Assembly: GCF_000316605.1 (NCBI RefSeq)
Contig: NC_019683.1
Coordinates: forward strand, 4,634,036 to 4,698,035
Reading direction: 5' to 3'
Source: [Leptolyngbya] sp. PCC 7376
Lineage (GTDB): Bacteria > Cyanobacteriota > Cyanobacteriia > Cyanobacteriales > MRBY01
Length of the DNA stretch: 64,000 nt
Part shown: positions 1-64,000 of the stretch, piece after piece
Position numbering within the stretch: position 1 is the first letter of the stretch
Layout of the letters: each line of letters starts with the position of its first letter
Position numbers and translations under genes: made by a program
Notes under the pieces: generated by a model
Seen by the model: only the letters and a program-made list of their open reading frames with translations
Told to the model about the DNA's origin: nothing
The model's database searches: none

Positions 1-248
1 GACGCGTTATAAGCGTCTAATTGTTGACGATTTTTTTGTAGGGTTTTGTAGTCCACTAAGCCTTCTGCATCAACATAAGTTGAAAGAACCTCCGCAAAGG
101 TCTCTGTATCCGCATTTTCTGTGGTGCTATTCGCTGGTGTTTCTTGGGCGATCGCCGGACTAGAGGTCTGTGATGAAGGCGAGGCGAAACATCCGTTCAC
201 ACCAATAAAGGCGGGAATCAACAGCGTCAACAAATATTGTTTTCTCAT
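1..248 (-). CDS. DUF547-type lipoprotein, N-terminal part (cut by window edge)
   Basis: Only the first 82 codons lie in the window; the gene runs off the left edge. The N terminus (MRKQYLLTLLIPAFIGVNGC) is a short basic and hydrophobic signal ending in a lipobox-like V-N-G-C with Cys at residue 20, so an exported, probably lipid-anchored protein is expected; Asn at -2 is unusual for a lipobox. A low-complexity Ser/Thr/Pro linker follows, then YVDAEGLVDYKTLQKNRQQL, which resembles the start of DUF547 domains. The molecular role of DUF547 is not established. The gene diverges from nothing visible: the next gene to the right is on the same strand. Confidence 0.7.
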   Translation of the reverse strand, partial: MRKQYLLTLLIPAFIGVNGCFASPSSQTSSPAIAQETPANSTTENADTETFAEVLSTYVDAEGLVDYKTLQKNRQQLDAYNA

Positions 249-383
249 GATTAATAAGCAATTTTAAAAGAACTGGCTAACCTTTACTGAGCATAAATTC
301 CTCACCTGTTACACAACTGAAAGCATCCTGATAAGGAGATAAGTTCTTGATGTTTTGTCACTGTAGAAGTCCACAACAACTTC

Positions 384-2486
384 TTAGTTATGGTTTTTTT
401 GGCGCTGTATGCCGAAGAGAAATAGCCCAAGGAGAAATGGCCCCCAGAGGATACTTTGCTGCCAATAACTGAGTGACCAACTTTCCATTCCCAGCGCTAA
501 CTGATACGGCAGTGCAAAGTAGATAAACGCAGAGATGCTAATGAGTTGTATGCCCCAGTTGCGGCTTGATACGGCAAACGGTACAAGCCAAGTAAAGTAC
601 CAAGCATGAATAATCGGTGACAGCAGCATCAATGTGATCAAATAGTGTTCTGTAAATCGCCCAACTGACTTGAATTTGCGTAACCCCCACAAAAGGCTAA
701 TGAACAATGGCACTGCATAAATCCAGTTGAGCTTGACAGAGGCCGGCCATAAATAAGTCACCCATTGGGGAATCAAAGACGCACTGCGTCCATAGCTGAC
801 AAACGGCGAGGTGATTGGAACAACCGGGCAGCTCCAACCTTGGCAAAAGGGAAGTGCTGCAATTAAAAAGGGCAGAATTCCTAACAAAAGTAGGGCGATC
901 GCCTTGCCCCAATTCTTAAAACGCCAATGCGATGTTTGTTCGTCTGTACTCGAAATATCTGCTGAGTGGACTTGCCGCCAAGCCAGAAATCCTAAAACAG
1001 GTAAGGACATCCATTTGGTTGCAATGCTCAGGCCTAGCCATAATACACTTTTGAATTTAGCCAATGTTAATTTATTCGGTGGCGATCGCCTTTTTCCTTC
1101 AGTTTCCGAATGGGGAGAATCCCAGTTCAACCAAGCAGCGACCAAAGCCAATAAAAACCAGCTATCGTAATGCCCACCACCAGCAAAGCTATAAATCACC
1201 AGTGGATTCCAGGCGTAGATCAAGCTGGCCTTATAACCAAAACGGCAACTAAGTAACCGACAAATTCCTAAGTCAGCGACCACAAAAGCTGACTTAAATA
1301 ACAAGACAGAAGGACTCAACGCAGCTAACACCCGAAACCCTAGTTGTGTTACTGGTGGGTAAATCGCGGCATGGTCAGGATGATTAATTTTAGACCACCA
1401 ATCAAAGCGCAAGTGATTAAGCACATCAGCATCTGGCGCTAGCAGATAAGGATTGAAACCGTGATTTTGCAAATGGCCTTCCCACAGATAACGCCAAATA
1501 TCGTCACCGGGATACATCGCTAGTAAAAGTAAACGCGGGGCGATCGCCAACCCCCAAAACCAGTAACGATTGACTTTAGATAAACTATGACTGGCAAGGA
1601 AACCAATACTCATTAATCCCATCGCTACCCAGAAATGAGGAACAGCATTAGGGTCATTGAGAAAGTCCCCATTGGGAACTGCCCAGATACTCCCGACTAA
1701 CATCAAGAGGGCGATCGCACCGAGTAATATTTGCTGCATAGACTTTTGTCTCACAAAAGCCTGCCATCGTTGCCAGAATACTTGACCTGTTTTTTGCCAA
1801 TATAGTTTGGCAAGGGTCGCTAGAATCACTTGACCCGCTTTGACGCTACCTCGCACTGTACCGGATATCTTTGACTGTCCGCCCTGACGAGGCAAGTAGT
1901 TGACTGGCTGCTCACAAATTCTCAGACTGTTTTGCTGCCAATGTTCTGCGGCTTTGGCCTGCATCTCAACTGTCCAACCAAAGTCACGATTAGTCATTGC
2001 AAACTGTTCAAGAGTTTGTCTTCGAATTAAGCGGAGCGGCCCTAAATCTTCATAGGCATATCCCCAACCCAAATGAATCAAACGGGTTGCTAACCAATTG
2101 CCAAAATTTTGTATTGGAGTGAGTTGCGATCGCCCAGATGCAGTGCTCCGTCGATTACCTAAAATAAAGTCATATTGCGATCGCAACGATAGCAATTTCG
2201 GCAGATCAGAAAGATCATCACTGCCATCGCCATCACAAAATAAAATCCATTCAGCTTGAGCTACCTGAGGCGATCGTATGCCTCGCAAACACGCCTGGCC
2301 ATATCCTCGACGAGATTCATGAAGAACAGTAGCTCCAGCTTGGGCTGCCAAAAACGGCGTGCGATCGCTGCTGCCATTATCAACAACACAAATCGTCTCT
2401 ATGCCTTGCAACCTAAGCTGATGAATAATAGTCTCGATTGTTGCTTCCTCATTGAGGACAGGAATAACGGCAACAATATTTTTCAA
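384..2486 (-). CDS. two-domain glycosyltransferase: GT2 fused to a polytopic membrane GT (MptB/DUF2029-like)
   Basis: The 700-residue product begins with a GT-A fold family 2 transferase (residues about 1-230): nucleotide-binding start IPVLNEEATIE, VVDNGSSDRT near 34-43, and the acidic metal-binding stretch DGDGSD at 85-90. This part resembles dolichol/polyprenol-phosphate sugar synthases (DPM1-like). From about residue 250 to the end there are many hydrophobic segments, with a conserved-looking loop (GDDIWRYLWEGHLQNHGFNP) typical of polyprenol-phosphate-dependent mannosyltransferases of the GT87/MptB kind. Known biology suggests the first domain makes a lipid-linked sugar and the second uses it on the far side of the membrane; this coupling is inference. 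The ATG at 2486 starts directly at the GT2 domain. A Met-Lys start with little upstream room makes this start likely. Confidence 0.8.
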   Translation of the reverse strand: MKNIVAVIPVLNEEATIETIIHQLRLQGIETICVVDNGSSDRTPFLAAQAGATVLHESRRGYGQACLRGIRSPQVAQAEWILFCDGDGSDDLSDLPKLLSLRSQYDFILGNRRSTASGRSQLTPIQNFGNWLATRLIHLGWGYAYEDLGPLRLIRRQTLEQFAMTNRDFGWTVEMQAKAAEHWQQNSLRICEQPVNYLPRQGGQSKISGTVRGSVKAGQVILATLAKLYWQKTGQVFWQRWQAFVRQKSMQQILLGAIALLMLVGSIWAVPNGDFLNDPNAVPHFWVAMGLMSIGFLASHSLSKVNRYWFWGLAIAPRLLLLAMYPGDDIWRYLWEGHLQNHGFNPYLLAPDADVLNHLRFDWWSKINHPDHAAIYPPVTQLGFRVLAALSPSVLLFKSAFVVADLGICRLLSCRFGYKASLIYAWNPLVIYSFAGGGHYDSWFLLALVAAWLNWDSPHSETEGKRRSPPNKLTLAKFKSVLWLGLSIATKWMSLPVLGFLAWRQVHSADISSTDEQTSHWRFKNWGKAIALLLLGILPFLIAALPFCQGWSCPVVPITSPFVSYGRSASLIPQWVTYLWPASVKLNWIYAVPLFISLLWGLRKFKSVGRFTEHYLITLMLLSPIIHAWYFTWLVPFAVSSRNWGIQLISISAFIYFALPYQLALGMESWSLSYWQQSILWGPFLLGLFLFGIQRQKNHN

Positions 2487-3038
2487 AATAAAAAACTGAC
2501 AAAAAGGAAAAAACTTATTGCTCAGCCTAGCACTTAAAAAATATTTCTTGGGTTGACGCTTTTACCGACTACAGAATAAACCTTGTCTAAAACGAGTTGG
2601 GTCTGGGCTCATCTTGGAGGGGACGGCGATCGCCACCATTTGTTGAGTGGCAGTTTCAGCATCTATCTTTGATGACAAATCCACACACTTACTAGCATTT
2701 CATTAAGGTCTTCGAGATTTTCTGCTACCGCTACCAACTTGCGGATGAACTAAAAAAAGATGAACAAAAACAGATCTTATACGGATAACTTTTCATTTGC
2801 AGACTAGATAAAAACTGCGGCGATCATCGAATCATCCATTCATTTTTTATAGGCGAAGGCCCTGCTTAATTTTCTGATCTTGACGTAAAAACAGCAAAAC
2901 TAGGGCTTCAATATTCTCAAGCGTTTTGTACAACTCAATATCTGATAGCGGAAAAACATGACTAAATATGACTTTTTCTGGATTTTTTCTGCCAGCAAAT
3001 TAGGCCATGATTGAGCCATTGAGATTATGAGACAACAA
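2487..3038. other. intergenic region with a possible gene scrap
   Basis: This 552-base stretch between the glycosyltransferase start and the IS cluster has no convincing gene. One HIP1-like site lies near 2626. On the minus strand, 2847-2999 reads as about 48 codons without a stop (containing SDIELYKTLENIEALVLLF) and ends in TAA. It lacks a start and begins just after a stop next to the IS boundary, so it may be the tail of a gene truncated by the insertion events. I do not recognise the family and would not call it a gene. Confidence 0.4.
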
Positions 3039-3079
3039 TTGACCTCTTGCAAAAGGTTATATAGCAGCGAAGGAGAAGG

Positions 3080-3951
3080 TTAGGACATAGAACAGAAGGC
3101 TATTCTGATGGCATCGAACAAATCCTCAGTCTTCTTGATGAGCTTACTTACCTCCTTCTTTAACCTCCCCCAAAACTTCTCTATCTTGTTCAGGTGTGGT
3201 GAGTAGGGTGGCAAAAATATCACTTCACATCCTGCCTTCGCCACCAATGTTTGTATTCTTTCCTTTGGATGAACACTGGCATTATCCAGAATAATAATTT
3301 GACCCGGAATCAACTCTGGCACTAAGCAATCCTCTACCCATTGGCAAACTAAGGCGCTGTTGGCATAGCCCTCAAATACCATCGGTGCTATCTGCTCTCC
3401 CTCTCGCCATCCTCCAATCACGCTAACTCGTTCTGTACGATGACCTAACTTCTCTGCGATAAACCTCTCTGACTTATGGCAGTAGCCATACCCATAATCT
3501 AAGGTATTATCAAATCCACTTTCATCGATATATACGAGTCGTTCTTGGCCATACTGCTTCAGTTGTGCCACAAATGCTTTTTCTAATTCTTTATCTCTCT
3601 CTTGATATCGATAGGTCTTTTTTTTCGAGTAAATTCAATTTTCCGTAGAGCTTCACGTCTGGATGCATCACTAATAGACTCTGGCCATTTCTCCGCCATT
3701 TCCTTCTGGGTTAGATGCCCATATTCCTCTGCAAAAGCACGAAAAGCATCTAGATCATTAATCTTCGGTTGAGGGCCTCGACGGTAATCTGTCTTCGGAG
3801 CGACTGAACCGATTTTCTCTCGTCGTTTCAGCCACAGGTCTAGCGTATTTCGGCTAATACCAAAGAAGCGACAGATATCACTTTTTCGTTCACCTTTATC
3901 GAAGGCGGCAACAGCTTTTAGGCGTAAATCAAGACTATGGGGAGCAGGCAT
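3080..3951 (-). CDS. IS630-family transposase, two overlapping frames joined by a -1 shift
   Basis: The first frame (3583-3951) encodes a helix-turn-helix N-terminal part (MPAPHSLDLRLKAVAAFDKG, then SDICRFFGISRNTLDLWLKR) of 122 residues. The second frame (3080-3571) encodes the DDE catalytic part: YIDESGF (first Asp), IILDNASVHP (second Asp) and PYSPHLNKIEKFWGRLK (Glu). The frames meet at a run of eight A on the coding strand; in the zero frame the codons are CGA AAA AAA AGA, a perfect A AAA AAA heptamer for -1 slippage, giving the continuous ...TRKKKTYRYQERDKEL... This matches the known use of frameshifting in IS630 transposases, so the gene is probably intact rather than broken. Confidence 0.85.
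3618..3625 (-). promoter_or_regulatory. A8 slippery site for -1 frameshifting in IS630 transposase
   Basis: Eight T on the plus strand are eight A on the coding strand, phased CGA AAA AAA AGA. Slippage by -1 joins the helix-turn-helix frame to the DDE frame exactly where homologous transposases are continuous. Confidence 0.75.
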
Positions 3952-4005
3952 GGCATCTATGTTTATTACTTCTATCCTATTCTGTCTTAACCCACTCCTT
4001 GCCTG

Positions 4006-4314
4006 CTATAGCAATTCAAAATTGTAGAGACCAGCAATGAGATTAAGTCTTAATCCCCATCTCCGACGGCGGTTACGATATCGACTGGATAATATACGAA
4101 ATCTTTTGAGCATTCTGAATACCATCTCAATGATGATTCTTTGAGCTGCTAAGAGCTGATTCTCTTGTTTCTGCTCCGCAGTCAACTCTCCTCCTCTAGG
4201 CTTTTTTTGAGGAGTGTGACTCCGCTGATGCCGCTTGTGTAGACCTGGATATCCAGCGTCGGCAAGGCAGAGTTGTCCCTGCTGAAAATGCACTCTACTC
4301 TTTTTGAGTAGTTT
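4006..4314 (-). pseudogene. IS5-like (ISa) transposase, C-terminal fragment
   Basis: The readable protein from LLKKSRVHFQQGQLCLADAGY to the end GLYNFELL matches the C-terminal third of the DDE_Tnp_4-type transposase whose remains lie at 53628-57861. It keeps the ADAGY Asp region and the Glu-containing IIIEMVFRMLKRFRIL helix. The N-terminal two thirds are absent: upstream of Leu-Leu-Lys-Lys the frame enters unrelated CHAT-gene DNA. Its stop codon (TAG at 4006-4008) is supplied by the end of the inserted IS630 element. It cannot encode an active transposase. Confidence 0.85.
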
Positions 4315-4443
4315 ATTGTTCGGCTTCGGCAGAGCGGACATTGTCACTGAACAAGTCATTTAACTCTTGAACCTTCAGTAAATCTAAGACTCTTTGGGCT
4401 TCGAGAATCCGGTCTTCCTGGAGGAGTAAATCTGCCAACTCAC
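4315..4443 (-). pseudogene. scrap of a TPR-CHAT domain gene
   Basis: A 129-base segment trapped between two oppositely oriented ISa fragments. On the minus strand it reads ELADLLLQEDRILEAQRVLD followed by LLKVQELNDLFSDNVR, the same kind of segment as GLLLAEDEPSQANLKLARDV-LENLQLAELDNFFRN in the full-length CHAT protein encoded at 46541-49123, i.e. the linker between the TPR array and the CHAT protease domain. It differs clearly from that gene, so it comes from a second CHAT gene of this lineage, now destroyed. The rest of the gene is not visible on either side. Confidence 0.7.
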
Positions 4444-4710
4444 TTGACCTCTTGCAAAAGGGGTGAGAGTAGGTAAAAAAGAGGAAAGTAACAGAGCCAT
4501 AGCGATAAAAATGCCAACTTACGAACAGCTCCAACATTTATCTCCAGAACAATTCAGGAGAGCCTGTGGAGTTAAACTTCAGACCTTCAATCGTCTGGTA
4601 GAAGTCCTAGCAGAAGCTAAAGCAAAGCAAAAACCCGGTCGTCCCAGTGTTTTATCCCTGAAAAATCAGTTACTCCTCACCTTGGAATATCTGAGGGAAT
4701 ATCGTACCTC
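4444..4710 (+). mobile_element. 5' fragment of IS5-like element ISa
   Basis: It begins with the terminal repeat TTGACCTCTTGCAAAAGG (4444-4461) followed by GGTGAGAGTAGG, identical in type to the right end of the nest at 57928 read inward. It carries the transposase start and about 65-70 codons. Homology to ISa ends at LREYRT, near 4707-4714, where it is joined to the 3' part of a different element. Confidence 0.85.
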
Positions 4711-5212
4711 TTCTCCAAGCTATGGGGTGGTGGATTCTCAATCGGTGGATACCGCAACAATGATTCACCAAGATGTCGGTGTGGATGGCAACAAACGCAT
4801 CAAAGGTCGTAAACGCCATGTGATGGTTGATAGCTTGGGCATCCCTCTAGCAGTGGTAGTCACCGCAGCTCATATCTCTGATATCAAAGGATTGCGATTC
4901 CTACTAGAGTGAGTTCAACATCTAGATTTAAATTTAGAGCGCCTCTATTTGCTCTATGTCGATGGAGGCTATCATGGCGCGAATCTCGTGCGCTGGGTGA
5001 TGAATAGCTTCGGTTGGATATTGGAGGTTGTGTTACGTCCAAAAGAACAAAAGAGTTTTACTCCTCTACCAAGGCGATGGGTTGTAGAAAGAACCTTTGG
5101 CTGGTTTTATTGGTGCAGGCGTTTGAGTCGTGATTATGAATGTTCAACCGAAAGTGCAGAAGCTTGGATTTACATTGCCTCTATGCTTCTACTATTAAGA
5201 CGATTAGCCTGA
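4511..5212 (+). pseudogene. chimeric transposase relic: ISa N terminus joined to ISb C terminus, with internal stop
   Basis: From ATG 4511 the frame reads MPTYEQLQHLSPEQFRRACG..., the N terminus of the ISa (DDE_Tnp_4) transposase, up to LREYRT. It then continues without a break into SYGVVDSQSVDTATMIHQ, the catalytic half of the IS5/IS427-type ISb transposase (compare 54063-54548). A TGA at 4910-4912 replaces a CGA Arg codon of the sister copy; the frame then resumes (VQHLDLNLERLYLLYVDGGY ... RRWVVERTFGWFYWCRRLSR) to the stop at 5212. It is a recombination joint between two unrelated transposase genes that happens to be in frame, later killed by a nonsense change. Confidence 0.85.
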
Positions 5213-5235
5213 AACCAGACTTTTCAGACATCCTC
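4711..5235 (+). mobile_element. 3' fragment of IS5/IS427-like element ISb
   Basis: Matches 54050-54571 of the full ISb copy and ends with CTTTTCAGACATCCTC (5220-5235), the inverted complement of the ISb left end (GAGGATGTCTGAAAAG at 53675). The 5' half is missing. The following toxin-antitoxin gene begins only 8 bases beyond the end. Confidence 0.85.
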
Positions 5236-5243
5236 TAATAACC

Positions 5244-5558
5244 GTGGCGAAAATGAAATCATCACCTTTAAATCAACACATTGTTCTTTCGACCTTAGGA
5301 GATCACCAGGATCAGATCGAACGGCTTGGTGTTAAATCCCTTGCACTATTTGGTTCTACAGCTCGTGGCGAAGCAAATAGTGGCAGTGATTTAGATTTTT
5401 TAGTGGGATTTGATGTTGAACTAACTTTTGATCTTTATATGGATTTAAAATTTCTTCTTGAAGATCTTTTTGAGAAAAATGTGGATCTCGTCATCAAAGA
5501 AGATTTGAAACCACAAATTAAAGAAACTGTTCTCGCACAAGCTATCTATGTCACGTAG
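5244..5558 (+). CDS. mntA: MntA-type minimal nucleotidyltransferase (antitoxin of type VII TA)
   Basis: The 104-residue protein has the nucleotidyltransferase signature GSTARGEANSGSDLDFLV (G-S-X10-D-X-D) near residue 37, and later DLVIKEDLKP, the pattern of small MNT proteins. In characterised type VII systems the MntA enzyme AMPylates its HEPN partner and so neutralises it. The next gene is the matching HEPN toxin, overlapping by 11 bases, as is usual. The start is GTG 5244 or, equally plausibly, ATG 5253. Everything upstream is IS sequence (ISb ends at 5235), so its native promoter may be gone. No HIP1 site is present in the pair. Confidence 0.85.
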   Translation: MAKMKSSPLNQHIVLSTLGDHQDQIERLGVKSLALFGSTARGEANSGSDLDFLVGFDVELTFDLYMDLKFLLEDLFEKNVDLVIKEDLKPQIKETVLAQAIYVT

Positions 5559-5894
5559 TCTTCGCCTATATCTTGCAGATATTTTAAGCAGCATTAGCAA
5601 GATTGAAATCTATGCTGGCGACTTGAATTATGAAGAGCTATGTGAAGATGAATGCACCTTAGATGCGATTATCCATAATCTACAAATTATCGGTGAGACA
5701 GCCAAACAAAGCCCTAACGAACTCAGAGAAAATATCATCAAGTTGAGTGGAAAAGAATTGCCAGCTTAAGGGATATTATTGCTCACACTTATTTCAAGGT
5801 GAATACAAAAATTATTTGGAGCATAATACAAACTAAGCTGTCTCCTCTCAAAGCTTGTATTGAACAGATGCTAAATGACGAAACACTTCTTTGA
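5548..5894 (+). pseudogene. hepT: HepT-type HEPN toxin (DUF86), frameshifted
   Basis: The first frame (5548-5769) reads MSRSLRLYLADILSSISKIE... IIHNLQIIGETAKQSP... KELPA and stops. The missing C-terminal part continues in the +1 frame: SLRDIIAHTYFKVNTKIIWS... to TGA at 5892-5894, and it contains the HEPN catalytic motif R-X4-H-X-Y (RDIIAHTY). Compared with usual DUF86 proteins a few residues around P-W-x-x-I-A-G are missing at the joint, so a small deletion of 3n+1 or 3n+2 bases is the likely cause. The translated first frame lacks the RNase motif, so the toxin should be inactive while the antitoxin gene is intact. Confidence 0.75.
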
Positions 5895-6015
5895 GCTGAC
5901 GCTTGATATTTGCAAACCATAACCAATCCTGTGAACAATCGTCACAAGGCAGATCTGCCAGAATCGCGACTGTTAACATTGCGGATAGATAAAATTTCAC
6001 CGTGTTGATTGTTAT

Positions 6016-7554
6016 ATGTTTGATCGTCGTGTCAGTGGTGTATTGCTGCATCCGACCTCCCTTCCTGGACGTTTTGGGATTGGAGATTTAGGGGCGGAAG
6101 CCTATCGTTTTATTGATTTTTTAGCGAAGGGTGGTCAGCAGATTTGGCAAGTTTTACCCCTAGGCCCGACAGGTTTCGGAAATTCTCCCTATCTTTGTTA
6201 TTCGGCGTTTGCGGGTAACCCGATGCTCATTAACCTTGAGTGGTTGGCATCTGAGGGTTTATTAGATCAAAGCGATCTGGATAATGCACCAGAATTTTCG
6301 GAAACTGGACTTGACTATAGTAAGGCGATCGCCTTTAAAATGCCCCTCCTCAAAAAAGCCAGTGAAAAGTTTCGCACATCAGCGACAGCGGACCGTAAAG
6401 AAGCCTTTATCGAATTTTGTGAAGATCAAACCTATTGGCTCGATGACTATGCGCTATTTATGGCAATTAAAGAAGCTAATGACGGTAAATCTTGGTTTCA
6501 GTGGGAGCCGAAATTAGCATGGCGCGAAACTGAGGCGATCGCCCTGAAACGAGAAGAATTAAAAGAAGCCATTTTCTTCCATAAATATATTCAATCCGAA
6601 TTTTTCCGACAATGGTCTAGCTTGAAAGAGTACGCCAATGGCAAAGGAATTCAAATCTTTGGCGATCTGCCCATTTATGTCGCCCATGACAGCGCTGATG
6701 TGTGGGGACATCCAAAAATTTTCCGCCTCGATTACAAAACAGGTGCAGCGAAATGGATGGCTGGTGTACCACCCGACTACTTTAGTGAAACCGGACAACT
6801 CTGGGGAAATCCCGTTTACAACTGGCGCAACCTCGCCCGCACCAACTATGCCTGGTGGATTGAACGAGTGAAAACAATGTTGGCTTTTGTCGATATTATT
6901 CGTGTTGATCACTTCCGGGGCTTTGAGGGATTTTGGGCTGTGCCCAGAGGCGAAAAAACCGCGATGAATGGTCGTTGGGTCGGTGCCAAAGGCGATGAAT
7001 TTTTCCAAATTCTGAAAGATACTCTCGGTGACTTGCCGATTGTGGCTGAGGATCTCGGTGTGATCACACCGGAAGTAGAAGCATTACGAGATAAGTACAA
7101 ACTTCCCGGCATGAAAATTCTGCAATTTGCCTTTGATAGCGATCGCGCCAACCCTTTCCTACCCTTTAACTACGTCAACCGCAATTGCCTCGTTTACACT
7201 GGCACTCACGATAATGACACTACTGTGGGTTGGTTTGACAAACGTACCGAGGAAGAAAAATCTCGGGTCACAGATTACCTCGGTTGCGTTGGTGAAGAAG
7301 GTATTCACTGGGCCTTAATCCGCTTAGCAATGGGCTCTGTAGCAAATATCGCCATTTTCCCTTTACAAGATTTATTCGGGCTAGGGACAGACGCCAAAAT
7401 GAATACCCCTGGCATCGCCGCTGGCAACTGGGAATGGCGGTATGATGCGGCTTCTCTCTCGGATGATTTAATTTGGAAATTCCGATCTGTGACTTATATG
7501 TATGGTCGTGATTCCGGCTATGAAGAACCGCAGGAAGAATGGGCCGAATCCTAA
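6016..7554 (+). CDS. malQ: 4-alpha-glucanotransferase (amylomaltase)
   Basis: A 512-residue GH77 enzyme that transfers alpha-1,4-glucan segments between maltooligosaccharides in glycogen and maltodextrin metabolism in the cytoplasm. Hallmarks are GVLLHPTSLPGRFGIGDLG at the N terminus, IFGDLPIYVAHDSADVW, the nucleophile region DIIRVDHFRGFE, the acid/base region PIVAEDLGVITP, and GTHDNDTT near the C terminus. Length is normal for bacterial MalQ. The ATG at 6016 lies immediately before the conserved N terminus. The next gene (DUF1818) overlaps its end by 16 bases, suggesting translational coupling. Confidence 0.95.
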   Translation: MFDRRVSGVLLHPTSLPGRFGIGDLGAEAYRFIDFLAKGGQQIWQVLPLGPTGFGNSPYLCYSAFAGNPMLINLEWLASEGLLDQSDLDNAPEFSETGLDYSKAIAFKMPLLKKASEKFRTSATADRKEAFIEFCEDQTYWLDDYALFMAIKEANDGKSWFQWEPKLAWRETEAIALKREELKEAIFFHKYIQSEFFRQWSSLKEYANGKGIQIFGDLPIYVAHDSADVWGHPKIFRLDYKTGAAKWMAGVPPDYFSETGQLWGNPVYNWRNLARTNYAWWIERVKTMLAFVDIIRVDHFRGFEGFWAVPRGEKTAMNGRWVGAKGDEFFQILKDTLGDLPIVAEDLGVITPEVEALRDKYKLPGMKILQFAFDSDRANPFLPFNYVNRNCLVYTGTHDNDTTVGWFDKRTEEEKSRVTDYLGCVGEEGIHWALIRLAMGSVANIAIFPLQDLFGLGTDAKMNTPGIAAGNWEWRYDAASLSDDLIWKFRSVTYMYGRDSGYEEPQEEWAES

Positions 7555-7922
7555 AAAAAGGGGCAGGTTGGCGACTGGGATGGAATCCGGATCCAACTTG
7601 TCCTTTTCAAGGGCTCGTGGGCACTGATGATTGGGCAGTGGAATTGACTGCTGCCGAATTTTCTGATTTTTGTCGGCTACTCACTCAACTTGCAGAAACT
7701 GTGGACGCGATCGCCCCCGAACTGATGGAAGAAGAAAAAATTGCGATTGAGGCTGAGAGTGATTTAATTTGGCTGGAAATCGAAGGCTTTGCAAACAGCT
7801 ACAGTTTGCGGATGCTGATCTTACAAAATCGCAATGCCGAAGGTAATTGGTCAGCGTCTAATGTCCCGGCTCTCGTTAGCCTTGCTCAAATTTTTCATAA
7901 AACTCAGGAACTCCCACTGTGA
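7539..7922 (+). CDS. DUF1818 family protein
   Basis: 127 residues beginning MGRILKKGAGWRLGWNPDP, with DDWAVELTAAEFSDFCRLL and a following acidic region; this matches a conserved cyanobacterial family of unknown function (DUF1818). It is predicted soluble, without signal peptide or membrane segment. It starts inside the end of malQ and its stop (TGA 7920-7922) overlaps a possible GTG start of the next gene, so the three may be one transcript. No function can be deduced. Confidence 0.8.
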   Translation: MGRILKKGAGWRLGWNPDPTCPFQGLVGTDDWAVELTAAEFSDFCRLLTQLAETVDAIAPELMEEEKIAIEAESDLIWLEIEGFANSYSLRMLILQNRNAEGNWSASNVPALVSLAQIFHKTQELPL

Positions 7923-7996
7923 CGAGATCACAGATGTCTCTGAGAAATCCATTTAGAGTATTGGGCAACGAATCCTTCACTTTGCTGAATGCAACT

Positions 7997-8560
7997 ATGG
8001 CTCAAAATTCCACCGAACAAAAGCTCGAAAGGCAAGTAAAAGAACTTTATCAACTTGCAAAAGAGCGATGTGATGATGAGTCTTTGCAGTTAGCCGTCGA
8101 TGTCATTAAAACAATGCGGCGATCGCGCGGTAGCTTACAGGCTTGGAACCAGAGATATAGAGAGGGTATCGAATGTCTCCATGAAGATATTCAAGCCCAA
8201 GAAGATTTAAACCGTTCACTACAACGAGAGTTAAACCAACTCAGTGACGAGATGCGGGCAATGACTCTCGAAAAAAAGCGCATTCTTCAGGACAGGCGCA
8301 AGGCAATCCAACAAAAAGAATTCCTCACCCAGGAGTTGCGACAAATTGAAATTGAAGTGAATGTCACAGCGAAAAAAGTTCAATCCACTAAAAGTTTGTT
8401 TGGAAAATTTTCAATTATGTGGTCATTCTTTCAATCAACATTCTTCTCTGATGATCCGCAAGATTATGGTGTCATTGATAATTCTTTTGAGGCAGATCCA
8501 GAGAAACCGCAACTTGGTTCAGGGATCAGCGATATTCAGAGAGATTTATTAGATCGATAA
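7997..8560 (+). CDS. coiled-coil protein of unknown function
   Basis: I do not recognise the family. From ATG 7997 the product is 187 residues (MAQNSTEQKLERQVKELYQL...); an in-frame GTG at 7919 or ATG at 7934 could extend it, but the coiled-coil domain begins right after 7997. The middle is rich in Glu, Gln, Arg and Leu heptads (CLHEDIQAQEDLNRSLQREL, then LSDEMRAMTLEKKRILQDRR), predicting a long coiled coil of about 100 residues. A more hydrophobic patch (FGKFSIMWSFFQSTFF) follows, then an acidic tail. It lies between DUF1818 and another small hypothetical gene on the same strand. A structural or scaffold role is possible, without direct support. Confidence 0.6.
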   Translation: MAQNSTEQKLERQVKELYQLAKERCDDESLQLAVDVIKTMRRSRGSLQAWNQRYREGIECLHEDIQAQEDLNRSLQRELNQLSDEMRAMTLEKKRILQDRRKAIQQKEFLTQELRQIEIEVNVTAKKVQSTKSLFGKFSIMWSFFQSTFFSDDPQDYGVIDNSFEADPEKPQLGSGISDIQRDLLDR

Positions 8561-8580
8561 TTAGAACATTGTTGATAGTT

Positions 8581-8587
8581 AGGAGAG
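8581..8587 (+). promoter_or_regulatory. ribosome binding site deciding the start at 8593
   Basis: AGGAGAG lies 5 bases before ATG 8593, a better start than the in-frame upstream TTG-type start at 8569, which has no such site. Confidence 0.6.
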
Positions 8588-8592
8588 TTGTG

Positions 8593-9021
8593 ATGTCAAG
8601 ATTTAGCAAAATCATTGATCAATTAGAAGAACTGAACGAACAAGACCGAGAAAATTATCAGCAAGATGTAAAAAATACCTCTCAGATTTTTGCGATCACA
8701 GCCCATTTATATGAGCGATTGCATCAACTTTCTAACTCCCAAGAACAACCAAGAGTAGCGGTTCTACCATCACAAAAAATCACGAAAGAGTTCTTGATAG
8801 AAACGTTCGGGAATTATGACAAAGCGTACCAAGCTTACCAACAAACCCACGGAATTAAATGCCGCAAGGGTTGGAAAAATTTATTGCCTCTAATTCAGAA
8901 TTTGAGCATTCCTGATAGCATTTCCTCTACAACAGAAGAACGCCTGAAAAACTTAGAGGAAAAAGTCGATCTACTTGTCGACATTTTATTGAATAGCGTT
9001 TCTAAAATTCCCAATAGTTAG
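8593..9021 (+). CDS. small hypothetical protein
   Basis: From ATG 8593 the product is 142 residues: MSRFSKIIDQLEELNEQDRE..., a helical N terminus, a central part (ITKEFLIETFGNYDKAYQAY-QQTHGIKCRKGWKNLLPLI) and a C-terminal leucine-rich coiled coil (LKNLEEKVDLLVDILLNSVS). The family is not recognised. The coiled coil and the neighbouring coiled-coil gene 32 bases upstream suggest the two products may act together, which is inference. No signal peptide or membrane span is seen. Confidence 0.6.
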   Translation: MSRFSKIIDQLEELNEQDRENYQQDVKNTSQIFAITAHLYERLHQLSNSQEQPRVAVLPSQKITKEFLIETFGNYDKAYQAYQQTHGIKCRKGWKNLLPLIQNLSIPDSISSTTEERLKNLEEKVDLLVDILLNSVSKIPNS

Positions 9022-9036
9022 CACCTAAACAATTAC

Positions 9037-10041
9037 CTAAGTTTTTTTGCTGCTACCGATTAAATACAAAAGCGCCATCCGAACGGCGACACCATTAGTC
9101 ACCTGTTCAGAAATCAAACTAAGGGCAGGATGATCCATGATGTCAGACGCCAACTCTACGCCGCGATTAACAGGGCCAGGATGGAGCACTTTTACGTCTG
9201 GCTTACAGGATTTTAGTCGTTTGGCCGTAATACCAAAGCCTTGGTGATATTCTCGCAAACTGGGCAATAAATGGGCCGTCATTCGCTCATGTTGTAGCCG
9301 CAAGGTCATCACAAAATCAGCATCGGTGATCGCCTCATCAATTTCCCAATGCACAAATAATTTTCCATCAGAACCCTGGGCAAAATCCCGAAAGAATTCT
9401 GGTAAAAGCGTCGGAGGAGCCGCTAAATGAACTTCCGCACCAGCCGCCATTAAACTCCAAATATTAGACCGTGCGACCCGCGAATGAACAATATCGCCAA
9501 CAATTGCAATTTTTTTGTCTTTCAGAAGCGCACAAGAAGGATTATCGGGGTCAATCACCCGGCAAATCGTAAACAGATCCAACAAGGCTTGGGATGGGTG
9601 AGCATGGCGACCATCTCCTGCATTCAGAACACTTACACCAGATTTGATTCTGTCCATTTCTTGGGCGATCGCCTGAGGTACACCAGACTGCTTATGGCGA
9701 ATCACCATAATGTCAGCACCCATCGCCAGATAAGTCTTAGCCGTATCGAGAATTGTTTCTCCCTTACTCAGCGATGAAGAACTCGGCGAAAAATTCATCA
9801 CATCGGCTGACAATCGCTTTGCCGCCAACTCAAAACTACTGCGAGTCCGTGTCGAAGGCTCAAAAAACATATTCGTGACAACTTGGCCCTGTAACGCTGG
9901 CACCTTTTTCATCCGTCGCGAGAGCACATCTCGAAAACTCACCGCCGTCTGCAAAATCATATCTAGCTCAGCGACAGAGAAATCCATCAACGACAAAATA
10001 TGTCGTCTCGTCCAAACCTGAGTTGTTGTCGTCATACTCAT
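9037..10041 (-). CDS. pyrB: aspartate carbamoyltransferase catalytic chain
   Basis: A 334-residue enzyme joining carbamoyl phosphate and aspartate, the committed step of pyrimidine synthesis. The carbamoyl-phosphate binding motif [18 protein letters not shown] is near residue 57, followed by [15 protein letters not shown] and the aspartate-loop region [15 protein letters not shown] near the C terminus. Length is normal. The start could be ATG 10041 or the Met two codons later. It lies downstream of the L25 gene on the same strand but a good terminator (10061-10088) separates them, so its own promoter must lie close to the start. Confidence 0.95.
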
Positions 10042-10060
10042 TCCCCTTCACCATCACCAC

Positions 10061-10088
10061 AAAAAAAGAGGGCAGAAAATTTGCCCTC
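10061..10088 (-). terminator. rho-independent terminator after the L25 gene
   Basis: On the minus strand GAGGGCA, a 7-base loop, and TGCCCTC are followed by seven T. It lies between the L25 stop (10138) and pyrB start (10041). Confidence 0.8.
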
Positions 10089-10137
10089 AATATCTTACCT
10101 AAATTGAAATATTGCTACTTCATTCAAATTCTGTGAA

Positions 10138-10431
10138 TTACGCTGCATCAGTGTGAAAAAAGCTGAGGTGATACAAACTACGCTTCCAAGGGTGGGACTG
10201 GATTTCGCGAATTACAGCAGAACCAGACCATCCGGGAGTTTTTACTTCCACGAGAGTCTCATTGGGTGTCGCAGCCTTGAGCAAATTTAATGCTTCTTTG
10301 TAGTTCACAACAAAAGAATCAGACTCAGCACCCTTATGACCATAGAGGTTAATGGGAAGAAGACCATCACGACGGAGTGCACGGGGGTTAACGCCTTCAG
10401 GACGAGGCTTACATTCGATAGTTAGAGACAT
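10138..10431 (-). CDS. rplY: 50S ribosomal protein L25, short form
   Basis: A 97-residue protein whose sequence MSLTIECKPRPEGVNPRALR-RDGLLPINLYGHKGAES shows the N-R-x-L-R-x-x-G-x-x-P-x-x-x-Y-G pattern of the L25/Ctc family; this is the short form without the C-terminal extension of TL5. It binds 5S rRNA in the large subunit. It follows purA on the same strand with a 59-base gap and ends at a strong terminator. Confidence 0.85.
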   Translation of the reverse strand: MSLTIECKPRPEGVNPRALRRDGLLPINLYGHKGAESDSFVVNYKEALNLLKAATPNETLVEVKTPGWSGSAVIREIQSHPWKRSLYHLSFFHTDAA

Positions 10432-10490
10432 AGAAATGACCAGAAAAATAGAGGTTAAAAATAAAAAATTAATCTTGTGAAACCCGTAGT

Positions 10491-11834
<1,344 letters not shown>

Positions 11835-11937
11835 CTACTAATTCACACAAACTACAATTATTGTGACTGTAATGATATTGTGTCAAGCTCTTTAGAAAGT
11901 TTTAAGCTCTTTTTTTATCAGAATTTCGGATTTAATC

Positions 11938-12765
11938 ATGGACAACGCCAATCAAATTCCCGTAGTTATTAATGGTGCGGCAGGCAAAATGGGTCGCGAG
12001 GTTGTCAAAGCGATCGCCGGTGCTGAGGACATGCAGATCATTTCAGCCGTGGATAAAAATCCTGCGGTAATGGGTCAGGATGTTGGGGAAGTGGCAGGCT
12101 GTGGCCCATTGGAAGTTCCCATTGTTAATGATCTCGAAGCATCGCTTGTGATGGCAACCCAATCTCCAATTCAAGGGGTAATGGTTGATTTCACTCACCC
12201 TAGTGGCGTCTATGCAAATACCCGCGCGGCGATCGCCTACGGAGTACGTCCTGTCGTTGGAACCACAGGTTTAAGCGAAGAGCAAATCGAAGACCTTAAG
12301 GAATTTGCTGATAAAGCAAGCACAGGTGCTTTAGTTATCCCAAATTTTTCTATTGGTGTTGTCCTGCTCCAACAGGCATCACTCAAAGCGGCTCAATATT
12401 TTGACCATGTGGAAATCATCGAGCTTCATCACAATCAAAAAGCAGATGCTCCCAGTGGAACTGCCATTAAAACGGCACAGATGATGGCAGAATTGGGCAA
12501 ACAATTTAATCCGGCTCAAGTGGAAGAAAAAGAAGAAATGGCTGGTGCGAAAGGCGCTGTTACTGATGACAATATTCGGATTCATAGTGTGCGTCTTCCT
12601 GGATTAATTGCCCACCAAGAAATGATTTTCGGTGCCCCTGGACAAATCTACACCCTTCGCCATGACACAAGTGATCGCTCGTGTTATATGCCCGGTGTAT
12701 TACTATCTATCCGTAAAGTCACCGAGCTACAAACTCTTGTTTATGGACTTGAAAATATTCTTTAA
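11938..12765 (+). CDS. dapB: 4-hydroxy-tetrahydrodipicolinate reductase
   Basis: A 275-residue NAD(P)H-dependent reductase of lysine and diaminopimelate synthesis. The Rossmann start [20 protein letters not shown] is at residues 9-28, VGTTGL follows near 120, and the substrate signature [20 protein letters not shown] contains the catalytic His-His and the Lys. Length is normal. Transcribed away from purA. Confidence 0.95.
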
Positions 12766-12767
12766 AT

Positions 12768-12805
12768 CTACTATTCAATACACTTAAAGCATGGTTGAGT
12801 AGTAG
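12768..12805 (+). terminator. weak hairpin downstream of dapB
   Basis: CTACTATTCAA and TTGAGTAGTAG form an 11-base stem with one G-T type pair around a 16-base loop, just after the dapB stop. No T run follows, so terminator activity is uncertain. Confidence 0.4.
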
Positions 12806-12903
12806 ATTGGGAAATAGTGGTTCAATTAAGTATTTTAGGATATTAAGAGATAGCATTGTACTTCTCGGCTTCAAGAAAAAGATCAAAATCATCTCATGCT
12901 CAT

Positions 12904-13800
12904 ATGGAAATAATTAAAACAATTCAAATTAGAGATATTTCACCTTTTTACTTAGTAGGAAATACTCAAAATGACCGGTTTGTTGCACCAGTAATTGGGA
13001 AGGAAGGCTTCTGGGAAGCTCCGGAAACATTAGTAACTCTTCAATTAATAGAAGAAAACAATATTGTTTTTGATATCGGTGCAAATATTGGCTATTTTTC
13101 CATACTTCTATCACAAGCAGTTGGAAGATCTGGTAAAGTTTTTGCTTTTGAGCCAGATCGCGACAATTACAGATTTTTGAAAGCTAGTAGTATTCTCAAC
13201 AATTGTGATAATTTATATTGTTTCAATAAAGCAGTTAGTAAAGAGAACGGAGTCGCACAACTTTTTATTGCATCTGATAATCTCGGAGATCATCGTCTTT
13301 TTACTACACCTGGTAGAGATAGTTATGAAGTTGAAACGATTTGTTTAGATAGTGATTATTCAGAAACACATGTTGATTTCATTAAACTTGATACTCAAGG
13401 CTCTGAATTTAATATATTGAGTGGCATGAAAAAAACAATTCAAAATAATCGGTCTCATTTGAGCTGTTTAATGGAATTTTGTCCTGGAATATTACTCAAT
13501 AGTGGTGTTAGTGATGAAGCATTTTATTCCACTATCCAAGAATTAGATGCTAGGTTCTATTTGCCTGTTCCAAATGGGATCATGTTTGGAACAGACGAAA
13601 AGGGAAATAAAAAACTTTACAATAGTGAAAGGATGATCCTTGAGTATCTTGATCTGGATTCACTAAAACAAGTATTTGAGTACATGTTGTCTATGGGCGA
13701 ATTATACCAAGATTTAGTTGTTTTTTTTAGTGACAGTGCAGAAAAGAAACATCTTTCAAAATTCAAAATAAGACCTTTTAGTGGCCATTGTTATTTTTAG
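12904..13800 (+). CDS. FkbM-family SAM-dependent methyltransferase
   Basis: About 298 residues from ATG 12904; an in-frame TTG at 12856 would add 16 residues of poor quality and is less likely. The SAM-binding motif NNIVFDIGANIGYFSILLSQ is followed by GKVFAFEPDRDNYRFL, and by DFIKLDTQGSEFNILSGM, the FkbM family order. Such enzymes methylate sugars or small molecules, often in surface polysaccharide loci; the substrate here is unknown. The gene is noticeably more AT-rich than its neighbours and has no HIP1 site, and it stands alone between dapB and a conserved membrane protein, which suggests horizontal acquisition. Confidence 0.85.
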   Translation: MEIIKTIQIRDISPFYLVGNTQNDRFVAPVIGKEGFWEAPETLVTLQLIEENNIVFDIGANIGYFSILLSQAVGRSGKVFAFEPDRDNYRFLKASSILNNCDNLYCFNKAVSKENGVAQLFIASDNLGDHRLFTTPGRDSYEVETICLDSDYSETHVDFIKLDTQGSEFNILSGMKKTIQNNRSHLSCLMEFCPGILLNSGVSDEAFYSTIQELDARFYLPVPNGIMFGTDEKGNKKLYNSERMILEYLDLDSLKQVFEYMLSMGELYQDLVVFFSDSAEKKHLSKFKIRPFSGHCYF

Positions 13801-13916
13801 GCAGCAAAGTATTTCAATCTTTTTTTCACTAGGGAATTAATTTGAATTTCATTTCTCTTTGAGAGAGAGAAGGAAAACCATCAAACTAAAATTATATATT
13901 TCCAAGAAAAATACAA

Positions 13917-14633
13917 ATGCTCATCCCCATTACCCGCGAGAAATTTGATGAATTAATTCCACTCATTGCGAGTGCGGAACAGTATCAATATTACTGGGGA
14001 AAAACCGAAGATTTCTTACGACGAGCCTTGATTTCTTTTGTGCTAGTTGTACTAATTTTTATTGTCGGTTCAATTCTAGGAAAAGGGGCAGAGCCAATTC
14101 GGTTGATTTCTCAGATTGTTGGGGGATTGTATTGGTTTTGGTCTCCTATTTATTCAGCAAGTGTGCAAAATGCTCGTTATCGGCGTTTACCCTATTGCTG
14201 TTTTTGGCGCGGCAAAATTTTAGATGTTTATCTCACAGAAGAAATTGTTAGAACTCAAGAAGAGGTTGATAAGTTAGGACGACTTTTAAAGGTTGAAAAT
14301 CGGGAACGTCGCATCAATATTGATGTGGGAGATAAGCTGGGATATCTCGCAAAGATCCAGGCTCCGGTTGAACCATCTCATCGTTCTCTTAAACCTGGTC
14401 AAGCGGTTGAGCTTTTAGTGCTTTCTAGCAATCGCAATTTAGATCGCAATATCCAAGTAACAGATGCTTATATTCCGCGTTTTAATCTATGGCTAGGGTT
14501 ATACCCTTATTTACGCCGCGATGTGTTTTGGGATGTGCGAGAACAGCTCCGTTATCGATATGGCAAAAGTAAAAATAATCCACCGCCTCGCCCTAGACCA
14601 GGGTCTCGCTCGCGCCGTCCTCTACGCTTTTAG
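13917..14633 (+). CDS. conserved membrane protein of unknown function
   Basis: 238 residues. Two adjacent hydrophobic segments lie at about 40-75 (RALISFVLVVLIFIVGSIL and LISQIVGGLYWFWSPIY), followed by a soluble part rich in charged residues and ending in an Arg/Pro tail (PPPRPRPGSRSRRPLRF). I recall related cyanobacterial proteins carrying an uninformative transporter-like label, which I do not adopt. It converges with the nadD-like gene, their ends overlapping by 4 bases. Confidence 0.65.
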   Translation: MLIPITREKFDELIPLIASAEQYQYYWGKTEDFLRRALISFVLVVLIFIVGSILGKGAEPIRLISQIVGGLYWFWSPIYSASVQNARYRRLPYCCFWRGKILDVYLTEEIVRTQEEVDKLGRLLKVENRERRINIDVGDKLGYLAKIQAPVEPSHRSLKPGQAVELLVLSSNRNLDRNIQVTDAYIPRFNLWLGLYPYLRRDVFWDVREQLRYRYGKSKNNPPPRPRPGSRSRRPLRF

Positions 14634-15208
14634 GTTTTCGGTTCAATTACCGCATAGAGCTTTTCTGCGGCAATGTAGTGGGCGATCGCCTCAATCACCA
14701 CAGCGGCTCGACCTTCAATGCGGTATTGGGTCGATGAGACTGGGGGGGGGGTATAGTCTGCTTCCTGCCAATGGCTTTTTAGGGAAGAGAGCTTTTTTAG
14801 GGCTTCGGGCTGGATAGGATAACCTTTCCGCGGAAAAATCAGTAACGTAACCTGTTGGAGCAAATCTTTGGCGCGGTACCAACGATGAATTTGACTCGCA
14901 AGGTCAGCGCCAATCACGAGTAAATATTCGGCATCTTCTCCCCAAATTTCTTTGGCAATCTTAACGGTATTTAAACTGTGGCGATCGCCTAATCTCCCAT
15001 CGAGGGAGACATTGTCGCAAGCGAGATCATCGATGAGCATTTGGAGCATGGCATTGCGTTGCTCAAGGGATGCACCATGGTCTTTAAAAGGATTATCGGC
15101 TGCCCAAACAGTCACTTTATCGTAGCGTTCACTTAGCCAACGCAGAATAGATTGGTGTCCAACAGTTGGGGGATCAGCGCTGGTTCCGAATAGGGCAATT
15201 TGGGTCAT
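14630..15208 (-). CDS. nadD: nicotinate-nucleotide adenylyltransferase (NadD-like)
   Basis: 192 residues. ALFGTSADPPTVGHQSILRW at the N terminus is the nucleotidyltransferase (HxGH-type) ATP-binding motif, here T-V-G-H; YLLVIGADLASQIHRWYRA and the late SSTQYR (the S-S-T-x-x-R type motif) match NadD. It would adenylylate nicotinate mononucleotide in NAD synthesis. The initial G-T-S-A-D-P-P differs slightly from the usual G-T-F-D-P, as in cyanobacterial relatives. The start ATG at 15208 directly precedes the motif. Confidence 0.85.
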   Translation of the reverse strand: MTQIALFGTSADPPTVGHQSILRWLSERYDKVTVWAADNPFKDHGASLEQRNAMLQMLIDDLACDNVSLDGRLGDRHSLNTVKIAKEIWGEDAEYLLVIGADLASQIHRWYRAKDLLQQVTLLIFPRKGYPIQPEALKKLSSLKSHWQEADYTPPPVSSTQYRIEGRAAVVIEAIAHYIAAEKLYAVIEPKT

Positions 15209-15349
15209 TTCGGTCTAGAAAAAAGGGTAGGGCGTCGGCGTAATTGTCGGGTCGAGGGGAAAGAAATTCAGGGGTTTGAAAGTGTTCTATCGCAGCTCGT
15301 CATCAAGGATATGACATGATGTGTGCTGAGGATGTTCAGATGAGTGTAT

Positions 15350-15892
15350 ATGAATTTACCCACTTGGATCACGGTTTCTCGCTTGGCGGGTGTACCTTTT
15401 TTGCTTGTTTTGTTAGAGAATCCAACTAATCAGCAACGATTGTGGGCGATCGCCATCTTTTTGGCTGTGGCGTTAACGGATTGGCTGGATGGCTATTTGG
15501 CGCGGAAATTAGACCAGGTAACTGATCTAGGGAAATTCCTCGATCCATTGGTAGATAAGCTATTGGTAACTGCTCCCTTGCTGGCCTTAATCCATTTACA
15601 AGAGATTCCGGCGTGGGGCGTGTTTTTGATTATTGCGCGGGAATTGACTGTTGCAGGTTGGCGAGTGACAGGCACGAAAAAAATTCAAGGGGCAAATATT
15701 TGGGGTAAGGCAAAAACGGTGACTCAAATTGCGGCGATCGCCCTGCTGATTTATCCGATTAATGCAACAGGAGAACTGATTGCTCTAGGTTTGTTCTGGG
15801 TGGCTGTGGCCTTGACTCTCATTTCGGGGCTGATTTACTTGCTTCCCCAAACCCCAGATGCCAGCCAAGAGCAACCAAGCGAAAGTGTTTAG
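15350..15892 (+). CDS. pgsA: CDP-diacylglycerol-glycerol-3-phosphate 3-phosphatidyltransferase
   Basis: 180 residues from ATG 15350 (a GTG two codons earlier is possible). The CDP-alcohol phosphotransferase signature is complete: DWLDGYLARKLDQVTDLGKF followed by LDPLVDK, giving D-G-x2-A-R-x8-G-x3-D-x3-D. Several transmembrane segments surround it. It makes phosphatidylglycerol phosphate; phosphatidylglycerol is essential for cyanobacterial photosystems. Its last 108 bases overlap the end of the convergent O-antigen-ligase-like gene, an unusually long antisense overlap. Confidence 0.92.
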   Translation: MNLPTWITVSRLAGVPFLLVLLENPTNQQRLWAIAIFLAVALTDWLDGYLARKLDQVTDLGKFLDPLVDKLLVTAPLLALIHLQEIPAWGVFLIIARELTVAGWRVTGTKKIQGANIWGKAKTVTQIAAIALLIYPINATGELIALGLFWVAVALTLISGLIYLLPQTPDASQEQPSESV

Positions 15893-17086
15893 CCGCAAAT
15901 CAAGGACGGTGACATCGAGTAGATTGAAGAGGGTATAGCCGCCAAAGGCCATGAGATAACTAAACATAATCAGCTTTTCGGGTTTCTCGGTAAGACTTTG
16001 CCATGTGAAAACACCTTGCGCCAACACCCAACCGATGAGGCCAATTAATAGTCCCGCCGCCGGAATCCCCATTTCAGAAGTCAGCATTAAATAAAGGTTG
16101 TGGGGATGGCCGAGCCAGGTCTCCATTGCCGTTTCATAGGCTGGGGTAAAGCTACGTAAACCAAAGCCTGTGATCGGTCGTCGCTGAATCATATCGCCCA
16201 AAAATTGCCATTGGGTACTGCGTAAATCTGCCACTGGGCGATCGCCAGCAAACATTTGGTCGGAAAGTCTGCCCCAAAAATAAAAGGGAATCACTCGTCT
16301 GAGGCCATCTCGCCAAGGCGGTTGGCCAAAAGATGCGCCCAATACTGCAGCAAAAAATCCCCCCGCAAAAGCACAAATCCACCACCATCCGATATAGATG
16401 GCATAGATCAAAATTCCGAGAAAGGCGATCGCCCAAACATTGCGGGAGTTCGTCAAAATTAGGGCAACAAAATCTATGACCAGCGTAAAGGTGAGGTACA
16501 AAAATAGCTTAGATTGGGTGAATTTTTGCCATCGAAAATCCTTTAGCCATAACCCCAATCCCAACAAAAAACACATCAATAAATAGGCGGCGCAGATATT
16601 CGCATACATAAATGTAGAAGCGACTCGCCCGGCAGGATTACCAACTCCTGTTAATGCCCAACCGAAGAGTGACCAAATAAAATCTGGGGTTTTCCAGCCC
16701 AGCCAAATATCCGCCAATCCTAAAAGTGCCACGACACTAGAGGGCACAACAAATAGCCATGCCATGCGCTCCAATCGGTCAACGCGATCGAGGAGGTAGC
16801 TAAAGGTGAGAAAAAAGAGGAAAAAGGGCAAAAAATTCGCCATCCCCAAAAACGAATCGAGGGGATATGGGGAAATTGCGGTCACAAAAAATAGCCACAG
16901 GCTAATGCCCCCTAGCAGCCATGCCACCCGCTCTTGCAAAATCTGTTTGTAAAAATGTTTCGTGGAGCGAATGAGCTGAATCCCCACAAAAATCGCGCCC
17001 CAGCCCGGTGCTAGTGGAAATAAAAAAATTCCCAGCTCGGCAAGCACCGGTAAGCGACTATCGGGGAATAAATTCAGGTTTTTCAT
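15785..17086 (-). CDS. O-antigen ligase (Wzy_C) family membrane protein
   Basis: 433 residues with about ten to twelve hydrophobic segments. The family region is visible as ALILTNSRNVWAIAFLGILI, then the periplasmic loop with MIQRRPITGFGLRSFTPAYE and TWLGHPHNLYLMLTSEMGIP, in which the G-x-G and the H-P-H-N-x-Y pattern are typical of Wzy/WaaL polymerases and ligases. It probably joins or polymerises glycans at the outer side of the inner membrane; distant IctB-type relatives also exist in cyanobacteria, so the substrate is open. Its 3' end overlaps pgsA in antisense by 108 bases. Confidence 0.8.
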   Translation of the reverse strand: MKNLNLFPDSRLPVLAELGIFLFPLAPGWGAIFVGIQLIRSTKHFYKQILQERVAWLLGGISLWLFFVTAISPYPLDSFLGMANFLPFFLFFLTFSYLLDRVDRLERMAWLFVVPSSVVALLGLADIWLGWKTPDFIWSLFGWALTGVGNPAGRVASTFMYANICAAYLLMCFLLGLGLWLKDFRWQKFTQSKLFLYLTFTLVIDFVALILTNSRNVWAIAFLGILIYAIYIGWWWICAFAGGFFAAVLGASFGQPPWRDGLRRVIPFYFWGRLSDQMFAGDRPVADLRSTQWQFLGDMIQRRPITGFGLRSFTPAYETAMETWLGHPHNLYLMLTSEMGIPAAGLLIGLIGWVLAQGVFTWQSLTEKPEKLIMFSYLMAFGGYTLFNLLDVTVLDLRLNTFAWLLLAGIWGLGKQVNQPRNESQGHSHPEQT

Positions 17087-17141
17087 GGTGTAGCAACTAG
17101 GGGCGATCGCCTACAAATCCTAGCTTGTTCGCGTCTCACAT

Positions 17142-17708
17142 TTAGGATTCTGGGATGTCGGTCACTTGGCGGGCAAGGTAGGCCACCGCAAAATCACCAT
17201 TATCCGATTCGGCGAGCTTATCCCCCAGCACAAATACTTCTTCGGCTAGTTCTTTCCCTAATTTCTGGATCAACGCCTGCCGTTCACTGACGGAATGCTG
17301 TTGGTCTCGCACCTTATGTTGCCAATCGCTGGTAAATACATATTCGAGGCTGGTGTGGAGAGCGAGTTGCCGTAAAATCTCCCATTCCTGGCGATCGCAC
17401 CAAAAGCCATTGCAGTCGGGACAGCGTTCTAAATAAAATGGTGTACCAACCGGAATTTTGACGCGGGAGAGATAACGGCGACATTCTGGACAAAGGGCAG
17501 CTCGATTGTCGGTTTCGCTGGGCGTAAAATTAGAGTCGAGTTTGAGGCTTGTATTGACGATGGAAGGTTTGTCTTGGGAACTTTGCCACGCCTGATATCG
17601 TTCTCCCGATAGCCAGTCTCCCTCGCATTTTTCGCAGTGATAACTGGTGAGGTCATCGCCCAACTCTAAATCACTCAATTCAATTTCTCGACACTTCGGA
17701 CATTGCAC
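17142..17708 (-). CDS. zinc-ribbon (zf-TFIIB type) protein
   Basis: 188 residues with two zinc-ribbon units: MQCPKCREIEL...YHCEKCEGDWL at residues 1-33 and LCPECRRYL...LERCPDCNGFWCD at about 72-107, each with two C-x2-C pairs and the C-x-G-x-W/F-x form typical of zf-TFIIB proteins. A helical C-terminal region (VSERQALIQKLGKELAEEVF) follows. Binding of zinc is expected; partner and role are unknown. It lies 55 bases upstream of the O-antigen-ligase-like gene on the same strand. Confidence 0.8.
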   Translation of the reverse strand: MQCPKCREIELSDLELGDDLTSYHCEKCEGDWLSGERYQAWQSSQDKPSIVNTSLKLDSNFTPSETDNRAALCPECRRYLSRVKIPVGTPFYLERCPDCNGFWCDRQEWEILRQLALHTSLEYVFTSDWQHKVRDQQHSVSERQALIQKLGKELAEEVFVLGDKLAESDNGDFAVAYLARQVTDIPES

Positions 17709-17999
17709 GCTGCTCTTTCCCTCAGTTTACGCTCGTCATCCTCGTCATATCCTATCTCAAGGCGATCTCCTCAAAAAACAACTTTATACATCGAACTTTA
17801 GATTGCTCATCAATATGACTTTAATAAATAAAAAATTATGAGTTTAGAATTGAAAATCATAGTTATTATAAACAGCTCAAGAATCACTATTTATCTCAAG
17901 TTTTTAGGTGAGAATTTATTATACAAATAATTAGAGTTGTTGAGAATCTATTTTGGTGTTCCACAGAAAAAAAAGCGCAATAAAACTCCACTAAAGTAA
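17709..17999. other. AT-rich intergenic region without recognised features
   Basis: About 290 bases, rich in A and T, between the stop of the TPR-glycosyltransferase gene and the start of the zinc-ribbon gene. I see no hairpin with a T run and no plausible small gene. One degenerate HIP1-like site lies near 17760. Confidence 0.5.
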
Positions 18000-20468
18000 T
18001 CATAGCCAAAAATCACTATCTTCTAAAAAATCGATTGGAAAGCTCTCAAAATCGATCGCTTCTTTTTTCTGTAAAACAGCATTATATTGACTGGCGATCG
18101 CCTCGGGAGAGAAATTGTTTTCAAGATATTTTCTTGCAGACTGACCCAAACGTTTTGCTTCTTTAGTGTCCTGACTTAATCCAAGAATATAATCCGCTAA
18201 TCCTTGTGAATCACCATTTTCAAAGCCAGCACCACAATCACCTTCCTCAAGCATATTGTTGAGATAAGTAGATTTTGGACAAATCGCAGCGATGGGACGA
18301 CCACTTGCTAAGTAACCATAAACTTTACTAGGAGCAACCAGACCTTCCATTCCTTCACTAACACTAACGAGAGTTACATCACAAGCAGTCAAGGAATAAG
18401 TTAAATCTTTTTTATCTTGGTAAGGAAGGAAAACAAAATTATTTAAACCATGCTCTTTAATCTTTGCTTTCAAATTCTCTTGCTTTGCACCTTTACCGAT
18501 ACAAACAAATTGAATGGGTTCGTCTTTTAGTTTCAGCGCGGCTTTGAACATTGTGTCAATGTCGTGACAGCGACCCATATTACCAGAATAGAGAACAGTG
18601 AATTTTTCAACTAAATCATGCTTCTGAGCAAACCAATTTTCTTCCTTCTCAATTGGGTAAATCTTTTGAGGATCTGCCCAGCTATGAATAATTGTGATTT
18701 TGTCTTCAACTTCAGGACAGTGAGCAACAATTCTGTCTTTCATATTGCTGCTTAGAACAATAATTTCTTTAGAGTTACGCCATACTTGCTTATTAATCCA
18801 AGTCCAAGCTTTTACGATTGGATTGTCACGACTAATCATTCCAAGTTCAACAGAAATATCTGGGTGAATATCGTAAATCAAGCAGATATAAGGAGTATTG
18901 AAAAAGAAGTTGAGAAGATAGCCGATTACTGGCAGAAAAGGAGGAGCAGTTGTAACAAGTAGAAGATTATATTTTCTGTAGTTAGCTGCAATGTGGAGGA
19001 TTGCTCTGAAAGCAAATAACAAACCACCAAGTAGAGCGCCTCTCAATCTCTTAGAGCTGAACTTAGTGATATTGGAACGGCGTACTGTCACACCGTTTAG
19101 TAATTCTTCTTCTTTAGGAGCGACTTGGTCTTGGTTAGCATAACCAGGTTGACCAGTGAAGACGTCAATGTTTAGACCATTGCGACCGAGGTGCTTGACT
19201 AACTCTTCGATGAGTTGGCCAGTCTTCGCGTAGTCCGGGGGGAAAAATTGAGTGACAACTGAGAGTTTTGTGGAACTGTCAGTAACCACATCTCGTGAAT
19301 GATACTCAGAATTCCTAAAAAGCGAATTCACAAGATTATTAGCAACATTGTTAGTTAGAGTAATACTACCAGCGGAGCTAGCTGAGATTTTTCCAAAATC
19401 AGGAGAAATAAAGTCTTTCCCTTTCACTAGATTTTGTTTGACATTACTAATATTCCGCAATAAAGTAGAAGAGAGTTCCTGAACATTAATGGCTTGGTTA
19501 TAACTTGCAATCATCTCTTTTTCTCTACCTAAAGTAGATAATGCCACCCCTCTATTGTTCCAAGTAACATAATCATTGGGATTAGCCTTGATTGCCTTAT
19601 CATAATTTTCGATTGCCTCTTCTTCTTCGCCTAAAGAAGACAATATAACACCTCGATTATTCCATGCAATATGCGTATTTGGCTTGAGTTTTAAAACATT
19701 ATCATAGCTGTTGAGAGCTTCTTCATACTCTTTCGCGAAACTGTGAAAAAGACCTTTTTTCAGCCATAAATAAGCTTGTTGACCAGAATCTGTAGCTGCT
19801 TTGATCTCATCAACAACTTCTTTTATCACTATCTTCTTTTCTGCTGATTCTAAATCTTTATATTCCTCAAAAATACTCTCTTCATAATTGGCACAATTAT
19901 ACTCACGTTTTATCTGCATTAGAGTAGAATTAAAATGAAAAATATTAGAGCGCCAATCAAAAAAATCTGGTGCACGACGAACAAAATAGTTGATGCCAAA
20001 ATCTGGAAGAAAGAATATTAGTGTAATGGGAAATTGGTCTCGAATTTTTTCACGACTTAAATTGAGGTTTCCAAGAATTAATGGGACTTTTTCCCAGTTT
20101 TTTCCTGCATAACCTTTTGTTTGACTTAAACCAAGCAGATTTATATGCTTTTCTTGTTCATATTCTGATATCGCAATTTCAATTCCTTTGATGAATAAAA
20201 TGTCGAATTTTTGTTCCTCATATTTTTGAACAATTGCTTCATAAAGATTCTTGCTCTCCTTACTTATAGTTAATTGAGATATTTGTTTTTGTAATAAATC
20301 TTTCTCTAGTTTTCGAGTCAATTCCTCTGCGGTTTCTGATGTACAGTTGACAAACTGTAAGTTGAAATCATTTGCTCGCCGAATAGATCGCAATAATGCG
20401 GCATAAGAATCTTGATCTTGAGGTCTAATATCATTATCCCAAATAGAATTATTTGCACTTGAACTCAT
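18000..20468 (-). CDS. fusion: conflict-type N domain, TPR repeats and GT4 glycosyltransferase
   Basis: 822 residues with three parts. Residues 1-225 resemble the N-terminal domain of cyanobacterial proteins encoded beside a P-loop ATPase; the recognisable piece is RRAPDFFDWRSNIF at 164-177, like the APDFWSWR-type motif I recall from that family. Residues 231-330 are three TPR units (IAWNNRGVILSSLGEEEEAI, VTWNNRGVALSTLGREKEMI). After a Ser/Asn-rich linker, 401-805 is a complete GT-B glycosyltransferase of the WcaI/WbuB kind: SVVTQFFPPDYAKTGQLIEE, YDIHPDISVELGMI, FTVLYSGNMGRCHDIDTMFK, and MEGLVAPSKVYGYLASGRPI with the acidic E of the E-x7-E region. It lies 16 bases downstream of the ATPase gene in the same direction. 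The natural expectation is ATPase-controlled activity, but joining of a surface-polysaccharide enzyme to this N domain is odd, and a chance gene fusion is an alternative. Confidence 0.75.
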   Translation of the reverse strand: MSSSANNSIWDNDIRPQDQDSYAALLRSIRRANDFNLQFVNCTSETAEELTRKLEKDLLQKQISQLTISKESKNLYEAIVQKYEEQKFDILFIKGIEIAISEYEQEKHINLLGLSQTKGYAGKNWEKVPLILGNLNLSREKIRDQFPITLIFFLPDFGINYFVRRAPDFFDWRSNIFHFNSTLMQIKREYNCANYEESIFEEYKDLESAEKKIVIKEVVDEIKAATDSGQQAYLWLKKGLFHSFAKEYEEALNSYDNVLKLKPNTHIAWNNRGVILSSLGEEEEAIENYDKAIKANPNDYVTWNNRGVALSTLGREKEMIASYNQAINVQELSSTLLRNISNVKQNLVKGKDFISPDFGKISASSAGSITLTNNVANNLVNSLFRNSEYHSRDVVTDSSTKLSVVTQFFPPDYAKTGQLIEELVKHLGRNGLNIDVFTGQPGYANQDQVAPKEEELLNGVTVRRSNITKFSSKRLRGALLGGLLFAFRAILHIAANYRKYNLLLVTTAPPFLPVIGYLLNFFFNTPYICLIYDIHPDISVELGMISRDNPIVKAWTWINKQVWRNSKEIIVLSSNMKDRIVAHCPEVEDKITIIHSWADPQKIYPIEKEENWFAQKHDLVEKFTVLYSGNMGRCHDIDTMFKAALKLKDEPIQFVCIGKGAKQENLKAKIKEHGLNNFVFLPYQDKKDLTYSLTACDVTLVSVSEGMEGLVAPSKVYGYLASGRPIAAICPKSTYLNNMLEEGDCGAGFENGDSQGLADYILGLSQDTKEAKRLGQSARKYLENNFSPEAIASQYNAVLQKKEAIDFESFPIDFLEDSDFWL

Positions 20469-20484
20469 GATTTACTTCTCTATT

Positions 20485-21822
20485 CTATAATTGTGCTTTT
20501 GCCTGTTTAAATTGTTGAATTTTAAGAATTAACGGATGCACATCGTACCAGACTTGAATTTCATCCTCACTGTCAAATGCAGCATACTGTAATATACATC
20601 GACTAAATAGCAGCCGTCGTTCATTATCATTCCCTTTAATCTGCTTGTCTCTTGCCACCTTTGCTAAAGTCAACCATTCTTCCGAAGAAGTTACTGATCG
20701 ACGATAGGTGTCTCGCGTTTGAGTAATTGCAAATTGGGCGGCTCTTTCTGTAATTGGTAGCTCATCAACATAATCAAACGAAGTTCGTACCAATCTGAGT
20801 AAATCTCTAACATGACCACCACTCATCTGACATAGCCGTGTCAAAATCTCTTCATTTCCAAACACATTGGGTACTAATTCAAACGTTTGAGCTTTTAATT
20901 TGCGATGCACTCGTTTGTTAATAATTTCTCTTAGCCGTTGTAAACCTTCTTGATCTTCGTCTCCATTTAAAGTCTGAATTGCAGTAATTGGCAAAATCGA
21001 AGGTTCTCCATCATACCTCTCCGCTAAGTCATTTGCTCGATTATATGCAATCGAAATTGGCACAGTATAGACTACATCGCAACCAAGATCTTTTAACTGC
21101 TCCGAGCGATCAATGAAAATTTCTTCATGGTTTGTGCGCCCATCATCATCTCGCCGAACTGGCACGATCCGATCCAAATTATCAACTATCACTACAAGTT
21201 GCTTTTTACCATGGGATAAGTTGCTAGTTGCATCTTGGATAAATTCTTTGAGGATATCTAGCAATGTTACTGTATTCGGATCAATCAATTTGCGAATTTT
21301 TTCTCGTTGACTGGGGATCTTACGAATAGCCACTGACATTGTTGTAAACATTAGCGGAATATCCACTTGCCCATTATTGAATTCTACTTCTGCTAGAGCT
21401 AAATCTTTGAGTTCCTGTATCCGACTCTCAACCCACTTTTGAAACTTTGATTGATCGGCATCTAATGTATTGAGTAATTGTCGCACACAAGCTATTAAGA
21501 TATCTGTATATTGTGCATCTTCAGGATCAATATCTCCATCATCAGCGGCAAAATATACGACATAGCAGTCTTGTTCTTCTAGATACTTTCTAAGTCGTAA
21601 TAATTCTGTTGACTTTCCTGTGCCACGATGTCCCGCGTACAGTTGTGCCGTGGGACGACTATTTCGACTACGAATAATTTTTCGTCCAAGATCTCGCTTA
21701 ATATCTGCTCTACCTCGCGAGTCTGACATATCCACATAAATATCTGCATCCTTGATCGCATCGAGAGGATAAAACGGATCAAAAGAATTGTAGATTCTGA
21801 GCAGTAATTCTTCTTCGGACAT
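20485..21822 (-). CDS. P-loop ATPase (AAA/KAP/STAND-like) partner of the TPR fusion
   Basis: 445 residues. Walker A is GHRGTGKST at 64-72 and Walker B VIVDNLDRI at 211-219, with an Arg-rich loop (PVRRDDDGRTNHEE) after it. MSGGHVRDLLRLVRTSF near 335 has the G-G-x-x-R-D/E-L pattern of a sensor-2/lid region as in ORC/Cdc6-like and STAND-type ATPases. No signal peptide, membrane span or DNA-binding domain is seen. The next gene downstream, 16 bases away, carries the paired N domain, so the two are probably translated together and interact. Related pairs are thought to act in conflict or stress signalling; that is family-level inference. No HIP1 site was seen in this gene. Confidence 0.75.
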   Translation of the reverse strand: MSEEELLLRIYNSFDPFYPLDAIKDADIYVDMSDSRGRADIKRDLGRKIIRSRNSRPTAQLYAGHRGTGKSTELLRLRKYLEEQDCYVVYFAADDGDIDPEDAQYTDILIACVRQLLNTLDADQSKFQKWVESRIQELKDLALAEVEFNNGQVDIPLMFTTMSVAIRKIPSQREKIRKLIDPNTVTLLDILKEFIQDATSNLSHGKKQLVVIVDNLDRIVPVRRDDDGRTNHEEIFIDRSEQLKDLGCDVVYTVPISIAYNRANDLAERYDGEPSILPITAIQTLNGDEDQEGLQRLREIINKRVHRKLKAQTFELVPNVFGNEEILTRLCQMSGGHVRDLLRLVRTSFDYVDELPITERAAQFAITQTRDTYRRSVTSSEEWLTLAKVARDKQIKGNDNERRLLFSRCILQYAAFDSEDEIQVWYDVHPLILKIQQFKQAKAQL

Positions 21823-21868
21823 ATCCCGACCAAACTAAGCAACTACACTTAATTATATCGAGTACTTC

Positions 21869-21934
21869 AGATCCCCGACTTCTTTTGCTAGATGCCCAGA
21901 AACCTGAAATCATTGCCTCAGAAGTCGGGGATCT
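21869..21934. repeat. long inverted repeat (REP/MITE-like hairpin)
   Basis: AGATCCCCGACTTCT (21869-21883) and AGAAGTCGGGGATCT (21920-21934) are perfect 15-base inverted repeats around a 36-base spacer, in the gap between the ATPase gene and the Uma2 gene, both on the minus strand. I recall very similar GATCCCCGACTTCTT-type hairpins scattered in other cyanobacterial genomes. It could act as a transcript end or be a small mobile repeat. Confidence 0.75.
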
Positions 21935-21953
21935 TTAACCCCATGAAATGTCT

Positions 21954-22526
21954 CTAAACTTCAACACCTTCGTAGATATCGGCCAATGCCATTTCACAGC
22001 CCACGGAATCCAATCGAATCACATCATCAATCTCTGTATATTCCGTCAGACTCCACTTTTTCGCTTCAACCCGCACAAAATGCTCCACATAAACGCGGTC
22101 TTGGGCAATGAGCAGATAGTCCTGAAAATCTGGAATCGAACGATAATATTCAAACTTTTCACTGCGATCATAATTTTTCGTTGATGGTGATAGCACCTCT
22201 GCAATTAGACAAGCACTCAAAAGTGTATCTTTGCGGCCTTCTTGCAAAACTACTGGTTTCGCTGCAACCATCACATCTGGATAAGTATAGATTTGTGGTG
22301 AGGGAATACACAAACGTTGATCAAGGACAAAAATACGATACGGAGATTTTTTGAGAGCGAGTTTGAGAGAAACATATAAATTACCGCTCAACTCGTTATG
22401 ATTCGGTGTGCCTCCTGTCATGAGTTGGACTTCTCCTTTGATGTATTCATGCCGTTCTGTTGCTTGCTCTTCCTGTGCTAAATATTCTTCGGGAGAAATA
22501 GTCTTAACCAGAGTTTGAGTCGCCAT
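21954..22526 (-). CDS. Uma2 family endonuclease-fold protein (DUF820)
   Basis: 190 residues: TISPEEYLAQEEQATERHEY at the N terminus, then YTYPDVMVAAKPV with the core Asp, LLSACLIAEVLSPSTKNYDR with the Glu of the PD-(D/E)XK fold, and SEKFEYYRSIPDFQDYLLI. This is the highly expanded cyanobacterial Uma2/DUF820 family, restriction-endonuclease-like in fold; functions of individual members are mostly unknown. It stands alone upstream of the inverted repeat. ATG 22526 is at the usual N terminus. Confidence 0.88.
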   Translation of the reverse strand: MATQTLVKTISPEEYLAQEEQATERHEYIKGEVQLMTGGTPNHNELSGNLYVSLKLALKKSPYRIFVLDQRLCIPSPQIYTYPDVMVAAKPVVLQEGRKDTLLSACLIAEVLSPSTKNYDRSEKFEYYRSIPDFQDYLLIAQDRVYVEHFVRVEAKKWSLTEYTEIDDVIRLDSVGCEMALADIYEGVEV

Positions 22527-22641
22527 AACTTATTCGGCTTTCGTAATATCCTTGCATTCTGCCCTAAACCTAGCACAAGTATTTCAATGGTTATAGGGAC
22601 GATGAAGCTAACTTTTCCTCGGCGATCGCCCATCACTTTCC

Positions 22642-22681
22642 AAACAAAAACCGCCTCTCCCAAATTCGGAAAAGACGGTTT
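22642..22681 (-). terminator. rho-independent terminator of carB
   Basis: On the minus strand AAACCGTCTTTTCC pairs with GGGAGAGGCGGTTT (14 positions, three as G-U in RNA) around a 6-base loop and is followed by TTTGTTT. It lies 22 bases after the carB stop. Confidence 0.75.
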
Positions 22682-22702
22682 CAGCTATTATCAAATCAAA
22701 AT

Positions 22703-25700
22703 TTAGACCAAGTATTCCTGCAAAGGTTTTACATCTAACGGCTCAGCCTGAAGCGATCGGATCGCTGCAACAGTTGCCCGTGCCCCTGCGAGAGTTGTAA
22801 TAATCGGCAACTTGTAATCCAGTGCCGTCCGACGAATCACCCGACCATCAGTTTGGGAATCTTCCCCAGAAGGCGTATTGATAATGAACTGAATCCAACC
22901 ATTCTTCATCCAATCCACTACGTGAGGACGACCTTCATGGAGCTTAAGCACGAGCTCCACATCTTCAATACCGTTGTCCAACAAGACTTGGCGTGTACCA
23001 GCTGTGGCGACAATGCGGAAACCGAGCTCAATCAAATCTTTCACCACTGGCACAGCCGCTTCTTTATTGCGATCATTCATCGAAACAAAGACAGTACCTT
23101 CAGTGGCAAGTTTAACGCCTGCACCGATTTCAGCTTTTGCAAATGCCTTACCAAAGTCAGTGTCGATGCCCATCACCTCACCAGTGGAGCGCATCTCAGG
23201 CCCAAGCAATGTATCTGTGCCTTCAAATTTATTAAAGGGTAAGACGGCTTCTTTAACAGCGACATGCTTAAGAGTCACTTCGCCATCAACACCTAGTTCC
23301 TCAAGGGTTTTGCCAGACATCACCAAAGAAGCAATTCTCGCCAGCGATCGCCCGGTTGCTTTTGAGACATAGGGCACAGTTCGGGAAGCACGGGGGTTCG
23401 CTTCGAGAATATAAACCTGATTGTCTTTGACGGCATACTGAATATTCATCAAGCCAACGACATTGAGAGCTTTCGCCAACTTAGTTGTCCACTCACGAAT
23501 CGTATCCATCACGTCATCGGGGAGGGAAGTGTGAGGAATAGAACAAGCGGAGTCGCCGGAGTGAATACCCGCTTCCTCGATGTGCTCCATAATGCCGCCA
23601 ATCACCACTTTGCCCGTTTTATCGCATAGGGCATCCACATCGACTTCGATCGCATTTTCGAGGAATTTGTCCACCAAAATCGGATGATCAGGTTCCACCT
23701 GAACGGCGTACTTCATGTAGTAATCCAATTCGGCATCGGAGTAAACAATCTCCATTGCGCGACCACCAAGGACATACGAAGGACGCACTACGACAGGATA
23801 TTCAACACGGTTGGCGATCGCCTGAGCTTCAGAATAATCGCGAGCAATACCGTTAGCCGGTTGAAGAATTTGGAGCTCATGGAGAATCTTCTCAAACCGC
23901 TCACGATCTTCGGCTGTATCAATATCGTCGGGCTGCGTCCCCCAAATTTTTGTGGTGACAGGGCAATTGTCAGCCTTGAGGTAATTGTCGAGGGGAACCG
24001 CTAATTTCAAAGGAGTTTGACCACCGAACTGTACAATCACACCTTCGGGATTTTCCGCTTCGATAATGTTGAGCACATCCTCTTTTGTTAGAGGCTCAAA
24101 GTAGAGGCGATCGCTGGTGTCATAGTCCGTGGAAACCGTTTCAGGGTTGGAGTTGACCATGATGGTTTCATAGCCCGCATCGCTGAGAGAGAATGCCGCA
24201 TGACAGCAACAATAATCAAACTCAATACCTTGACCAATGCGGTTAGGGCCACCACCCAAAATCATCGCCTTGCGCTTATCAGAGGGCGTAACTTCAGACT
24301 CAGTACCGTCGTAGGTGGAGTAATAATAGGGTGTAAAGGCTTCAAATTCAGCCGCACAAGTATCAACTAATTTATAAACAGGCGTCACCCCAATCAACTT
24401 CCGGTAGGCACGTACAGTATCTTCATCGGTCTTCGTGGCAAAAGCAATTTGGCGATCGCTAAAACCCTGTTGTTTAATCACCCGCATATCTTCGGCGGCA
24501 ATATCGGTTAAAGCCGTTTGCTTCATGAAACGCTCTGTCACCAACAATTCCGCCATCTTGTCGAGGAACCAGATATCAATTGCCGTCAAATCATGAATCT
24601 CCTCTACGGTCATACCAAGTTTTAGTGCCTGATACACCGTAAAAATTCTCTCAGGGTTGGGTGTCCGGAGACTCGTCGAAATTTGACTGAGGTTAGGAAG
24701 GGTTTCTTTGCGATCGCAGCCAAAACCATAACGACCTGTTTCTAGAGAACGTAATGCCTTTTGGAAGGATTCTTGGAAGGTGCGGCCAATAGCCATCGCC
24801 TCACCCACAGACTTCATTTGAGTGGTGAGAGTCGGCTCAGAGCCAGGGAATTTCTCAAACGCAAACCGAGGAATCTTGGTTACGACATAATCGATAGTCG
24901 GCTCAAAAGACGCAGGGGTTTGCTTAGTAATATCGTTCGGAATTTCGTCGAGAGTATATCCAACTGCCAACTTCGCCGCAAATTTGGCGATCGGGAAACC
25001 TGTTGCCTTTGATGCCAGTGCCGAGGAACGAGATACCCGCGGATTCATCTCAATCACAATCACATCACCATTGAGGGGATTCACAGAGAATTGGATATTA
25101 GACCCCCCCGTTTCAACCCCAATTTCACGAATAATTTTTAAAGAGTAATCTCGCAGACGTTGATATTCCTTATCCGTCAAAGTTTGGGCTGGGGCAACGG
25201 TAATCGAATCTCCGGTGTGAATACCCATCGGATCGATATTTTCGATGGAACAAATAATCACCACGTTGTCGGCAAGATCTCGCATCACCTCAAGCTCATA
25301 TTCCTTCCAGCCGAGGAGGGATTTTTCAACGAGAATCTGCGAAACAGGAGAGGCTTCCAGACCAGATTTACAAATTTTCTCGTATTCTTCTTGGTTATAA
25401 GCAATACCACCACCGCTACCACCCATCGTGAATGCCGGACGGATAATTAATGGATAGCTCCCAATTTCTGCTGCAACTTCTTTGCCTTCCTCCATAGTGC
25501 TGGCAATGCCGGAAGGACAGACAGGGACACCGATGCGAGCCATCGCCTGCTTAAAGAGATCACGGTCTTCTGCCATCTCAATCGCTTCTAATTTTGCACC
25601 GATTAGTTCGACATTATATTTATCTAGTGCGCCATTTTTTGCGAGGGAAACGGCTGTATTTAATGCAGTTTGTCCTCCCATTGTGGGGAGCAGAGCATCG

Positions 25701-25948
25701 GGACGCTCTTTGGCAATAACTTTTTCGACAATCTCTGGAGTAATGGGTTCGACATAGGTGCGATCCGCAGTCTCTGGATCAGTCATAATCGTTGCCGGAT
25801 TGGAATTCACCAAGACGACTTCATACCCTTCCTCCCGCAAAGCCTTACAGGACTGGGTTCCAGAATAATCAAATTCGCAGGCTTGGCCAATGACAATTGG
25901 GCCAGATCCAAGGATTAAGATTTTCTTGATATCTTCGCGGCGGGGCAT
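22703..25948 (-). CDS. carB: carbamoyl-phosphate synthase large subunit
   Basis: 1081 residues, the normal full length. Two homologous halves each hold an ATP-grasp domain: [20 protein letters not shown] starts the first, [20 protein letters not shown] the second, and [20 protein letters not shown] and [20 protein letters not shown] are the paired metal/ATP-binding motifs. The C-terminal MGS-like allosteric domain ([20 protein letters not shown]...) is present. The enzyme makes carbamoyl phosphate from glutamine-derived ammonia, bicarbonate and two ATP for arginine and pyrimidine synthesis; pyrB and argH elsewhere in the window act downstream. carA is not in the window. Confidence 0.97.
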
Positions 25949-26381
25949 AGGGCTTCTAGACTTCCGTACTAAAAATTGTCTTGATTATTCTATCGGTTTG
26001 CCTGTCAATTCTTTGCGGTTATCGGTGTTGCAGTGTGGCTAAAGTTAGATTTAGCTGACAATCGAGGCTGTGATCAGATGCAAGTGTTCAGTTTTCGGGG
26101 TCTAAAGTTTTTTGGCGATCGCCCCTAATGATTTTAAGAATCGATAATTTGCGCGAAAAAAATTGTTGCATTTTTGCGATAATTCATGCAAGGCTAAGCT
26201 ACTACACGTAAGTAGAACAAAACAAAAAAGTTTCGCTACAATCGCAGTCAGTGAGAGAAGAAAAACAAAATCGGCAGCATTCTGATCTTTGTAGATCTCA
26301 CATGAAATCGACTGTGCCTTAAACATTTATCGACGGGCTTAGTATTGCTACATATTTTTCTGAGGAGCACCTAAACAGGCA
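25949..26381. other. divergent intergenic region between carB and the TIR-WD40 gene
   Basis: 433 bases between two genes reading outward, so both promoters must be here. One HIP1 core (GCGATCGC, near 26115) is present. A 74-codon open frame on the minus strand (26102-26326) has no recognisable features and is probably chance. I see no clear riboswitch or long hairpin. Confidence 0.5.
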
Positions 26382-29300
26382 ATGACACCTTCAAATCCGT
26401 TCTTTGATGCGTTCATTTCCTACGGGCGAGCTGACAGTAAAGTCTTTGCCACAAAGCTCTATGAACGTTTGAAAGAGGCCGGTTGCCATATTTGGTTTGA
26501 TCAGGAGAATATTCCCCTTGCCGTTGATTTTCAGGAACAGATTAATGACGGCATCGAAAGAACTCACAATTTCCTGTTTATTATTGCGCCTCACTCGGTA
26601 AATTCTCCTTATTGTCTCAAGGAAATCGAGTTGGCGATCGCCCTCAATAAACGGATTATCCCGTTGCTACATGTGGAGGAGATCGATCGAGATCTGTGGA
26701 AAGAGCGCAATCCAGAAGGCACTGACGACGATTGGGATAATTATTGCAAAGCTGGACTCAACAACAGTTTTCAGAACATTCATCCTGTTATTGGCAAAAT
26801 TAACTGGATTTATTTTCGAGAAAAGCTCGATGATTTTGAGCTTGGTTTCGAGGGTCTCATTAGCGCCCTGAATAAACATGGTGATTATGTACAACGCCAT
26901 ACAGAATATTTAGATCTCGCACTGGAATGGTCGCGCAACCAACGAAAAAATCAATATCTGCTCACCGAAGAACTCAAACGCCAAGCAGCTGAATGGCTTA
27001 GATATCAATTTGTAGACGAGCAACCCCCCTGCATTCCGACAGAGCTTCATGGGGAATTTATCTGCGAAAGCATCCGTGCGGCGAACTTCTCCTACACTCA
27101 AACTTGCCTCTGCTATGTGCATAATCTTGAAGATCCAGTGGACGAGCTGGTGCAGTCAATTCGGCGATCGCTGCTGTTATATGGAATTACTGTTGCAGAC
27201 AACAAAATCGAGAACGAACAGGCTCAAAAAGACTTCAATTCTCGCCGTCGTCAAAAAATTGATTTCGCCGATAACTTCATTTATTTTGTCACGCCCGAAT
27301 CTCTGCAAAATGACTACTGTCAACAGCAGTTTAAATACGCTGGCGATCGCCACAAGCGCATTATTTTCCTCATCATCGAACCAACCCCTGGCGAACTGTA
27401 CCCCAGCAATTTAGATGATGTTCAGATCATTGACCTTGTCTCTGGTGATGACCCAAGCAAAAAACAAGCCAGCATAGACAGTCTTCTCAAATTCCTTGAC
27501 CAAGACTTCTACTATCACAACCGCCATAAATATCTCCTCGCTAAGTCCCTGACCTGGCAAGATCAGCGCGAAATTCCGAGCTTACTCTTGCGAGGCTGCA
27601 TATTACAGCAATATGAAGATCTCCAGAAAATTGCAGAGCAACGCAAATATCACCAATTTACTGAGCTCCAAAACAGCTTTCTAGACGCAAGCCTCGCCCA
27701 AGCCACAACCCAAACCCAAACCGATGTGTTTTTAAGCTATGCGCCACAGGATATCGATTTTGCGACAAAGCTCAATAAAACCTTAGAGGAACAAGGGAAA
27801 GTTACTTTTTTTGCACCGTTCCATGCAGATCATGATTCAGAATCTGATGCAGATATTCAGCAGGGGTTAATTGATGCCGCTAATTTTATTTATGTGATTT
27901 CGCCGGATTCGGTCGCCAAAGATGATTGTTTAGCCCAATTACAACGGGCAAAGGGGGTCGGCAAAAGAATTCTCGGTATTCTCTGCCGCACAACTGAGCT
28001 AGAGGCATTTCAGGGAATTTGTGCAGAAGACCAACTCATTGACTTTAGCCGCCATGGTTTAGATTTTCAGGCGGGTCTCAGCCAACTGGTGCGGTTATTA
28101 GATACGGATAAGGCTCATGTCCAGAGCCATACGAAATGGTTTCGGCGAGCGATTGAGTGGGAGCAAAAGAAGAAAACTCGAGATCTTTTATTGCGGGGCA
28201 ATGAGTTGGCGATCGCCCAATATTGGCTCAAGGAATCGGATGAAGGACAGAAGAGCCCCCAGCCGACGAAGCTCCAACGGGAATTTATTCAGAGCAGTGT
28301 TGCCGAAAGCCAAAAAAATATCCGTCGCCAGAAATTTTTATTCACAGCGGTAAGTGTGGGCTTTGTAATTTCTACAATTTTGGGGATTTTTGCCACTCGG
28401 AAATCCTATGAAGCCGCAGTGAGCGAACTGAGCGCGATTATGAATACATCTGCAGCGTTATTCTCCTCAAATAATGAGTTAGATGCGTTTGTTGAGGCAA
28501 TGCATGCTTGGCGAAAATCCAAGGACATTAACCTCAATCGCGGCGATCGCTACCTCAACAAAGATATTTCGAATGTTTTAAGCCAATCCGTCTATCAATT
28601 ATATGAATCCAATCGTCTCAGTGAACATGAAGCTGCTGTTTACGCCGTGGACTATAGTTCATCTGGGGAGTTGCTGGTATCAGGTAGTGCGGATCGACAG
28701 CTGAATCTTTGGTCAGCCAATGGTGAGTTACTTCAAACCCTTGGTGAAGTTGGCCCTATTAGTAAAGGCCATACAGCTAGCGTCTATGCTGTGCAATTTA
28801 GTCCAGATGATCAACTTATTGCCTCAGCGAGTGGCGATCGCTCCATTAAATTGTGGCAACGGACGGAAAATGAACAAGAATACTTGTTTCAAAAAACACT
28901 TTATGGCTGCGTCTTCGAAGCAGAGTTTTGTAATGGGCATGAAGGAAGTATAAATACCATTGCCTTTAGCCCTGATGGTGAATTTTTTGCTTCAGGCAGT
29001 GAAGATAAAACCATTAAACTCTGGAGTAGCGAAGGTGAGTACATAACCACTCTTAGCGAATCAACTCCAGATAACCAACATCAGCGAGCTGTCAATGATA
29101 TTGCCTTTAGTGCTGATGGTCGCCTCCTAATTTCTGTGGGTGATGACCGCAGCATTAAACTTTGGGAGCGAAATCTTCTCAGTAATCAGTTTACGCTCCG
29201 CCAAACCATTGAAGGTTGCCGTAAAACTGAAATCTGCGACGGGCACCAAGACGAAATCAAAGGTGTTGCCATTACGCCAAATGGCGAGCAATTTGTCACA

Positions 29301-30773
29301 GCAAGCGATGATAAAACAGTCAAAATCTGGCGCGTTAAAGATGGCACTTTAGAAAAGACTCTCATTGGCCATACGGATGAAGTTGAGAGTGTAGAAATCG
29401 ATACGATAGACAACGGGAAAGGGCTCAATCTGATTGCCTCTGTCAGCCGCGATAAAACCGTTCGTATTTGGAATACCAAGGGAACAGCAATCCAAACGTT
29501 TCCAGGGCATAGTAGCCGAATTTATGATGTGGTCTTTAAACCCGGTGAGGCGGCGATCGCCACCAGTAGCCGAGACAGAAGTATCAAACTGTGGCGACTC
29601 AATAACGACATTGTGACGCCTTTTTATGGTCATACCAGTCGGGTTTATGCTGTCACCTTTAGCCCTGATGACCAAATGGTGGCGTCTGCAGGGCGTGATC
29701 GCACTATCAAACTTTGGAGTCGCGAAGGTGAACTATTACGTACCTTAACGGGTCATACTGCCGAAATCGAAAAAGTTGTGTTTAGCCCTGATGGTCAACT
29801 CCTTGCTTCTGCGAGTTGGGATGGCACCGTCAAAGTTTGGACAATCAAAGGTGAGCTGCTTACGACCTTCACAGACCATACTCAAGAAGTCTATGGCGTT
29901 GACTTTAGCCCCAATGGCAAAACAGTAGCTTCCTTAAGCGCCGATCAAACCATGAAACTGTGGGATCTCGAAGGCAATATCATCCAAACTATCAATCTAA
30001 ATGAAGGTCGCGTATATGATTTGCAGTTCAGTGATGATGGCGAATTAATTGCCCTGGCCATTGGCAATACAATTCAAACCCTCGAAAAACAGCAGGGAGG
30101 ACGTCGCAGTTACCGTATCGGTAAAAAGATTGGTGGTTGTCAGATCCTCGACCAAAACTGTAATGCCCACCGAGATGATATCGAGGCGATCGCCATTACG
30201 AATGACAACAGCATGCTCGTTTCCGCGAGCCGAGACAGCACCGTCAAATTCTGGGGTCGAGATGGGCATCACCTCTACACATTACGGGGCCATGAGAGCG
30301 AAATTGAAGGCTTAAGCTTAAGCCCTGACAACACAAAACTCGTTTCCGCCAGCCGTGATAGCACCCTTGTTATTTGGGAAAATTTACCCTCATCTGAAGA
30401 TATCTCTCGTTTAGTCCATAACAGCGATATATCCCTTGAGTATTGGGGGGGCAGCGCAAAAAAAGATGAGAAAGATGACATAGACAGCAAAAAACTAAAA
30501 CCAAAAAACACAATCCTGAAAGGCCATCGTGCCGAAGTCTATGCCGCTGACTTTAATGCAGATGGTACGATGCTCATTTCTGCCAGTGCGGATCAGTCGA
30601 TTATTCTGTGGGATTTAGAAGTCGCTCTCAACCTAAATGCACTCATTAATTACGGGTGTAGTTGGTCACAGGACTATCTACAGTACAGTGACGACGTAAC
30701 GAGCAGAGCTGGCAATTTTTCTGATCTCTGTCGAGGTCATACCCTACCAGACAAATCCAAAACCAACTTTTAA
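26382..30773 (+). CDS. triple TIR-domain, membrane-anchored WD40 protein
   Basis: 1463 residues. TIR1 (about 7-100) has FDAFISYGRADSKVFATKLY, GCHIWFDQENI and SPYCLKEIELAIALNK with Glu at 81 in the catalytic position of NAD-cleaving TIR domains. TIR2 (about 240-350; CLCYVHNLEDPVDELVQSIR ... NDYCQQQF) and TIR3 (about 447-540; DVFLSYAPQDIDFATKLNKT ... DDCLAQLQ) have Gln in place of that Glu. After each TIR comes a similar helical segment with H-x-x-x-L ... LLLRG-x-E/I-L. One membrane span is at 651-671. From about 730 to 1440 there are fourteen WD40 units (IKLWS, VKIWR and so on; one degenerate), enough for two seven-bladed propellers. TIRs should be cytoplasmic or exposed with the WD40 part on the other side; topology is unproven. 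The next gene is 31 bases downstream. Confidence 0.88.
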   Translation: MTPSNPFFDAFISYGRADSKVFATKLYERLKEAGCHIWFDQENIPLAVDFQEQINDGIERTHNFLFIIAPHSVNSPYCLKEIELAIALNKRIIPLLHVEEIDRDLWKERNPEGTDDDWDNYCKAGLNNSFQNIHPVIGKINWIYFREKLDDFELGFEGLISALNKHGDYVQRHTEYLDLALEWSRNQRKNQYLLTEELKRQAAEWLRYQFVDEQPPCIPTELHGEFICESIRAANFSYTQTCLCYVHNLEDPVDELVQSIRRSLLLYGITVADNKIENEQAQKDFNSRRRQKIDFADNFIYFVTPESLQNDYCQQQFKYAGDRHKRIIFLIIEPTPGELYPSNLDDVQIIDLVSGDDPSKKQASIDSLLKFLDQDFYYHNRHKYLLAKSLTWQDQREIPSLLLRGCILQQYEDLQKIAEQRKYHQFTELQNSFLDASLAQATTQTQTDVFLSYAPQDIDFATKLNKTLEEQGKVTFFAPFHADHDSESDADIQQGLIDAANFIYVISPDSVAKDDCLAQLQRAKGVGKRILGILCRTTELEAFQGICAEDQLIDFSRHGLDFQAGLSQLVRLLDTDKAHVQSHTKWFRRAIEWEQKKKTRDLLLRGNELAIAQYWLKESDEGQKSPQPTKLQREFIQSSVAESQKNIRRQKFLFTAVSVGFVISTILGIFATRKSYEAAVSELSAIMNTSAALFSSNNELDAFVEAMHAWRKSKDINLNRGDRYLNKDISNVLSQSVYQLYESNRLSEHEAAVYAVDYSSSGELLVSGSADRQLNLWSANGELLQTLGEVGPISKGHTASVYAVQFSPDDQLIASASGDRSIKLWQRTENEQEYLFQKTLYGCVFEAEFCNGHEGSINTIAFSPDGEFFASGSEDKTIKLWSSEGEYITTLSESTPDNQHQRAVNDIAFSADGRLLISVGDDRSIKLWERNLLSNQFTLRQTIEGCRKTEICDGHQDEIKGVAITPNGEQFVTASDDKTVKIWRVKDGTLEKTLIGHTDEVESVEIDTIDNGKGLNLIASVSRDKTVRIWNTKGTAIQTFPGHSSRIYDVVFKPGEAAIATSSRDRSIKLWRLNNDIVTPFYGHTSRVYAVTFSPDDQMVASAGRDRTIKLWSREGELLRTLTGHTAEIEKVVFSPDGQLLASASWDGTVKVWTIKGELLTTFTDHTQEVYGVDFSPNGKTVASLSADQTMKLWDLEGNIIQTINLNEGRVYDLQFSDDGELIALAIGNTIQTLEKQQGGRRSYRIGKKIGGCQILDQNCNAHRDDIEAIAITNDNSMLVSASRDSTVKFWGRDGHHLYTLRGHESEIEGLSLSPDNTKLVSASRDSTLVIWENLPSSEDISRLVHNSDISLEYWGGSAKKDEKDDIDSKKLKPKNTILKGHRAEVYAADFNADGTMLISASADQSIILWDLEVALNLNALINYGCSWSQDYLQYSDDVTSRAGNFSDLCRGHTLPDKSKTNF

Positions 30774-30804
30774 TACCATGCATCTACGGCAACACTTCTA
30801 AGTT

Positions 30805-32676
30805 ATGACCCTGACTAATATCGATACCATTCAGTATCTACGACATGCACCAATCCTCCGCAAATGCTCAGTACAAGATTTATCTCGTCTTATCCCTTTC
30901 ATTGCGGAACGTCAGCTGACACAAAACGAAATTTTATTTAAGGAAGACGATACAGCAGATATGTTGTTCGTCCCTGTCAATGGCAGTTTCAAATTATTGT
31001 CAGGCAAGCGGTGCATCGATGAAGTCTCGACAGGGTTTGTCGGGGAAGAAGCAGCCTTAGATATGGAGAACTATTCATTGACCTGTACCGCTGCCACAGA
31101 TGCGGTTGTTCTTGCCATTGAAAAGAGCGCACTTAATAAGATCAAAGCAACCAATCCTTTCCTCGAAAGGGGTTTATATCGATCCTTTGCGAGTCACTAT
31201 ATTTTTAATAAAGAGCTGCTAGATGAAACAAAATCTGGAATAGATGCGGCTGGCACTAGCAATGTATCTGAGGAAGCTCCCACGCGAGCATTAATAGGTT
31301 GGGTCATGGCGATCGTCCTACCAATTGTTGTGGCGTTGATTACGTCTCACCCTAGCTTTGAAATTTCTGTCAGTATCCAGCAATTTCTGACAATTTTTTC
31401 GGCGGCTTTAGTGCTCTGGACTTTTGATCTGGTGGCTGCTTTTATCCCAGCGATCATTATCATTTTTTCGTTATTAGTCTTAGATGTCGCACCATCTAGT
31501 TTGGTACTGTCAGGTTTCTCTTCCAGTAGCTTTTTCCTTGCCCTAAGTATTTTTGCATTGGGAGCTGTACTGTCGGATTCTGGTCTGACCTATCGCCTTG
31601 TTTTAATCATTCTCAAGGCAGTACCGCAATCGCAGTTTTCCTATAGTTTGACGCTTTTTATGATTGGGTTATTGTTAACACCTGTTTTACCGACAGCGAA
31701 TGGTAGGACACAGTTAGTAACGCCTTTAATGATCGATATGGTGGATGCACTCCAGCTCAAAAAAACAGGCAAAGGTGCAACGCGTTTAGGGTTTGCGGCC
31801 TTTAGCGGCACTACCTTTATGTCTTTTCTTTTCCTCAGTAGTAAACCGATTAATTTTGTTTTAGTCGGTTTATTGCCCTCTCAGGTGCGGGAAAGGTTTA
31901 GTTTGCCCTATTGGACATTGGCAGCGTTAGCAGCGGGGGCGGTGGCGATCGCTGGCTATATTATTGTCTCTTCGCTCCTATTTCGTAACGAAGAACCCAC
32001 AACCCTCTCCCGAGAAAATCTTCAATCTCAACTGAATATCCTTGGCCCAATGAACAACACCGAGTGGATGGCACTGGGAAGTATTTTGGTCTTCCTCACT
32101 GGTGTCTTAACCGCCTCAATCCATGGCGTTGCAATCCCTTGGGTTGGATTACTCGTTTTTTGTTTTTTGTTGCTGGGGAAAGTTCTACTCAAACAGGATA
32201 TCCGCAAAAGTATCGACTGGCCTTTTCTCATTCTCCTAGCCTCCCTCATCGGTTTATCTCGCTCCATTGCCTATATCGGTTTCGATGATTGGATTAGTGA
32301 GTATCTCGGCTGGTTGGGCTCATCAATGCGGAATAATTTTTCTCTGTTTGTACTGCTCTTTTCTGCGGCTATTTTCGGAGCAAGGCTGCTATTGCCGATG
32401 GCTTTAATCGTGCCGTTATTTGGCACCATCTTTATCCCCTTGGCAGAAGGCAGCGGTGTAAATCCTTGGCTCATCGCATTCATTATCTTGATCATCAGCG
32501 ACGGTTGGTTTTTCCCGTACCAATACTCCCCGAAGCTCCTCTTCACGTCTATTACGGATGCCCAAGGATTATTTAATGATCGCCTGCTAACCCAAGGTAA
32601 TATTTTGATGAATATTGTGAGGGTTTTTGCAATCTTTGCCTCCTTTACTTACTGGAAATGGCTGGGGATTTTGTAA
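30805..32676 (+). CDS. cNMP-binding-domain fused to SLC13/DASS-type anion permease
   Basis: 623 residues. Residues about 8-135 form a cyclic-nucleotide-binding fold (YLRHAPILRKCSVQDLSRLI, ILFKEDDTADMLFVPVNGSF, STGFVGEEAALDMENYSLTC). The phosphate cassette keeps G-E but lacks the canonical Arg, so it may bind another ligand or none. From about 155 to the end there are about twelve membrane spans with features of the divalent-anion/sodium symporter family: LLLTPVLPTANGRTQLVTPL and ISDGWFFPYQYSPKLLF. It probably moves a small organic or inorganic anion under control of the N domain. It follows the TIR-WD40 gene by 31 bases in the same direction, suggesting co-transcription. Confidence 0.85.
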   Translation: MTLTNIDTIQYLRHAPILRKCSVQDLSRLIPFIAERQLTQNEILFKEDDTADMLFVPVNGSFKLLSGKRCIDEVSTGFVGEEAALDMENYSLTCTAATDAVVLAIEKSALNKIKATNPFLERGLYRSFASHYIFNKELLDETKSGIDAAGTSNVSEEAPTRALIGWVMAIVLPIVVALITSHPSFEISVSIQQFLTIFSAALVLWTFDLVAAFIPAIIIIFSLLVLDVAPSSLVLSGFSSSSFFLALSIFALGAVLSDSGLTYRLVLIILKAVPQSQFSYSLTLFMIGLLLTPVLPTANGRTQLVTPLMIDMVDALQLKKTGKGATRLGFAAFSGTTFMSFLFLSSKPINFVLVGLLPSQVRERFSLPYWTLAALAAGAVAIAGYIIVSSLLFRNEEPTTLSRENLQSQLNILGPMNNTEWMALGSILVFLTGVLTASIHGVAIPWVGLLVFCFLLLGKVLLKQDIRKSIDWPFLILLASLIGLSRSIAYIGFDDWISEYLGWLGSSMRNNFSLFVLLFSAAIFGARLLLPMALIVPLFGTIFIPLAEGSGVNPWLIAFIILIISDGWFFPYQYSPKLLFTSITDAQGLFNDRLLTQGNILMNIVRVFAIFASFTYWKWLGIL

Positions 32677-32773
32677 GTTTTTTGAGGCAAACTAGTGGTA
32701 ATCATCTGATTTTCACTCACCAAATATTTCTTTAAATTAGTGAATTCTCGTTCTGGATTCGGAAAACCAAGCC

Positions 32774-33961
32774 ATGCTTAACTTCCTGCCCTCCTTATCT
32801 GAAGTGCTATCTACGCCATCCTCAATGTTGTCTAGCTTGTCAATATTGCCTGTCATCGTTCTCGTCGGGGCGATCGCCCCATCACCCACAAGGAAGATTG
32901 GCAACAAGCTCCTACGCATAGCTCGCCATGAGCGGACTTTTGCCACCTTGTTTCTGGTGATTTTATCCATTTTTATCGTGATGCATAGTCTCGATAAACC
33001 AAGATTACTCGTACTTCATAGCTACGAGACGGACTACACCTGGACAACCGAGCAGATCGTTGGCATTGAACGAATTCTCGAACGAAAAAATTCCTATATC
33101 ATCCGCGAGCATTTTCTCGACACCAAGAAAAAACCATACAAAGACTACATGAAGCGCGCCGAACGGGAAGTGCGTGCCATCATTAAACAGTGGAAACCCA
33201 ATGTCATCATTGCCACAGACGATAACGCCCAAATCTTGGCAGGACAGCATTTTGTAGATGATCCACGCATCAAGATTGTGTTTACGGGTGTGCAGGGCGA
33301 TCTCAAAAAATATGGCTATACTTCTGCCAATAACGTCACAGGCATTACTGAAGGTGTGCCACCGGGAGCAATTAAAGAAACCCTTGATCAAATTAACCAA
33401 TCCCTAGGTTCTGACTACCGAAAAATCTATTTCCTGACCCACAGCACCACCCACTCCAAATACGTTGTGGAAAACATGAAAAATTTCGATTGGGGTGACT
33501 ACGAAATGGTCAGCGCGTCGGAATATGAAACATTCAATGATTGGAAATCAGCAGTAAGCAGAGCGGAAAATTCTGCCGATATTCTACTCATCGGTGGCTA
33601 TAAATCATTGCAAGGCACTGAAGACCAGACCGAAGGCGGCAAAGTTGTTCCTTACGAAACAGTGCTTGAGTGGACAGAAGAAAATTCTTCACTTCTCAAA
33701 GTTGGTGCAAGAGGTGTCTATGTTGAAGATGGCGGAATGATTGCCGTGGGTGCGTCGCCTTATGAGCAGGGTGAAGAAGCTGCAAAAATTGCTGTGGCAC
33801 TATTGGATGGCACTAAGAAAATTGAGGATATGCCCGTCCAGGAGAGTAATCAATATTTAGTCTATATGCGGGAAAGTAAGCTTCGGGAGTTTAATCCCAA
33901 TCTGAGGATGCCCAAAATTTATGAGGCTTTTGCCCGAGCAACAAGTCATTATTTCGAATGA
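32774..33961 (+). CDS. membrane-anchored ABC_sub_bind (TrpX-like) periplasmic-binding-fold protein
   Basis: 395 residues. Two hydrophobic stretches lie at about 20-38 and 54-71 (TFATLFLVILSIFIVMHSL), then a type 1 periplasmic-binding fold: LLVLHSYETDYTWTTEQIVG, KPNVIIATDDNAQILAGQHF, IKIVFTGVQGDLKKYGY, NVTGITEGVPPGAIKETLDQ and GMIAVGASPYEQGEEAAKIA. This matches the ABC substrate-binding family PF04392. No permease or ATPase gene of an ABC transporter is adjacent, so a sensory or ligand-presenting role with the permease upstream (97 bases away) is possible, but inferred. Starts at ATG 32774. Confidence 0.8.
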   Translation: MLNFLPSLSEVLSTPSSMLSSLSILPVIVLVGAIAPSPTRKIGNKLLRIARHERTFATLFLVILSIFIVMHSLDKPRLLVLHSYETDYTWTTEQIVGIERILERKNSYIIREHFLDTKKKPYKDYMKRAEREVRAIIKQWKPNVIIATDDNAQILAGQHFVDDPRIKIVFTGVQGDLKKYGYTSANNVTGITEGVPPGAIKETLDQINQSLGSDYRKIYFLTHSTTHSKYVVENMKNFDWGDYEMVSASEYETFNDWKSAVSRAENSADILLIGGYKSLQGTEDQTEGGKVVPYETVLEWTEENSSLLKVGARGVYVEDGGMIAVGASPYEQGEEAAKIAVALLDGTKKIEDMPVQESNQYLVYMRESKLREFNPNLRMPKIYEAFARATSHYFE

Positions 33962-34132
33962 TTTGAGTCATATTTTTCAGGGTAAGGACTGGGGACAATA
34001 AAGTTACCTGGTTCTTTTTTTTGGTGATGTCTTGAGAGAATTTTGTCTGAGCCTATAGATAATTTCAGATCGGTTATGCTCTAAGATTTAGCGAGAGTAA
34101 CTGATTGAGATTTTGTGTAGGAGTGGCAGATT

Positions 34133-35521
34133 ATGACCCAGGAAAAAAAGACATGGAGCGATCGCTTTGAGACGTCTCTACATCCGGCGATCGCCGTGTT
34201 TAATGCGAGCATTGGTTTTGATATTGAGCTTATCGAATACGATCTCACTGGTTCTGTTGCCCATGCACAAATGCTTGCCCACACAGGCATTATCTCGGCG
34301 GAAGAAGGTGACACTTTAGTAGAAGGGCTAGAGCAAATTCGCGAGGAATATCGTGAAGATAATTTTCACCCCGGTGTTGAAGATGAAGATGTTCACTTCG
34401 CGGTAGAAAAACGCTTAATCGAAATTGTGGGTGACGTTGGTAAAAAACTCCACACTGGGCGATCACGGAATGACCAAGTTGGTACCGATATTCGGTTATA
34501 TCTCCGAGAGCAAATCCGCACAATTCAAATCCAAATCCGAGCTTTCCAACAAGCGCTCCTTACCCATGCCGAAGCCCATGTTGAAACCTTAATTCCCGGC
34601 TATACACATCTTCAGCGGGCACAACCCATTAGCTTGGCACATCATCTAATGGCCTATTTTCAGATGACCCAACGGGATTGGGAGCGTCTTGACGATGTGT
34701 TTAAACGCACCAATATTTCTCCTCTCGGTTGCGGGGCACTAGCAGGAACAACATTTCCAATTGATCGCCATTACAGCGCAAACTTACTAGAATTCGACCG
34801 CATCTATCAAAATAGTCTTGATGGGGTGAGCGATCGCGACTTTGCCATTGAGTTCTCAGCAGCAGCGAGTCTGGTGATGGTTCACTTAAGCCGCATGGCA
34901 GAGGAAATGATTTTCTGGGCATCAAAAGAATGTAGCTTTATAACGCTTAAAGATAGCTGTGCTACTGGGTCTAGTATTATGCCCCAAAAGAAAAACCCTG
35001 ATATTCCCGAGTTGGTACGCGGTAAAACAGGGCGTGTTTTCGGTCATTTGCAAGGCTTATTGGTGCTGATGAAAGGATTACCTTTGGCCTATAACAAAGA
35101 TTTACAAGATGATAAGGAAGGGCTTTTCGATACGGTTCGCACAGTGCAAGGCTGTTTAGAAGCAATGACCATTTTGCTCTCGGAAGGGATTGAATTTCAG
35201 ATATCACGTCTCGAAGAAGCGGTAAACGAAGATTTCTCCAATGCAACGGATGTAGCAGATTATCTTGCTGGTAAAGGAGTGCCTTTCCGTGAGGCTTATA
35301 ATCTCGTGGGTAAGGTGGTGAAAACTAGTATCGCTGCCGACAAGCTGCTCAAAGATTTAACAATGGAAGAATGGCAAGCGCTCCACCCGAAATTTGAGGA
35401 AGATATCTATGAGGTGATCGCCCCGAAGCAAGTTGTCGCCGCCCGTAATAGTTATGGTGGTACAGGCTTCGAGCAAGTCCGTCAGGCGATCGCCACAGCA
35501 AAAGATTTAATGTATTCCTAG
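34133..35521 (+). CDS. argH: argininosuccinate lyase
   Basis: 462 residues of the fumarase/aspartase superfamily, the last step of arginine synthesis. Signature parts: [20 protein letters not shown] near the N terminus, [40 protein letters not shown], and the superfamily signature [20 protein letters not shown] with the catalytic Ser loop. Length is normal. Preceded by a GTAGGAG-like ribosome site about 14 bases upstream of ATG 34133. Confidence 0.96.
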
Positions 35522-35590
35522 ACGCTTTTTGTCATCCTAAATCAGAAGCTTTAGCCAAATTATTGCCGTTAGCGCGTTGGATGGATCTTG

Positions 35591-36037
35591 TTAAGATTCT
35601 GCCGCTACGGCTTTTTTTTGTCGCCAAAAGTCGGCGATCGCCACTGTTGAGAGATGGGAGAGAAGACCAAGGGGGCCAGCAAATAAACAAAGTGCTAAAG
35701 AATGAGCTGTGATCAGCTGCTTTTCGACTCCCTGCTGATAAATCCAACGTCCGACAAACAGATCCATCACAAGGTAATGCACCCAACCTGTTGCCATCAC
35801 TTTTGGTATAGAAAAGAGCGCTGCAAGATTTGGTAACGTTGGATTTCCCCAGAGTTCAGCCTGATCTGGTTCAATCGATAAGACAAAAAGACAGCCATAG
35901 ACTAATGCCAATGCTACAAAAGGTAGAACTGAGTCCATTACTTTCTGAGTGAACTGCCAACGGGGCAACACAATCATTAATGCCCAAAAAGGTAATACAA
36001 AATAATTTGCAACATTGAATACATTTTCTAAAGTCAT
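35591..36037 (-). CDS. ABA4-like (DUF4281) membrane protein
   Basis: From ATG 36037 the product is 148 residues (MTLENVFNVANYFVLPFWAL...), preceded by AGGGA 10 bases upstream; an in-frame TTG at 36067 would add 10 residues that are not typical of the family. Four membrane segments are visible, with MIVLPRWQFTQKVMDS and the family-typical WVHYLVMDLFVGRWIY. Plant ABA4 is needed for neoxanthin formation; the cyanobacterial relatives are uncharacterised as far as I know, so a carotenoid role is only suggestive. Confidence 0.8.
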   Translation of the reverse strand: MTLENVFNVANYFVLPFWALMIVLPRWQFTQKVMDSVLPFVALALVYGCLFVLSIEPDQAELWGNPTLPNLAALFSIPKVMATGWVHYLVMDLFVGRWIYQQGVEKQLITAHSLALCLFAGPLGLLSHLSTVAIADFWRQKKAVAAES

Positions 36038-36174
36038 AAAGACAAAATCCCTAAATTTGACAGACAATATAAGCCCTTTGGGTATGATAAAGCCAACATA
36101 TCAATCCCCCAGAAATAGGGCGTGAAAATTAATTATTAAAAAAGTATTAAAAGGTTTAGAATGGATTTGTCACT

Positions 36175-36180
36175 AAGGAG
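36175..36180 (+). promoter_or_regulatory. ribosome binding site supporting the GTG start at 36189
   Basis: AAGGAG lies 8 bases before GTG 36189; no ATG is available at the conserved N terminus. Confidence 0.65.
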
Positions 36181-36188
36181 ACAGTAAG

Positions 36189-36551
36189 GTGTTTATTCGA
36201 CTTGCCCAGCAACATCGTGATTTTGTACAAGACCTCGTTATGAGTCTTCAGGCTCTGGCGATCGCCCTTGAGAACAGAGGTTATCTCGCTTCCTGCTATA
36301 CATGTGGTGCAGAGCTCAACAGTGCTTCCTTTATGGTGAGTCTTGGTGAAAACCACCTTATTCGCTTCCTCGTTTCTGACTATGGTATTTCTTGGACAGA
36401 GATGCGCGACGAACGAGAACTGATGAAATTGGAAGGCGCTGAAGCGATTAGCCAACTCCAAGAGCTCGCCAACATGATTAAATATCAGCGCGAGTTGCCA
36501 AGGGAATTTTCCTACAAGCGTTCCGCTTCTGATTCCGTCGCAGCGATTTAA
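36189..36551 (+). CDS. DUF1815 family protein
   Basis: 120 residues beginning at GTG with MFIRLAQQHRDFVQDLVMSL, then RGYLASCYTCGAELNSASFM, SLGENHLIRFLVSDYGISWT and EMRDERELMKLEGAEAISQL. This is a small protein highly conserved across cyanobacteria (DUF1815) with unknown function. It has a C-x2-C pair (CYTCG), which could hold a metal but one pair is not enough on its own. It ends at a strong bidirectional terminator. Confidence 0.85.
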   Translation: MFIRLAQQHRDFVQDLVMSLQALAIALENRGYLASCYTCGAELNSASFMVSLGENHLIRFLVSDYGISWTEMRDERELMKLEGAEAISQLQELANMIKYQRELPREFSYKRSASDSVAAI

Positions 36552-36594
36552 TCGAGAAAGTACGAACTCAGGCTGAGGCTCACAAAGATATAAA

Positions 36595-36632
36595 CAAGAA
36601 AACTCCCCAATCTATTTTGGGGAGTTTTCTTG
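36595..36632. terminator. bidirectional rho-independent terminator between DUF1815 and cdsA
   Basis: CAAGAAAACTCCCCAA and TTGGGGAGTTTTCTTG are perfect 16-base inverted repeats with a 6-base loop. The GC core CTCCCC/GGGGAG is followed by TTTTCTTGTT on both strands, and it lies between convergent genes. Confidence 0.88.
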
Positions 36633-36695
36633 TTGTCTGAAAATATTTTCGGAGCTGAGGCCTCGCTAAAATCGGTGATTATCTTAGCCCAAGAA

Positions 36696-37574
36696 CTAGT
36701 TGGTAAACATGGGCAAACAAATTGTGACAAATAAATAAACTAACGGTGCGGTAAAAACATAACTATCAGTACGGTCTAGGATGCCGCCATGCCCTGGAAT
36801 GAGTTGTCCTGAATCTTTAAAGCCAGCATCACGCTTCATGATCGATTCGGTCAAATCGCCTAGAAGCGTCGTCACGCTAATTACAGTGCCTAAAATCATC
36901 CCAGTGATCGGCCACCAAGCCCAACCGAGATACCATGCACCAGTCACAGCCACTGAAATCGTACCAATGGAACCAAATAATGCACCTTCCACGGTCTTTT
37001 TAGGGCTAATTGCAGAGAGCTTAGTTTTACCGAGCCATTTCCCCATAACATAAGCACCAATATCTGCGGCCCAAATACAAACCATCACAATAAAAGTCAG
37101 TTTGAGAGCATAGGGGAGATGGAACCAGTCTGTCCAGGATTCGGGGAGATAGCCATAGAGAGGAAGATTACTAACGGCTTCGGTTTCGGCAATGCTACCC
37201 ATACGTAGCCTCACCCAATAGCTCGGCATATAGCCACCATAGAATAGTCCCAAAATAGAGGTGGACATATCGGCAATAGTTGCCATCTTTGTCTGGAACA
37301 GTAGGTAGAAGCAAATAAAGGTTCCGGCTAGTGGGAAGAGTGCATCTGTCAGACTAGGGTTGATGGTGGAGATAATTAGCAGTAGCTGCGACACAATGAG
37401 AGTACTCTTTGCGGCAGGCTCAAGTCCTTTTGCACGCACCATCCGAAAGTATTCTTGTTGTCCAAGGAAGACAAGGATTGCCATACCCGCAGTAAAGTAC
37501 CAGCCTCCCAAAATGATAAGGCTCAAGGCAATGGCGATCGCCACTACTCCACTAATGATGCGCGACAATGACAT
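36696..37574 (-). CDS. cdsA: phosphatidate cytidylyltransferase
   Basis: 292 residues with about eight membrane spans. The C-terminal family signature is complete: ESIMKRDAGFKDSGQLIPGH followed by GGILDRTDS, where the Lys-Asp and Gly-His-Gly-Gly-x-x-Asp-Arg pattern binds CTP and metal. It converts phosphatidic acid to CDP-diacylglycerol, the precursor used by PgsA (15350-15892). ATG 37574 begins MSLSRIISGVVAIAIALSLI, the first membrane span. Confidence 0.93.
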   Translation of the reverse strand: MSLSRIISGVVAIAIALSLIILGGWYFTAGMAILVFLGQQEYFRMVRAKGLEPAAKSTLIVSQLLLIISTINPSLTDALFPLAGTFICFYLLFQTKMATIADMSTSILGLFYGGYMPSYWVRLRMGSIAETEAVSNLPLYGYLPESWTDWFHLPYALKLTFIVMVCIWAADIGAYVMGKWLGKTKLSAISPKKTVEGALFGSIGTISVAVTGAWYLGWAWWPITGMILGTVISVTTLLGDLTESIMKRDAGFKDSGQLIPGHGGILDRTDSYVFTAPLVYLFVTICLPMFTN

Positions 37575-37677
37575 AGTAGTTTCGGCTCGTTTTTAAAAGC
37601 ACCGATAAAAGATAAAGCGAATTAATCAGACTGTTAAAGAAAATTTTATCAAACGTTAACAAGAATTATGATGATCA

Positions 37678-37693
37678 CCAGCTTTAAAGCTGG
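37678..37693. repeat. 16-base perfect palindrome
   Basis: CCAGCTTTAAAGCTGG, 104 bases upstream of cdsA start; symmetric like a dimeric repressor site or a small hairpin. Confidence 0.5.
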
Positions 37694-37797
37694 ATGCACC
37701 AAAACACGTCCTGATAGCGGGAAAAACTTAGTGACGAAGACCGATAAGTCTCAAACGATCGAGTGCTGAATAATTTTTTGTGTTCAGATTTTGCTGA

Positions 37798-37837
37798 ACT
37801 TAAAGGCTCAAATTATTAGCTAAATGAACCTTTAAGT
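37798..37837. repeat. 13-base-stem hairpin
   Basis: ACTTAAAGGCTCA (37798-37810) and TGAACCTTTAAGT (37825-37837) pair at 12 of 13 positions around a 14-base loop, about 190 bases upstream of the DUF3598 gene. Confidence 0.5.
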
Positions 37838-38027
37838 ACAGTACTTTGTTACAGAAATCTTTTCCAGCCTTGGTGGGGAAATTGCAAGTTTTGATGTAAA
37901 AAATCCTCCGAAAAGCTGTCCTATTTGCACCGCATCACAATAGGAATAGGAAATAAGGCCGTTGCGTTTGACTGCTTAGTTTTGCGAAAATATAGAATAA
38001 TGGATCTTCAAATTTCATGGATTATTA

Positions 38028-38858
38028 ATGAGCAGTCAATGGGATAATTTCCTGAAAAATCTGGGAACATGGCGTGGTTCATTCAGCACAATGTCACTTA
38101 ATGGCGAGATCTCTAGTGATGTTCCTTCGATCCTAACTTTGGCGCTAGTGGACGGCGATCGCGATTGTGTGCGGCTTCATTTGCAACGGTTTGAATCTGG
38201 GGACTACGACAGTGAAGCGTCGAGTAATATGACCCAAGATTTTCGTTCTCTCGGTCGACACATGATCTTTTCCGAAACTGGATCATTTTCCAAGGGGGTA
38301 ATGTGGTTCTCGACAATGATGGATTTTATTGCTGAGTTTGGGTTTATTGCAGGCGATCGCCGTCTGCGGATGGTGCAGATTTACGACGAACAATATCACT
38401 TTGAAAAGCTTGTATTTATTCGAGAATTTCGCGAAGGGACAAATGCGAAAGAAAGACCGCAATTAACAGTGGATCAACTCGTGGGCACTTGGGAAGCAGA
38501 ATCCCAAACCTATCGCCCAGATTTTGAACCACCAAAAATTAGTCAAAGTCGTCTCAAATTAAATGTTGTAGGTGAGACTCTACACCAATCCATTGAGCTG
38601 GACAATCGAACCATTACGATCCAAGCTCAAATCGAGGGTAATCAGCTTAAATTCAACTCAGATGTGCCCCGTCAAATCACCCTCTTGCCGGATGGCGGCT
38701 CCATTAATGTACCCTTACAAGTCCCTTCAAAAAAAGCCTTTTTTGTGGAGGTCGGCTGGCTTGTGTCAGATAATATACGGCAACGGATTATGCGCAACTT
38801 TGATGAGCAGGGCAAGTGGGAAAGTTCCGTTTTTATTACTGAAAAACGCGTCGGCTAG
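38028..38858 (+). CDS. DUF3598 family protein (calycin-like fold expected)
   Basis: 276 residues: MSSQWDNFLKNLGTWRGSFS at the N terminus is the typical opening W-x-N-x-L-x-x-x-G-x-W-x-G of DUF3598, and VDQLVGTWEAESQTYRPDF begins a second similar barrel half. These proteins are related in fold to lipocalin-like chromophore lyases; a bilin or small-ligand role is suggestive only. No signal peptide is present. It has two HIP1 sites, in keeping with vertical descent. Confidence 0.8.
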   Translation: MSSQWDNFLKNLGTWRGSFSTMSLNGEISSDVPSILTLALVDGDRDCVRLHLQRFESGDYDSEASSNMTQDFRSLGRHMIFSETGSFSKGVMWFSTMMDFIAEFGFIAGDRRLRMVQIYDEQYHFEKLVFIREFREGTNAKERPQLTVDQLVGTWEAESQTYRPDFEPPKISQSRLKLNVVGETLHQSIELDNRTITIQAQIEGNQLKFNSDVPRQITLLPDGGSINVPLQVPSKKAFFVEVGWLVSDNIRQRIMRNFDEQGKWESSVFITEKRVG

Positions 38859-38907
38859 GCAAAGCTAGCAGATTCGGCTAATTACAATTCAATTAGAAAA
38901 TTAAGCG

Positions 38908-39768
38908 TTAATCAAAAACGCTGGCGATCGCCTTTTCTTTAGCGAGAAAAGACTCCTCTGATTTCTCGGCTAAATCTTTCGCAATGCTGTCTAGAATGTC
39001 GTCGGTGTGATTAGGCTCATGGTGAAACACTGCCAACTTACGGATATTGGCTGCTTTCGTAAGTTTTAAGCCTTCCTGCCAGGTCGAATGACCCCAGCCA
39101 ACCTTTGGCGATTTGGGATCATGGTATTCCTCATCCGTATACATCGCGTCATAAACCAAAATATCGGAGTCTTTCGCAAGATTAAGGATATTTTCGTCGA
39201 GATGATCTGGGTAATGCTCTGTATCTGTACAGTAAACGATCGCCCGATCTTGCCAAGAAACACGATACCCCATTGCACCATTCGGGTGATTTAGGGGAGC
39301 GGTCGCAATTTCTGCGTCACCAATCTTAAAGGTTTCGCCACAGGTCAATTCATGGAAAAAGATATTCGTCTCAAGATTCGCCAAAGGAATTGGTGAGTCT
39401 TTATGGAGTACCCGGTGATAAAAATGCTCTTCAAGGGTCATGGGACGGACTTCTTCTGGTACCTGCCCATAGACATGCAAACTGTTACCCGACTGAAATA
39501 ACGGGTCAAAAAACGGCAACCCTTGGATATGATCCCAGTGGTAATGAGTAAAGCACATGTGTAGCTCAAGGTTCGTTTGCCCTTCCAGCTCCTTACCCAA
39601 ATTCCTTAGACCTGTTCCGGCATCAAAAATAATCCGTTTTCCAGCAGCGCGGATTTCAATGCAAGAGGTATTACCGCCATAGCGGATCGTCTCAAAGCCG
39701 GGGGAGGGAACACTCCCTCGAACGCCCCAAAACTGGACGACGAATTCATCAAGTGCAGGTTTAGTCAT
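38908..39768 (-). CDS. MBL-fold metal-dependent hydrolase
   Basis: 286 residues. The metallo-beta-lactamase signature H-x-H-x-D-H is in CFTHYHWDHIQGLPFFDPLF near residue 75; further ligands are in APLNHPNGAMGYRVSW, VYCTDTEHYPDHLD and LAVFHHEPNHTDD. The N-terminal VQFWGVRGSVPSPGFETIRY with GGNTSCIEI matches a subfamily near PhnP/RNase Z type hydrolases. Two metal ions are expected; the substrate is unknown. It starts 6 bases after the aroC stop in the same direction and is probably co-transcribed. Confidence 0.85.
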   Translation of the reverse strand: MTKPALDEFVVQFWGVRGSVPSPGFETIRYGGNTSCIEIRAAGKRIIFDAGTGLRNLGKELEGQTNLELHMCFTHYHWDHIQGLPFFDPLFQSGNSLHVYGQVPEEVRPMTLEEHFYHRVLHKDSPIPLANLETNIFFHELTCGETFKIGDAEIATAPLNHPNGAMGYRVSWQDRAIVYCTDTEHYPDHLDENILNLAKDSDILVYDAMYTDEEYHDPKSPKVGWGHSTWQEGLKLTKAANIRKLAVFHHEPNHTDDILDSIAKDLAEKSEESFLAKEKAIASVFD

Positions 39769-39774
39769 ACGGTG

Positions 39775-40872
39775 CTAAATACTGAGCGTCTTACATTGTC
39801 CCTGATGTCGCAGGAGATGATCGCATAGAACAAGGGCAACCATCGCTTCCACCATTGGTACAGCACGAGGCAAAACACAGGGGTCGTGTCTACCTTTTGC
39901 GGCAAGAACGGTTTCTTCACCCTCACGGGTTGCAGTTTGTTGCTCTTTCCCAATAGTAGCTGTTGGTTTAAAAGCTACCCTTAGGATTATATTCTCTCCA
40001 TTGGAAATTCCGCCTTGAATTCCACCAGATCGATTTGTTTTTGTGCGAATTTCACCCTGATTATCGACAGTGAACTCATCATTATGTTCATGGCCTGTCA
40101 GTAGTGTTCCGGCAAATCCGGAACCAATTTCAAATCCTTTGCTAGCAGGAAGTGACATTGCGCCTTTTGCAAGGTCCGCTTCTAGTTTATCGAAAACGGG
40201 CATTCCCAAGCCTTTCGGGACATTTCGAGCGACGCATTCGACGACACCACCAATGGAATTTTTATCACGGCGAATTTCATCGATAAGATCAATCATACGC
40301 TCAGCAGCGACAGCATCAGGACAACGAACAATATTGCTTTCTACTTGTTCGATGGTGACGGTGCTGGGATCGATATTAGGGGCTTCACAGTCCTTGATGC
40401 GTTTGACATAGCCGATCACTTCGACACCGGAAAATTGCTGCAAAATCTTTTTGGCGATCGCCCCGGCAGCAACTCGACCAATGGTTTCGCGAGCAGAGGA
40501 ACGGCCACCTCCTTCATAGTTACGGATGCCGTATTTAGAGTCGTAGGTAAAGTCGGCATGGGAAGGACGATATTTCTGTTTCATCTCGGAATAGTCTTTG
40601 GAACGCTGGTCTTTATTGCGTACCAAGATTGAGATGGGAGTACCAGTGGTTTTTCCTTCAAAAACCCCTGACATAATCTCACAACGATCAGCTTCGTTAC
40701 GAGGGGTTGTGATTTTACTTTGACCGGGGCGACGGCGGTCTAACTCAACTTGAATTTCTTCTTCGGAAATTTCGACGAGAGGGGGACAGCCATCGATTAC
40801 GACGCCAACGCCGCCACCATGGGATTCTCCATAGGTTGTAATGCGAAATAGATGTCCGAAACTGTTGCCCAT
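39775..40872 (-). CDS. aroC: chorismate synthase
   Basis: 365 residues. [20 protein letters not shown] at the N terminus, [40 protein letters not shown] and [16 protein letters not shown] are the four family signatures for FMN and substrate binding. It removes phosphate from EPSP to make chorismate for aromatic amino acids and quinones. ATG 40872 begins [20 protein letters not shown], the standard start. Confidence 0.96.
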
Positions 40873-40968
40873 AATGCGGTTTACTGTTAGCGAATCAGTC
40901 TTGCATTGTAGCCTAATTTACACGCGCGCAAATGGCGATCGCCCACCTGAGCGTTAATTCTTGTTTCT

Positions 40969-41985
40969 TTGGTCAAATTTAAACGCAATACAATCGTTGT
41001 AATAGTGCTTTTTGCAATTTTTATGACTGTATTGTCCCCTTGGCCACATCGTTTTTCGGCATTAATCTCTAGCTCATTTCTTATGGCGGTGATATCAGCA
41101 AAAGCTGAGTCTCCTCAGATTGGCACTGTGCAAGATCTCACGGTGGGCGATCGCGCTTGTTATGTAACGGTGACAGATGAGACAGGGGAAACATCCACCG
41201 AATTTGCAGGATTTGATATTTGTGAGCAGGATATTGTCGGGAAAAAGGTGCAGTTGACCTACGAACCAGGCAATATTGTCGCGGAAATTTGTAATGGCGA
41301 TCTTGATTGTGGTTTGAGCGAAGCGGTTATGTTAATCACGGCAGCTAAAGCGCTGGATGACATGAATACGGATTCATATCCGTCCTTTCTAAACGATGCA
41401 GAAATCATTGAGTTAGTGGTGGGTTTAGAAGAACGCAAAGAAAGTTGGTTTGGTTTGGCGGGGTTAAATAAGGTTGAACATCCCCCCGAAGTTCCGGCAG
41501 AACTGTTGACTTATCGTCAGAGCTGGAAAAGGAAAGATCCGGCGATCGCTCCGTTTTTGGGATTTTGGCATGATAGTGACTACAGCACTAATCGTTATCA
41601 GATCAGTATTTTTCCTTCTACACGCCCAAGTCATGTTTGTGTTGTCGAATTCAAACCAGAATGGAGCCTGGAGCTTTGGAATGAGGAGACACAGGATTAT
41701 AGCTACAAAGATGTTATTAGTGCCGAAATTTTCTCCGTCTCTCTCGCAAAAGTAGGTTCTGCCCAATTGCGTAGTCCAGAACTCCGAGCCGATGAATTGG
41801 CGATCGCCCACACCGAATTTGGTTTGTCTGAAACTTATCCTGTTGAGCTGTTGCCTGTACTTAATGAAGACAATGGCATTAAACTTGTTGCTGCCGCTGC
41901 CCAACCTCAGTTACCGCCAGATTTGCCAGACGATTTACGACAGACAGTTGACGAAAAATTCGCGGCGTATAATTGTTCCCTTTAA
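40969..41985 (+). CDS. exported protein of unknown function
   Basis: 338 residues from TTG 40969, or 320 from ATG 41023. A hydrophobic N terminus ends with ISAKAESPQIG, a good signal-peptidase I site (A-K-A before E). The mature part begins with an OB-like segment (VQDLTVGDRACYVTVTDETG, then FDICEQDIVGKKVQLTYEPG), has several Cys residues (DICEQ, EICNGDLDCG) and a C-terminal part without known motifs. A periplasmic location is expected. I do not recognise the family. It converges with murQ, ends overlapping by 4 bases. Confidence 0.65.
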   Translation: MVKFKRNTIVVIVLFAIFMTVLSPWPHRFSALISSSFLMAVISAKAESPQIGTVQDLTVGDRACYVTVTDETGETSTEFAGFDICEQDIVGKKVQLTYEPGNIVAEICNGDLDCGLSEAVMLITAAKALDDMNTDSYPSFLNDAEIIELVVGLEERKESWFGLAGLNKVEHPPEVPAELLTYRQSWKRKDPAIAPFLGFWHDSDYSTNRYQISIFPSTRPSHVCVVEFKPEWSLELWNEETQDYSYKDVISAEIFSVSLAKVGSAQLRSPELRADELAIAHTEFGLSETYPVELLPVLNEDNGIKLVAAAAQPQLPPDLPDDLRQTVDEKFAAYNCSL

Positions 41986-42887
41986 ACCTTCAGAGAAGCA
42001 CGTAGATCGCCTGTATTTTTTGTGAGTAGATCTTCTGCTTGGGTCGCGTCAATATCATTCCAATGCATTAACAAAGCCGTTTTTACTTTGCGCTGAGATT
42101 TATCGAGTAAAACTTTGGCTTCTTCGCGAGGTAAATCAGTCAAATCTTGAATAATGCGGAGGGCGCGATCATAGAGCTTATCGTTGGTGACAGACACATC
42201 GATCATACGGTTGCCATAAACTTTGCCGAGTTTGACCATCACGCTGGTAGACAAAATATTTAAAACCATTTTGGTGACAGTACCAGCTTTGAGACGCGTG
42301 GAACCTGCCAAAATTTCAGGGCCAGTTAATAAGCGAATATCCACATCCACATCACAGGGAACTTGATCAGCCGGGACACAACTCACAAATACTGTTTTAG
42401 CGCCAATATTATTTGCTTCGGCTAAGGCTCCCTGGACATAGGGCGTTGTGCCGCCAGCGGTAATGCCCACCAACACATCTTTCGCAGTAATGCCATAGTC
42501 GGCGATCGCCTTGGCACCGTCTTCGGCACGATCCTCTAAACTCTCAGAACTTTTTACCAGGGCATCTTTTCCACCCGCGAGAATTCCTTGTACTAATTCG
42601 GGAGGAGTACAAAAAGTGGGCGGACATTCCGCAGCGTCAAGCACTCCTAAACGACCACTGGTTCCCGCGCCAATATAAAAAAGTTTTCCACCATTTGCGA
42701 GGGCAGCGCTTGTAATCTCAATCGCTTCAGCAATAGGTTCCCGAGCTGCAGCGATCGCCTCGATTGTTTTGTTATCTTCCGCATTAAATAAATCGACCAA
42801 CTCAAGAGCCGACAGCTGATCAAGATTTTGGCTATTGGGGTTAATCTGTTCCGTTAACAAATGACCACGACTTTGGTTGGTCTGCAC
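41982..42887 (-). CDS. murQ: N-acetylmuramic acid 6-phosphate etherase
   Basis: 301 residues when started at GTG 42887 (MQTNQSRGHLLTEQINPNSQ...), preceded by GAGG 8 bases upstream. An ATG at 43007 would add 40 residues that overlap the kinase gene and are not part of the family, which is usually about 300 long. SIS-domain features: KLFYIGAGTSGRLGVLDAAE, CPPTFCTPPELVQGILAGG, and AGSTRLKAGTVTKMVLNILS. It cleaves the lactyl ether of MurNAc-6-phosphate in peptidoglycan recycling. It lies 46 bases after the CHASE2 kinase gene. Confidence 0.92.
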   Translation of the reverse strand: MQTNQSRGHLLTEQINPNSQNLDQLSALELVDLFNAEDNKTIEAIAAAREPIAEAIEITSAALANGGKLFYIGAGTSGRLGVLDAAECPPTFCTPPELVQGILAGGKDALVKSSESLEDRAEDGAKAIADYGITAKDVLVGITAGGTTPYVQGALAEANNIGAKTVFVSCVPADQVPCDVDVDIRLLTGPEILAGSTRLKAGTVTKMVLNILSTSVMVKLGKVYGNRMIDVSVTNDKLYDRALRIIQDLTDLPREEAKVLLDKSQRKVKTALLMHWNDIDATQAEDLLTKNTGDLRASLKV

Positions 42888-42933
42888 TGCTTGCGCCTCA
42901 ATATTTTTCGTATTGCCTAATGTCTCACATTTG

Positions 42934-45222
42934 CTAAACCGAAACCATCCGTCCGTGATAAAGCCGATGCACGATTGGCAAAATAATCGAAAATTCAGTT
43001 TTGCCATCGTCTGTCATCCGACAACTGACGGAACCGTGGTGTTGTTTTACAATCACGCTATGGGCGATCGCCAAACCGAGACCAGTCCCTTTCCCAACAG
43101 TTTTGGTGGTGAAAAAAGGATCAAAGATTTTAGGGATTAATTCTTCAGAAATCCCAATCCCATTATCAATTATTCGAATCGCAATTTCTTGTTCATTAAG
43201 TGCCTGAGTTTCGATCAAAATTTTGCCTTCTAATGTCTGGTCAAGAAGCATTTTTTCTTCAATCGCATCAATTGCATTATCAAATAAATTTAGGAGAACT
43301 TGATTGATTTTTGCGGCATAACACTGAACTAACGGTAAATCCTGTAAGTCTTGTTCTACAGTAATTTTGATTTTGTCTTGGCGGCTATTAATGCGACGGT
43401 CAACAACAAGTAAAACACTTTCTAAATCTTTAGTGAGATCAATTTGTTTGAGTTCAGCCTCATCCAAATGGGAAAAAGTACGCAACGATTGGACAATATC
43501 TTCAACCCTTTCCGCGCCTTTCGCAATAGAGTCTAAAAGCTTATAAAAATCGCTACTCAGATACTCTAAATCAAGCTCTTTGAGATAGACTTCCATCTCT
43601 TGATCAGGATGTGTTGTGCGAAATAAATCAATGATGCCGAGGAGTTCATAGACATAATCTCGCGCGTGTCTCACATTGCCCGCAATATAGTTGATGGGAT
43701 TATTGATTTCGTGGGCAATACCCGCCACCATTTGACCAAGAGCTGCCATTTTTTCAGCTTGCACAAGACTCGTTTGGGTGGTTTGTAAATCTTTTAGAGT
43801 TGTTGAAAGTTCTTGGGTGCGATCAACCACTTCCTGTTCCAGATTTCGGGAATAATCAGCCAATTTTTCGTTGGCGATCGCCAGTTTGCAGTTAATATTT
43901 TTGAGTTGTTTTTGAGATTCAGAATTCGTTGTTAAAACGGTTGCGACAACCAGGGATAACCACGGGGTAAATACAGGGATGACTAGTCCTTGCAAGCTCC
44001 CTCCGAAACTGAGGCCTAACAATAAAAATGTGCCGGATGAGGTGACGAGTAATGACCGAAATACTGAGGGAATCACTGTCGCTAAAAGTTTGGTGGCGAT
44101 CGCCCCGATACTGGCCCACGCTGCAATTAAAAGATAAAAGCCACAGGTATTGACTGGTCGTAAGAGAGGACGACCATCCAATGTTGCGCTAATAATTTGA
44201 CTCGCTAAAGTGCTATGAATTGACACTCCTGGTGTCTGCATCAGTGAAGGCAAAAAATGACTACTGTAGGGCGTAACAAAAGCATCATTTAAACTAGGTG
44301 CCGTTGCTCCCACGATAATGATGCGATCGCGTACTAACTCTGCAGGAATTTGGTTTTCAATCACTTCCTGAAACGATAGGCTATTAAACGACTCCATCCC
44401 ACCTCGATAATTTAGCAACATCTGATAGCCACCAAATTCTGTACGGGCATCAATATAACCACGATGCCCTTTCTTCAAGGGACGAAAAATTGCCCGACCG
44501 ACCTGATAGATCGACTGTTCTTTATTCAACACAGCAACTTCGGGGACAGGTTCTTCCTGTTCGAGGTATATATCCGCCAAACGCGCCCCAAACCCTTGGT
44601 GACCATTAATCATCAAAAATGCACGACGCACCTTACCATCCTGATCGAGCAAAATATCAGACGCGGAAATCTGTCCCAACTCATCCAGCACAGGGGTTGG
44701 TGGAATGGGATTTCCCGCCACTTTCTCGATGCCAATGACATTCGGGTTTTCCCGAAATGCACGGGTTAAAGCTTCCCTGCCTGGCGCAACCGAAATATCT
44801 CGGTAAATATCAATGCCAATCACGCGCGGTTCGTGGGCGGCGAGATTGTAAATCATTTGCGCCATTAATTGGTCAGACATCGGCCACTGCTGGGCAAATC
44901 GAATGTCAGACTCATCAACCGTAATAATCGTAATGCGCTCATCAACAGGTTCACGGGGGCGCAGCCGCATCACTTGGTCAATGGCCAGCCATTCCATCCC
45001 TTGCAACACGCCAAACCCACTCAAGGTCGATACGGCGATCGCCACTCCCGGAACAATAAAAATTGTGCCTAGCCATTGCTCACGAATACTTTGCCAAACT
45101 TGCTTGAACAACACTAGCGACCAGGGCTGAGCCCAATAAACGAACGAAAAATTTCTGCTTGGCTGATTTTCTACCAGCACACAATAGCCAGACTGATGCT
45201 GACACTGTCCGATCACGAACAA
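42934..45222 (-). CDS. CHASE2-domain sensor histidine kinase
   Basis: 762 residues. After an N-terminal membrane span (about 52-70) comes an extracytoplasmic CHASE2 domain (WLAIDQVMRLRPREPVDERI, VIGIDIYRDISVAPG, VRDRIIIVGATAPSLNDAFV). Three membrane spans follow at about 355-430, then a coiled coil (ADYSRNLEQEVVDRTQELST), the phosphoacceptor H-box GIAHEINNPINYI with His504, N-box NQVLLNLFDNAIDAIEE, and ATP lid IRIIDNGIGI ... DPFFTTKTVGKGTGLGLAIA. An active hybrid-free kinase is expected; no response regulator is adjacent. It lies downstream of the DUF928 and CHAT genes. The first 30 residues are poorly conserved and an internal start is possible. Confidence 0.9.
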   Translation of the reverse strand: MFVIGQCQHQSGYCVLVENQPSRNFSFVYWAQPWSLVLFKQVWQSIREQWLGTIFIVPGVAIAVSTLSGFGVLQGMEWLAIDQVMRLRPREPVDERITIITVDESDIRFAQQWPMSDQLMAQMIYNLAAHEPRVIGIDIYRDISVAPGREALTRAFRENPNVIGIEKVAGNPIPPTPVLDELGQISASDILLDQDGKVRRAFLMINGHQGFGARLADIYLEQEEPVPEVAVLNKEQSIYQVGRAIFRPLKKGHRGYIDARTEFGGYQMLLNYRGGMESFNSLSFQEVIENQIPAELVRDRIIIVGATAPSLNDAFVTPYSSHFLPSLMQTPGVSIHSTLASQIISATLDGRPLLRPVNTCGFYLLIAAWASIGAIATKLLATVIPSVFRSLLVTSSGTFLLLGLSFGGSLQGLVIPVFTPWLSLVVATVLTTNSESQKQLKNINCKLAIANEKLADYSRNLEQEVVDRTQELSTTLKDLQTTQTSLVQAEKMAALGQMVAGIAHEINNPINYIAGNVRHARDYVYELLGIIDLFRTTHPDQEMEVYLKELDLEYLSSDFYKLLDSIAKGAERVEDIVQSLRTFSHLDEAELKQIDLTKDLESVLLVVDRRINSRQDKIKITVEQDLQDLPLVQCYAAKINQVLLNLFDNAIDAIEEKMLLDQTLEGKILIETQALNEQEIAIRIIDNGIGISEELIPKIFDPFFTTKTVGKGTGLGLAIAHSVIVKQHHGSVSCRMTDDGKTEFSIILPIVHRLYHGRMVSV

Positions 45223-45308
45223 TGCTATCTTAGCCCAACAGTTTTAGCAGAACGACAGCCGAAAGTCCTATTTTGAAGTTTTATTTTGGAATAAATTCTA
45301 AATTCACA

Positions 45309-46451
45309 CTAACGCAATAATGGTTCTGCGGCGATCGCTTCGAGACCGACCTGCTCTAATAAATCATGCCATTCCGTTTGCCAACTCGTCTCTGGATTAA
45401 TTGACCCTTCAAAATTGGCTGCAATAATATCGAGAGTGTCGTACCAAATACCCGCTTGGGCATATTCACTGGCTAAGGTAATAGGCTCAATGTTATGGCT
45501 GACTGTTGTTAAAGTATCAACTCGCTTAATCCAGCCGTGGACGCCGTAATTATCGGGTCGCAAAATACCGTCTGGCTCAATCAGTGCAAAGAACCATTGA
45601 TAATCTTCGCCATTCACGAGTTCTGGTGCATCACCAGGCAGAGTGATTTTCATGACTCCCCCTGTTTTTTCTAAATCGACGGACATTTGATAATGCTCAA
45701 CTTGTCCAGCTGTCCGCACACTAAAAAATGCTTTTGTCGACGCGGTGGGTGGGACATAGATATAAAAGTTAGGACGTGCAGCAATCGTCCGTCCAATTTG
45801 ATGGGCAGGCAAAACAGCGGTTAATGGCAAAGAATCATTGCCTCTAGAACCGCCTGCGGCAGTTGCGAGGGAAGAGTTATCATCAGGCTGGGAAAAATCT
45901 AACAAACCACGGCTGCTGCCCCCAGAAGCAGTGTCATCAGGTAAGGTCTCATCGGGATTATCAAAGTCAAGTAAACCCCGCACGCCACCAGCGCTTGTGT
46001 CGAGGCTGGCGGAATCATCAGGCTCATGAAAGTCAAGTAATCCTCTTGAACCGCCAGAAGAAGTAGAGGAAGCAGGGCGATCGCCATCTGGATGGCTAAA
46101 TTCTAGTAATCCTCGTGAGCCACCAGAAGCTGTTTCCTGAGCAGTATCCTGGTCATTAGTCTGAAAGTCCAGCAATCCCCGAGATCCACCACCAACACGA
46201 TTATCTGGTGCATCACTCACAATTGGGACAAACTGCAAATTTCCCCGTACACCACTACTCACCACGGTCTCAGGCAATGTATCCTCAGTCGGTGTGACAA
46301 ATAAAAGGCTAATTTGCTTGGAGGCGATCGCCGCAGTTTTTGTGTCTGTGTCCGCCTGGGGCTGGCGAGCTTGGGCAGCAGAACTAAAACCAAGGGCGAT
46401 AAGCGTTGTCGCAATCGATAATGAGAAAAAACGGAGAGGAACGAGGACCAT
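45309..46451 (-). CDS. DUF928 protein with an expanded GG-SRGLLDF repeat
   Basis: 380 residues with a signal peptide (cut after SSAAQARQ or nearby). The C-terminal half (about 215-370: RPNFYIYVPPTASTKAFFSV, EDYQWFFALIEPDG, ASEYAQAGIWYDTLDIIA) is DUF928. Residues about 87-204 are six imperfect units of about 23 residues, each opening GG(S/V)RGLL(D/E)F and followed by an acidic Ser/Thr linker; usual DUF928 proteins, as I recall them, have a single G-G-x-R-G motif before the domain. Export to the periplasm is expected. It lies between the CHAT gene (89 bases upstream) and the CHASE2 kinase (86 bases downstream). Confidence 0.85.
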   Translation of the reverse strand: MVLVPLRFFSLSIATTLIALGFSSAAQARQPQADTDTKTAAIASKQISLLFVTPTEDTLPETVVSSGVRGNLQFVPIVSDAPDNRVGGGSRGLLDFQTNDQDTAQETASGGSRGLLEFSHPDGDRPASSTSSGGSRGLLDFHEPDDSASLDTSAGGVRGLLDFDNPDETLPDDTASGGSSRGLLDFSQPDDNSSLATAAGGSRGNDSLPLTAVLPAHQIGRTIAARPNFYIYVPPTASTKAFFSVRTAGQVEHYQMSVDLEKTGGVMKITLPGDAPELVNGEDYQWFFALIEPDGILRPDNYGVHGWIKRVDTLTTVSHNIEPITLASEYAQAGIWYDTLDIIAANFEGSINPETSWQTEWHDLLEQVGLEAIAAEPLLR

Positions 46452-46540
46452 AACAGAGACTAACCAACGGTGATTATTAATCGCACTTAATAACTAGATC
46501 AAGACTGTCAGCAAAAATCCGGAGTCCCACTGACAAATCG

Positions 46541-49123
46541 TTAGAGCCAATTACCCACGAGCACAAACGCCGACCAGTAGTAAGGATGTTGATATTTTGG
46601 GTTTTGGATCAGCGTCATTTGTGCTTCCCGTAAGGCTTGAGCCTTAGTAGACTGGGCATCGGTATTTGATAATGCTCGATAAAATTCGCCCATTAAAGCA
46701 GCCGTCGATTCGTCATTTACAGACCATAAACTTGCCAATGTACTTAAGGCACCTGAACGAAGAGCCAGCCCGGCCAATCCCAAAGTAGCGCGATCATCGC
46801 CAGCGGCAGTTTGACAGGCACTTAGCACAAGCAGCTCGATGGGAGTCAGTTTTCCTAGGCGACGTTTTTCAAATAATCGGTCAAGATCTTCGATGCCAAT
46901 CCGACCATCCCAAGTCAACAAAAATGTGTCATCAGGATTGGAGCTAAATTGCCCGTGGGTTGCAAGGTGAACCACTGGAAAATCGCGGTTATCAATCGAA
47001 ACTTGAAAACTATTTTTCGTAAAATCTTTATCGAGCAATACCGTTGCATCGATTTCTTTGGCAATTTCATCGATCTCAGTTTTTACACCAGGTAACTCGT
47101 TAAAGTTTTGGCGCGCCTCGGTGAGACCAACGGTTAAACTGGCAAGTTCTGTTTGACGTAGTCCCTGGGGAAAAAGTTGTAAACCAGGACTCAAGGCTAG
47201 GCTATAGGATTCTATTAGGTAGCGATCGCCATCATAGAGAGCCGCGAGAGGAATATTCCGGAAAAAGCCATCGGGCACAAACACAAGCGTATCGATCTTT
47301 TGGGCATCTAGCTCTGTTTTTAGAGGGCCAATTAGCCAGTTATGAATGGTTTGGGAAAGCTTTAAACGTTCACGGTCAGAGTAGCCAGGATAGAGTGACG
47401 AATAAAAGTTTTTGAGCGTTTGGTCGAGAGTGTTTTTATCTAAGCGGTGAGAAAGATAACGAAAACTTTGGTCTGGCAATGACAAAATAACGTCCAACTG
47501 AACTTGTCCAGAACCATTGGCTGTATCTTCCAAAATAATGGGGTAGAGGACAGCGGCTTGGGTATCGATTTCATCCACATTGACTGGGGTTGCATCGAGA
47601 CAAGCATTGCGGAAAAAGTTATCGAGTTCAGCGAGTTGGAGATTTTCGAGGACATCCCGAGCCAGTTTTAAATTGGCTTGACTCGGCTCGTCTTCTGCCA
47701 ATAACAATCCAACCAATTCTCGATAAACAGGTTCAACGCGATCACGGAAATTAAATTGCACATCAGTGTTAATAGCCACAAGGTCACTGCGCAAATTCTG
47801 AAGAGCCGCCACAGCTTGTTGGTAAGCGGCAATGGCAGCAGGGCGATCGCCTTGAAGATTATGCAAACGACCGAGTTGCCAGGCACTCTGGGAAATCAGA
47901 TCTGGAGCATTCAGCGCTTCAGCAAGTCGGAGGGAGTCGGTGGTTACTGCGGTAGCATTGGCCCATTGTGATTGGGAGAGATATAGGTTACCGAGCTGTT
48001 GTAATAGAAAAGCTTCGGAACGACTATCTTGTAAGGTCCGCGCGGTCTGTAAATGTTTTGCTAAAAGCGTTGCCAACTGGCGGGGCGGCATCAATTGTTG
48101 AGCTTTTTCATCCAGTAATAATGACTCACTAAAATGAACCACTGCATCGATTGTGTGGCGATCGCCAGGGAGCGCAGCAATTTTGGTTTGGATATCAGCA
48201 ATTAAAGGCTGAATATCAGTGGTAACGTCGTATTCCACCTGCAAACGCAGCTGCTGCAGTTGGGACTTGAGACGCGTTGTGGGGTTCTGACTTTCAGCAT
48301 AGGACTGACGATAATATTCGAAGGCAACTTCTGGTAAATCAAGGGTTTCCGCGACATTACCAATATGTATCAAGGTTAGGGCTGTTTCTTCTGGCAATGC
48401 GAGGCGATCGCCCATAGCCCAACTCGCTTCAAATAAAACTTTTGCCTGCTCCAAATCGCCAATCACGTAAAAGGCACTACCGAGATTGCGCAATCCCTGC
48501 ACGGTTAACTGGCTTTCGGGTTGTTGGTCGAGATCATCCACCAAACTTACCAATAAATTTTTGGCGCGACGATATTGTCCGAGGGATTGGAGTGCTTGGG
48601 CTTGGTTCATTTTGCTGCCCACTAAACCCGCCGCATTATCTGTCTCACGGTAAGTTTTAGCTGTCTGTTGCCACAGATCTAAGGCTGTTTCTGTTTGTCC
48701 CTGAAGAAAGGCCAGTCGCGCTTGATTATTGAGGTTTTGGGCAGTAAGAGATTGTTTAGAGGAATGTTTTAGGCTTGTCAGCTCAGTAATGCCTTGCTCC
48801 AAAACATCTCGGGCAGCTTGCCATTGTCCTTGCTCCGGATAAGCAAGACCCAAATAATTGGCGGCTTGAATTTTTAGTAAAGGGTCAGTTGATTGATGAG
48901 CTTCTTGCCAGAGGGCGATCGCCTGTTTTAGATTGCCGTTTTGATAAGCTGTTGTGCCCTGCTGTAAAAGATTAAGATTTTGAGCGCGGATAGATTCTGG
49001 TTGTGGCGTTTGGGTTGTGGCTGTTTGACGATCTGCAGCCATACTTCCTGTTGCAAAATTCAGGCTCAGACTCAAGGCGATCGCCAAGGCTGACAAAGAA
49101 AAATAAAAGTGCTTTTTTCTCAT
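46541..49123 (-). CDS. exported TPR-CHAT (caspase-like) protein
   Basis: 860 residues. An N-terminal signal (MRKKHFYFSLSALAIALSLS...FATGSMAA) suggests export. TPR units fill about 45-450 (TAYQNGNLKQAIALWQEAHQ, AARDVLEQGITELTSLKHSS and others). The CHAT peptidase domain is about 590-858, with the dyad in VVHLATHGQFSS (His723) and LLVLSACQTAAGDDRATLG (Cys770). Both residues are intact, so protease activity is plausible. The gene is the first of a same-strand series CHAT, DUF928, CHASE2 kinase, murQ. A second, destroyed CHAT gene is seen at 4315-4443. Confidence 0.9.
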   Translation of the reverse strand: MRKKHFYFSLSALAIALSLSLNFATGSMAADRQTATTQTPQPESIRAQNLNLLQQGTTAYQNGNLKQAIALWQEAHQSTDPLLKIQAANYLGLAYPEQGQWQAARDVLEQGITELTSLKHSSKQSLTAQNLNNQARLAFLQGQTETALDLWQQTAKTYRETDNAAGLVGSKMNQAQALQSLGQYRRAKNLLVSLVDDLDQQPESQLTVQGLRNLGSAFYVIGDLEQAKVLFEASWAMGDRLALPEETALTLIHIGNVAETLDLPEVAFEYYRQSYAESQNPTTRLKSQLQQLRLQVEYDVTTDIQPLIADIQTKIAALPGDRHTIDAVVHFSESLLLDEKAQQLMPPRQLATLLAKHLQTARTLQDSRSEAFLLQQLGNLYLSQSQWANATAVTTDSLRLAEALNAPDLISQSAWQLGRLHNLQGDRPAAIAAYQQAVAALQNLRSDLVAINTDVQFNFRDRVEPVYRELVGLLLAEDEPSQANLKLARDVLENLQLAELDNFFRNACLDATPVNVDEIDTQAAVLYPIILEDTANGSGQVQLDVILSLPDQSFRYLSHRLDKNTLDQTLKNFYSSLYPGYSDRERLKLSQTIHNWLIGPLKTELDAQKIDTLVFVPDGFFRNIPLAALYDGDRYLIESYSLALSPGLQLFPQGLRQTELASLTVGLTEARQNFNELPGVKTEIDEIAKEIDATVLLDKDFTKNSFQVSIDNRDFPVVHLATHGQFSSNPDDTFLLTWDGRIGIEDLDRLFEKRRLGKLTPIELLVLSACQTAAGDDRATLGLAGLALRSGALSTLASLWSVNDESTAALMGEFYRALSNTDAQSTKAQALREAQMTLIQNPKYQHPYYWSAFVLVGNWL

Positions 49124-49279
49124 CGCGCTATTGTTCTCAACACTGCAACGCCAATGATCGGCGACCCATCACTCTACAGCGCACACCGTTATTTTCAGGA
49201 CAACAATAGTTGAAACCCCAATACGATTTAACAGCGTGACTTAGTACCCGCTGCAATCACTGGAAGTAGTCATCAATCC

Positions 49280-50767
49280 TTAATTAAAACTTGTCTCGTC
49301 CGGAACGGTCTCTAGGGTATCCGACATAATCAGCCAATCTTCACCCAACTGAATCGTGATATCTGTGGAAAGAACACCCGTACTTTCGACGCGTATTTCT
49401 CCAAAACCCAGAGTAGAGCGCATTTCTGCAGCAATTAAATCATCACCGCCCTGAGCAATAATCCGCGTACTTTGCAAAGGCTCTGACCAGTCATCTGCGA
49501 TTGTGACTCGGTTATAGCCGATGGAGTTGAGATATTCTAGCATCGAACGGACAGCATTTGCATCGCCAGTACTATCTTGAATCGCAATTCTGACCCGATT
49601 TGGATCTGTTGTAAGTGCATCATCACTTATTTCACCAATTTCAAAATGCTGCGCCATCACTTCACCAATACGGCGGTGGTGCGGCAACCAAAAACTCGTA
49701 TTTCCATTTTTCCCATCGCCACTAAATTCACCGGGCAACATCACCATTTGCATGTCGCTGCGATTTACCCCAGAGGCAAAGCCAGCTAAAGCAATCAATT
49801 CCTGCACACTGAGGTTGGTATCGATGTGAGATTGCACAATGGACAGAATTTTGGGCAACTTAACGAGATTGCCGGGGGTTAAAGCTTGTTCTAAAACCGC
49901 TCGAATTAAGGTTTGCTGGCGCTGAACTCGGCCAATGTCACCATAGCCGTCATAGCGGAATCGTAGGAACTGCATGGCTTTTTCACCATCAAGAACCTGC
50001 TCACCTTCTTTGAGATCGATGTAGAGGTGCTGACTATGGTCGGTATACTTCATATCCTTCGGCACATAAACCGTTACGCCACCAAGGGCATCAATCAGCT
50101 TTTCGATACCTTGAACATTCACCCGAATATAGCGATCTAGCTCGACACCACCGAGAAGATTACTGATACTTTTTGCGGCGAGGACAGCTCCCCCATAGGA
50201 GTTCGCATGGTTAATTTTACCGACGCCATAGCCTTCAATATTGGCCTGGGTATCCCGAGGGATGGAGAGGACGGACATCCGCTGATCTTCGGGGTTAAAC
50301 CGCAAAACCAACATCGTATCGGATAGTCCTTCAAAGGAGTTGACGAGGGCATGGTAACCAAGATCAGGATAATCTGTGTCATCAACATCAGAAGTTAAAA
50401 CCTTTGTCCCAAGCAACATGATATTAACGGGGCGAGTGAGTTCCGGTAATCGTAAACTCTGGGTGGCGATCGCCTCATCTTGGGAAAATACCGTTAATTC
50501 CTCTGGCGCAATCGGCGTTTGGCGGAGAGGTGTAGAGGAAAGGGATACTGCCAACAGCGCACCAGCCGTTGCAGAAGCAATAGAAACTCCCGTCAAACCA
50601 CACCAAATCAGCACCCAATGCCAAAGCAATAATGGCTTCTTCTTCGGCTTACGCTTTTTACCCTTGCGACTCGCTTTTGGCTGAATGCGCTGATTTTTGA
50701 TAGCCGTCGGTTTACGCTTCTTTTGTTTTGAGGGAGATGAGTTTGTTGCAGGCACAGGTTTCCTCAC
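49280..50767 (-). CDS. LytR-CpsA-Psr (LCP) family glycopolymer transferase
   Basis: 495 residues. A strongly basic cytoplasmic N tail (about 1-45, KKRKPTAIKNQRIQPKASRK) precedes one membrane span (about 47-72). The LCP domain has NIMLLGTKVLTS, DTMLVLRFNPEDQRMSVLSI-PRDTQANIEGYGVGKINHAN and AMQFLRFRYDGYGDIGRVQR-QQTLIRAVL, with the catalytic Arg and Asp residues of the family. A LytR_C-type domain follows (RVRIAIQDSTGDANAVRSML). LCP enzymes attach glycopolymers to peptidoglycan; in cyanobacteria the product is uncertain. Confidence 0.92.
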   Translation of the reverse strand: MRKPVPATNSSPSKQKKRKPTAIKNQRIQPKASRKGKKRKPKKKPLLLWHWVLIWCGLTGVSIASATAGALLAVSLSSTPLRQTPIAPEELTVFSQDEAIATQSLRLPELTRPVNIMLLGTKVLTSDVDDTDYPDLGYHALVNSFEGLSDTMLVLRFNPEDQRMSVLSIPRDTQANIEGYGVGKINHANSYGGAVLAAKSISNLLGGVELDRYIRVNVQGIEKLIDALGGVTVYVPKDMKYTDHSQHLYIDLKEGEQVLDGEKAMQFLRFRYDGYGDIGRVQRQQTLIRAVLEQALTPGNLVKLPKILSIVQSHIDTNLSVQELIALAGFASGVNRSDMQMVMLPGEFSGDGKNGNTSFWLPHHRRIGEVMAQHFEIGEISDDALTTDPNRVRIAIQDSTGDANAVRSMLEYLNSIGYNRVTIADDWSEPLQSTRIIAQGGDDLIAAEMRSTLGFGEIRVESTGVLSTDITIQLGEDWLIMSDTLETVPDETSFN

Positions 50768-50851
50768 ACCGGAAAGACCAAATTAGTTAGGAGAGTTGAA
50801 TACTTTGATAGTTATGCTAAACCAGAGGTTCCATTTTTGGTAAATTTCACG

Positions 50852-51235
50852 CTAGGAAAAGTATTTGCGTTCCAAATCATTGGCTAGGCGATCAATACCA
50901 GCAATGGTTGGTTTTTCGGCTTTTTGCCACACACGTACCATCAAAAATAAACAAGTTAAAAAGTAGGTGGATGTCCACAAACCATTGAGAAACATCACCC
51001 GGAAAGCCGTCGCTCCAGCGAGATGATCTGCGCCCCAGCCCAACCCAAGATAGGTCAACAACCAACCGAGCATCAACATAACGGATAAGCGACAAATCTG
51101 TTGTTCACGGCGATCGCCTTGACGACGATACAGCTGCCATAGGGCAGGGAAAAAACCGAGGACTGGCAACAGATAAAGGTAAAGCTTTAACTGTTTAATA
51201 CGGTCTTTGCCGAAGGGATCCGGTTGAGTTGCCAT
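50852..51235 (-). CDS. conserved small membrane protein
   Basis: 127 residues with three hydrophobic stretches (LYLYLLPVLGFFPALWQL, LSVMLMLGWLLTYLGLGWGA, FRVMFLNGLWTSTYFLTCLF). MATQPDPFGKDRIKQLKLYL is the N terminus, and the C-terminal tail AGIDRLANDLERKYF is charged. I do not know its function. It lies 84 bases upstream of the LCP gene on the same strand, so involvement in the same envelope process is possible. Confidence 0.65.
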   Translation of the reverse strand: MATQPDPFGKDRIKQLKLYLYLLPVLGFFPALWQLYRRQGDRREQQICRLSVMLMLGWLLTYLGLGWGADHLAGATAFRVMFLNGLWTSTYFLTCLFLMVRVWQKAEKPTIAGIDRLANDLERKYFS

Positions 51236-51412
51236 AATGGTGACGGTTTAGGACTGGGTAAACGTTTTGTCGGTCTGGATGACTCCAATCTTAAGAGAAA
51301 ATTGCGGTATCGTCTTCTGCGTTAATACTGCTTTAATACCAACTTTTGTTATACCAGGGGGATGATTTTGGTTCAATTGCTTACAAAATTTCTGAACCAT
51401 ACTCTAGAGTCC

Positions 51413-52345
51413 CTAGCAACGTACTAAACCATTCGGCATCGTGGCCCGACGGAGATTCACTTGACCAAGCTGGGTTTCGTCGAGATTTGCACCAATTAAA
51501 TTACATTGCTCTAAATTCGCAAAATTGAGCTGACAACCTCGTAGATTCGCTCTCTGCAAATTTGCTCCGACAAAATTGGTATAGCGCAGATCAGCTCCCC
51601 GAAAATTAGTGCCGGCTAAATCTGCTCCAGCAAAATTCCCATAGGTGGCGATCACCCAACTAAGATCGGCCTGTCTTAAAATTGCGGCCTGTAAATTTGC
51701 GCCGAATAAATAGCCTTTGTGGAGATGAGCGCGAGTCAGATTTGCGCCAACGAAACTTGCTTTATAGAAAAATCCATTCGACATCTCCGCTTCAAATAGA
51801 TTCGCGCCGCTCAGATCTGCTTCATTTAAACTCGTTTCGAGCAAACAAGTTTCGCTGAGGTTACTGCGGTTTAGATTAGCTTTCGTCAGATTTGCGCCAA
51901 ATAAATCACTCTCACGCAGATTTGTGCCGATCAGGTTTGCCTCTTGCAGATTGGCATTGCGAAGCAGACATTGCCGCAAATCACTGCCAATACAATAGGC
52001 GTCTTGTAGATCTGCACCACTAAAATTGCTCTGAGTCAGCAGCGCATTACTGAGATTAATATGTCTTAGGTTTGTCTCCTGAAGCTGCAAGTGATCGCCC
52101 TGAATCATACTCAGATTTGCTTCCTTGAGATTCCCGGCAATAAAACGAGCATAGCTGAGTCGGGATTGACTCATATTGCAATGGGTTAGATCAATTCCGC
52201 GCAGGTTAATATAGCTCAAGTCTTGATGACTTAAGTCAGGGGCGATCGCCGGATTTTCCCGTCGCCATTGACACCACTTGAGCGTGCCTTGCTTGAGAAT
52301 ATGTACTGCGCCGCGATGATCTTGACCCATTGTTTTAATCTGCAC
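51413..52345 (-). CDS. pentapeptide-repeat protein
   Basis: 310 residues, from about residue 40 to the end made of A(D/N)LXX pentapeptides (ANLKEANLSMIQGDHLQLQE, GADLQDAYCIGSDLRQCLLR, GANLFEAEMSNGFFYKASFV and so on), predicting a right-handed quadrilateral beta helix. No signal peptide or membrane span. The function of such cyanobacterial proteins is mostly unknown. It begins 22 bases after the ccmP stop and is probably in its operon. Confidence 0.9.
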   Translation of the reverse strand: MQIKTMGQDHRGAVHILKQGTLKWCQWRRENPAIAPDLSHQDLSYINLRGIDLTHCNMSQSRLSYARFIAGNLKEANLSMIQGDHLQLQETNLRHINLSNALLTQSNFSGADLQDAYCIGSDLRQCLLRNANLQEANLIGTNLRESDLFGANLTKANLNRSNLSETCLLETSLNEADLSGANLFEAEMSNGFFYKASFVGANLTRAHLHKGYLFGANLQAAILRQADLSWVIATYGNFAGADLAGTNFRGADLRYTNFVGANLQRANLRGCQLNFANLEQCNLIGANLDETQLGQVNLRRATMPNGLVRC

Positions 52346-52367
52346 TTCTCCTTACTTGCGCTTTTAA

Positions 52368-53006
52368 TTACTCTTTTTTCAAATTCACAGCGACACGACC
52401 TGGCACATTCTCTAATGCCGCTAGTGCCGCCCGCGACCCTGCGAGAATATCACGTTCCTCTCCTCCAAGATACACACGCCCAAAACTACCAACGGCAGTC
52501 ACTTGGAGAATATTGATTTGAGCATATTTTTCAGCTTCATTGGCCGCCAGCGCTGCATAGGCAGCAGGTTGCACTTCTAGGACATACAGGGTCTGTCCAG
52601 CCAGAAGCATTTGTCCACGGCGGTTACGGTTAACGAGCTGTGCTTGGTGAGCATCAATATTGCGAATAATCTGACTCGATACCACTTTGGGCTTCAAACA
52701 ATCTCGCTGGGTCACACCTAGGGCAGCTAGAATTGCTTGCCCAGCAGCTTTGGTTTCCCCTTGTCTAGGTGAGTGAATTTCGAGGAGGCCATATAAACGT
52801 TCAACAAATTGAACGCCTGGACGAACAGAAGTTGATTTGAGGGCAACGTCGGTGATGCGATTAATTTCGATGCCGGGGGAAACCTCGATCCAGAGTGAAG
52901 AATCTCCCGGTAAGGGTAAAAAACCTAGGGCAACGGTTCCGATATAGGATGCGTGTTGGACTTGCAGGCTGTCGATGTAGACGTAGCTACGGAGTTCTAT
53001 GCCCAA
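52368..53006 (-). CDS. ccmP: CcmP carboxysome shell protein (tandem BMC, BMC-T)
   Basis: 212 residues from TTG 53006 (read as Met): [40 protein letters not shown] at the N terminus matches the family start as I recall it from CcmP of Synechococcus elongatus; GGAG lies 7 bases upstream of the TTG. An ATG at 53051 would add 15 atypical residues. The first BMC domain is about 1-100, the second about 105-212 ([40 protein letters not shown]). CcmP trimers stack and are thought to gate metabolite passage through the beta-carboxysome shell. No other carboxysome gene is in the window. Confidence 0.85.
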
Positions 53007-53112
53007 TGCTTTCTCCCGGTCTGGTTTTACTGCGTTAAAAGTGTACCCCAATTCGGCTCTGGGAATATGCTTGGGGCTAATAAGCGTCCCTTTCTAGACT
53101 GCTTAGGTTTGC

Positions 53113-53604
53113 TTATGTCAAATGGTGCTCAAGGAAGGCGATCGCCTGCTTAATTGTGGTCGCAATTTCGATTTGATCTGGGGCAAATTTACAGAAAAAA
53201 GCAATGGTCTCTGCATCAGGCTTGAGGAGAATAACGGGTCGAGAATTTTTAATAGCGAGGGCTACCTCTGAGGCAGTTCCCATGCCCATTCCCACAGCAA
53301 CGACAGCATTAGAACTGAGCACATTGACATTATTTCGAGCATTGCCTAAATCGGTACAAATCACGATATCGACAAATTCTGAGGCTTGGCGGCGATCGCC
53401 TCCCGGCAAAACTCCGACCGTTAAACCATTTGCCCCTTTAGCACCCCGACTCGCTGCTTCCATTACTCCTGCGGGTCGCCCTCCGGTTAATGTCGCCCAG
53501 CCATTTGTGGCGATCGCCTGTCCCAGTTCATAAGCATCAGTCAGATTTTCTAGTGTCGCACCACCACCCGCCCCCATTACCCCAACTACTTTTTTCTGTG
53601 ACAT
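53113..53604 (-). CDS. LOG-like / TIGR00725 nucleotide-binding-fold protein
   Basis: 163 residues with a Rossmann-type fold: VVGVMGAGGGATLENLTDAY, NGWATLTGGRPAGVMEAASR-GAKGANGLTVGVLPG and VVAVGMGMGTASEVALAIKN. The G-G-x2-G-V-M-E-A-A and G-x-G-T-x-x-E patterns match the TIGR00725 branch of the SLOG/LOG superfamily; members of the LOG branch are phosphoribohydrolases that release cytokinins, but the substrate of this branch is unclear. It starts 5 bases from the IS-element end (53610), which therefore supplies its leader. It may lead an operon with ccmP (106 bases on) and the pentapeptide gene. Confidence 0.8.
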   Translation of the reverse strand: MSQKKVVGVMGAGGGATLENLTDAYELGQAIATNGWATLTGGRPAGVMEAASRGAKGANGLTVGVLPGGDRRQASEFVDIVICTDLGNARNNVNVLSSNAVVAVGMGMGTASEVALAIKNSRPVILLKPDAETIAFFCKFAPDQIEIATTIKQAIAFLEHHLT

Positions 53605-53613
53605 TTCGATTGA

Positions 53614-53617
53614 CCTC
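53614..53617 (-). promoter_or_regulatory. Shine-Dalgarno-like GAGG inside the IS terminal repeat
   Basis: On the minus strand GAGG of the repeat (CTTTTGCAAGAGGTCAA) lies 9 bases before the ATG of the LOG-like gene at 53604, a normal spacing, so the IS end may now provide that gene's ribosome site. Confidence 0.5.
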
Positions 53618-53674
53618 TTGCAAAAGGTTATGGCAATTCAAAATTGTAGAGACCCGCAATGAGATTAAGTCTTA

Positions 53675-54571
53675 GAGGATGTCTGAAAAGGGTGGCGCAG
53701 AAGAAAAGTCAGAGATTTAGTCTGTAAAAGTACTGAATCTCTAACCTCAAAAAGATGTGTCTATCCTATCTAACAGACCTGAGTGACGACCAATGGTATC
53801 TGATTGAACCTCTATTGCCTGAGGCGAAGTCTGGAGGAAGACCTCGCTCTACAAATCTACGAGATGTTCTCAATGCCATACTTTACGTGCTTATGGGTGG
53901 CATTGCTTGGAGACTATTGCCCCATGACTTTCCCAAATGGCAAACGGTCTACCACTACTTTCGACAATGGCGTGATGATGGCACATGGCAGCAGATTAAT
54001 CACAAATTACATCAGTGGGAGAGAACTACTGGTCATGACCGCCCTCATCCCCAAGCTATGGAGTGGTGGATTCTCAGTCGGTGGATACCGCCACAATGAT
54101 GCATCAGGATGTCGGTATTGATGGCAACAAAGGAGTCAAAGGTCGTAAACGTCATGTCATGGTTGATAGTCTAGGTATTACGATAGCTGCGGTGGTGACA
54201 GCGGCCAATGTTTCCGATAACCAAGGATTACGTTTGCTATTGGAGCGAGTGCAGTACTTGGACTTAAATCTAGAGCGTCTCTATCTGCTTTATGCTGACG
54301 GCGGCTATCGTGATTCTAATTTAGTGCGATGGGTCATGGATAGCTTTGGTTGGATATTGGAGATAGTCCTACGTTCTAAAGAACAAAAAGGGTTTACTCC
54401 TTTACCAAGACGATGGGTGGTAGAGAGAACCTTTAGCTGGTTTTATTGGTGTCGTCGTTTGAGTCGAGATTATGAATGTTCCACTGAGAGTGCAGAGGCA
54501 TGGATTTATATAGCTTCTATCCGCTTACTTCTCCGACGTTTAGCCTAGACTTCTACTTTTCAAACATCCTC
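53675..54571 (+). mobile_element. IS5/IS427-like element (ISb), 897 bp, with TTA target duplication
   Basis: Ends are GAGGATGTCTGAAAAG and, inverted, CTTTTCAAACATCCTC (15 of 16 match). TTA is present on both sides (53672-53674 and 54572-54574). Removing the element and one TTA restores AAGTCTTAATCCCCATC as found in the uninterrupted copy near 4048, so it jumped into ISa. A 3' fragment of the same element lies at 4711-5235. Confidence 0.9.
53755..54548 (+). CDS. ISb transposase, two overlapping frames
   Basis: Frame one (53755-54099) encodes MCLSYLTDLSDDQWYLIEPL-LPEAKSGGRPR and the DUF4096-like region GGIAWRLLPHDFPKWQTVYH. Frame two (54063-54548) encodes the DDE part: VVDSQSVDTATM (first Asp), YLLYADGGYRDSNLV (second Asp) and RRWVVERTFSWFYWCRRLSR (Glu). 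Frame two is at -1 relative to frame one; protein continuity (HDRPHP to SYGVVDSQS) places the shift at CATCCCCAAG near 54047-54056. Related IS5-family elements use programmed frameshifting, but the site is not a classic heptamer, so a one-base mutation is equally possible. Confidence 0.8.
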
Positions 54572-55079
54572 TTAATCCCCATCTCCGACGGCGGTTACGA
54601 TATCGACTGGATAATATACGAAATCTTTTGAGCATTCTGAATACCATCTCAATGATGATTCTTTGAGCTGCTAAGAGCTGATTCTCCTGTTTCTGCTCCG
54701 CACCTTTAGGCTTCTTGTGAGGAGTGTGACTCCGCTGATGCCGCTTGTGTAGACCTTGATATCCGGCATCGGCAAGGCAGAGTTGTCCCTGCTGAAAATG
54801 CACTCTACTCTTTTTGAGTAGTTTGAAGTCATGGGTGCTACCTTTCTCACAGTCACAACAGATAATCTGTGCCCACTGCCAAGCAATAACTATTTGAGCT
54901 TTAAGGGAATGATGCTTCTTTTTCCCTGAGTAGTAAAGACGTTGTTTTTTGGGGCTTTTCAATCGCCTGTTCTGTGGCATCCATCACCACTACTGTTAGA
55001 GATAACTCTTCTGAACCATGGAGCTGTTTCATGCTGGGTAAGTGGCAATCGGTTTCTTTGATGAGTTTATTCTCTGTTT

Positions 55080-55872
55080 GAGAGTTTCAAGAGAGTAATG
55101 TTAAACGCCAATTGCGCAGTAGCTCAATACTTCCATTCACTCTAAATTTCGCAAACAGTGCCATGCTCAAGTCCACCATGTGTTTTGATTTAGAGACGAC
55201 CTTCGTCCTGCGATGAAACCGAGCAAACCAATGGCGATTGTCTGAGTTGTTTCTCTCAATTGCTATTGTCTCTTTCTTGCTAATGACATGAAAAGCATCT
55301 GGGTGATTCTCTAATAGCTGTTGATAGGGTTTCCAATTATCGGTGCAATAGACAGTGATTTGCCATTGCGAGAACCGCTCTAGTAAATGACCTAAAGTTC
55401 GACTATCACGACTTCCCAATTCCCAGTCAATGAGTCGCCCAGTATTACGGTCATATGCTTTCCAGACCCAAAGTTTGTTTTTTCTCTTGGATAAAATGCC
55501 ATAGCTCATCTAGCTCCACCACGACAGCAGACTCAGGAGTGGGCTTTTCATAATTGGCTTCACCGGAATCTCTTACCCAATTGAGCACTGATTGAGCTGA
55601 TACACCGAGAATCTTGGCTGTCGCATTCATTGACATACCACTCATATACATCAATACAGCTTCTAATTTCATCCAGAGAGGCTTGCCCCGCTCTTTAGAA
55701 AAGCTTGTAAATTGATAATTGCACTGATTACACTTAAATCGTTGACGATTTTAGCGAATCCACTTTTGATGATGTCTTGAGCATTACATTGGGGACAGTG
55801 AATTGTCATAGCGAGACTTCCAAGGAAACGACTCACTCCATTTTGCTATAGCATTACTTACTTGAAACTCTC
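55080..55872 (-). mobile_element. IS1-family element, 793 bp, with 8-bp target duplication
   Basis: Ends are GAGAGTTTCAAGAGAGTAATG at left (20-base core) and GAGAGTTTCAAGTAAGTAATG read inward from the right, differing at two positions. CTCTGTTT occurs on both sides (55072-55079 and 55873-55880), the 8-base duplication typical of IS1. It interrupts the ISa transposase between MVQKTE and NKLIK. Confidence 0.88.
55087..55809 (-). pseudogene. IS1-family transposase, frame-disrupted
   Basis: From ATG 55809 the zinc-finger start reads MTIHCPQCNAQDIIKSGFAK and then leaves frame; the continuation in another frame is RQRFKCNQCNYQFTSFSKER-GKPLWMKLEAVLMYMSGMSM (InsA-like, with helix-turn-helix ATAKILGVSAQSVLNWVRDS). 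A second frame change near 55480 leads to KLWVWKAYDRNTGRLIDWEL ... VYCTDNWKPY ... IERNNSDNRHWFARF (InsB-like DDE part). The second change is where IS1 normally shifts frame; the first, at AAAA before TCGTCAA, looks like loss of one A and should inactivate the element. Confidence 0.8.
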
Positions 55873-56023
55873 CTCTGTTTTTTGCACCATGCGACAAACT
55901 GTTGATTCATGAATGCCCCATGATTGAGCGATAGGAAAATAAGTGCGATATTCCCTCAGAGGTAGTGGTGCACTAGTAATGGTTGTGGAAGAATAGGGGC
56001 AAGATTAAACGTCAAGTCTCACC

Positions 56024-56733
56024 GTGCTCACTTGCCCTCAATGTCAGTCTCCCAGCACCATTAAATATGGTCACACCCATTCGGGAAAGCAGCGCTATCG
56101 TTGCCATGAATGTGGTCGCCAGTTTGTGGAACATCCTGCCCACCCTCCCATTGCAACTGACACTCGTCAATTGATTGACCGTCTCCTATTAGAACGTCTC
56201 TCTCTCGCTGGTATCACTCGTGCCACAGGGGTCTCTCTGCGCTGGCTACAGTACTATGTCAATGCCAAATTAGAGACTGTGCCTCACGAGTTACCTGTGA
56301 CTCAAAAAAAAGAGGGCAACTGACCATCGAAATGGATGAATTGTGGTCTTTTGTCGGTAGTAAAGGTGAGAAAGCATGGATTTGGCTGGCTCTTGACCGA
56401 GACACCCGAGAGGTGGTGGGATATGCCATCGGAGACCGTAGTCAAAAGACTGCGAAACAATTATGGGATTCTCTGCCTCCTGTGTATCGTCAGTGTGCGC
56501 TGGTCTACACCGATTATTGGGATGCCTATGGCTGTGTCTTACCGAGTAAACGTCATCGAGTTGTGGGCAAGGAGACTGGACAAACAAATCATATTGAGAG
56601 ATTCAACAACACTCTACGTCAGAGAACGTCCCGCTTAGTCCGTCAGGCACTTTCCTTCTCGAAGAAGTGGGAAAACCACATTGGAGCAGTGGTCTATTTT
56701 CTCAGACACTATAATCTCTCTCTTCAGTTATGA
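56024..56733 (+). CDS. ISc transposase (IS1 family), copy 1, two frames
   Basis: Frame one (56024-56323, GTG start) encodes a 99-residue InsA-like part: MLTCPQCQSPSTIKYGHTHS, RYRCHECGRQF (zinc finger) and a helix-turn-helix (SLAGITRATGVSLRWLQYYV). Frame two (56332-56733) encodes MDELWSFVGSKGEKAWIWLA, VYTDYWDAY, and NHIERFNNTLRQRTSRLVR, the IS1 DDE-type catalytic part. Joining at -1 in the run of eight A (56304-56311; zero-frame codons CAA AAA AAA GAG) gives ...KKRGQLTIEMDELWSF..., which fits the family. The element appears intact. Confidence 0.88.
56304..56311 (+). promoter_or_regulatory. A8 slippery site in ISc copy 1
   Basis: Eight A in the phase CAA AAA AAA GAG allow the -1 shift that joins the InsA-like and InsB-like frames, as A6C does in classical IS1. 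The same site is at 57223-57230 in copy 2. Confidence 0.75.
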
Positions 56734-56879
56734 CCATTACTTGTGCATCACTACCCCCTCAGATATTCCAAGGTGAGGAGTAACTGATTTTCCAGGGATA
56801 AAACACTGGGACGACCGGTTTTTTGCTTTGCTTTAGCTTCTGCTAGGACCTCTACCAGACGATTGAAGGTCTGAAGTTT

Positions 56880-57674
56880 GGTAGTGGTGCACTAGTAATG
56901 GTTGTGGAAGAATAGGGGCAAGATTAAACGTCAAGTCTCACCGTGCTCACTTGCCCTCAATGTCAGTCTCCCAGCACCATTAAATATGGTCACACCCATT
57001 CGGGAAAGCAGCGCTATCGTTGCCATGAATGTGGTCGCCAGTTTGTGGAACATCCTGCCCACCCTCCCATTGCAACTGACACTCGTCAATTGATTGACCG
57101 TCTCCTATTAGAACGTCTCTCTCTCGCTGGTATCACTCGTGCCACAGGGGTCTCTCTGCGCTGGCTACAGTACTATGTCAATGCCAAATTAGAGACTGTG
57201 CCTCACGAGTTACCTGTGACTCAAAAAAAAGAGGGCAACTGACCATCGAAATGGATGAATTGTGGTCTTTTGTCGGTAGTAAAGGTGAGAAAGCATGGAT
57301 TTGGCTGGCTCTTGACCGAGACACCCGAGAGGTGGTGGGATATGCCATCGGAGACCGTAGTCAAAAGACTGCGAAACAATTATGGGATTCTCTGCCTCCT
57401 GTGTATCGTCAGTGTGCGCTGGTCTACACCGATTATTGGGATGCCTATGGCTGTGTCTTACCGAGTAAACGTCATCGAGTTGTGGGCAAGGAGACTGGAC
57501 AAACAAATCATATTGAGAGATTCAACAACACTCTACGTCAGAGAACGTCCCGCTTAGTCCGTCAGGCACTTTCCTTCTCGAAGAAGTGGGAAAACCACAT
57601 TGGAGCAGTGGTCTATTTTCTCAGACACTATAATCTCTCTCTTCAGTTATGACCATTACTTGTGCATCACTACC
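56880..57674 (+). mobile_element. IS1-family element (ISc) copy 2, 795 bp
   Basis: Same ends and interior as copy 1, 919 bases downstream. Its left flank is TGAAGTTT and its right flank CCCTCAGA, so the flanks do not match each other; it arose within the tandem duplication and not as an independent simple insertion. Confidence 0.9.
56943..57652 (+). CDS. ISc transposase (IS1 family), copy 2, two frames
   Basis: Identical in both frames to copy 1 (frames 56943-57242 and 57251-57652), including the zinc finger, the helix-turn-helix, the catalytic VYTDYWDAY and the A8 slippery site at 57223-57230. Identity of the two copies means the duplication is recent relative to the divergence seen between the ISa copies. 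Confidence 0.88.
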
Positions 57675-58112
57675 CCCTCAGATATTCCAAGGTGAGGAGT
57701 AACTGATTTTCCAGGGATAAAACACTGGGACGACCGGTTTTTTGCTTTGCTTTAGCTTCTGCTAGGACCTCTACCAGACGATTGAAGGTCTGAAGTTTAA
57801 CTCCACAGGCTCTCCTGAATTGTTCTGGAGATAAATGTTGGAGCTGTTCGTAAGTTGGCATTTTTATCGCTATGACTCTGATACTTTCCTCTTTTTTACC
57901 TACTCTCACCCCTTTTGCAAGAGGTCAATTGATTCGAGGGTTGCTATCGCCTAATATTTTGCTTCTAGTGAAAAGCTTATAAGCGAGATTTTTGTGTTTT
58001 TCTACAGACAGCCAGATTTATGAAGTCTCGATGAAGATTCGCTATCGGGGAATTTTGCCCTTTTTTTCGCGGTACGATGAGCTGGACATATTTGACACGA
58101 TCTGTGAGTTTT

Positions 58113-58793
58113 ATGAAACTTTCCGGCACACAGCTTATCTTCTCCGGTTTGGGTGCAGTCACCCTTAGCTGTGGCATCTTGATGCCTGCCCATGCCTTAA
58201 CGTTGACAACATTCACTGACCAAGCTGAGTTTGAGGCGATCGCCACAGGACTAAGCCTCGAAACGTTTAATGACGCAACATTGAGTGACAGCAAAAATCA
58301 TACCCTCTCAGATTTTTCGATTAGTTCCAATATGACTTGGAGCCGCATTGTCGAAGGGAGTACTGCTGGAACAATTGATGACTCGGCTTTTTTCAGATTG
58401 CAATCCCGTAACCCTGACACCGCTGCAACTCTAAACTTTACGAATACCATCAATTCCTTGGGTTTTGACTGGAAAAATACTGACAATTCGGTTGATGTTT
58501 TAGAGCTGATTGTTGATGGGCAAGTATTTGAATTTGGTCAACCCAAACAAGGGGGCTTTTTTGGGGTCATTGCCACTGAAGGAAGCTTTGACAGTGTGCA
58601 ATTCTCTGATACTGAGGGTGGCGGCTTTTTGCAATACGGCAGCATCGATAATATCCGCTATGGCCAAGTCGATTTTTCTGATGATGACCCCCAGGCTGTA
58701 CCAACGCCTGCTGCGCTTCTCCCTAATTTGTCGCTGATCGGCCTAAATGTTCTTCGTCGCCGTCGTTCCCAAACAGAATCCCAATCCTCGTAA
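58113..58793 (+). CDS. exported PTPA/PEP-CTERM-like protein
   Basis: 226 residues from ATG 58113 (an earlier in-frame start at 58077 would put residues before the signal). Signal peptide MKLSGTQLIFSGLGAVTLSC-GILMPAHA is cut after A-H-A. The middle is a beta-rich domain (FEAIATGLSLETFNDATLSD, LGFDWKNTDNSVDVLELIVD) as in many PEP-CTERM proteins. The C terminus VPTPAALLPNLSLIGLNVLR-RRR has the V-P-T-P-A motif, a hydrophobic span and an Arg cluster, the PTPA-CTERM type sorting signal of cyanobacteria. Surface or extracellular delivery is likely; the role is unknown. Confidence 0.82.
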   Translation: MKLSGTQLIFSGLGAVTLSCGILMPAHALTLTTFTDQAEFEAIATGLSLETFNDATLSDSKNHTLSDFSISSNMTWSRIVEGSTAGTIDDSAFFRLQSRNPDTAATLNFTNTINSLGFDWKNTDNSVDVLELIVDGQVFEFGQPKQGGFFGVIATEGSFDSVQFSDTEGGGFLQYGSIDNIRYGQVDFSDDDPQAVPTPAALLPNLSLIGLNVLRRRRSQTESQSS

Positions 58794-58898
58794 CGAACTA
58801 TCTCTCACCTAAGTATTGCGCCAAAACTCGCTTTCCATCGCGAATCTTTTCCGATACATTGCATCTAGCGTTCTGTTTTCATGTGGGAGCTACGGTAG

Positions 58899-61382
58899 TT
58901 GCAACAGTCTGAACATCCCAAGAAGAATCAAGCAACTTGGTTCGAGCCTTTTTTTCTGATTCTGCTGTGGTGTGGCATCAATCTTGGTGATCGCCTCTGG
59001 CTTAGTGCAGATCAAGGGATGCCGGGATGGGACCAAGCGAACCATTTGACGGGCAGTTTAAATTATTTGGCAGAGATTTTTCAGTTTTCGGGCTGGGAAA
59101 ATTTCTGGCAGGTTTCGAATAAATTTCCGCCACTGACCTATCTTCTTGCGGTGCCGTTTCAGTTGATTTTCGGTAAAGGAAGCGACCAAGCACTAATGGT
59201 CAATTTCTTATTTAGCGCGGTCATCATTTGGACAACCTATAGCATCGGTAAACGTTTATTTAATCCTGTGGTGGGACGCTGGGCTACGGCGATCGCCCTA
59301 CTGATGCCTCGGTTTGTGTTTTATCGCCTGCATTTCATCCTAGATATTGCCCTCACCAGCATCACAGTGTTGTGTTTTGCTTGTCTCACGCATTGGTACT
59401 TTTCAGAGAAGCGCCGTGAACAATGGTTATGGATAGTGTGGTTTGGGTGTTGTCTCGGGCTGGCTCTCCTCACGAAACAAACCTGCATGTTCTTTTTATT
59501 TGTGCCACTGTTATGGTCAGCTGGCACAAGCATTTGGCGGTTGCAATGGGAACGTATTTTGCAACTGCTTGCCAGTGCCTTGATCTCTTTCTTATTTTGG
59601 GGTGGCTGGTATCGCACCAATTTTATTTATCTCTTTGGCACCTACGAAGCTTCAAACCTTACCCCTGCCGCCAATGAAGGAGACCCGGCTTTAAATACGA
59701 TTCAGGCGTGGATTTATTACTGGATGGATTTGCCGCGATCGGTGTCTTGGTTGCTACTGATTGTGCCGATTGTGGGGTTATGTCTGCATTGGGGCAAACG
59801 TTTTCCGCGGCGCAAAGATGTTTATGAGTTGCCGGAAAAGGAAAGTTTTATCTGGCTTGGGGTGTACTTTGGCGGCGCTTATCTGATGTTTTCTGCGCTT
59901 TACAACAAAGACCCGCGCTATATCATGCCCTATTTACCGATTGTTGCGATTTTTCTGGCCTATTGTCTAACTCAATGGCGAGGACGTTGGCATGCGATAC
60001 GATGGCTTACCTTCCTCGTGGCGGTGGTGTTAGCAGTGGGTCGGCTATTTCCGTTGCCAGTACTGGGCAAGGTTATGCCGCCGCAATATGCAGTGGATAC
60101 AAATAATTATCCCCATGCTGAGGTGATTGAAAGTGTCATTCGGAAAAATCGCTATCTACGCAGCAATATCGGTGTGATTCCGAGTTCATTTTGGTTGAAT
60201 CACAATAATATTAATCATTTTGGTGCCTTACGGAAGTTTCAAGTGTATGGTCGAGAGCTTGGCGATCGCCCGGAATATGTGGCGCAGGACAAAATTGGCT
60301 TTGATTGGCTCCTCACGAAAACGGGAGACAATGCGAATGCAAAAGAACCTCAATTGGCTTTAGCAGCAGAGCTGCCCCAAGACCCAGATTTTTATGTGCA
60401 GAATAGTTGGGATTTACCAGACCAAACAGAATTAACACTTTACCAACGGCAGCAACCGCTTGTGAATGTCGCCCATTTTGATGGCGTGACCCAGCCGCTG
60501 CAATTGGATCGAGTGCAGGTGCCAGAGGAGGCGATCGCCGGACAGCCGATTCCGATTACCTATAGTTGGTCGGGGAACTGGCGCGATCTACAGAATGGCA
60601 TTGTGCTTTTGACTTGGAGCGATGGTCAACAGTTTTGGATCCATGACCATGCCATTGGTTTTGGGATGCTCTACGATGGACGACTTGCTTCTGCAGAACG
60701 CAATGATCGCTTTAGCGTGATTGAAACAACAGCGATGTTGGCACCCGCAGATTTCCCGGCAGGAACCTATCAATTGCAAGCGCTTTATCTCGATCCGAGT
60801 ACTGGCCAAGCGCGTCCCATCGACCAGAGACAGGTAGCGACAGCCGTCACGATCCAAGCTGCCCCTGCTGATACAACCCTCACGCCATTGCAATTAGTGG
60901 AGCTCGATTGGCTCTCTCAAGAGCGGGCGATCGCCCCTCAACTAGGCGTTGGTATTGAAGGCTTAGATCCGCTTTTTGCCCATGTTGCCCGCCTGAATCA
61001 ATACGATCCAGAACAAGACTATCTCCGCCAAGTAGAGCAAAGTTTAAAGTTCCGGCTAAGCAAAGCAAAGGTGACAGATTCGCCCCAGATTAAAGATTGG
61101 TACTACGCCAAAATCCTTGCCCATGCTCTTCAGGAGGATGCGCCCAGCACCCTTGCCACTCTCGAACAACTGCGAGATATAGACCCTGATAACCCTTTTA
61201 TCCATGCCTATATTGCTTTTGTTCACCTTTATATGTTTCAACCGAAACAAGCAGAAATCGCGGTGCAACCTGCTTTAAATGCATCGCCAGATATTCCTGA
61301 ATTTCAGGCGATCGCCGGAATTTCAGCCTTACTACAAGGTCATCTCTTTAAAGCATGGCCCATTCTAAAACCTCTGCTTTAA
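58899..61382 (+). CDS. GT39/ArnT-like membrane glycosyltransferase with a C-terminal helical repeat region
   Basis: 827 residues from TTG 58899, with GGGAG 9 bases upstream; the next in-frame Met is 40 residues in and after the first membrane span. About ten membrane spans cover 17-400. The first loop has the acidic DQGMPGWDQANHL expected of GT-C enzymes that use polyprenyl-phosphate sugars, and GLALLTKQTCMFFLFVPLLW is a typical middle section. A soluble part from about 400 includes a beta-sandwich-like region (VQVPEEAIAGQPIPITYSWS) and a TPR-like end (ATLEQLRDIDPDNPFIHAYI). Sugar and acceptor are unknown. Confidence 0.8.
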   Translation: MQQSEHPKKNQATWFEPFFLILLWCGINLGDRLWLSADQGMPGWDQANHLTGSLNYLAEIFQFSGWENFWQVSNKFPPLTYLLAVPFQLIFGKGSDQALMVNFLFSAVIIWTTYSIGKRLFNPVVGRWATAIALLMPRFVFYRLHFILDIALTSITVLCFACLTHWYFSEKRREQWLWIVWFGCCLGLALLTKQTCMFFLFVPLLWSAGTSIWRLQWERILQLLASALISFLFWGGWYRTNFIYLFGTYEASNLTPAANEGDPALNTIQAWIYYWMDLPRSVSWLLLIVPIVGLCLHWGKRFPRRKDVYELPEKESFIWLGVYFGGAYLMFSALYNKDPRYIMPYLPIVAIFLAYCLTQWRGRWHAIRWLTFLVAVVLAVGRLFPLPVLGKVMPPQYAVDTNNYPHAEVIESVIRKNRYLRSNIGVIPSSFWLNHNNINHFGALRKFQVYGRELGDRPEYVAQDKIGFDWLLTKTGDNANAKEPQLALAAELPQDPDFYVQNSWDLPDQTELTLYQRQQPLVNVAHFDGVTQPLQLDRVQVPEEAIAGQPIPITYSWSGNWRDLQNGIVLLTWSDGQQFWIHDHAIGFGMLYDGRLASAERNDRFSVIETTAMLAPADFPAGTYQLQALYLDPSTGQARPIDQRQVATAVTIQAAPADTTLTPLQLVELDWLSQERAIAPQLGVGIEGLDPLFAHVARLNQYDPEQDYLRQVEQSLKFRLSKAKVTDSPQIKDWYYAKILAHALQEDAPSTLATLEQLRDIDPDNPFIHAYIAFVHLYMFQPKQAEIAVQPALNASPDIPEFQAIAGISALLQGHLFKAWPILKPLL

Positions 61383-61474
61383 AAGAAGACAGTCAGCTTC
61401 TGCCTTCAGAAAAGCATGTCTCCCAGACTATTGTGATAACTTGAATGAAACTCTGGTCTTTTAAGGACAAATTC

Positions 61475-62062
61475 ATGGTGGTACAAGTTGGACAACTCGC
61501 ACCTGATTTCACTGCGACAGCGGTGTTCGAGGAAGAATTTAAAACAATTAAACTCTCTGACTATCGCGGCCAGTACGTTGTGATATTTTTCTATCCCCTT
61601 GATTTCACCTTTGTTTGTCCTACAGAAGTTGCCGCCTTTAGCGATCGCCATAGTGAATTTGCTGACCTAAATGCAGAGATTTTAGGCGTGTCCGTCGATA
61701 GTGAATTTGCCCACCTCGCTTGGATCCAAACCCCTCGCAAAGATGGCGGTGTTGGCGACTTAGCTTTTCCCCTAGTGTCCGATCTCAGCAAAACTATTAG
61801 TGCCGAGTATGGTGTTCTCGAAACAGAGGCAGGCATTGCCCTAAGAGGTCTATTTATCATTGATAGCGAAGGTGTCGTCCAACATATCACCGTTAACAAT
61901 TTTTCATTTGGACGGAGTATCGATGAAACCCTGCGAATTTTAAAGGCTATTCAGCATGTTCAGACTCATAGTGATGAAGTTTGTCCCGTCGATTGGCAGG
62001 AAGGCGACCAAACGATGATCCCTGAACCCAAGGCTGCAAAAGCTTATTTCTCAACACTTTAA
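61475..62062 (+). CDS. 2-Cys peroxiredoxin (AhpC/TSA family)
   Basis: 195 residues from ATG 61475, preceded by AAGGA; an upstream ATG at 61445 would add 10 atypical residues. Peroxidatic Cys48 is in [14 protein letters not shown] and the resolving Cys170 in [12 protein letters not shown], the typical 2-Cys pattern. The intact catalytic Thr and Pro ([10 protein letters not shown]) are present. It reduces hydrogen and alkyl peroxides with thioredoxin as usual donor in cyanobacteria. The C terminus ([13 protein letters not shown]) keeps the Tyr-Phe of the sensitive form. Confidence 0.93.
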
Positions 62063-62256
62063 GCCATTTATTGGTGTTTGATCTTAGCTTTCGTTGTGAG
62101 CTTGTCATCAAAATAGAGGTGAGAATTTGATTGGCTCAAGATGGTGAGGCATTTGGGATAGCCGTCATGACGTTAAGGCTTTTTGAGCGGGAAAAGTTCT
62201 CAAGATCATCTACACTAATGCCCAAAGGTCTTTTCCGGTAACAATTTCTTTGCTTA

Positions 62257-63549
62257 ATGTCTGATTCCCTGCCTAATGATACTGTCCTCAGTTTTGGCGA
62301 ATCCCATGATGACTGGGAGGCGATCGCTGGCTGTGAACTATTTCAAGGTGTCCAACCCGTCTTACTGAAAGATCTCTTGCAGAGATGTTCGATCCAATCT
62401 TTCCCCGCAGGATCCACTCTCACTGAGCCAGGACAGGAGAACCATACCCTATATATTTTGCTTGGCGGCCATTTGATGGTGTACCTCGCTGAGACTGAAG
62501 ATGCTGTTTTAAACCCAGAGATGGGCTTTCAAATTCCTGTTGGTGAATGTATCGGCGAAATGTCGATTATCGAAAATAAACCTGTTTCAGCCTATGTTGT
62601 TGCTGCAACAGAATGTCGTTTGTTAAGCATCCCCGAAAGTTTATTTTGGGATGAACTAATGTCTTGGCCAGAGGTGGTCAAAAGTATGTTGACAGGCTTG
62701 TCTAGTCGGATGCGCCGTCTCGATAAAGTGGCGATTAAAACCCTTGAGGAGCGGCTGCGATTTGAGCAGATCGAACGAGATCTCAAAGCTGCTGCGCAAA
62801 TTCAATCCAATATTTTGCCCCAAGAAAAACCCCTATTAGCTCAGTATCATCAGGTTGATGTGGCAGCAAGTATTGAACCTGCACGGGAAGTTGGTGGAGA
62901 CTTTTTCGATACTTTTCCCATTGATGAACATACCGTCGGCTTAGCAATTGGTGATGTCTCGGGTAAAGGGATTCCGGCAGCTCTATTTATGATTCGTGCG
63001 GTCACCATTTTGCGGGCAAGTATTGCGCGGCTGAATATTCAAGATGAAAATCTCGCTTCTATTTTTTCGGCAGTTAATCGTCAATTATGTGAGAGCAATC
63101 CGAATTGTTTGTTTGTAACAATTTTTCTCGGCACTCTAGATGTGCGCACAGGCAAATTGACTTATGTGCATGGCGGCCATAATCGTCCTTTTCTGAAACG
63201 GGTGAACGAAGGTTCTGCTATGATTCCGATTCCTGATGGAATGTTGTTGGGGATTTTTGCGGAGGCAGAATATAAACTGGCGGAATTAACGTTGGGGAAA
63301 GGTGATTTGCTTGTGATGTATACCGATGGAGTTACAGAAGCGCGTGATCGCGATGGGCAATTCTTTATGGAAGAGCGAGTCACAAGTATCTTAGATCAGC
63401 TCCCCGCCACTATTTCATCCACTGATATCGTCAGTGTTCTGGGCAACCGAGTGAAAAATTTTACAGAGCAAATGCCGCAATCGGATGACATCACAATTAT
63501 GACCTTGCGCTATAAGGGGGAGCCGCCAGAAGTTTCAACAAGAGATTAG
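62257..63549 (+). CDS. cNMP-domain and PP2C (SpoIIE/RsbU-type) phosphatase
   Basis: 430 residues. Residues about 25-145 are a cyclic-nucleotide-binding fold (ELFQGVQPVLLKDLLQRCSI, GECIGEMSIIENKPVSAYVV) whose cassette lacks the canonical Arg. A coiled linker (KTLEERLRFEQIERDLKAAA-QIQSNILPQEKP) leads to the SpoIIE/PP2C domain: AREVGGDFFDTFPI, AIGDVSGKGIPAALFM, LVMYTDGVTEARDRDGQFF and QSDDITIMTLRY, which hold the metal-binding Asp residues. It should dephosphorylate an anti-sigma-factor antagonist type protein; no such partner gene is adjacent. Confidence 0.92.
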   Translation: MSDSLPNDTVLSFGESHDDWEAIAGCELFQGVQPVLLKDLLQRCSIQSFPAGSTLTEPGQENHTLYILLGGHLMVYLAETEDAVLNPEMGFQIPVGECIGEMSIIENKPVSAYVVAATECRLLSIPESLFWDELMSWPEVVKSMLTGLSSRMRRLDKVAIKTLEERLRFEQIERDLKAAAQIQSNILPQEKPLLAQYHQVDVAASIEPAREVGGDFFDTFPIDEHTVGLAIGDVSGKGIPAALFMIRAVTILRASIARLNIQDENLASIFSAVNRQLCESNPNCLFVTIFLGTLDVRTGKLTYVHGGHNRPFLKRVNEGSAMIPIPDGMLLGIFAEAEYKLAELTLGKGDLLVMYTDGVTEARDRDGQFFMEERVTSILDQLPATISSTDIVSVLGNRVKNFTEQMPQSDDITIMTLRYKGEPPEVSTRD

Positions 63550-63619
63550 ATGAAGCCGTTGTGTTGCTGAGCGCAAAGACAGGGTAGAGTGTTCTGGGTA
63601 GATTTGCGGGATTTTGGGT

Positions 63620-64000
63620 ATGCAACAAGGTGATTTGATTGAACTGACGATTCATGACCTTAATACTCAAGGTGCTGGGGTGGGTCGTCATGGCCAGCAG
63701 GTTGTGTTTGTGCCGAATACTGTGCCGGGCGATCGCCTCGAAGTCCGGATTACTCGTCTCAAACGTCAGTATGCCATCGGTAAACTCCAACGCATTATTG
63801 AGTCATCAGGCGATCGCCGTCGCCCTCCCTGTATTGTTGCTGACAAATGTGGCGGCTGCCAATGGTTGCAGGTTAACGAGGCTCTTCAGCATGACATTAA
63901 AGCCAAAGAAGTTGCCCAAGCTTTACAGCGAATTGGTGGTTTCTCTGAACTGGAAATCGAACCAATTCTGTATGGTGAAGCAGGTTTAGGGTATCGCAAT
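63620..64000 (+). CDS. rlmD: 23S rRNA (uracil-C5)-methyltransferase, RlmD/RumA type, N-terminal part
   Basis: 127 codons are in the window; the gene runs off the right edge. An N-terminal TRAM domain (MQQGDLIELTIHDLNTQGAG-VGRHGQQVVFVPNTVPGDRL) is followed by Cys residues for an iron-sulfur cluster (PPCIVADKCGGCQWLQVNEA), the C-x5-C-G-G-C pattern of RlmD/RlmC-type enzymes. The SAM-binding domain lies outside the window, so the exact target uridine is unproven. Confidence 0.85.
   Translation, partial: MQQGDLIELTIHDLNTQGAGVGRHGQQVVFVPNTVPGDRLEVRITRLKRQYAIGKLQRIIESSGDRRRPPCIVADKCGGCQWLQVNEALQHDIKAKEVAQALQRIGGFSELEIEPILYGEAGLGYRN

Follow-up and report, generated by a model that had tools for sequence, protein, structure and literature searches.

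The window analysed here is a stretch of 64,000 nucleotides from the genome of [Leptolyngbya] sp. PCC 7376, which is a single contig of 5,125,950 bases. It holds three consecutive plus-strand genes, and all features given below lie on that strand. Gene 1 (26382-30773) encodes a 1463-residue protein with three TIR domains, a transmembrane segment and WD40 repeats. Gene 2 (30805-32676) encodes a 623-residue permease of the DASS type with a cNMP-binding fold, and gene 3 (32774-33961) a membrane-anchored substrate-binding protein (SBP) of 395 residues. We treat genes 2 and 3 as the core of a module and gene 1, from its orthologs, as a lineage-specific partner. Gaps of 31 bases (30774-30804) and 97 bases (32677-32773) separate the genes, and neither contains a terminator-like site; the six such sites found all lie within coding sequence, against an average of 7.9 in shuffled sequence. 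The flanking genes read by eye as carB (minus strand) and argH (plus strand).

This order, spacing and domain content had been described in a sequence-only reading and are borne out by the ORF coordinates and by Pfam, which places TIR_2 in three stretches and WD40 in 13 stretches of gene 1, cNMP_binding and Na_sulph_symp in gene 2, and ABC_sub_bind (PF04392) in gene 3. That reading was also right that the SBP is without an ABC permease, as none adjoins gene 3. PADLOC matches at the cluster are at domain level only. On inspection of the window's ORF list, no small-subunit (DctQ-like) gene was noticed between or beside genes 2 and 3.

Domains of the three proteins

A glutamate at the catalytic position is a feature of TIR NADases. 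In gene 1 it is kept in TIR1 (approximately 26403-26675, by Pfam and alignment), as Glu81 (26622-26624). Alignment places Gln316 (27327-27329) at this position in TIR2 (approximately 27057-27575) and Gln519 (27936-27938) in TIR3 (approximately 27702-28181). Hydropathy analysis finds one hydrophobic segment, residues 652-670, which is predicted to be the only transmembrane segment (28335-28391); it is followed by the WD40 repeats (approximately 28617-30620 by Pfam).

The permease begins with a cNMP-binding-fold domain (residues 36-116, 30910-31152; PF00027, 45.2 bits against a cut-off of 27.5), followed by the DASS transmembrane region (31300-32673; PF00939, Na_sulph_symp, 84.1 bits against a cut-off of 27). 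Its TIGR00785 score of 99.2 is below the cut-off of 198.6. At E values up to 1 the Pfam matches are Na_sulph_symp and CitMHS, and DctM is not among them. The predicted structure (pLDDT 54.9) was too poor for use and was left out of the fold search.

The phosphate-binding cassette of the cNMP fold is altered. In the window it runs from G80-E-E to Y90 (31042-31074) and lacks the arginine that would contact a cyclic phosphate, whose position we set by eye against the CRP and PKA cassettes. An alignment of 20 permeases, leaving out three that are broken or cut (L045, L046, L112), has G-[EQ]-E throughout, with tyrosine (19) or cysteine (1) at the arginine position. Arginine occupies that position in none of the 20, and only L114 has one elsewhere in the stretch, two residues earlier. 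Ordinary cyclic nucleotides are therefore unlikely ligands, and canonical gating by cAMP or cGMP was rejected as the default. A trypanosome PKA has likewise lost the arginine and binds nucleosides instead of cAMP (PMC10959531). The parallel is partial, since in alignment the trypanosome protein has an added glutamate one position further on.

SNT strings, which form substrate and Na+ motifs, are typical of dicarboxylate DASS carriers. The string SNT is absent from all 20 aligned permeases, two of which (L115 and L116) have PNT at the second SNT place, and this makes transport by the permease uncertain. The 20 sequences share 51 invariant positions, 48 of them after residue 160.

Gene 3 encodes two hydrophobic segments, residues 17-35 and 55-73. 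The latter (32936-32992) ends six residues before the first-strand motif, at a place shared by the family, and is the predicted transmembrane anchor. A hydrophobic stretch ends 5-11 residues ahead of this motif in 21 of 21 SBPs, although the search yields a best stretch for any sequence and four of the 21 (L104, L106, L107 and L108) score 1.30-1.58, under the threshold of 1.6. A hydrophobic segment so close before the SBP domain implies that the domain should face the outside of the membrane. The protein matches PF04392 (31.4 against a cut-off of 25.9), and no DctP-type family is among its Pfam matches. Its score against the TrpX equivalog (31.6) misses the cut-off of 390, and TrpX membership was rejected. 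A model of middling quality (pLDDT 69.7) gave CD0873 (6hni, 6hnj), 3lkv and the L-Trp complex 3lft as the best Foldseek matches, with TM-scores of 0.47-0.53 by query length; 3lkv and 6hni were also matched through a sequence profile. On pDVUL01 a PF04392 relative adjoins a PAS kinase, a sensor setting.

The permease-SBP pair across bacteria

In 21 of the 23 loci with a cNMP-fold/DASS permease gene, an SBP gene is its direct neighbour on that strand; in the remaining two (L112 and L046) the contig breaks off. The permease comes first in 18 loci and the SBP in three. A four-base overlap, with the SBP ATG over the permease stop, is possible, if the candidate starts are used, in 11 of the 18 loci where the permease comes first. 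Outside the window's genus the permeases are 31-43% identical to that of the window. At 39 DASS loci with a match that does not include the cNMP part, no adjacent SBP was found (0/15 and 0/24, with about 1.5 kb of flank); in the 24-locus set L017 gave no profile match and L035 just 27 bits. One locus of the 15-locus set (L092) has a separate Crp-like ORF close by.

A scan of named genomes returned five loci with the permease, from Limnothrix RL_2_0, Peptococcaceae, Desulfotomaculaceae, Armatimonadetes and an Oxalobacteraceae MAG, and the SBP is adjacent in all five. The four outside Limnothrix have permeases 34-42% identical to that of the window. The Armatimonadetes copy (L064) lies on a 4.2-kb contig of a MAG; it is similar to the Peptococcaceae copies, and mis-binning is possible. 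A profile was built from five permeases and was run on genome samples that include the seed genomes. Full matches, of at least 534 bits, occur in at least 15 of 398 genomes from the phylum to which the Oxalobacteraceae genome belongs (one is the seed, and one, in G275, is cut by a contig end) and in at least four of 339 cyanobacteria (G000, G072 and, from another family, G918 and G928), the best three candidates per genome being scored in both scans. In the phylum of the Peptococcaceae genome, with the best four candidates scored, the one full match among 299 genomes is the seed itself; 14 other genomes there have DASS matches without the cNMP part (143-229 bits). Since few candidates were scored per genome, misses are possible, and near-duplicate loci (L104/L106, L115/L116, L127/L128) mean that locus counts are not counts of independent events. 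In the plasmid collection the permease had no match, and the SBP had distant matches only (seven records, 26-30% identity). In the permease tree the window groups with cyanobacteria of genus g110, with support of 85/84 and on a long branch; given this weak support, we claim no history of transfer.

We regard it as the firm result of this work that, on sequence evidence, permease and SBP form a real conserved two-gene module, whose permease has a switch-type domain on the cytoplasmic side. That distant bacteria keep the two genes together suggests that the pair is a regulated transporter of a type not yet described. Neither a cNMP-fold DASS carrier nor an SBP-DASS pair is described in the titles and abstracts of the open-access papers searched.

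Other neighbours of the module vary, and none is universal. In genus g110 a dCache-HAMP-class III cyclase gene follows the SBP gene on the same strand, after 870 (L115) or 851 (L116) bases; its domains were assigned by Pfam in L115, and the L116 protein falls in the same cluster. Among seven other genomes its best relative is a truncated copy in G098, with 62% identity across the 254 C-terminal residues. Next comes a relative with 44% identity, and the best in the window's genus reaches 162 bits and 37%. In G098 the cyclase piece and an SBP remnant lie head to head, their matches meeting at a single breakpoint, and the 20-kb stretch contains no permease match. The arrangement looks like what is left of a linked set after rearrangement, oriented otherwise than in g110. 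The g110 and G098 cyclases have asparagine before [FY]IGD, where seven of eight compared cyclases have lysine and the eighth glutamine. Elsewhere the module lies beside a dCache-SpoIIE-HATPase phosphatase (L113, with the same cluster in L111), a Peripla_BP_6-MscS fusion (L114), Peripla_BP_6 and glutamine-synthetase-family proteins (L117, with a relative of the latter in L118), alkaline phosphatase PF00245 (L101, L119), phosphoesterase PF04185 (L104, with clustered relatives in L106/L107) and, on the opposite strand, a histidine kinase/response regulator (L105). These neighbours give conflicting hints to the ligand, and so we claim no substrate.

The TIR-WD40 gene within one genus

The TIR-WD40, permease and SBP genes stand together at one site, between genes reading as carB and argH, in three of six genomes of the window's genus (G000, G072 and G106, the last being the MAG Limnothrix sp. 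RL_2_0). A search of 195 genomes from the order gave strong relatives of the permease, and full ones of the SBP, in these three only; G098 has the SBP remnant, and G148 and G019 have weak SBP matches. The three remaining genomes of the genus (G029, G053 and G089) have neither permease nor SBP; there the TIR query gave one weak match in G029 and none in G053 or G089. Conservation of the three-gene order in other cyanobacteria, which the sequence-only reading had named as a check, holds for one site in three of these six genomes. That G072 and G106 have the order at this very site points to more than chance, the TIR proteins of the three genomes being 52-75% identical. Outside the genus no TIR match was found near the module in any of 20 loci, with 4-20 kb inspected at each, and a widespread three-gene system was rejected on this count.

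The permease is interrupted in two of the three carriers. In G072 it is split over two contigs, the SBP heading the facing contig. Both contig ends bear one 12-base sequence, inverted, and the flanks share an eight-base duplication; when the contigs are joined without the insert, the permease reads uninterrupted. A 73-base end sequence occurs in 11 copies in G072, seven of them starting at contig base 1, and in none in G000 or G106. Taken together, the inverted ends, the duplication and the copy number indicate an insertion sequence within the G072 permease. G106 has one frame break in the permease and one in the TIR-WD40 gene, and since this genome is a MAG an assembly fault is possible. The SBP ORF is intact in all three genomes and the TIR ORF is intact in G072. 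The interruptions would make the permease dispensable in G072 and G106. Between the window and G072 all three genes have few non-synonymous changes, and as synonymous sites are near saturation the substitution ratios are indicative only.

Of 190 genomes of the order, 21, among them the three trio genomes, encode relatives of the N-terminal half of the TIR-WD40 protein; those other than the linked copies are 35-52% identical. The window's genome alone has 19 TIR matches in five open frames, with four multi-TIR proteins besides that of gene 1. At 30 TIR-WD40 loci away from the module (25 of them with short flanks) neither an SBP nor a full permease was found; one has a weak permease-profile match (14.8 bits) to a separate cNMP-type ORF. 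Across 33 aligned proteins the catalytic glutamate is kept in TIR1 of all 33, lost from TIR2 in four of 33 and lost from TIR3 in five of 32. Loss from both TIR2 and TIR3 is confined to the three permease-linked proteins, and the 29 other readable members differ. Non-synonymous divergence between the window and G072 is 0.10 for TIR1, 0.20 for TIR2 and 0.18 for TIR3, with synonymous values of 0.62-0.76, and at such low values TIR2 and TIR3 look like retained, non-catalytic modules. In each of two five-TIR paralogs (L122 and L123) a glutamine-type TIR also occurs beyond the three copies alignable with the window protein. Judged by gene context, the TIR gene appears as a local addition in a few close relatives. 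Its altered TIR set makes a link to the module plausible.

Proposed mechanism and relation to known systems

We lean, at somewhat better than even, towards permease and SBP working as one machine, in which a DASS-type permease or transceptor is coupled to the SBP and carries a cytoplasmic switch. The anchored SBP would capture a small solute outside the membrane, perhaps amino-acid-like to judge from its nearest solved relatives, and would dock on the DASS-fold permease. The permease would then move the solute or relay a 'solute present' state, by analogy with TRAP systems, which have a similar membrane fold. The cNMP-fold domain would be the switch, read from the cytoplasm and probably by something other than ordinary cAMP or cGMP. 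In the window's genus, the TIR-WD40 protein, one of whose TIRs is potentially active, might be a signal source or a co-regulated sensor; this is the weakest step, and TIR signalling to the permease is possible.

We think it fairly unlikely that the pair is instead a sensor, with the permease a transceptor that passes the state of the SBP through the cNMP fold to cytoplasmic partners (cyclase, SpoIIE-type phosphatase or TIR protein) and carries out little or no transport. The 51 invariant positions, 48 of them beyond residue 160, argue for a transport-like core, and the phosphatase and glutamine-synthetase-family neighbours suit uptake. A sensor role would fit the missing SNT strings in 20 of 20 permeases, the signalling neighbours (cyclase in L115/L116, SpoIIE in L113/L111, kinase/regulator in L105), the SBP relative beside a PAS kinase and the ability of SBPs to stimulate receptors (PMC9602780). 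For the TIR gene alone, a chance neighbourhood with an unrelated transporter pair at a permissive carB-argH site is somewhat doubtful and would be compatible with the preferred account of the pair. The TIR family is multi-copy, G029, G053 and G089 lack permease and SBP, and the TIR ORF of G072 is whole beside an interrupted permease; against chance stand the 31-base same-strand gap with no terminator-like site, the order kept in three diverged genomes and the derived TIR pattern common to the linked copies.

The sequence-only reading had gone further: TIR1 would cleave NAD, and the product would bind the cNMP fold and open or shut the permease, the SBP acting as a sensor on the outer side. It is supported in part, in that a conserved link exists, though chiefly between permease and SBP; in its full form we consider it unlikely. 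What speaks for it is (i) the trio order retained at the same site in three genomes; (ii) the one-active, two-inactive TIR set, with the TIR1 glutamate in 33 of 33 proteins and the double loss in the three linked ones; (iii) the class III cyclase behind the SBP in g110, together with the 62%-identical piece that abuts the SBP remnant in G098; and (iv) the missing arginine, absent in 20 of 20, which tells against an ordinary cyclic nucleotide and would allow a different ligand, on the model of trypanosome PKA (PMC10959531). Points (ii) and (iii) lend indirect support to a nucleotide-type signal that acts on the permease. What speaks against the full form is adjacency confined to one genus, a permease interrupted in two of three carriers, and N-terminal-half relatives in 21 of 190 genomes with no SBP or full permease at the 30 unlinked loci.

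According to a 2018 review, SBP-dependent transporters fall into three families, ABC, TRAP and TTT (PMC5812351). To these a conserved SBP/DASS pair would add a fourth, on the fold family of TRAP membrane subunits and with a cytoplasmic switch of its own. The most extended version, which we consider unlikely as a whole, joins three parts: such a family of DASS permease, anchored SBP and arginine-less cNMP fold; a non-standard nucleotide-derived signal read by that fold; and production of the signal by two different enzymes, an altered class III cyclase in one genus of cyanobacteria and a TIR enzyme in a second genus. The pair would make testable both the origin of SBP dependence on an elevator carrier and the ligand of an arginine-less cNMP fold. 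The TIR link, if real, would join NAD-type signalling to solute transport.

Several known systems share parts of this arrangement. Other cyanobacterial multi-TIR/WD40 proteins also have three TIRs followed by WD40 repeats, whereas only in the linked copies is the catalytic glutamate confined to TIR1. Thoeris and Pycsar likewise have a TIR domain or a cNMP-type domain as possible receiver, but the three genes here include neither ThsA nor a Pycsar cyclase/effector pair; Thoeris membership was rejected, the neighbours of the TIR gene being the permease, the SBP and the carB/argH-like genes, with no ThsA. The permease domain shares the fold of functional cyclic-nucleotide-binding domains but not the cassette arginine. 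MFS transporters fused to cNMP-binding domains are mentioned in a review (PMC10710835); the fusion here differs in its carrier family, its SBP partner and its arginine-less cassette. By Pfam the permease shares its transmembrane family with DASS/SLC13 carriers (PF00939, TIGR00785), from which it is set apart by a score below the TIGR00785 cut-off, the lack of SNT strings, the paired SBP and the N-terminal cNMP fold. TrpX/CD0873-type SBPs (PF04392) are the nearest solved folds to the SBP, which differs from them in having no neighbouring ABC permease, a short-linked membrane anchor and a score that misses the TrpX cut-off.

The closest likeness in outline is to TRAP (DctPQM/SiaPQM), where an SBP is also encoded with a secondary-carrier membrane subunit, as in 21 of the 23 loci here. 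In TRAP, the M subunit has the same fold as DASS/VcINDY (PMC9971032). The permease of the pair, in contrast, matches Na_sulph_symp and not the DctM family and carries a cNMP fold, and its SBP is of PF04392, with a TrpX-like fold and an N-terminal anchor, rather than of the DctP or TAXI type. With neither the DctM-family nor the DctP/TAXI features found, TRAP membership was rejected; by its sequence features the pair resembles TRAP in outline while standing outside that family.

Class III cyclases linked to the permease module

Three class III cyclases are linked to the permease and substrate-binding protein (SBP) module or its remnant, at the relatives' loci L115 (4812-6947, minus strand), L116 (12938-15082, plus strand) and L150 (9316-10146, minus strand). 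They carry Asn at a position held by Lys in seven of the eight compared cyclases, the motif reading NNFIGD as against DKFIGD or DKYIGD. The Asn-type enzymes may act on a different substrate.

An insertion sequence and transposase-like ORFs

The end of a multi-copy insertion sequence occurs in 11 copies (for example L046:1-73) in G072, a genome of the window's genus; one sits within the permease gene, where the insertion is flanked by an 8-base target duplication. Transposase-like ORFs (L121:6150-7134 and L122:17990-18973) near two of the TIR-WD40 paralogs begin with an identical sequence.

Other genes

Immediately 3' of the SBP gene in L114, one protein (5374-8211, minus strand) joins a solute-binding Peripla_BP_6 domain to a mechanosensitive-channel (MscS) domain and looks like a solute-gated channel. 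Near the Peptococcaceae module, three short tandem proteins (L062:13337-15264, minus strand) resemble, by eye, Nif11-type leader peptides.

Within the window, at 18000-21822 (minus strand), inspection by eye picked out a TPR/glycosyltransferase-like protein with an adjoining P-loop ATPase-like gene, possibly a two-gene system. The product of 62257-63549 (plus strand), likewise judged by eye, reads as a cNMP fold fused to a SpoIIE-type phosphatase; this putative protein resembles the SpoIIE-type neighbour of the module in L113.
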